This document shows, in pieces, positions 1-26,742 of a stretch of 26,742 bases of DNA. The position numbers and the translations under genes are program-made. Source of the stretch: a virus. Below the pieces are notes generated by a model that saw only the letters and a list, made by a program, of their open reading frames with translations, was not told the DNA's origin and searched no databases. The DNA is taken from the IMG/VR virus record IMGVR_UViG_3300012984_000031, positions 1 to 26,742 of that record. One strand, written 5' to 3'. Every line of letters starts with the position of its first letter. Position 1 is the stretch's first letter.

Positions 1-178
1 GAGCGCCAGGAACGTTCGGGGCAGCAAAGACTGCTGCTGCGGTAACACCAGCAATCGCTACGTTAACCCATTCTGACGAACTAATAGTGTTATCGCCGGT
101 TAGGGCTGCTACCATCGCAGAAACAACGGCAACGATAACTGCTACCACAGACTTCCAATAAGGCTTAATTGCGTCCAT
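1..178 (-). CDS. Putative holin, 3' end cut by the window edge
   Basis: Starts at ATG 178 and reads 59 codons to the window edge without a stop, so the C-terminus is missing. The protein begins MDAIKPYWKSVVAVIVAVVS and has two hydrophobic stretches, at about residues 10-26 and 38-52, separated by a short polar turn (GDNTISSSEW). The visible end is AAPNVPGA. Small size, a short charged N-terminus and two membrane segments fit phage holins, which make inner-membrane lesions that release or activate the endolysin. A strong Shine-Dalgarno (GGAGG, bases 190-186) lies 7 bases before the ATG and decides the start. The gene follows the metallophosphoesterase after 51 bases that hold a promoter and a hairpin over this ribosome site. 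It could be another small membrane protein of the lysis region; an endolysin, if adjacent, lies outside the window. Confidence 0.7.
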   Translation of the reverse strand, partial: MDAIKPYWKSVVAVIVAVVSAMVAALTGDNTISSSEWVNVAIAGVTAAAVFAAPNVPGA

Positions 179-186
179 TAAATAAC

Positions 187-213
187 CTCCAATCATAAGT
201 CTTTCAATTGGAG
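187..213 (-). promoter_or_regulatory. Hairpin sequestering the holin Shine-Dalgarno
   Basis: On the minus strand CTCCAAT (213-207) and ATTGGAG (193-187) are exact 7-base complements around a 13-base loop. The 3' arm contains GGAG of the GGAGG ribosome-binding site, so RNA read through from upstream genes should fold and hide it. No run of T follows, so it is not a terminator. The 5' arm overlaps the -10 box of the promoter described next. Confidence 0.55.
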
Positions 214-241
214 TATATCATGAAATCAATTAGTTTGTGAA
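212..241 (-). promoter_or_regulatory. Candidate sigma-70-type promoter for the holin gene
   Basis: Minus strand: -35 TTCACA (241-236), 18-base spacer, -10 TATACT (217-212) preceded by an extended -10 TGA. Each hexamer matches 5 of 6 consensus bases. The predicted start is near 206-205, in the loop of the hairpin. RNA from this promoter would lack the hairpin's 5' arm and have a free ribosome site. Confidence 0.5.
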
Positions 242-1147
242 CTTCTTTCCATCTAGGAAAAGCACATATCCCTCGTCAGTATTCCTGATTGGAATAAACT
301 GCAAATGAGCCTTGTCATTATCTACATGGGCAATTCCAAAGCCCTGCTCCCAAGACGGATTGATTGTATATCTAAGTCCGTATCCCTTAGGGTCGCACAA
401 ATGACCCGTACCCATGCCAACCAAGGACGACCGGGAGATTGGGTGGGACTTATACACTACCCCGCCCCGGTGGTCGTGGCCGCGTACTAGGCTGATATTA
501 TACTTTTCAATATCACCTCGTACCGCCAGCCCGGTGTCCGTTACAGTGGCCCCATGGTGTACATAGATATCAGCGAATCGCTTCTTTGGCGGTTCCTCGT
601 ACAACTCCCATGTAATACCGAGGTCGTCTAGACCCCATAGCATATTTGGGGTAATCTGGTCCACGTACTCGGGAGCCTTCTTATTCATGTACTTAAACAC
701 ACGAATATCATGGTTGCCTAAGGATGAATGCATGTCCGCGTTCTTGTGTTGCTTGCGAACGTCACCATAGAACTCGCTAGCGCCCTGGGCGTTTGCCTTA
801 ACGAAAGGCAGCGGATTGTATTCTCTAGGCAATGAAGGGGCCGCTGGCGGTGGAGGGGCCAAAAACTTCATTCGAGGGTCCAGAGCATCTACCTGCTTCT
901 GGTGCGCGGCGAGCGCCTTTTCATAATCTGCGACGACCTTTTCATCTTCCTTGTATTGCTTAGCAATTTGATTGAAGAACTCGTCGGTTGTGCCGGTGCT
1001 GAACTGACTATACTCTAGTTGGTCATCAATGTCACCAACGAAGTCGATTGCTTCTGGCTTCCACCATTTCATCGCCTTCATAAACAGTTCTACAGCGCGG
1101 CGGTCATGATACGGGATTTGTAGGTCTCCTACGAAAGCCCACTTCAT
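230..1147 (-). CDS. Calcineurin-like metallophosphoesterase
   Basis: A 305-residue protein with the ordered metal-binding motifs of the calcineurin-like phosphoesterase superfamily: GD (D8) near the N-terminus, GDIDD at about 38-42, GNHD at about 144-147, HHG near 197 and GHDH near 224. These enzymes use two metal ions to hydrolyse phosphomono- or diesters; the substrate cannot be told here. The first motif reads D-L-Q, not the usual D-x-H, with a His only at residue 14. A charged helical insert with a Pro/Ala run (PPPPAAP, about 98-104) separates the second and third motifs. The start is ATG 1147 with AAAGG seven bases upstream. It follows the membrane protein's stop by 3 bases and precedes the holin, so it belongs to the late operon. 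Possible roles are nucleotide or nucleic-acid processing; a part in lysis is only suggested by position. Confidence 0.85.
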   Translation of the reverse strand: MKWAFVGDLQIPYHDRRAVELFMKAMKWWKPEAIDFVGDIDDQLEYSQFSTGTTDEFFNQIAKQYKEDEKVVADYEKALAAHQKQVDALDPRMKFLAPPPPAAPSLPREYNPLPFVKANAQGASEFYGDVRKQHKNADMHSSLGNHDIRVFKYMNKKAPEYVDQITPNMLWGLDDLGITWELYEEPPKKRFADIYVHHGATVTDTGLAVRGDIEKYNISLVRGHDHRGGVVYKSHPISRSSLVGMGTGHLCDPKGYGLRYTINPSWEQGFGIAHVDNDKAHLQFIPIRNTDEGYVLFLDGKKFTN

Positions 1148-1150
1148 ATA

Positions 1151-1867
1151 TTACCTTTCTGTTTTTTTGCCGAACAACTGGTCTCGTAATGCACTCATAA
1201 ACTTCGCGTCCTTACGCTGCTTGTCCTTGTATCCAAGAATATAGCCAGCGTAGAGGCATCCGAATCCAGCCAACAGCACTGCTAGGACCGTAAGACTGAT
1301 TTCGGTTACATTCTCGACTACAGTCTCATCATCGGTATTGTCTACTACCGGGTCGCTAACGTTGGGGTCTACTGTAGCATCTTCACTACCGACCTGTCCA
1401 GTCACGGTTTCAGTTGCCGTCACCGTGGCCGTAGGACGCGCTGTGGGCAATTCTGACGGCTTCACAGTAATGGTTGGGCCTGGGACCCGAATGGTTTCTG
1501 TTTGCCCCGGAACGGTCGTCTCTGAGCCTGGTAGAGTTATCGTAGCGCCCGGTACGGTAACCGTTGCCCTAGGGCGTGGCGGTAACGTCACCGGAGGTAA
1601 TGTAACAGGCGGAAGAGTAACCGGAGGCAGTGTCACTGTCGGCAAGTCTACCACAGTATTCAGAAGTACAATACCAGCCGCCGTGCAACGAATTCTAACT
1701 TGGTCGAGTCCGACCTTTAGGTCCGTGCATTCAATAATAGGCTGTGGAGCCGCCGCCTGTGCGGGCGGCGGCTCACTGATTGACACTAAAAGCGGTGAGA
1801 GTGCCAAGATGCCTGTGGCTAATAGTAATTTCTTCAAGGTAGTTCGTCTGCTTTTTGGAAATTGCAT
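1151..1867 (-). CDS. Secreted, C-terminally membrane-anchored VTLPP-repeat protein
   Basis: A 238-residue protein of unknown function. It has a signal peptide (basic residues to about 13, hydrophobic to about 30, AxA-like site in PAQAAAP near 36-41), then a small domain with two Cys (ECTD and IRCT), a Thr/Val/Pro-rich extended region with four VTLPP repeats and further TVTVP/TITLP units, an acidic stretch, one transmembrane helix (about 191-212, ending GYILGY) and a basic cytoplasmic tail. Topology should be N-terminus outside, tail inside, with the Pro/Thr region spanning the wall. The ATG at 1867 overlaps the HNH gene by 34 bases and has no Shine-Dalgarno. A TTG at 1837 overlaps the HNH stop as TTGA and would give a 228-residue form. 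The longer form adds SRRTTLKK, a twin-arginine-like motif. Position beside the holin suggests a lysis or surface role such as spanin-like action or superinfection exclusion, unproven. Confidence 0.75.
   Translation of the reverse strand: MQFPKSRRTTLKKLLLATGILALSPLLVSISEPPPAQAAAPQPIIECTDLKVGLDQVRIRCTAAGIVLLNTVVDLPTVTLPPVTLPPVTLPPVTLPPRPRATVTVPGATITLPGSETTVPGQTETIRVPGPTITVKPSELPTARPTATVTATETVTGQVGSEDATVDPNVSDPVVDNTDDETVVENVTEISLTVLAVLLAGFGCLYAGYILGYKDKQRKDAKFMSALRDQLFGKKTER
1577..1636 (-). repeat. Four tandem VTLPP pentapeptide repeats
   Basis: Four consecutive 15-base units encode VTLPP. Each unit uses different synonymous codons (for example CTG, CTT, TTA for Leu and GTG, GTT for Val). The protein repeat is exact while the DNA has drifted, so the peptide sequence appears to be maintained by selection. 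Such Pro/Thr-rich repeats typically form stiff extended stalks crossing the cell wall. Confidence 0.85.
1747..1774 (-). other. Strong GC hairpin inside the signal-peptide coding region
   Basis: GAGCCGCCGCC (1747-1757) and its exact complement (1764-1774) form an 11-bp stem with a 6-base loop. It lies within codons for the signal-peptide cleavage region (EPPPAQAAAP). No T tract follows on the minus strand, so termination is unlikely. It may simply reflect Pro CCG and Ala GCG codons, or may slow translation just after the hydrophobic segment. Confidence 0.5.
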
Positions 1868-2109
1868 AGGGCGTGCGCGGGGCGTACGTTATCCCATGTG
1901 TGTGTTCCACCCTTACAAAGAGGAATCACATGCTCAATAGTAGCAGCCATTACATCGGGCATACGACGATGCCTCTCGATAATGTCATGGCAAATATTGC
2001 AGACCCATTCATACTTCTCAAATAGGACGAGAGGGTCTATGTCGTCGCCCTCGGCGTAAATGGCCCTTCGCTTAGGGCTGTAATACTTGCCCTTATACTT
2101 GTGGCTCAC
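1834..2109 (-). CDS. HNH endonuclease
   Basis: A 91-residue single-domain protein with the HNH (beta-beta-alpha metal) nuclease signature: a zinc-knuckle pair C37-x2-C40, then E59-H60 of the first strand, N74 in the WDN turn, and H79-x2-C82-N83 at the end. The usual catalytic D/E-H pair is present as EH. A 91-residue length is normal for free-standing phage HNH proteins, which act as homing nucleases or as packaging-associated nucleases near terminase. The only available start in this frame is GTG 2109, because a stop lies five codons upstream, and no Shine-Dalgarno precedes it. It is downstream of tail-tip genes and far from any terminase visible here, which favours a mobile or homing origin. 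Its end overlaps the membrane-protein gene. Confidence 0.85.
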   Translation of the reverse strand: MSHKYKGKYYSPKRRAIYAEGDDIDPLVLFEKYEWVCNICHDIIERHRRMPDVMAATIEHVIPLCKGGTHTWDNVRPAHALCNFQKADELP

Positions 2110-2175
2110 TGTTTGGCGCGGTACTTATCAAGCCCGTTTCCTTTTCTAGTAGATTTATCCTGTCGGATTACTACT

Positions 2176-2205
2176 ATTATACATTACCAGCCGAGTGCAA
2201 TCCAA
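2176..2205 (-). promoter_or_regulatory. Possible promoter upstream of the HNH gene
   Basis: A perfect -10 TATAAT (2181-2176) lies at the end of the preceding gene, with a weak -35 TTGGAT (2205-2200) 18 bases upstream. Transcription would start near 2169, giving a leader of about 60 bases before GTG 2109. The remaining 74-base gap (2110-2183) shows no other feature; a GAAAAGGAAA stretch lies too far from the GTG to serve as its ribosome site. Confidence 0.35.
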
Positions 2206-2621
2206 GAAACGTAAAAATCTCTTGTAATCTTTCTCTGGGCTGGCTTGTCGCCCTCCTTGAAGGCGTGTACGGTAAAGCCTCGACCGTCAGGGAACGGCTT
2301 GCCGATTCCGTCTACGGTCAACATGATACGGCGCTGATGTGAGGAAATAGCGGTGACGGTGACGATGGGCTTACACAGTGGATTGAAGAACGAGTTGAAA
2401 TTAACCTGCTTGGCACGCTGGGCGGTCGTGGACTTTTGAATCTGGACAATGCCGCCCATAATCTTGATTCCGTCCTTCTTGTTCTTCTTGAAACCGGTAT
2501 AGTTACCCATCACCATGTTGTCGCGGAGCCATTGCTCGTTGCTCATCATAGCGTTAAGTTTCGGCGCGGTGATGAAATCCTCATCGGTCCACGAGAAAAT
2601 CTCGAACGAAGTGTTTGCCAT
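2184..2621 (-). CDS. Small tail-tip or receptor-binding protein
   Basis: A 145-residue protein. The N-terminal part (ITAPKLNAMMSNEQWLRDN, about residues 17-35) is a short helix of the type seen at the start of phage tail-fibre heads. The C-terminal half is predicted beta, with alternating hydrophobics and the ending FYVSWIALGW, which resembles the C-terminal strand of small jelly-roll or H-type-lectin-like phage fibre domains. It starts at ATG 2621, which overlaps the stop of the preceding gene (TAATG), so translation is coupled. Its place after the FN3 fibre suggests a host-binding or fibre accessory role. The family assignment is from pattern only. Confidence 0.6.
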   Translation of the reverse strand: MANTSFEIFSWTDEDFITAPKLNAMMSNEQWLRDNMVMGNYTGFKKNKKDGIKIMGGIVQIQKSTTAQRAKQVNFNSFFNPLCKPIVTVTAISSHQRRIMLTVDGIGKPFPDGRGFTVHAFKEGDKPAQRKITRDFYVSWIALGW

Positions 2622-3025
2622 TAGGTTAGGTCGTCTCCAAGTTTCATTAGTGATATGTCATAGTTAGAGACAACGATAGCATCGTCCTTAGTAAGACCTA
2701 GCGTATCGAGGGCTGACGGTGAAACTACCGGTCGGCGCTTTCCCTGAACTATCAAATAAATTCTAGCATCCTTAATGTTATAAATCAATGTGCCGTCCCT
2801 GAACCCTAACTTCGTTAGGGCCACAGGAACATGCTCCACGGCTGTCTCTGTAGTTTCTACTACCAAAGGGAACGACCATGAGTTAAAGATTTCATTACTG
2901 GCAATCGCGTAGCGCTTGCCGTCAGGATGGAGATAGAATCTACCGGCCTCGGTTGTTACCGCAATTCCCTTTGGATACTCAGTCCTCTCGGACGGCAGAG
3001 CCCTTTGAGTCTTCTTGCGGAACAT
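2621..3025 (-). CDS. Tail-associated protein with an internal duplication
   Basis: A 134-residue protein of unrecognised function. It contains two similar units: about residues 20-63 (GRFYLHPDGKRYAIAS) and about 77-120 (ARIYLIVQGKRRPVVS). Each has a short beta strand, a GKR turn, a hydrophobic strand ending in Ser and a short helix. Such repeats occur in phage and bacterial surface proteins that bind polymers, so binding of the cell wall is a guess. Three ATGs are available at 3043, 3031 and 3025. I chose 3025 because AGAAGG lies six bases upstream, whereas it abuts or overlaps the others. The start lies within the preceding gene in another frame, a 47-base overlap. The stop overlaps the next ATG by one base. 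Confidence 0.65.
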   Translation of the reverse strand: MFRKKTQRALPSERTEYPKGIAVTTEAGRFYLHPDGKRYAIASNEIFNSWSFPLVVETTETAVEHVPVALTKLGFRDGTLIYNIKDARIYLIVQGKRRPVVSPSALDTLGLTKDDAIVVSNYDISLMKLGDDLT

Positions 3026-3239
3026 TCGCATCCTTCTGTCCATCTAGTTGAGAAACTAGGAAATCTCTCTCGTTAGAGACGAGAGTCAATTCTACTCTGA
3101 GGTCAGCAATGGTATCCTCATACTGACTGGCTGCTTCCGCAGCCTTAACTCCTGACCTAGTTACGGCTTCGTTTAGAGCCTGTACCTTTAGTTGAGCCTT
3201 CTGTAGTTCTAGTTCTACGTTTACTTCTTGGTTTTCCAT
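2979..3239 (-). CDS. Small coiled-coil protein
   Basis: An 86-residue acidic protein starting MENQEVNVELELQKAQ. Heptad-like spacing of Leu, Val and Ala over about residues 6-65 indicates a single long coiled coil, followed by a polar tail. ATG 3239 is preferred over a TTG at 3278 that overlaps the upstream stop, because a strong promoter (3292-3262) would start RNA near 3255, downstream of that TTG, and because a GAGAGAAG element lies just before the ATG. No function is recognised. It could be an oligomeric fibre-attachment or chaperone protein, as similar small coiled-coil proteins sit between fibres in phage tail operons. Confidence 0.65.
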   Translation of the reverse strand: MENQEVNVELELQKAQLKVQALNEAVTRSGVKAAEAASQYEDTIADLRVELTLVSNERDFLVSQLDGQKDANVPQEDSKGSAVRED

Positions 3240-3261
3240 AATCTTCTCTCTTGTTGTTGTA

Positions 3262-3292
3262 AGTATAGCACTGCTCAATCGCGTGCTGTCAA
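3262..3292 (-). promoter_or_regulatory. Promoter at the end of the FN3 fibre gene
   Basis: A perfect -35 TTGACA (3292-3287), a 19-base spacer and -10 TATACT (3267-3262) with the extended TGC element. The long spacer is compensated by the TGn motif. Predicted start is about 3255, sixteen bases before ATG 3239. The promoter lies over the last codons of the fibre gene and could drive the small tip genes. Confidence 0.55.
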
Positions 3293-6200
3293 GTCAGCAA
3301 CCTGTTGCTGCAATTCTTCAATCTTAGCGTATAGGTCATTAATTAGCCAGTTGTGTGCTACCGTAACGGCCTCGGTACGGAATCCAATTACCGGTCCGTT
3401 CTTGTCTCGCTTAATCTTCTTGACGTTGAATTCGTCGTCAAGTTCTACCTTGTGCTGACGTGCCACCCAAAGTTCTGCTCCCGCTTCGGCTGCCTGTTCC
3501 CCAATGAATCCAGGGTAACGACGAGGGTCCTTGAATCCACCATCTTCTTTCTTAAACTCAAACGTATAAGACTTTAGACCTAATACAGAACGGGCTTCAT
3601 CTTCTGTCATTTCTTCGACCGCTTCCTTCATTTGAAGGGTTGACACACGAAGAACTCGACCGTCATTGTTAATGTTTGCACCAGTAGTACCACCACCAGC
3701 AGCAGCAGTGGTGTAGATAGAATCACCCTTTACCTGGCCGGTCGCAAGCACGTGACCTCCGGTAGTCAATAGGATTTGATTAGGCCAGTTGTCTACTACC
3801 ACACCAGCAGTAATTGTAAGTGCAGCGCCACCGATGTTACCGCCGCTACTGCTAAAGATTCCAGTACCGAAAACACCCGAGCCGCCGAGGGCGACGACGC
3901 TTCCGGCTGGGAACAGAGTTCCAGAGACGTTTACATTACCATTTAGAGTAATAGCGGCACCGGCTGTAGAGGTTCCACCAGTAATCGAACCACCGAAAGT
4001 TCCGATAGAGTTATAGAAGTCAATAGCGTTAGACGGACTAATAACAACACGCTGTCCGCTGGTTGCTGTCTGGAATGTAGAACCGGTAATGGTCGAACCA
4101 GTAATATTTCCTCGAATGGTGGCATTGCCAAGTTCAGCAAAGCCGTCACCACGAATCATCCAGCCAGAACTACCGGCAAGGTAATTACCGCTCTGGATTT
4201 GGTGAGCAGTAGAGTTACCAACGATAACATTTCCATAAACGTCGAGACCGTGTAGTTCGGCATAACCACCAGAGTTAATACCAAATGTCCAACCGCTTTG
4301 GGTATAGATGCTGGATGTATTAGAATACAACTGATTCGTACGGACGGTAGCACCAGTAATAGTTCCGTTGGTCACGGTAAGACCGGTAGAAGCAAGGCTG
4401 AATCCGGTGGAAGTAATAGAACCACCAGAACCAACGATGAAATTACCACCGGTAAAGGTTCCACCGATGATAGCGTTAGCCTTTACGGCTGAGTTAGTGT
4501 CATTAAGTTCAATACCAGTGTTACCAATGCGGAAACCAGAAACACCAGCGCTATAAGTGTTAGAACGAATTTCACCGGTAGAGTCAATTCTGATGCTACC
4601 GCCCGCGCCGATAACCAAACCACTAGTGGTCAGTGTTCCTGCGGACAGCGTCTTGAAGTTGACAGTTCCAGAATTAATATCTACTAGCGTGTCGGATAAC
4701 AAGTAACCGGTTGTATTGGCAACATAGCCAGTAGAACGAATACTACCGCCGCTGGCTACCGTAATAGTTGCGGCACCCAGAGAACCGGTGGCAATCTGGT
4801 CAGCAATAATAGTAACAATGTCACCAGTTGCGGCCTTGCGTGGACCTGCGCCCGAAGAAACCGTTCCATAAGCGGAGGCAGGACCGTCAGCGTCTCGGGC
4901 TCTAATCTTAGCATAGTAAGTTGTACCGTAGGCCAGGTCTGTTCCAGCACCATCCTTAATAACAGTTACAATAGTTCCGTCTGTCTCTGCTACCTTGGTG
5001 CTACCGCTAGGTGTAAAGCCTGAGGACGTACCAAGATGAACTTCATACGTTACCGGGTCAGCATTCGTGACGGTAGGCCATGAAATGTAAAGAGAGCCGA
5101 TACCAGGGGTCAGCGTGGCAGCCGGTGACGAGGCTGGTACAGCCCCGTCAGTAATTGCAGTGGCCGTTCCGATAACCTTACTAGCCGTCGCGCTCCAAGC
5201 GCTTGTAAGGCCCGTAGAATCGACTGCACGGACGCGGTAGTAATATGCCGTGCCGTTGGTTAGACCGGCCACAGAGATATTCGTGTTACCTGTTTGGTAG
5301 TTGAGTACGCCAGTGGTGAAACCACTGTTGGTAGCAATTGTTACCTCGTAGTATCCACCGTACTTAACATCGTCATCGCTTTCTGTCCATACTAGTTGCA
5401 GAGAGCCGTTACCAGCCGTAGCAGTAACGGTCACGGCGGTAGGGTTACCGGTAATAGAGCCATTAGCATTGATTGATGCGGAATACGCCGAGTAGTTGGC
5501 GACATTGTCTACGGATGCAATCTGGAACTCATAGTCAGAATATGGCTCCGGTAGTTCTACCGTCAGAGCCCTAGCATCCTTATCTGTGAAGTTGATAAAC
5601 CAACCCGTGTCGGTAGTCTTCCTCCAACGAACAGCAAACGCCTGGATATCATCGTTAGTTGGCAGCGTCTCGTTGAACGTCCACGCCAGATTTACTAGAG
5701 CGTTTGGTCCGGTACGGTCTAAGGTCGCAGAAACCCAGCCCGGTACGTCCGGTGGGGTCGAGTCCATACCGAAAGGACTGATAGCAGTACCGGAGCCGGT
5801 GGCGTATGTAGAGTATTGCTCGAATGCATCTACAGCAGCAATCTTGAAGTATCTGAGCGCGTAGGACAGTTCTGTGTACTGAGCAGAAACACCATCCGCA
5901 GAAAAGATTCTGTTGAGTGAACTCGGTACAAACGAAGAATTGTCGCCAATAAATAGGTCATAGCGAACTACGTCAGTAGAAACCGAACGGTCCCAGGTGA
6001 ATGTAAAACCATCCACGATACCGGTAACAACAAAATTAGTTGGTGGCTCTGGTGGAGGGTTGACAACGGTAAATGGTGATGTAGGGTCACCAGGGGTACC
6101 TAGACTATTAACAGCATAAACCGTAACATTCAAAGATGTACAGGTCGGACCGAAGGTGGTTACCAATTCACTGTATGACAAGGAGAAGGCATTAGCGAGA

Positions 6201-6496
6201 ACCTCGTAATGTCTCGTTGGACCTAGACCATCAGTTCTGACCATGGTGACAACATACTTGTTGATTTCAATAGCCTTACCATTAACATCGGTCGTTACCG
6301 GGTCCCACACCATATCTACAGACGTGGTTAAGAACTCGCCAGTAAGCCCGGTAGGAATAGCGGGCTTGGCGTCATTGGTTACGGTGTGGAACGAGAACTT
6401 ACGGCTCCACGGACTATTCTTGTCGCCCTTCTTTGTACGCAACTGTAGTGCGTAGTCTGTGTCGGCGCTTAGTCCAATTAACTTAATACGTGTCAT
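3275..6496 (-). CDS. Tail fibre: FN3 domains, beta-repeat shaft, S74-type C-terminal chaperone
   Basis: A 1073-residue protein. Residues about 1-555 hold several fibronectin type III domains (repeated W, Y-x-[VIL] and GLTNGTAYYYRVRA-like strands). The first begins in mid-domain, with only its C-terminal half. Residues about 560-950 are Gly/Thr/Ser-rich repeats (GSIRSTGY, IGAGGSIRID, GTFTGGNF), typical of a trimeric beta-helical shaft. From about residue 950 the ending fits the intramolecular chaperone of endosialidase-type fibres (peptidase S74 family): VSTLQMKEAV supplies the Ser/Lys pair, then GLKSYTF, GFIGEQA and a terminal coiled coil (YAKIEELQQQVADL). This chaperone trimerises the fibre and usually cuts itself off. 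ATG 6496 overlaps the upstream stop (ATGA). It should bind host surface polymers. The self-cleavage site is inferred from family knowledge only. Confidence 0.88.
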   Translation of the reverse strand: MTRIKLIGLSADTDYALQLRTKKGDKNSPWSRKFSFHTVTNDAKPAIPTGLTGEFLTTSVDMVWDPVTTDVNGKAIEINKYVVTMVRTDGLGPTRHYEVLANAFSLSYSELVTTFGPTCTSLNVTVYAVNSLGTPGDPTSPFTVVNPPPEPPTNFVVTGIVDGFTFTWDRSVSTDVVRYDLFIGDNSSFVPSSLNRIFSADGVSAQYTELSYALRYFKIAAVDAFEQYSTYATGSGTAISPFGMDSTPPDVPGWVSATLDRTGPNALVNLAWTFNETLPTNDDIQAFAVRWRKTTDTGWFINFTDKDARALTVELPEPYSDYEFQIASVDNVANYSAYSASINANGSITGNPTAVTVTATAGNGSLQLVWTESDDDVKYGGYYEVTIATNSGFTTGVLNYQTGNTNISVAGLTNGTAYYYRVRAVDSTGLTSAWSATASKVIGTATAITDGAVPASSPAATLTPGIGSLYISWPTVTNADPVTYEVHLGTSSGFTPSGSTKVAETDGTIVTVIKDGAGTDLAYGTTYYAKIRARDADGPASAYGTVSSGAGPRKAATGDIVTIIADQIATGSLGAATITVASGGSIRSTGYVANTTGYLLSDTLVDINSGTVNFKTLSAGTLTTSGLVIGAGGSIRIDSTGEIRSNTYSAGVSGFRIGNTGIELNDTNSAVKANAIIGGTFTGGNFIVGSGGSITSTGFSLASTGLTVTNGTITGATVRTNQLYSNTSSIYTQSGWTFGINSGGYAELHGLDVYGNVIVGNSTAHQIQSGNYLAGSSGWMIRGDGFAELGNATIRGNITGSTITGSTFQTATSGQRVVISPSNAIDFYNSIGTFGGSITGGTSTAGAAITLNGNVNVSGTLFPAGSVVALGGSGVFGTGIFSSSGGNIGGAALTITAGVVVDNWPNQILLTTGGHVLATGQVKGDSIYTTAAAGGGTTGANINNDGRVLRVSTLQMKEAVEEMTEDEARSVLGLKSYTFEFKKEDGGFKDPRRYPGFIGEQAAEAGAELWVARQHKVELDDEFNVKKIKRDKNGPVIGFRTEAVTVAHNWLINDLYAKIEELQQQVADLTARD

Positions 6497-7323
6497 ACTG
6501 AGATAGGAATTCCATACTCTATTTCTTTAGCAATACCGGCGACCTTTGCAATCGGTGCCGGGGCAACCTTACGGGCCAACATCAAATACTCTGGATTGAT
6601 GCTGTCAGCATCCTCGATACGAATACCATCCCATAGAACGATGCTCGAACCGCCAGAGTTCGAAACAGTCACAATCTCAATTGTGTTGATGGTGCTCCAA
6701 TTAGGAGAGCCGGTCTGTAAGGCCGCGCTCTTCTGGAAGGAAGCAATATTGTATCCAGCCGCAGGGCTCGTTGCACTAAAGTAGTAATAATTTGAAGCGT
6801 CGGTCTTAAGCCTAACCGTGGCCGAGGCCACATTGGTGTTGGTATTATGGAATGCTAATGAAATAGTGTCGGCACCTGAATAACCGGACAGGTCTAGTTG
6901 TACACCTAAACTAGACGATTGAGTAGAAGAGGCAGCAGGGGCGTGCTTGATACCATCTGCACCGATTCGTGCATTAACAGTGTCCCAGATAGCACCGGAC
7001 CACGCCTCGTCACTCTGGTCGAAATCAGTTAGAATCCTAGAGCCGTAGCCTGCGGCTACGGCGTTTGTTGGCTGGGTAAACAGGCCAATCTCATAGATAG
7101 AACCAACCATTTCTGGCTCCAAGGTTCCCTTGAAGATAAGCAAGCCAGTTACATTATCATATGAGATTACGTCGATATCCACACGGGCGGTTTCAAACTG
7201 TAACATTGAATCAGTTGGCGTTTCGGCAGCGCTTCCAACACCAACCACGAGGGTTGATGCCAAATCTGCTCCACCGCCAGGTAGAAACTCTTTAATCCAT
7301 AACTTTCCATTGTCTGTTATCAA
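6493..7323 (-). CDS. Baseplate or minor tail protein
   Basis: A 276-residue protein. The first about 90 residues (LWIKEFLPGGGADLASTLVV to YEIGLFT) match the style of phage tail-collar or baseplate proteins that attach fibres. The middle (about 95-235) is a beta-sandwich-like region with LDLSGYSGADTISLAF and IVLWDGIRIED, resembling carbohydrate-binding jelly-roll folds. The end (AKVAGIAKEIEYGIPISV) resembles common C-termini of such tail proteins. The start is TTG 7323, overlapping the upstream stop as TTGA, with AAGG about 12 bases before it. No ATG is better placed. The stop overlaps the FN3 fibre start by four bases, so the two are translationally coupled and may assemble together. An exact family is not recognised. 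Confidence 0.7.
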   Translation of the reverse strand: MITDNGKLWIKEFLPGGGADLASTLVVGVGSAAETPTDSMLQFETARVDIDVISYDNVTGLLIFKGTLEPEMVGSIYEIGLFTQPTNAVAAGYGSRILTDFDQSDEAWSGAIWDTVNARIGADGIKHAPAASSTQSSSLGVQLDLSGYSGADTISLAFHNTNTNVASATVRLKTDASNYYYFSATSPAAGYNIASFQKSAALQTGSPNWSTINTIEIVTVSNSGGSSIVLWDGIRIEDADSINPEYLMLARKVAPAPIAKVAGIAKEIEYGIPISV

Positions 7324-7859
7324 ATCTGCTCGCCTTGCTCAATCTCATAATCGCTAGCAGCCGAAGGCTGTAGCGTCAACTTCTTGGTGTAAGAAAACTT
7401 TCCATTGTCTGCAACATCTACGACAACGTCAATCAACTGTCTACCGTTTACCATTCTAATGGTCTGACTAACAATCTCAATGTTTGCGGGCGGCGCAAGA
7501 CTATCGTCTTGGTCGTCCTTCTTCTTCTGATTGTTTTGCTTCTTAGCCTTAGCCTTAGTCTTGGACTTGGGCTTATTGTTCTTCTTAGGCTGAGTAGACT
7601 TGTCCTTCTTCTTCTTCTTCTGCTTTTCCTTGTTCTTCTTCTTGTTCTTGTTCTTGCCCTTCTTGCCCTTTTTCTTCTTCTTAGGCTTCTTCTTCTTTTT
7701 CTTCTTGGGCTTCTTTGGACCTTCGTTTTCTACCGGGTCCGGGCCTTCTGCATCTTCGGAAAAGTCATCATCTGCAATACCATCGTCAGTATACTCGACA
7801 CCCAGCAATTCTGGGGGTAGATAGTAGTTCTGGTCGAGTTGCTTCGCTCTAATACGCAT
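7320..7859 (-). CDS. Lysine-rich tail-tip protein
   Basis: A 179-residue protein in three parts. Residues 1-48 are mixed then acidic (DDDFSEDAEG). Residues 49-114 are a low-complexity basic stretch in which about 41 of 66 residues are Lys. From about 115 comes an acidic linker (DDQDD) and then a predicted beta domain (IEIVSQTIRMVNGRQLIDVV) to the end. The Lys codons are mostly AAG, giving a long purine-only tract on the coding strand. ATG 7859 has no Shine-Dalgarno; a TATAAT exactly six bases upstream suggests a leaderless start. It lies between the hub and a baseplate gene, and its stop overlaps the next TTG. The basic segment could bind teichoic acid, the acidic cell surface or DNA. Function is unknown; existence as a gene is supported by spacing and coupling. 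Confidence 0.8.
   Translation of the reverse strand: MRIRAKQLDQNYYLPPELLGVEYTDDGIADDDFSEDAEGPDPVENEGPKKPKKKKKKKPKKKKKGKKGKNKNKKKNKEKQKKKKKDKSTQPKKNNKPKSKTKAKAKKQNNQKKKDDQDDSLAPPANIEIVSQTIRMVNGRQLIDVVVDVADNGKFSYTKKLTLQPSAASDYEIEQGEQI
7500..7716 (-). repeat. AAG-rich purine tract coding polylysine
   Basis: The coding strand is almost all A and G over much of this stretch, with runs of AAG triplets (TTC on the plus strand, as in 7607-7620 and 7672-7712). It encodes the Lys-rich segment. Short triplet runs of this kind can vary in length by replication slippage, and a purine/pyrimidine mirror-like tract can form unusual DNA structure. Confidence 0.7.
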
Positions 7860-7865
7860 GCTTAA

Positions 7866-7893
7866 ATTATACCGTTCTGCGACGTAAAGTCAA
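7866..7893 (-). promoter_or_regulatory. Promoter giving a leaderless transcript for the lysine-rich gene
   Basis: -35 TTGACT (7893-7888), 16-base spacer, perfect -10 TATAAT (7871-7866), then six bases TTAAGC and ATG at 7859. The predicted transcription start coincides with the A of the ATG. The -10 box contains the hub gene's TAA stop. No ribosome site precedes the ATG. Confidence 0.6.
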
Positions 7894-10800
7894 TTTGGTT
7901 GTTACGCCGTCATCCCAGCCGGTATCAATGCCAGTTACGAAATACTGATGTGTAGCCGTGGTCTTTTCCTTATATTGAACACCAACAACGTCAGTCAATT
8001 CAATCAAAGGATTACCAAAGATAGTTACCTCTAGGGATGGTGAAACGGTGCTCCACTGGCTTGTAATCCACTTACCGAGGTTCTCGGCGGAAGCCTTAGA
8101 CTGCAACCACTTAGATGAGAATGTTAGGTCAATAACGCCTCGGGCTCTGATAGCAGTGTCATTCTGAATGGTAATCTTTTCAGATTCCTTCTGAACTACC
8201 GGCCTGCCCCATACGAAGAATAGGTTCTGAATTCCTTCACCATCCAACTCTGAAACGGCTAGTGCGTCTTCACCATTAATTACAACGTCCCTGCGGGCCG
8301 TGTTAGCGGCAATAAACCTTGCGCCGAACGGACCGCCACGGAAATCAAACACCGCATAATCCTCTCGGTTAGAAGCAAATACCTTAGACTGCAACACGGG
8401 CTTGTTGTCCGTGTTCTCCCCAAACTTGACTTCATACTCTCTAACCTCGTGAACGTATGGACCGAACTCGTCAAAGAAGCGCTGGCTGTACTTAATCTTC
8501 ATCTTTGTCCACTTCTTCTTGACACGACGCTTAGCCTTCTTAAGTTCATACATCCAGTCACGCTCCCACTGCTGGCCGTACCATGAGCCATTTACACGGT
8601 CAAAGTATGGCTCTGCTTCGCCCTTAGGAATGTCTGGCCTGGTAATACCGTAGAAGTATTCGTACTCGGCAGACCCCTCACCTCTGATGTAGAAACCAGA
8701 CAATGAAGTTCTGTTGTGCTGCCAACCTGAACCGGCAGGAATGATTGTATCAATAGCGTTAGAGCCGTTATAGTCAACAAGAATACGATGGTCCCCATTT
8801 GGACGAATTTCGACAGTAATGTCTAGTTCAAACCATACACCAAGATAGACGCCTGCTTCTGCTCCAACGTTTACCTTGCGTGGGTCTCCGTCGTCATAAT
8901 CCTTACCGGCGTCACGCATGTTGATAACCTCTCCACCGAATACTCGCTGGGAGCCGTCAGACCTCTGAGAGAACAGCAGGATTTCGTTCCTTGCGTCACG
9001 GCCCTTGCCGTCTAGTTCTGATGATGGTGTGATATCAACATAATATCCGGCACCGAGGCCACCGGCAATCGGAGAGTCTCCATAGAAGAAAATACCTGCT
9101 TGCTTGTCGCGTCCCGCGTTCATAATACGCATGCGAGTGCCAATCCACCTGTAACCTTCGTCAACCTTGGTTCCAGAGTAGAAATACGAGAAGTCCTTTA
9201 GGCTGCGGTTGCCAGGCGTCGTGACAACGACCTTAGATTCTTGTCTATCGTGTCGCCAACCAGAGCCACCGGTAGGCCCACCGAAATTGTTGATATTAGC
9301 ATTTCCCCAATTGACGATATCAATAGTGTGTGCCTTGACCTCGGTATTCCAGTACCCACGCTCCATTACCTTCATAGCGCCAGTAAGCATTACTTGATTA
9401 CGAGTAGATGCATCGGCGCTTGCCTTGGTCTTATCGAACTCTTCCTGAGAATGAACCCACTTGTATTTGCGAACGCCACCTTGAATATAGGTCACTTCCT
9501 TACCGCTGTACTTCATGAATTCGCCTTCAATATTGACGACTCCATCGTAAAGCCAGAACTCGGCCAACTGTCGGTCAATATGGAAATGAGCCTGGGTGTT
9601 ATTCATAGACCACAACAAAGGAGTGCCGCGCAGGGTTACATCGTCATCTGGCTGCCATACTATATCAAATACATCCTGACCATCTACTGTTTCCTTGAAA
9701 TCAGTAGGCTGAACCTCAATAACAACCTTATTGGCTTCATAGTCTGAATTAGACTTGATATCAATAATGTCTGGCAATTCACTACCGGCTGCGTTCTCCC
9801 TAACATTCCAGTCAACAGGACGGGTATTGTTAAAGGCCGCTTCGCGGGTCTTAATACGTAATAAACCATATGAGTCAAAGTATACGGCGGTCTGAGTAGC
9901 CTTCGCTACCTCGCCAAATACTTCCCAAAGTGTCTGTTCTCCATCCGTCCAGAATACGTTGAGCATTGTGTACGGATATTCACCGACAGTAGATACGGCA
10001 TAGTCGGTAAAACCAACCAAGTCGCAGAGACGCCAAATAGCCTCTTGCGAGGAAATGTTCTGGTACATTACCTGGCGAGGCTTAATCTCTTGCAATAGAC
10101 GAGAAGCGTCTACAAGTTCCACCGACACCGTGTCGTCGCCCTCTGTCCACGTTTCTGTGAACATGGTGAATTGACGAACTAATTCCTTGGTCCCTCCGAG
10201 GTTATATTCGAAGTCCAACCACATCTTGACATTCTTGTCAAGCATGCCCGCATAAGGCGAAGACGAGTTATCAACAGAATATGTGCGGTCACCATTCCAC
10301 AAGGAAATGCTTCCAGTGTTGGATGAGATATCACCCATTGGGGTAATGAAATCAGCCTCACCCATGTTCTGCTGGTCGTCTGCACTGATAAGGTCGGCGC
10401 TCAAATCCTTTTCTAGACGTGCGCTGATTTCAATAAGGTCAAAGTATCTAGCGGCTGTAAGACTTGTAACCACTACACGGACACCCTGAATAAGAGTGCT
10501 AGTAGAAATATCTCTAGTAGTGGTCCAATTGGTACCATTGAAATATAGAGTGACACGGCCATTAGCATCGATAACTGGATTGGTTGATACCGCCGTCCAT
10601 GTGCCGCCAATCTTAACTAATACTTGAAATGCATCTGGTGCAACGTTACTGGTTTCAAACGCAACAACAATCTTGTTTGTGCGAACCGTGACGTTTGTTG
10701 TTCCACCAGGCGTAGTTACATATTCAACGGTAGGGTTGATATAGTTAGTGTTAAACGGCGCGACAGTTGGCTTGTAAGGAGCCTTCCAGTATTCGTAAGC

Positions 10801-11100
10801 AGAATCTTCGTCTGCCAAATACCATCTTGTGTCCGGTGGCGAGTCTGTGAATTCAGGAGACACCCTGGCCGTTCCCACGACAGCCTTGTTGAGCCCGCGA
10901 CGGGCTGGTCTGACTGGATTGACAATAGATTCAATCGGGAACTTTTCAATGTCAATACCATCGGTATCCTCATCCGGCGTGTTGTAAACACGGGTATTAA
11001 AATAACGATTGATATTCCACTCGGCAGTCAACTTTGGAACTACATACACGGTGTAGTCTTGACGGAGGGCATTCTTAAGTGTTGTACTAGCGGTCTTCAT
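7867..11100 (-). CDS. Tail hub (Tal/gp27-like) with lectin-like insert
   Basis: A 1077-residue protein at the position of the siphovirus tail-tip hub, after the Dit-like gene. Residues about 230-470 (GSISLWNGDRTYS, FTMFTETWTEGDDTVSVELV, LLQEIKPRQVMY, IWRLCDLVGF) match hub-type ring domains. A region at about 585-830 looks like an inserted concanavalin/LamG-like jelly roll: WRHDRQESKVVV, GTRMRIMNAGRDKQAGIFF, GVWFELDITVEIRPNG and a final WQHNRTSLSGFYIRG. Hub-like sequence resumes at about 985-1077 (SLEVTIFGNPLIELTDVVGV). The hub closes the tail tube and holds the central fibre; the insert probably binds host glycan. ATG 11100 overlaps the upstream stop by one base. Domain names rest on pattern, not on a search. 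Confidence 0.78.
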   Translation of the reverse strand: MKTASTTLKNALRQDYTVYVVPKLTAEWNINRYFNTRVYNTPDEDTDGIDIEKFPIESIVNPVRPARRGLNKAVVGTARVSPEFTDSPPDTRWYLADEDSAYEYWKAPYKPTVAPFNTNYINPTVEYVTTPGGTTNVTVRTNKIVVAFETSNVAPDAFQVLVKIGGTWTAVSTNPVIDANGRVTLYFNGTNWTTTRDISTSTLIQGVRVVVTSLTAARYFDLIEISARLEKDLSADLISADDQQNMGEADFITPMGDISSNTGSISLWNGDRTYSVDNSSSPYAGMLDKNVKMWLDFEYNLGGTKELVRQFTMFTETWTEGDDTVSVELVDASRLLQEIKPRQVMYQNISSQEAIWRLCDLVGFTDYAVSTVGEYPYTMLNVFWTDGEQTLWEVFGEVAKATQTAVYFDSYGLLRIKTREAAFNNTRPVDWNVRENAAGSELPDIIDIKSNSDYEANKVVIEVQPTDFKETVDGQDVFDIVWQPDDDVTLRGTPLLWSMNNTQAHFHIDRQLAEFWLYDGVVNIEGEFMKYSGKEVTYIQGGVRKYKWVHSQEEFDKTKASADASTRNQVMLTGAMKVMERGYWNTEVKAHTIDIVNWGNANINNFGGPTGGSGWRHDRQESKVVVTTPGNRSLKDFSYFYSGTKVDEGYRWIGTRMRIMNAGRDKQAGIFFYGDSPIAGGLGAGYYVDITPSSELDGKGRDARNEILLFSQRSDGSQRVFGGEVINMRDAGKDYDDGDPRKVNVGAEAGVYLGVWFELDITVEIRPNGDHRILVDYNGSNAIDTIIPAGSGWQHNRTSLSGFYIRGEGSAEYEYFYGITRPDIPKGEAEPYFDRVNGSWYGQQWERDWMYELKKAKRRVKKKWTKMKIKYSQRFFDEFGPYVHEVREYEVKFGENTDNKPVLQSKVFASNREDYAVFDFRGGPFGARFIAANTARRDVVINGEDALAVSELDGEGIQNLFFVWGRPVVQKESEKITIQNDTAIRARGVIDLTFSSKWLQSKASAENLGKWITSQWSTVSPSLEVTIFGNPLIELTDVVGVQYKEKTTATHQYFVTGIDTGWDDGVTTKLTLRRRTV

Positions 11101-11573
11101 TAAATCTCTTCAAGAGTAACGTTCAGACTCCAAAGGTCTGTCTTGCTGCCACGCTTGATGACCTCCCTGGAAAAATCAGTAATCATGACCTTGAAGATTT
11201 CAAAGTCGGCATCAGAATATGGTAGTGCGCTGTCAGCCACGGTTGGAACCGTCTTGTTGATAGCAGTACCATTACGTAAGATAACTCTAAACGCGGTGGA
11301 GCCAGCGGCAGACCTATAGAAAGCCTCCATTTGCTCACCGGACCAGCCGCCGTCAGCCGTAGGCAACCCACCAACGGAAACCTTGGATGGGAAGTTTTCC
11401 CAAGAAGCAGACAGCGTACGCTTCTTAGCAACTTCTTGGCGGCGCAATGTACCATTAACAGTTCTCTCATCGGTACCGATTCGAGCCCATTCGATGCTCA
11501 AAGGTGAGCGACCGTGGTCACTTACCCTTTCACCGTTCCAGTACATAATTGCGTTTTCTTGCCAACCAGCCAT
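11100..11573 (-). CDS. Distal tail (Dit-like) minor tail protein
   Basis: A 157-residue, mainly beta protein between the tape measure and the hub, the usual place of the distal tail protein that joins tube to tip. The sequence shows MYWNGERVSDHGRSPLSIEW, then GTLRRQEVAKKRTLSASWEN and a C-terminal WSLNVTLEEI strand, resembling tail-tube-like folds with a beta-barrel that stack on the last tube ring. It is shorter than classical Dit proteins (about 230-250 residues) and so would be a core N-terminal ring domain without the galectin-like part. ATG 11573 and the stop both overlap their neighbours by one base (TAATG), so translation is coupled through the tip genes. Confidence 0.65.
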   Translation of the reverse strand: MAGWQENAIMYWNGERVSDHGRSPLSIEWARIGTDERTVNGTLRRQEVAKKRTLSASWENFPSKVSVGGLPTADGGWSGEQMEAFYRSAAGSTAFRVILRNGTAINKTVPTVADSALPYSDADFEIFKVMITDFSREVIKRGSKTDLWSLNVTLEEI

Positions 11574-14500
11574 TAGTGCTTCACCGTCCTGCTACGTCCC
11601 TTGTTAGTGTCTCTCTTATCAATCTCTGCTACCGCGCCCTTGATACCGGCCTTGACAGCGTTCTCTAGGTCAATGTCATCGCGCAATACAGCACCGCGCA
11701 AGTCGATTGTTACGCTTTCAATATTATAGCCCGAACCGTCTCCATTTTCAATTCTGCTGATTCCACGGTCCAACTTATTGGTTAGATTCTTTGTTAGAAC
11801 ACGCTCGCCTTCGTGTAGGATTGCTGGGGTATTGTCATACTTGACCGTTCCACCCTTACGCAAGAATGCGTAAGGAGAGACGCCGTGACCCTCGAAGTGC
11901 AAGTGAGGTCCGCTAGAATTACCGGTATTACCTGTGTAACCGATACGAGCGCCACCCTTAATCAACTGTCCAGCGCTTACGGAGCGTTGTGAAAGGTGAG
12001 CATTCAAAGTTGAGAACCCACCGTGGTCAATTGCGATTACTCGACCATAAGACCTATATCCCAAACCGCCATGGTCTGCGCGGGGCTCATAGCCCGGAAT
12101 GTCATAGGACGCAGAGACTCGACCGTCTGCTACTGCGTATAGAGGACTACCGACCGGCACACCAATGTCAATAGCGTTGTTGTAGTGGAGACCGTTAGTG
12201 ATAACTCCACCGGTTACCGGACGGTGACGGCCACCAGAGCCCTGCATGAAACTACCGCCGATAATACCCTCAACGCCAGTAGCGCCACTGGTTGCACGAT
12301 TCTTGCTTGGAGTGGCACCCTGGAATCCTCTTGCCAACATACTGATTGCAGAGGCACCAGCCATGCGGCCCACGGTTCCTCGCATAAAGTCTTCGCTAGG
12401 TCCACCGATTCCATACTTTCCATCATTAACCCTACTCATGAAGTCAGCACCGTACTTGTTTACCGCCGACTTGCTCATCATGAACTCGCCCTTACGGGCG
12501 CGCACGATAGCCTCGTTGTGTGCAGAGGTTGAGCCGGTGAATCCGGTACGGCTAGAGCCAGGACCACCAATCATGCCACCGTCGTGGCGTCCCTCGTTAA
12601 TTGCCTTCAACTGCTCCGGTGTGCGGTTAGCGTTGACGCCGCCATTATTCGTAGGGCGCTTGGAAGCCTCCTGAATGCCCATCCACTTGCGGAACTCGGT
12701 GGTAGACATACCCATGGCGGCAGCCATTCCCTGAATCATACCCAAGGCGCTGTCATAACCAGCGGCAGCCCAATCAACATCAGACTTAAGGCTCAATGCC
12801 GTCTTCTGCATCTGCTCTAGCATTGTCTGGTCAATAAGGTCAGAATACTTAATAGAACCATCGGCCCATGCCTGACCAAAGGCATCGTAACGCTTGCTCA
12901 TGCGCTCTAGGTACTTCTTGGCTTGTTCCTCATTGCGAGGAATGTAAGTCATGATAATATCTAGTTCCTTCTGCAACTGAGCGCGCTGCTGTTCCTGGCG
13001 CTGCTGTAGGCCCTGCTTTTGGATTTCACCGAGTTGCTGCTGCTTCTGCTTTTCAATCTCTAGGGACTTCTCGGCAGCCTCACGAGCCTTGTCAACTTCG
13101 TCTAGGCGCTTATCCTTCTGCTTTTCTAGACGGTCTACGCGGTCCTCCATGCTCTCCTGACGCTTCTTGGACTTCTGTGAAGCCTTGTCCATTTCAGACT
13201 CAATATCGTCTTGGATAGAAGAGACCATACCTTCGTTGTACAACTTAGCAGCCTCATCAAAGTTACCGCCGCCGATTGCAACGTTAAAGTCAATATTACG
13301 GTTCTCAGCATCCACCATAGCGTTAAGGCGCTTCATGGTGTTGTCATAGATACGCTGGCGAGTCTCGTCAGCCTTCTGCTCTGCTTCGATTTCCTTATTA
13401 ATAGCATCGATACGACGGTCGAATGACTTTTCAATTCTTTCGGCTAGAGCGTCGAAGTGAGCGGCGATGCCGTCACCCTTCTTATCTAGCGCAGCACCAG
13501 CAGCGTCCACGCTATTATCCATGGCTGCTGACGCAGCGTCCTGAGACTCTTGTAGGTCGGCCATAATAGCGTTGCTAACGCCACCCATGACGGCCTGCAT
13601 ATTAGACTGCTGAGCGTCAACCCATCCGCCGCCTACACTGGCAAACTGGCGGTATACACTTAGAGACGCAGCCGCAGCAGACTTGCGGCGCTGCTCGGCG
13701 CGAGTGTTGGCCTCGACGGCTTCCTTCTGCTTAAGCAATGACCAATTAATCTGCTCGTTCAAAGACTTGATTGGTGGCAAGCCTACCTTTGCTAGACGCT
13801 CGTTAATCCAGTACAATTGACCGGTCTTGACCAACTGGTCTGCCATTTCATTACCGGACGCCTTCTGCTCCTGGGCCTGCTTCCTGAATGCCTCGACACG
13901 ACGCTGTACGTTCTCGGTGGTAATTTGTGCCATTTGGTACTCATTGGTCTTGCGCAACTCGTCCCAACTACCAATTTCCTTCTTTACACCTAGTTCATCA
14001 GCGGTGGCCTGAACAAGAGCCTGCTCTAATGCAAGAGACTTTTGCAAGCCTTCTGCATAGAGACCCATTTCGCCAACCATAGCCCTCATCGTTGCCGGGT
14101 CAATACCAAACTTTTGAGACATAATGTCAGACGCCGGTAGACCCTGGTCGGCTAGGTTCTTGGCGAAACTATCCATAGTATCTGTAGAGCGCAGAGAGTT
14201 CCAGTATTCCATGAGTTCACGCATCTTATCCATATCAATACCGTTATCCTGCATCATGTCACGAGTCTGGTCTGAGAAAGTGTTCATCCAAGCCTCAGTA
14301 GACTTACCGTCGATTTCAGCCTGCATCTGAATTAAGAACTTGTTACGCTGCCCCCAGGTGCTTAGAGAATCAAATGAAGTCTTGAACTGGTCAACCATAC
14401 CCTTTAGACGCTCATCGAACTGACGAGGGTCGTCGGAGGCTGCCTGGAAGAACATGTCGGAGATATTCTTGCTTAGCAACTTAGTGTCACCCATAGACTC

Positions 14501-17500
14501 CACCTGCTCGCGCAGTGCGCGAGCCTTTTCAATAGCCTCAGCCATGCTGTATCCGGCATTTGTGAATAGAGCGGTCAAAGCCATTTCAGCATCCTCGGCG
14601 TTACCGCTCAACTGACGTGTAAGAGTTACATACTGAGTCAGAGCCAAGGTGGTCTCCTTGGTGTTGTCTCCCTCGGAACGAGCATCGGAAATAGACTTTG
14701 CTACGGCGCTTAGGTTCTTGTCGCCCTCTAGTCTTTCTGCTAGTTCTTCGATACGAGATACTTCGGCGGTAGACTTATCGATACCGGCGATTGCTAGAGA
14801 AATGTCCTTATACTTACGCTCGACAAGACCCAACTGCTCACGCCATGAATCAGCGGAATCATTGATTCTCTCCTGGCGCTCTTCGCCTTCCTGCATCTGC
14901 TTGTAAATCTTGTAGATTGCAACACCGGCTACGGCAGCGACAACGCCCCATGGACCAAGTAGTGCGGAGCCAAGCAACTTAGCCTTGCTGATAAGCATGT
15001 TAAGGCCCTTACCTACACGGCTCGTGCTCGCGGCTGCCTTAGCAGACCACTTAGAACCAAAGCCAGAGTCCTTAAGCATACCCACACCTTGTAGGACAGA
15101 GAAACCGCTACCGGCCATGAACAATGCGTCTTGTACCTTGCCAGACGTAAATGCCATACCGGCGAAGGCTACGGATGCACCAGCAGCGGCGCGCTCTAGG
15201 CGCTGAGAATTCTTAGCGGCCATAGCCTCGCTATCGGCCAAGTCCTGAGCGGCCTTGGCGGAAGCAACCTTGTTTGCAGCAAAGCGTGCGCTCTGCTCGG
15301 TAGAAGACTTTTGAATCTGCTCAAAACGCTGCGCTGCGGTTACAGCGCCAGTCATTTGTGCGGTTCCATCATAATCAGGGTCTACAGGTGCAAGTGTAGA
15401 CTTGCTTCCCTTACCGAATCCGAATACAGATAGGTTTCCGAATGGAATCCTGTTGCCCTTCTTGGTAGCCTTACGACCCTCGGAATCGATATAACGGTTT
15501 ACTCGACCCAACGAATCCTTTACACCGTAGATAATCTGGTCGTGTTCGGTGTATCCAACCATTCTTCCGAATACATCGAACTTAGGCTTACGAACAGTCA
15601 TCGCTGCGCCGATAGCGTTCTCGGCATTGTTGATAATGTCCTTGGCAGCCTTAGAAGTCATAGGGGCCGGGGTTACCGGCAAGACTACGTTAGAAGTGCC
15701 GCTGCCAGGGATGTTGCTAATGTCAATTGCGTTAGGATTGAATGGTGTCTTTTGACCGGCCACGGTGGCTGGGGACGCCATGTGCTGAGCAGCAGTTAGA
15801 AGGCCATTTGCGGAAAGAGTGGCCTCGTCATATGCGGCAGCCAGAGCCTTCAACTCCATTTGGAGTGTGCTCATCTGAGTCTCTTGCTTCTTCAACTGAG
15901 CGTTCAACTGCTCGGTGATAATTGCGGCATTCTGCTCTTCAACAGTCGTACCCTTCCAACGGGTAGCCAATGTACCTAGCCAACCAATACCCTTCTGGAA
16001 GTGACCAAATAGGTTGAAGAACAAACCTGTAAGCATAATCATAGGACCGATGACGGCAGTGGCGATAGCGGCGTATGCTAGGAATTCCTTCTTGCCGTCG
16101 CTTAGGCTATTGAATGCCTTAGCAATCATTGTTACTACTTCAAGAATGTCAGTACCGACTTCTAGGAACGGTTCACCAACATCAGCCAATTCTGCCTTTA
16201 GAACTTCCATTGTGGACTTGAACTGTCCAGAAGCAGAACCCATCTTGCGCTGCAACTCGGTTGCGGCGATAGTGGCTGACTTCTCGGCCTCTTGGTTAGC
16301 CAACTTAATAGACACAGCAGTCTGGTTTGCAGTGTTGTCAAGGTCCATGTACGCATCGGTCATGTTCTTGATGATTGCAGCACCACGAGAACTCTGCCAG
16401 GTTCCGAACAACTGGCTTAGACCCTGCTGGCGCTCGTAGTTAGGCATTTCCTTTAGAAGAGGACCAAGTTCTTGAATGAACTTGTATAGGTTACCGCCAG
16501 AGTTGCGGGAAATCTGCTGTAGGTTGGCATAGCCCTCAAAGAACTTGCCGGCGCGGTTTAGAATCTCTGGGTTAAGGATACGTGCAGAGATAGACTTTAG
16601 AGCGTTAGCGCCTTCGGGTGCTAGAACACCAGCGGAACGCATAGCAACCATAAGTGTTGTTGCTTCCTTGATGTTTACACCTAGACCCGCTAGGGCCGCG
16701 CCTGCGCGCGGCACCATTTCAGCAATGTCTTGAATAGATAGGCTAGTGGCGTTTTCTGTGGCGTTCATGTAGTCAAACGCCTCGGTCAAATCGTTAGCGT
16801 CCTTAATTGTGTCCTTGAACGCTGTACGCAGACCGGTAGTCATGTTAACGGCTGTCTCTACATCAAGGTCACCCAAAGCAGAGATACGTTGTACTTGGTC
16901 AACCATTGCTAGAAGGTCTTCACCCTTGAAGCCCTGCGCAGCCAACTGCTGCTGAACCTCTAGGGTATCCTGAATGGCGCTACCATATTCTTTGGCTAGA
17001 CGAGTAGCCATAGTAAGAGACTGCTCACGAAGGTCGGAAAGTTCCTTCTCTCGACCCATAGCGGTTGTGGCTGTGGTGTCGTATACCTTGGCTACACGGG
17101 TCCAGGCGGCGTCAATGTCATATGCCATTTTACCGGTCATAGCACCGAACATAACGGTAGGAACGGTGAAACCAACCATCAACTGACGACCGGCCCACTG
17201 CGTGTTCTTACCGAAGTTAATCATGTTGTGTCCGGCAGACTCTAGAGCCTGTGACACAAAACCAATGCGATTCTTCCAGTTATCGAGTTCCTTCGGAACG
17301 TTGGCTGGCATAGTAACGTCAAATACACTACGACCCTGGGCATCAGTTCCCCAATACTGAGAAGTCATACGCTGCATACGAAGTTGGTCTCGGTAGACTT
17401 CCTTCATGATGCCGTGATGCTTCATCATGTCGCGGAAAGACAACTTCTGCTTCTGCAAAAGTTCGTTATAACGCTTGGTCTCAGAGTTTGCACGAATCTG

Positions 17501-17740
17501 CTGAGACGTCAAAAGACCGCTAGAAGACGCCGCATCGCGGTACGCCTTACTAGCGGTCTCAATAGCGTTTGTTGCTACACGCCACTTGGTAGGATTTACT
17601 AGTTCCTTGGCTGGGTTGGCCTTGCCCATCATTTCAAATGATGATGACAACGCTTCCGCCTGCCCCTGTAGGGCAGCCATTTGAGCCTGTACTTGGCCGA
17701 AGTTGCTTGTCGCATTAAAGCGAATGTCGATATTCTGCAA
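11573..17740 (-). CDS. Tape measure protein with M23 peptidase domain
   Basis: A 2055-residue protein that sets tail length and passes through the tube during DNA delivery. The N-terminal about 200-400 fits the TP901-type tape-measure core (MATRLAKEYGSAIQ, LGVNIKEATTLMVAMRSAGV). Two hydrophobic segments lie at about 555-580 and 920-945. A long charged coiled coil spans about 1415-1610. A lysostaphin-like M23 metallopeptidase domain spans about 1845-1955: H and D in LHYNNAIDIG, AHLSQ, and the zinc-site SGPHLHFEG. This domain should cut peptidoglycan cross-bridges during entry. The start is TTG 17740, six bases after the frameshifted chaperone's stop, with GTGAT upstream as a weak ribosome site. 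By the usual about 1.5 angstrom per residue the tail would be near 300 nm. Confidence 0.95.
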   Translation of the reverse strand: MQNIDIRFNATSNFGQVQAQMAALQGQAEALSSSFEMMGKANPAKELVNPTKWRVATNAIETASKAYRDAASSSGLLTSQQIRANSETKRYNELLQKQKLSFRDMMKHHGIMKEVYRDQLRMQRMTSQYWGTDAQGRSVFDVTMPANVPKELDNWKNRIGFVSQALESAGHNMINFGKNTQWAGRQLMVGFTVPTVMFGAMTGKMAYDIDAAWTRVAKVYDTTATTAMGREKELSDLREQSLTMATRLAKEYGSAIQDTLEVQQQLAAQGFKGEDLLAMVDQVQRISALGDLDVETAVNMTTGLRTAFKDTIKDANDLTEAFDYMNATENATSLSIQDIAEMVPRAGAALAGLGVNIKEATTLMVAMRSAGVLAPEGANALKSISARILNPEILNRAGKFFEGYANLQQISRNSGGNLYKFIQELGPLLKEMPNYERQQGLSQLFGTWQSSRGAAIIKNMTDAYMDLDNTANQTAVSIKLANQEAEKSATIAATELQRKMGSASGQFKSTMEVLKAELADVGEPFLEVGTDILEVVTMIAKAFNSLSDGKKEFLAYAAIATAVIGPMIMLTGLFFNLFGHFQKGIGWLGTLATRWKGTTVEEQNAAIITEQLNAQLKKQETQMSTLQMELKALAAAYDEATLSANGLLTAAQHMASPATVAGQKTPFNPNAIDISNIPGSGTSNVVLPVTPAPMTSKAAKDIINNAENAIGAAMTVRKPKFDVFGRMVGYTEHDQIIYGVKDSLGRVNRYIDSEGRKATKKGNRIPFGNLSVFGFGKGSKSTLAPVDPDYDGTAQMTGAVTAAQRFEQIQKSSTEQSARFAANKVASAKAAQDLADSEAMAAKNSQRLERAAAGASVAFAGMAFTSGKVQDALFMAGSGFSVLQGVGMLKDSGFGSKWSAKAAASTSRVGKGLNMLISKAKLLGSALLGPWGVVAAVAGVAIYKIYKQMQEGEERQERINDSADSWREQLGLVERKYKDISLAIAGIDKSTAEVSRIEELAERLEGDKNLSAVAKSISDARSEGDNTKETTLALTQYVTLTRQLSGNAEDAEMALTALFTNAGYSMAEAIEKARALREQVESMGDTKLLSKNISDMFFQAASDDPRQFDERLKGMVDQFKTSFDSLSTWGQRNKFLIQMQAEIDGKSTEAWMNTFSDQTRDMMQDNGIDMDKMRELMEYWNSLRSTDTMDSFAKNLADQGLPASDIMSQKFGIDPATMRAMVGEMGLYAEGLQKSLALEQALVQATADELGVKKEIGSWDELRKTNEYQMAQITTENVQRRVEAFRKQAQEQKASGNEMADQLVKTGQLYWINERLAKVGLPPIKSLNEQINWSLLKQKEAVEANTRAEQRRKSAAAASLSVYRQFASVGGGWVDAQQSNMQAVMGGVSNAIMADLQESQDAASAAMDNSVDAAGAALDKKGDGIAAHFDALAERIEKSFDRRIDAINKEIEAEQKADETRQRIYDNTMKRLNAMVDAENRNIDFNVAIGGGNFDEAAKLYNEGMVSSIQDDIESEMDKASQKSKKRQESMEDRVDRLEKQKDKRLDEVDKAREAAEKSLEIEKQKQQQLGEIQKQGLQQRQEQQRAQLQKELDIIMTYIPRNEEQAKKYLERMSKRYDAFGQAWADGSIKYSDLIDQTMLEQMQKTALSLKSDVDWAAAGYDSALGMIQGMAAAMGMSTTEFRKWMGIQEASKRPTNNGGVNANRTPEQLKAINEGRHDGGMIGGPGSSRTGFTGSTSAHNEAIVRARKGEFMMSKSAVNKYGADFMSRVNDGKYGIGGPSEDFMRGTVGRMAGASAISMLARGFQGATPSKNRATSGATGVEGIIGGSFMQGSGGRHRPVTGGVITNGLHYNNAIDIGVPVGSPLYAVADGRVSASYDIPGYEPRADHGGLGYRSYGRVIAIDHGGFSTLNAHLSQRSVSAGQLIKGGARIGYTGNTGNSSGPHLHFEGHGVSPYAFLRKGGTVKYDNTPAILHEGERVLTKNLTNKLDRGISRIENGDGSGYNIESVTIDLRGAVLRDDIDLENAVKAGIKGAVAEIDKRDTNKGRSRTVKH

Positions 17741-17746
17741 GTTATA

Positions 17747-18519
17747 TCACATTTGTTCAAGTCGTCTTAGTTCAAGAATCTCAGGGTCAATCTCTTCATC
17801 GATACCGACCAAGTCGAAGACCATTTGCTGCTCTGTCTTACCGGCGATTGCGGCCTCGGCCTGTCGCTTGGTTTGTTCGAACAGCGATTCATTTGAACCA
17901 TTTGAACTTGTATTTTCTTCGTCTAGGTCTACACCCTTAAATAGTGCATAGAACCTATTCTGTCGATGCTCCTTATCCCTCTGTGCTTTCAGAATCAGCA
18001 TCAATTCCTCGAAGGTAAGTTCTTCCTCTAGTTCTGTAAAATTCTTCCAGTTACCATAAGGAAAACACTCTGCTTCAAGACCAGCGAGGTCAATGTCTTC
18101 CCACTTGACCCCGCTGGATTGGTTTACTGGCTTGGGAGGTTCTTGGCTAAATTTCCCTGGTCATTAGGGTCTAGCCTCAATCCGCCCGTTACTTCAAGAA
18201 TGATATACATAGACTTCTCATCAACCTCATCGTCAATAAAGTCCTGAACAGACTTCACGTCTGCATCATCCTTAAGTGCCTTTTCTAGACCGAGGGCCAG
18301 CAACTCTTCATAAACGTCAAACTGCTTGCTAGCAAATTCACGCTCCGAAGGACGCTCTTCCTCTGGCTTTTGTACTGTCTCACGGACCCAATCGATATGA
18401 TTCGACCAAATGTCCATGAACTTTCTTAGGTTCTTTAGTGATAGCGGCTGCAAGTGTAACTTCTTGCCACTAGGGAGAATAATCTCCTTTTCATCGAAAG
18501 CCTTTGTAGGCTCAGCCAT
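17747..18519 (-). CDS. Tail assembly chaperone, -1 frameshift fusion (gpG-T type)
   Basis: The second chaperone has no convincing start of its own. The minus-strand frame ending at 17747 is open back to the slippery site, and joining 18519-18148 with 18148-17747 by a -1 shift gives about 257 residues. The extension continues SQEPPKPVNQSSGVKWEDID, then LTFEELMLILKAQRDKEHRQ and an acidic, helical C-terminus ending LRRLEQM. This is the arrangement of lambda G/G-T and of nearly all siphoviruses: the short form coats the tape measure and the T extension recruits tube subunits. The gene lies directly between tube and tape-measure genes, as expected. An ATG at 18004 inside the extension is too far in to be the normal start. 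Confidence 0.88.
18124..18519 (-). CDS. Tail assembly chaperone, short form (gpG type)
   Basis: A 131-residue helical, charged protein (MAEPTKAFDEKEIILPSGKK, then LKNLRKFMDIWSNHIDW and DEVDEKSMYIILEV). It has the size, position and N-terminal beta-strand plus helices of siphovirus tail assembly chaperones, which keep the tape measure soluble before tube polymerisation. ATG 18519 is preceded by a strong AAGGAGG ribosome site four bases upstream. About eight codons before its stop lies a slippery sequence that lets some ribosomes move to the -1 frame. It is not part of the mature virion in known systems. Confidence 0.88.
   Translation of the reverse strand: MAEPTKAFDEKEIILPSGKKLHLQPLSLKNLRKFMDIWSNHIDWVRETVQKPEEERPSEREFASKQFDVYEELLALGLEKALKDDADVKSVQDFIDDEVDEKSMYIILEVTGGLRLDPNDQGNLAKNLPSQ
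18148..18157 (-). promoter_or_regulatory. -1 programmed frameshift site, overlapping heptamers
   Basis: The zero-frame codons read CAG GGA AAT TTA GCC. Two X-XXY-YYZ heptamers overlap: G GGA AAT (18157-18151) and A AAT TTA (18154-18148). Both are correctly phased and both lead into the same open -1 frame. AAATTTA is a classic slippery site. I did not find a convincing downstream pseudoknot by eye. Confidence 0.85.
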
Positions 18520-18544
18520 GAATCCTCCTTGTTGTCATGAAACA

Positions 18545-18573
18545 ATGTTATCATTGGTCTCATCATTCTGCAA
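18545..18573 (-). promoter_or_regulatory. Weak candidate promoter for the chaperone and tape-measure genes
   Basis: -35 TTGCAG (18573-18568), 17-base spacer and -10 TAACAT (18550-18545) with extended TGA. It follows directly after the terminator of the tube gene and precedes the AAGGAGG of the chaperone. The hexamers are poor, but a promoter is expected here if the terminator is efficient. The CAATG-CATTG inverted repeat over the -10 could be an operator. Confidence 0.35.
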
Positions 18574-18611
18574 ATAAAAGACGACAGCCCCGGCATAATG
18601 CCGGGGCTGTC
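18571..18611 (-). terminator. Rho-independent terminator after the major tail gene
   Basis: A perfect 13-bp GC-rich stem (18583-18595 with 18599-18611, arms GACAGCCCCGGCA and complement) with a 3-base loop, followed on the minus strand by CGTCTTTTATTT. It begins 15 bases past the tube gene's stop. It is the only convincing intrinsic terminator in the window. Confidence 0.92.
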
Positions 18612-18626
18612 TAATGTGATACTAAA

Positions 18627-19235
18627 TCACCAAGTACGCTTACGCTCCTTAGCGACACCATACTTGTTGGTGGCGCTGTCAGGCAAGGCACGGAAAGAAA
18701 CCGGAATACCGGTGTTCTCGGCACGACGGTGACCAACAGTGGTCTCGTCAACAGAAATAACACGGTATGCGTGGTAAAACTTCTCAGAGTAAGTGGCCTG
18801 ACCTACGGTACGACCAAATACACCATTACCAACGGCAATCAAACCACGCTCTGTAGGTGCGGCTCCCAAACCACCTTCACCAATATCCAAAGTTGCATCG
18901 GAAGCGGTGGAGGTTAGGGTTGTAGAAGACTGACCCCATGCAACCATAAGATTGAATAGAGTTGCCTGCGCCAAAGTGGTATTGAATGTTACTCGCATAC
19001 TTGACTTGAAGGTCAAAGCAGCGTCTAGCCACTGGTCAACCTCAACGTCGGTGTACTCCGGGCTGTAAGCCATTTCGAAACCATCCTGGGTAAAACCGAC
19101 CTGACGCCAAGAAGCATTAGCATCTAGCGTAGTCTGGTAAGCCTGGGCTGTTTCTGCTGGGCGTGTGGTACCGGATGGACCTAGGTAGAGGTCGCAAGCA
19201 CCAATAACCAATTCCTGTGTATTGTAATTAGGCAT
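18627..19235 (-). CDS. Major tail tube protein
   Basis: A 202-residue protein (MPNYNTQELVIGACDLYLGP, then VGFTQDGFEMAYSPEYTDVE) whose beta-rich pattern and 'G..T.DG.E..YSPEY.DVEVDQ' segment are typical of siphovirus tube proteins that stack as hexamer rings. It sits between the tail terminator and the chaperones, the conserved place. It is the most abundantly needed tail subunit, and the sequence shows this: its own promoter, a nine-base Shine-Dalgarno (AGGAGGTGA, 19252-19244) eight bases before ATG 19235 and its own terminator. No C-terminal Ig-like domain is present. Confidence 0.9.
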   Translation of the reverse strand: MPNYNTQELVIGACDLYLGPSGTTRPAETAQAYQTTLDANASWRQVGFTQDGFEMAYSPEYTDVEVDQWLDAALTFKSSMRVTFNTTLAQATLFNLMVAWGQSSTTLTSTASDATLDIGEGGLGAAPTERGLIAVGNGVFGRTVGQATYSEKFYHAYRVISVDETTVGHRRAENTGIPVSFRALPDSATNKYGVAKERKRTW

Positions 19236-19243
19236 TTATATTT

Positions 19244-19270
19244 TCACCTCCTGAAAACTGTGATGTTTTC
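19244..19270 (-). promoter_or_regulatory. Perfect Shine-Dalgarno with adjacent 5' hairpin
   Basis: AGGAGGTGA (19252-19244) is fully complementary to the 16S rRNA tail. Immediately 5' of it GAAAAC (19270-19265) and GTTTTC (19258-19253) can pair around a 6-base loop. The hairpin ends just before the ribosome site, leaving it exposed; such stems can keep the site open or protect the RNA. Confidence 0.6.
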
Positions 19271-19289
19271 TAGCACTTCCTCACTTGTC

Positions 19290-19318
19290 ATAATAACAGT
19301 GAATCGATTAGTTTTCAA
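19290..19318 (-). promoter_or_regulatory. Strong promoter for the major tail gene
   Basis: -35 TTGAAA (19318-19313), 17-base spacer, -10 TATTAT (19295-19290). Each hexamer matches 5 of 6 consensus bases at the ideal spacing. The predicted start near 19283 gives a leader of about 48 bases before ATG 19235. It fills the 85-base gap between the tail terminator and tube genes. Confidence 0.65.
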
Positions 19319-19320
19319 AA

Positions 19321-19875
19321 TTAGACGGTTGTAAAGCGAGTTACCGGCGAATGGTTCTTCTTCTGATACTGAGTTTCGACAGTAACCATAGCAGAGACCC
19401 AGCCGTCTTCCTGGGTAGAAGGCTCAGCCTTCTCAATAAAACCTGCTCTAATGGCAGTGAAAGCAATATGACGGTCGCGCGTCCACGCGCCCGTGGCCTT
19501 GTTATACCCACCCTCTAGTTCTAGCCAGGTGTTTACATTCTCTGCTGTCTCGTCTGTAATCTGAAATAAGTCTCTAATTAGATTGGCTGTGGCGTTTGCC
19601 TCTCTAGCGCTTGTAGACCACACGGTATAAACCACAGATTCATTTACCAGCCCCCATACCTTTCCTACAGGCTCAATGGCTGAACCATAGACCAAGAAAG
19701 ACTTACCGGTCGCCAGCAACTCTGGCTGCTGTTGTGAAGGGATGATTGGTACAGCCTTGACGGTCTCACCTAAACTATTGGTATAAGTAATAGGCACCCA
19801 TCCGAGGTTCTCACGGAGCGCTCGGTTAACGTAACTGTTTAGGGCGTAAACGCCGTCAGCATACTCGTATGTCAT
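19321..19875 (-). CDS. Tail terminator protein (putative)
   Basis: A 184-residue protein (MTYEYADGVYALNSYVNRAL, LLATGKSFLVYGSAIEPVGK, VYTVWSTSAREANATANLIR, and a C-terminal VSAMVTVETQYQKKN). The alternating strands and the helix carrying repeated Ala/Asn, plus the position just before the tube gene, fit the tail terminator that caps the growing tube and joins it to the neck. ATG 19875 overlaps the upstream stop by four bases (ATGA), so it is coupled to the HK97-gp10-like gene. Assignment is mainly by order. Confidence 0.7.
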   Translation of the reverse strand: MTYEYADGVYALNSYVNRALRENLGWVPITYTNSLGETVKAVPIIPSQQQPELLATGKSFLVYGSAIEPVGKVWGLVNESVVYTVWSTSAREANATANLIRDLFQITDETAENVNTWLELEGGYNKATGAWTRDRHIAFTAIRAGFIEKAEPSTQEDGWVSAMVTVETQYQKKNHSPVTRFTTV

Positions 19876-20699
19876 ACTTCATCATCCTCAATTTCTTCAT
19901 CGTCTCTTTCGAAACTTTGTGCATAGGTGGTCAGGTCTTTCGAGGCCATTTCCTTACGTGCCTCGTGGGCTGCGTTTAAGGCGCTTACAGGCTGTACGAT
20001 GACTGTCTTGACCTTGGACGCCGAACCACGTCTAATGCTCTCAAATTGCTTATTAGCCACATTGTTTACCATCTTCTCAACCCTAGGCTTAACGACCTCA
20101 TCCATGTAGGCCGGTGCTTCGCTGGCCCAGAACATTGTCCAGAATGTGCTGAATGCTCCGGTCGCTGCCTCCCCACCTACGTTGTTAATTGTAGCAGACT
20201 TTGCAAAAGTAAAGTTTACCTGATTACCGTTTCTGTCTTCCGCTCCCGGTGTAGGAATGAAAAGAACCTTGGCTCGTCTAGGATTGATGTGTACATATGT
20301 ACCAGTTTCCATGACCAGTGCCTTGAAACGGAAAATAGACCTACGCTTAAGCCTATCAATATTCTCCTGTGGAATACCGGTCTTGTCGGGGTCCGGCTTT
20401 GGTACGGCCTTCAAAGATTGTCTGAATGAGAAACTAACGGTCTTACGCTTACCCTTACCAGCCTTAATTAAATAGTACAGTGGTACGGAACCGATGCCGC
20501 CCCATTCCCATACGTGATGATACTTCTCTGGATTAGATAGCGATGCGGCCTTGAAGACCACATCGAACTTTTCCTTCAATTCTACAATTGCTGTATTCAA
20601 AAGAATGTCTGCATAGGCGTCAGACTCCATTGCTGTCACAAGACCGTCAATAGTTCCCATTGCTTCGAAGATTGGTCTTACGTCAGCAGACATTCTCAT
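19872..20699 (-). CDS. Neck protein, HK97 gp10-like (putative)
   Basis: A 275-residue protein. The N-terminal helix and strands (about 25-60), YHHVWEWGGIGSVPLYYLIK, and a long C-terminal helix (about 190-220, YMDEVVKPRVEKMVNNVANK) followed by a charged tail ending EEIEDDEV. It lies between stopper and terminator genes, where HK97-gp10-like neck or tail-completion proteins are encoded. At 275 residues it is about twice the common size for that family. It starts at ATG 20699 with a four-base overlap (ATGA). The exact role in the head-tail joint is inferred from order. Confidence 0.6.
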   Translation of the reverse strand: MRMSADVRPIFEAMGTIDGLVTAMESDAYADILLNTAIVELKEKFDVVFKAASLSNPEKYHHVWEWGGIGSVPLYYLIKAGKGKRKTVSFSFRQSLKAVPKPDPDKTGIPQENIDRLKRRSIFRFKALVMETGTYVHINPRRAKVLFIPTPGAEDRNGNQVNFTFAKSATINNVGGEAATGAFSTFWTMFWASEAPAYMDEVVKPRVEKMVNNVANKQFESIRRGSASKVKTVIVQPVSALNAAHEARKEMASKDLTTYAQSFERDDEEIEDDEV

Positions 20700-21211
20700 T
20701 GCTGGTCTGCACGCTCCAATAGCGCTAACTGTTCAATGAACTTACCGAATGGATTGGGGAGTGGCGTTACACCCATAACATTAAATACCGTCGCTGGCGC
20801 TCCGGGTAGTTCTTCTTCAACCCAAATGACACTACCATCCGAGCCACGAATATTTGTAATCTTGTCTCTCTTAGAGATTCTTACGGTAGAAGGCAACCAC
20901 ATCTGTACGTAATCTGTGTTGTCATAGATTTCACCGAAGACCTCAGAAGTACCGGTCGCCCTGATACCCTTGGACATGATGCCTCGTGCATAGCACTTGA
21001 ACGTGCCTGTAGTGACCGTCTCGTTAATCGCAGGCGTTAACGGGTCATCTGGTACCGGAGAGTAGTCACGAATAATCTCACCGCTGTCTGGGTCCTGCAT
21101 AAGAACCCACTCGTTCTGCTCTTCAATGACAACTACGGCATTGTCAATAACAACGCTGGGGCGCAGAATGTCTGCGGTCATATTCATTTTGGCAGCGCTG
21201 ATGCATCCCAT
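20696..21211 (-). CDS. Head-tail stopper (head closure) protein (putative)
   Basis: A 171-residue beta-rich protein starting MGCISAAKMNMTADILRPSV. The core (FGEIYDNTDYVQMWLP, then ISKRDKITNIRGSDGSVIWV and a terminal FNVMGVTPLPNPFG) is the oligomer-binding beta-barrel pattern of stopper proteins, which plug the portal after packaging. The frame is open further upstream, but ATG 21211 is chosen because it overlaps the stop of the preceding gene by one base (TAATG), the usual coupling here. The longer version would overlap its neighbour by 76 bases. Confidence 0.65.
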   Translation of the reverse strand: MGCISAAKMNMTADILRPSVVIDNAVVVIEEQNEWVLMQDPDSGEIIRDYSPVPDDPLTPAINETVTTGTFKCYARGIMSKGIRATGTSEVFGEIYDNTDYVQMWLPSTVRISKRDKITNIRGSDGSVIWVEEELPGAPATVFNVMGVTPLPNPFGKFIEQLALLERADQQ

Positions 21212-22122
21212 TAGATAACCACCCAATCGAACAAGACAAATTGTGATAGCAACTGGTCTGCTCGAACATGGCCCGTGGTCTCCCATGAAACTGAACTCAT
21301 CTGAATCTGCCAGTCACCGGTCTTGATACTCTTAAGCATCTTGTCGCGGTAGGCTGCCTCTGGGCATGCGTATTCTTCTACCAATAGACGGGCAGCCAAT
21401 TCAACCTCGGCTGGCACGGCAGTGTAGCCCCAACGGCCTGTAACGATGTACTTGGTGTATGGCCTAAAGCCTGCATAGTAGGCTGTGTAAGGCGTTTGAA
21501 TTACCGGTCCGGCATCTAGGCTCCACTCAGGCGGCATTTCCTTGACAGTCATAAGAGACGCCGAGTTCTGCATTAAATACCAGCCGCCGGAGATAATTGT
21601 ATAAGCACTTACGTTATAAACGTACTGCAACGTTTCTACACCATCAATACTAATAAGACGCATAGGCATCTTCAAGGACTTACCACCCTGGCCTGTAATT
21701 GCCCTTGGCCCGACATAGTAACCAAACGACTGGCCGGTGATGTTTTCAATTATGTGGCGAATCTGGCCTTCGATAATCTTGGCGGCTTCGTCATCCATGC
21801 CTGGGCTAATCTGCTTAATTACAGCGAGACTTAGCAATGGCGTTACTACACGCACGGGGGTCATGTCCTCAAAGTGATACGTTTCGCCGTTTTCGGTGTA
21901 ATCAAACTTCCAATTAACTTCTAGGCGGCGGTCGTACTGTACCAAGAAGAATGGAAGGTCAAATGAATAAGTGTTAGTCTCAACATCTACCGCGACCAGC
22001 GGTACGTCGTAAACAGTCTCTCCCCCGTAGCAAACTTGAACGTCTACGGTCCCACCAACGGCTGTCAATGGGACGGTAAGTGATACGGTGCGCTCGGCGC
22101 TATTTCTATAAATCTCTTGCAT
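21211..22122 (-). CDS. Head-tail adaptor (connector) protein with N-terminal beta domain (putative)
   Basis: A 303-residue protein. Residues 1-about 105 are a beta domain (TVSLTVPLTAVGGTVDVQVC, YSFDLPFFLVQYDRRLEVNW). From about 115 the helical signature of phage adaptors appears: SPGMDDEAAKIIEGQIRHII, then the strand region ISIDGVETLQYVYN, GRWGYTAVPAEVELAARLLV and a C-terminal helix-tail ending FDWVVI. Adaptors form a ring on the portal and mediate tail joining. Classical versions have about 100-200 residues, so the extra N-terminal domain is notable. It starts one base after the micro-ORF's stop. An AGAG element lies near the ATG 22122; coupling to the micro-ORF is likely. Confidence 0.65.
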   Translation of the reverse strand: MQEIYRNSAERTVSLTVPLTAVGGTVDVQVCYGGETVYDVPLVAVDVETNTYSFDLPFFLVQYDRRLEVNWKFDYTENGETYHFEDMTPVRVVTPLLSLAVIKQISPGMDDEAAKIIEGQIRHIIENITGQSFGYYVGPRAITGQGGKSLKMPMRLISIDGVETLQYVYNVSAYTIISGGWYLMQNSASLMTVKEMPPEWSLDAGPVIQTPYTAYYAGFRPYTKYIVTGRWGYTAVPAEVELAARLLVEEYACPEAAYRDKMLKSIKTGDWQIQMSSVSWETTGHVRADQLLSQFVLFDWVVI

Positions 22123-22123
22123 A

Positions 22124-22243
22124 TTAGTCTACCCTTGCGGTGATAACCTCTACCGGCTTGACTAGAATGACTATTGTCGTATTACCGGTCGCAGCCTGAA
22201 TGGTCTGCGGTGCTGGGACCTTGACCACTAGAGTTTCAATCAT
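22124..22243 (-). CDS. 39-residue micro-ORF
   Basis: A 39-codon frame (MIETLVVKVPAPQTIQAATG, then a hydrophobic TTIVILVKPVEVI and ending RVD). It starts at an ATG overlapping the stop of the 128-residue gene (ATGA, 22243-22240) and stops one base before the adaptor's ATG. It fills what would otherwise be a 117-base gap, which argues that it is translated. Function is unknown: it may be a short linker protein, or it may mainly serve to hand ribosomes from one gene to the next. Confidence 0.6.
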   Translation of the reverse strand: MIETLVVKVPAPQTIQAATGNTTIVILVKPVEVITARVD

Positions 22244-22626
22244 CGTGTAATATCCTGAATTACTGTGACGTCACCGGCTACATATGTTCTGTTTTCACCG
22301 GAAGTTGTGACCTGTAGGTCCCAGATATATGAACCAGAAACTAACGTGGTCGTGACCGCACTTAGCAACACGACCTGAATCAGTCCAGCACCTCCCGGCT
22401 TCGTACAGGTCAATTCAATAGGCTCCATGTCATCGTAACCACGCTTCAATTGCGCCTTGACAGTTCCGGTCGTAATATCAATGGGCGTGCCCGTAACCAA
22501 GTCATTCAGTTGAACGAAGAACTTAAGGGTGTCACCACGGTAGATAACGAGGTCATAGTTAACAGGCAGAGCGCCGGTATTAATCGGCCCGCCTGCTGCC
22601 TGTCCTGAGTATACTAAGTCAGCCAT
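22240..22626 (-). CDS. Small beta-sandwich fibre-associated protein
   Basis: A 128-residue protein whose core (YDLVIYRGDTLKFFVQLND, ITTGTVKAQLKRGYDD, SGSYIWDLQVTTS) resembles N-terminal domains of phage baseplate and fibre proteins (BppU-like), which attach larger fibres. The 'RGDTL.F' strand is typical. It follows the 1318-residue fibre by 36 bases. ATG 22626 has no close Shine-Dalgarno but has TAGAAT exactly six bases before it, compatible with a leaderless start. It probably works with the large fibre. Naming is from sequence pattern only. Confidence 0.6.
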   Translation of the reverse strand: MADLVYSGQAAGGPINTGALPVNYDLVIYRGDTLKFFVQLNDLVTGTPIDITTGTVKAQLKRGYDDMEPIELTCTKPGGAGLIQVVLLSAVTTTLVSGSYIWDLQVTTSGENRTYVAGDVTVIQDITR

Positions 22627-22632
22627 AGTTGT

Positions 22633-22638
22633 ATTCTA
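22633..22638 (-). promoter_or_regulatory. Possible -10 element for a leaderless start
   Basis: TAGAAT (22638-22633) matches the TANNNT -10 used for leaderless genes in actinobacteria and lies six bases before ATG 22626. No good -35 is seen 16-18 bases upstream, so this is tentative. Confidence 0.3.
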
Positions 22639-22662
22639 CCATTTCCTTTTCTAAATTACGAA

Positions 22663-25600
22663 TCATGCCATTTCATATGTAAACACGGCGCTCAATGTAT
22701 CAGTATTTCCCCAGGCAAACGGTAACCCAGATGTGATTTGAGAACTAGACAGGGTGCTAGGAGAACTGTCAGTCAACAATTCTACCGTCGAAGTTGTTGG
22801 GAACCTTGCTGTGTGAATAGGAATGAATGCTACGCCAGTATCAATGGCACCACCGGCTGCCATAAGAACGTGCTGGTCCCAGGTAAAGAACGCTGGCGGG
22901 CTAACCGCAGTAAACGGCAGACTAAATCTCCAAACGCCAGAGCCGAACGTAGTTGTACTACCGGCCTTCAACTCAATACGACATGTTACAGTCTTGCCAA
23001 CAATAGTATATCTACCGGTCAAATTACCGTTACCAATTACCGGATTGGTTGTAACAGCCGTCCAAGTTGGTGTGTAATCAACCCACTGGCCCTGGTTGGC
23101 TAGTGTTGTACTAAGAACTCTAACACGAATGTCATCGATAAATGCAGTTACCGCAAGGCCAGCGCCAGCATTGCCTTGGAATCTAAAGTAAGGCTTCGCA
23201 CGATACATACCAACAGGCACAACGAATGATGCGGTGTATTGTACCCAGCCAGTCGTCAAATTGACTGCTGGTGCCTGGGTTAGAGTGACAGTTCCAGATG
23301 CAAAGAAGTCAGGTGTTCCGTCTGGCTTAACATGCAAACCGGCTGTAATCTTAGGGCCGTTGGTTGTAGAGTCAGTCTTTGCGTAATATGAAACTTCAAC
23401 AGTGTCACCGGCAGAAACGTCAAATGCCTTTGTCTGTAGGGCTGGGTGGTCGCCAGAAACAGTCTGTGGATTATACAACTTCATAGAAGCCGTTCCACTA
23501 TTAAACTGCGTGGTGTCACGAGTCATTGTGTGGCCGGTACCAGTAGACCAGAAAATACTGTAATCCTTGGTGATATCTGCGGCTTCCATATCTCCATTAG
23601 GAGTTAAACCAGATGTGTTTACTTCTGCCGCAGGGTTTCGCCACTCATAGTTCCAGTCACTATTGTTAAACTTAGTTGGAACGTGACCGATTGCTCCACC
23701 AGGGGCAATTGCACCGAAACCAGAGAAAGCATTGGCCTGCAAGATTCCAAGACCACTAAGTGATGCAATCTTTGTTGTACCGGCGTACCAACTGAATGCT
23801 CGGGTATTATTTGGAATAGAATACCACTGTTCGGCTACACCAATGCCGATTGCATGGTCTACTGTAGAAGCACCAATGTTATCGTAAAGAACAATCTTCG
23901 TACCGGCGCTTCTGGTAGTAAATGTAGGCGCAGCAATACCGGTGCTACCCATGTACATGTGGTTTCCACTAGCAATTCGGAATTGGCCCTGAGTAAATCT
24001 ACCGGCCTCGGCAACTGCGTTGCCGGTACGAATCATAAACTTAACATATGAATCTGTAGATGCGGCTGCTGTCCACCCAGACACAATCTGTGCCTGGTTT
24101 AGAGCACCAGTAGTAGCGGTCAAAGCAATTGCGCTACCAACATCTGTGGCGGCTGCGGCTGGGTTGTTTACAACCAGACCCGGAGAGGCATTATCAGTAT
24201 TTAAGGTTAATCCGGCACCGGCTAGCGGAACGCCGGACGTACCAATATTTACATAGGAGAACGTCTTTGTTCCGCTCACGGCTTGATTTCCAGTTAGGGC
24301 TACATATGCAGTGTCGTGGTTGTGGTTTCCTAGAGCAACAGTTGTACCGGTAGTACCAGTCGGAATTGCAGCAATTGGAACCGTACCAGTTAGGTTTCCG
24401 GCTGGCAGATTGGATAGAGAAGCACCAGAACCGCTGAATGATGAAGCAGATACAGAATTGGTTACTGTAATATTATTGGTGAATTCAACGGTACCATTGG
24501 CACGAATTGTCATTCGTGCAAGCGGCGTAGATGTTGAAGAGGTTGAGAAAATAATCTGACCCGGCACACCGGAGGCTGTGGGCGCACCATCACCGGTTAC
24601 ACTAATCCACGCTGCATCTAGGAAACTAGATGCATCGCTGGCCGTACCATTGAAAACAAGGCGTCCAAGGAGGTCTCCCGAACTCGTTCCGGTGAGATTT
24701 CCAAGAGAGGCATTCCTAGACTTGGCAAAAACAAACGCTGGGCCACTGGCATCGGCACTGTATCTGACAAGTACCTGTGCCGAAGTATTTGATGTAGTAC
24801 CGGCCTGAGACTGTACAGGAGTAATCTGGAAACCACCGGAAACAACAACGGTAGAATTAGGAGCAATACCCACTCCAAGGTTAGTAATCTGAGCATTAGT
24901 CGTATTTACAGTTGTAGAGAACAGTGTTCCCCAGCGAGTTCCAGACGCACCAATATTATATGTTCCAGCAGATGCCGTAAATAGAGAGCCGGTAAATGTA
25001 ATACCACCACTAGCGGTAATAGTAAGATTACCTTGCCCAGCAGTTCCCGTTCCAGAACTAGCCACAATACGAGAATCGTAGTCGGTGGCAGTGGCTCCTG
25101 AGTGAAAATCAATATATGGAGTGGAAGCCACGCCGTCTGTACGACCATGTTCGAAGGTGCCTGCCTGTGAAGAAATGTTTCCATTAAATACAGTAGAAGC
25201 ACTAAATGCTTTAGCACCAGAGAATGTCTGGCTTCCAGTTAACGTTGCAACGTTAGAGGATAGGCGTGCATCAGCAAGCGTGCCAGAGGTAAGCATCGCA
25301 GCGTCTTGTAGATTAGTTCTAGGAACAGCAACAAGTCCACCTGGGTTTGTAGTTGAAAGACTGTCCATGTTGACGGTCGCACCCTGTGAACCGAACACAC
25401 GCAAACCAATCCTGGCATCCCAGCCAGCGCGCTCTAGCCAGACTTCAAAGACCAGCGTAGAAATCTGCTTAGTATATAGGTTGCCGATTGTCGTTGCTGA
25501 GCCTTGGGTAAGGCTCCAAGCCTGGGCTGCAATATTATTGTCTCCGCGTTGTGAAACAGAGAAGAAAATCATATTGCGACTCTGGCTGCCGTAGTCACCG

Positions 25601-26619
25601 CTATTACCAATTACACCACTGATGTTAGCGCCCTGGGTTGCGGTTACACCGTCAATTGTAGCAATACGCTGATACTGAGTTGTACCGGTCGAAGACGAAG
25701 CACCATCGTAAACGCCAATTTGCTGCCATGTCTGGTCACCGCGAAGGAATGAAAATGCATTAGCGGTACCGGAGCCTAGACGAGCGGTCGCAATGGTTCC
25801 GCTAAGGTTTGAGGCTGCAACGGTGCCGGTGAAAGACGTGGCCGTAAGAGCAGCATTGAATGTTGCTCCTGTAGAATTCATAGACAAGAATGTCGTGCCA
25901 CCGTCACCGAGGGTAATTAGCCCGCCCTGAGGACGGCGCTTAATCCATGTGCGTGTAGTGGCAGGGGTTAGATATGATGAATCAACGCCTAGACCATCAA
26001 TAATTTCAACGGTATTCCAGTCACTACCGGCACCAAACCTGTTGGCAAAATTAATCTGCTGATAGGTATTCATCGCACCAGTATTGGTGTGATTTCTTAA
26101 AATCTGGAAATCATTAAGTGTTGAACCCAGGGTTAATGCAGTAGAAGAACTTAATACGGTTCCAGAGGCCGAAGCAACGGTTCCAGTAACAATAATGTGG
26201 CTGCTGAAACTTGTTTGTGCAGAGAATGTCTTTGTTCCAGAGACAGTCTGTGTACCGGACAGCGTCATTAGGTTGCTGGCGGCAATACCGCTATCCTGTA
26301 GGACGCCTACAGTATTAAAGAATGAAGGGACGTTACCGGCGACAGATGAACCATTAATGTTTCCAGGGTCACCTTTAGGAATGGTGAGGTCTAGAAGGAA
26401 GTTTGGCGATACGCCAGAAATATCTGCCGCTGCTGGGGAGCCGGGGGCTCCCGTGGTTACGGTTCCGATATCTAGTGTGGGTGATGGGCCTGGGAGACCT
26501 GCAAGGACACTAAGTTCCCTCACCTCGCCACCAGGGCCTACGGTGATTGGGTTGGAGGTTGAATCCTCAATTGTGGTTGTAGAAACAGTATCTACAATAA
26601 TGATTTCGTTTATGTCCAC
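22663..26619 (-). CDS. Large fibre protein: collagen-like, SGTKTF repeats, CBM-like and C-terminal domains
   Basis: A 1318-residue fibre. Residues about 1-100 carry short collagen-like and attachment motifs (GLPGPSP, GAPGSPAAADISGVSPNFLL, TIPKGDPG). The shaft (about 110-980) includes three 'SGTKTF'-type repeats (SGTQTVSGTKTFSA, TGSQTFSGAKAFSA, TGNQAVSGTKTFSY) and a GNHNHDTAY turn, both common in trimeric phage fibres. Residues about 995-1155 resemble a carbohydrate-binding jelly roll (NGDMEAADITKDY, MKLYNPQTVSGDHPALQTKA, AFIDDIRVRVL). The end (YTPTWTAVTTNPVIGNGNLT, about 1165-1318) is a beta domain typical of fibre tips. It starts with GTG 26619 and overlaps the partial upstream gene by ten bases. 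Unusually it precedes the neck genes, so it may be a head or neck fibre and not a tail fibre. Confidence 0.82.
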   Translation of the reverse strand: MDINEIIIVDTVSTTTIEDSTSNPITVGPGGEVRELSVLAGLPGPSPTLDIGTVTTGAPGSPAAADISGVSPNFLLDLTIPKGDPGNINGSSVAGNVPSFFNTVGVLQDSGIAASNLMTLSGTQTVSGTKTFSAQTSFSSHIIVTGTVASASGTVLSSSTALTLGSTLNDFQILRNHTNTGAMNTYQQINFANRFGAGSDWNTVEIIDGLGVDSSYLTPATTRTWIKRRPQGGLITLGDGGTTFLSMNSTGATFNAALTATSFTGTVAASNLSGTIATARLGSGTANAFSFLRGDQTWQQIGVYDGASSSTGTTQYQRIATIDGVTATQGANISGVIGNSGDYGSQSRNMIFFSVSQRGDNNIAAQAWSLTQGSATTIGNLYTKQISTLVFEVWLERAGWDARIGLRVFGSQGATVNMDSLSTTNPGGLVAVPRTNLQDAAMLTSGTLADARLSSNVATLTGSQTFSGAKAFSASTVFNGNISSQAGTFEHGRTDGVASTPYIDFHSGATATDYDSRIVASSGTGTAGQGNLTITASGGITFTGSLFTASAGTYNIGASGTRWGTLFSTTVNTTNAQITNLGVGIAPNSTVVVSGGFQITPVQSQAGTTSNTSAQVLVRYSADASGPAFVFAKSRNASLGNLTGTSSGDLLGRLVFNGTASDASSFLDAAWISVTGDGAPTASGVPGQIIFSTSSTSTPLARMTIRANGTVEFTNNITVTNSVSASSFSGSGASLSNLPAGNLTGTVPIAAIPTGTTGTTVALGNHNHDTAYVALTGNQAVSGTKTFSYVNIGTSGVPLAGAGLTLNTDNASPGLVVNNPAAAATDVGSAIALTATTGALNQAQIVSGWTAAASTDSYVKFMIRTGNAVAEAGRFTQGQFRIASGNHMYMGSTGIAAPTFTTRSAGTKIVLYDNIGASTVDHAIGIGVAEQWYSIPNNTRAFSWYAGTTKIASLSGLGILQANAFSGFGAIAPGGAIGHVPTKFNNSDWNYEWRNPAAEVNTSGLTPNGDMEAADITKDYSIFWSTGTGHTMTRDTTQFNSGTASMKLYNPQTVSGDHPALQTKAFDVSAGDTVEVSYYAKTDSTTNGPKITAGLHVKPDGTPDFFASGTVTLTQAPAVNLTTGWVQYTASFVVPVGMYRAKPYFRFQGNAGAGLAVTAFIDDIRVRVLSTTLANQGQWVDYTPTWTAVTTNPVIGNGNLTGRYTIVGKTVTCRIELKAGSTTTFGSGVWRFSLPFTAVSPPAFFTWDQHVLMAAGGAIDTGVAFIPIHTARFPTTSTVELLTDSSPSTLSSSQITSGLPFAWGNTDTLSAVFTYEMA

Positions 26620-26742
26620 TTGGTAACACTCTTAATCAGTGTGAGTGTTCCGAATAGAATCTTAGTCTGCTTACCGGCAGGGTTGCGTAGGAACACATCG
26701 TAACTGAATGTATTTCGTGATGGGTTGGCTGCCAGGTACTTA
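26610..26742 (-). CDS. Partial structural protein, 5' end outside window
   Basis: The last 43 codons of a gene entering from the right edge. The visible end (NPSRNTFSYDVFLRNPAGKQ, then ILFGTLTLIKSVTKW) reads as alternating beta strands and stops with TAA at 26612-26610, overlapping the fibre's GTG start. The composition is like the neighbouring beta-rich structural genes. Too little is present to name it. Confidence 0.7.
   Translation of the reverse strand, partial: KYLAANPSRNTFSYDVFLRNPAGKQTKILFGTLTLIKSVTKWT

Follow-up and report, generated by a model that had tools for sequence, protein, structure and literature searches.

A possible promoter-in-hairpin gate on a probable holin gene in a phage fragment related to Streptomyces cluster BE

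An extended -10 promoter was found within the 5' part of a predicted hairpin that covers the ribosome site of a probable holin gene, near one end of a 26.7-kb IMG/VR fragment (the window, by which we mean the whole stretch of DNA analysed) related to the Streptomyces cluster BE phages, family Stanwilliamsviridae. We consider it an evenly balanced question, on the basis of folding models, whether this arrangement gates the translation of the gene. RNA from the tail genes would read through into the membrane gene, and its Shine-Dalgarno (SD) sequence and AUG would pair with the -10 region and the bases preceding it, giving poor translation, whereas RNA started at about 205 would begin in the hairpin loop, without the 5' arm, and would be translated better. 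Expression of the gene would then be set by the local promoter. This reading rests on the sequence elements themselves, on a promoter that is conserved in relatives and on a difference between the predicted folds; that read-through occurs, where transcription starts, how translation responds and that the protein is a holin are what we infer. The features are as follows.

230-1147, minus strand: metallophosphoesterase gene, the last of the tail operon
236-241, minus strand: -35-like hexamer TTCACA, 4/6 of the consensus, with an 18-nt spacer, overlapping the end of the phosphoesterase gene
212-220, minus strand: extended -10 TGATATACT (TG at 220-219, TATACT at 217-212), with a homologous element in relatives
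205-206, minus strand: predicted transcription start, 6-7 nt after the -10, in the hairpin loop
206-213, minus strand: 5' arm of the stem over the SD, CTCCAATT, absent from RNA that begins at 205
187-194, minus strand: 3' arm of the SD-masking stem, GATTGGAG, covering four SD bases
186-190, minus strand: Shine-Dalgarno GGAGG, 7 nt before the ATG (178-176)
166-232, minus strand: whole read-through hairpin, from the fold of 260-150, with the AUG masked too
2-178, minus strand: small hydrophobic membrane-protein gene, probable holin, with its ATG at 178, running off the window end

The original prediction placed a 7-bp stem (213-207 with 193-187) over the SD, with the 5' arm overlapping the -10 at 217-212, and both the sequence and the fold agree with these coordinates: C213 to T207 form seven Watson-Crick pairs with A193 to G187, and a T206.G194 wobble is added. 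The start that it predicted, at about 205-206, does lie in the loop, and RNA from 205 would lose the 5' arm. The minimum free energy fold of 260-150 (-24.7 kcal/mol, z = -2.5; 3 of 200 shuffles were equally stable) contains the stem 213-206/194-187 and the outer helices 219-216/184-181, 224-220/178-174 and 232-227/171-166, the second of which pairs the AUG, and all four helices are predicted to be lost in RNA started at 205. A promoter scanner called the window promoter with 10 of 12 matches and with the TG. From its sequence it looks host-type, being an extended sigma-70/HrdB-like TGATATACT and not the T4 late box TATAAATA without a -35. An Rfam scan of window positions 1-1200 gave no match. 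A dual-start reading, in which translation would also begin six codons upstream, at the in-frame ATG at 196, was dropped; L002 has an in-frame stop there (checked by eye), and the homologs begin near 178.

Opening the segment from the SD through the AUG was calculated at 37 C to cost 13.2 kcal/mol in the read-through RNA and 7.8 in the local RNA of the window, and at 28 C 15.6 and 8.6, respectively. The direction was unchanged when the start was moved by up to 2 bases on either side or when 20-150 nt of coding sequence were included, with differences of 4.3-11.6. As a positive control, the identical computation for T4 gene e gave 14.8 for read-through RNA versus 3.5 and 1.2 for RNA from the two late promoters, and by these costs the modelled masking in the window is T4-like and the release weaker. 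The folding check that had been proposed thus came out mixed: the read-through hairpin forms and is longer than first described, the AUG included, but the local release falls short of that in T4. When the -10 and SD were fixed and the rest was shuffled (500 shuffles, with the read-through-minus-local opening cost as the statistic), the difference of 5.4 kcal/mol in the window had p = 0.084; the interaction energy had p = 0.15, and the pairing of the SD to pre-start sequence alone p = 0.22. By this switch measure the membrane-gene start is first of the 22 gene starts in the window, with the start at 2621 nearly equal (5.4 vs 5.3), and in Annadreamy all 25 GGAGG-led starts stay below 5.4. The evidence for the hairpin from the window in isolation is only suggestive.

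The gene order in cluster BE runs from the tail genes to HNH endonuclease, phosphoesterase, small membrane gene, zinc-ribbon, helix-turn-helix, DnaB helicase, primase and DNA polymerase, and the window shares with this junction/holin slot of the Stanwilliamsviridae the gene order, a homologous promoter and a homologous membrane protein. The endolysins are distant (Annadreamy gp21, 32 kb upstream; Samisti12 gp39 and gp44) and the neighbours are tail and replication genes; therefore the site is a tail/replication junction and not a lysis cassette. A scan of the window detected no convincing terminator between the phosphoesterase and membrane genes that would block read-through. A literature search with partial full-text coverage found neither promoter/hairpin control at the Stanwilliamsviridae junction/holin slot nor transcript data for the family. 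Elsewhere on the minus strand of the window, an HNH endonuclease (PF01844; 1834-2109) adjoins the tail genes and has the same position in relatives, 1151-1867 encodes a protein that has a signal-like N-terminus, contains VTLPPVTLPPVTLPP repeats and carries a membrane segment at its C-terminus but has no family match, and 7320-7859, between tail genes, encodes a 179-aa protein with long lysine runs (KKPKKKKKKKPKKKKKGKKGKNKNKKK).

The membrane protein of the window, whose homologs have 109-119 aa, matches only phrog_17055, of unknown function, and no Pfam family above cut-off, the r1t holin family PF16945 included; a search of GTDB genomes gave one weak match. In several relatives, however, a PF16945 r1t-type holin lies in the corresponding slot behind the homologous promoter (57.9 bits vs a cut-off of 26.9 for the slot protein of L007), and the slot protein is annotated as 'holin' in Wakanda, Muntaha, Circinus and BillNye. 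The slot and the promoter are common to these holins and the window protein, whereas the latter is not a Pfam member; that it is probably a holin is a good inference from position and synteny. Unrelated small membrane proteins fill the promoter slot, namely the window type, the r1t PF16945 type and the L051 and L070 types, and this variety looks like holin swapping behind a fixed promoter.

Related phages have an extended -10, TGnTATAAT or a close variant, at 35 loci; its distance to the SD is 9-22 nt (about 20 nt in most), and it is kept upstream of the small membrane or holin gene though the downstream genes belong to several unrelated membrane-protein types. This conservation is better backing for the promoter originally proposed here than a consensus scan. 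The -35 is weak throughout the relatives, so that the extended -10 is probably what the promoter depends on. In relatives, the homologous promoter heads the replication operon.

The SD-masking hairpin is patchy among the relatives, and is stronger and better conserved in some of them. The sister of the window in the phosphoesterase tree, L050 (SH-aLRT 94), has ACCTCCT/AGGAGGT around its -10, with opening costs of 9.2 vs 3.4 kcal/mol (p 0.09), a moderate case like the window itself, and the outgroup L073 has TTTTCCTCCA/TGGAGGAAAA, with 18.4 vs 4.3 kcal/mol (p 0.002), a strong one. Masking is also strong in the Boydwoodruffvirinae, which have AAGATAAGACCTCCCATGCTATAATGAAAGAAAAAGCAAGGGAGGTTAAGTCTT, with CCTCCC/GGGAGG in an 18-pair hairpin; the three folded (L009, L010 and L028) gave 15.9-22.5 vs 5-9 kcal/mol (p 0.002-0.004), and the switch amounts to 11-14 kcal/mol in L073 and this subfamily. 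The hairpin is kept in all sampled Boydwoodruffvirinae, even with an unrelated holin downstream, and nine distinct sequences all have the arm CCTCCC unchanged, with 97% of cells paired vs 37-58% when slid. Masking is weak in L049, L069 and L011; in L033 the SD pairs with pre-start sequence and the opening cost is unchanged. The stem is absent from L006, L008, L051, L070 and all of the Loccivirinae sampled (Annadreamy, Gilson and Wakanda). Because the stems of the window and L050 use different registers, there is no position-by-position conservation. Over 14 lineages, Fisher's method gave p = 0.0009, the signal coming mainly from the Boydwoodruffvirinae and L073; the other 12 lineages combined reach only about p 0.1. 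The conservation of the stem along with the SD, which had been set as a check, is thus divided: the Loccivirinae and L006 keep the promoter and SD without the stem, but in L050, L073 and the Boydwoodruffvirinae a stem masks the SD.

The same layout was found at other genes of the Boydwoodruffvirinae. In the whole genome of Samisti12, the holin start is second of 212 gene starts by the switch measure, and eight SD-led genes have a near-consensus -10 at a suitable spacing, with a large switch in three of them, the holin, gp192 and the LysM endolysin gp44; the enrichment of the arrangement is p 0.03 genome-wide. In Annadreamy, the arrangement is not enriched (Fisher p 0.43) and the holin ranks 113 of 161. 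At gp44 (L237:22780-22846) the sequence is ACCTCCTT-ATACTATTAATCG-AAGGAGGT, with the -10 in the loop and an 8-bp stem covering the SD, and this hairpin is kept in three other phages (L240-L242). The terminase start of Samisti12 (L238:20214, record 70214) has TGATATACT in the loop and a perfect 11-bp stem over the ribosome site. Among the relatives searched, this hairpin is present in all eight of the other Boydwoodruffvirinae with long records (L245-L252); the loop is shorter in L248 and L251, whose stem is intact, and in L251 a T-to-C change in one arm is matched by A-to-G in the other. Judged from these sequences, the terminase stem is the cleanest sign of selection on such hairpins, though a terminator reading is possible there too. 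In the Boydwoodruffvirinae holin hairpin itself there are seven one-sided G-U-type changes and zero two-sided ones, the shuffle control being uninformative; of the compensatory changes looked for in relatives, one appears in the terminase stem of L251 and none in this holin hairpin. Two more Samisti12 genes besides the holin, endolysin and terminase, both of unknown function, have a -10 by or in an SD-masking stem: gp192 (L239:1162, record 101162), already named above, and gp155 (L238:42541, record 92541), where the 5' arm overlaps the end of the -10 as in the window.

In the Loccivirinae, inverted repeats of another kind surround the -10. A 7-8-bp repeat, AACTACTC..GAGTAGTT, brackets the -10 upstream of the holin gene in Wakanda/Circinus-type phages (L005, L007, L017-L019 and L056-L060); in L060 both arms differ in a matching way, giving AGCTACCTC..GAGGTAGCT, and Gilson-type phages have GCTC..GAGC at the corresponding place. 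These repeats leave the SD untouched and its accessibility unchanged. In Annadreamy, the arms of AACTACTC..GAGTAGTT recur with a spacing of 11 nt at L013:6304-6328, upstream of another TGCTATAAT promoter. A scan of IMG/VR for ACTACTC-N11-GAGTAGT gave 94 matches, mostly on unrelated contigs, and was uninformative. The Loccivirinae repeat is possibly an operator, a processing site or a remnant.

Three other explanations of the window hairpin were weighed against a translational gate. The pyrimidine-rich promoter region may happen to complement GGAGG, so that the promoter is real and the stem functionless here; we take this chance pairing seriously, while holding it rather doubtful. It agrees with the shuffle values for opening cost and SD pairing in the window, with the score of the start at 2621 and with the stemless promoters and SDs of L006 and all of the Loccivirinae, but it fits poorly with the fold z of -2.5, with the masking of the AUG as well as the SD, and with the masking of the SD by different sequences in the sister L050 and the outgroup L073.

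That a phage regulator, such as the MerR-like protein whose gene lies downstream in relatives, binds an inverted repeat around the -10 and controls the promoter seems unlikely for the window. Such a DNA operator would suit the Wakanda/Circinus-type repeat, with its untouched SD, and the Annadreamy arms upstream of a second promoter, but the window arms do not match the Loccivirinae repeats. Furthermore, because the arm sequence and spacing vary widely by lineage (loops of 9 to about 29 nt) and 2-nt loop insertions leave the arms kept, an RNA structure is a better fit than a dimer site. It appears improbable that the tail/replication junction carries a weak intrinsic terminator or an RNA-processing site that overlaps the next promoter: GTTATTTA follows the window stem, A and T runs flank the Samisti12 terminase hairpin, and in relatives two operons meet here, but the scanner calls no terminator at the window site, no T-run follows the stem in L073, L050 or the Samisti12 endolysin hairpin, and loops of 11-29 nt with few G-C pairs make poor terminators. 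As a common explanation, an intrinsic terminator was rejected, since several lineages have no T-run.

If a translational gate exists, a delay of lysis is only one possible use of it; another is that holin synthesis is uncoupled from transcription of the tail operon, the amount being set only by the local promoter. The gene order of the relatives, with tail genes upstream and replication genes downstream, does not favour an early read-through and a late local promoter. With tail genes as the source of any read-through, and a promoter that looks host-type and in relatives heads the replication operon, the early/late order may be the reverse of that in T4, or irrelevant if the aim is to cap holin synthesis. 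More broadly, and only tentatively, we suggest that the Stanwilliamsviridae, large lytic phages of Streptomyces, and among them most clearly the Boydwoodruffvirinae, independently evolved promoter-in-hairpin gating that would keep selected genes (holin, LysM endolysin and terminase) untranslated on the read-through RNA of long co-directional operons and let them be translated only from their own host-type promoters. If so, there would be a simple and testable answer to how phages with very long one-way operons avoid making lysis proteins from read-through RNA, and the isolated Boydwoodruffvirinae, such as Samisti12 and Peebs, make the gating directly testable.

Promoter/hairpin control is known from T4 gene e (lysozyme), and likewise from T4 soc, 49 and I-TevI, with read-through early and the local promoter late (PMC3014915). 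In both gene e and the window (here in a predicted fold), the longer transcript hides the SD and AUG in a helix, the local promoter lies within the 5'-strand region, so that local RNA would escape, the gene is a lysis gene or probably one, and the predicted masking energy is similar (13 kcal/mol in the window and 15 in T4). The situation in the window is different in its unrelated phage family and host, in having a host-type extended -10 where T4 has the late promoter TATAAATA, in a read-through that would come from the tail operon, and in a putative holin, a membrane protein, where T4 has a lysozyme. In addition, the local RNA is less open in the window (about 8 kcal/mol) than in T4 gene e (1-3.5), and L073 and L050 are nearer to T4. 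The gene e-like switch originally proposed is therefore partly supported in its anatomy, with read-through RNA masked and local RNA more open in the models, but the local RNA of the window still costs about 8 kcal/mol to open; the switch as such is plausible, and a role in lysis timing is a candidate use by analogy with T4. If the broader suggestion holds, this T4 scheme has a counterpart in a family of actinobacteriophages that is unrelated to T4 and uses ordinary host-type promoters.
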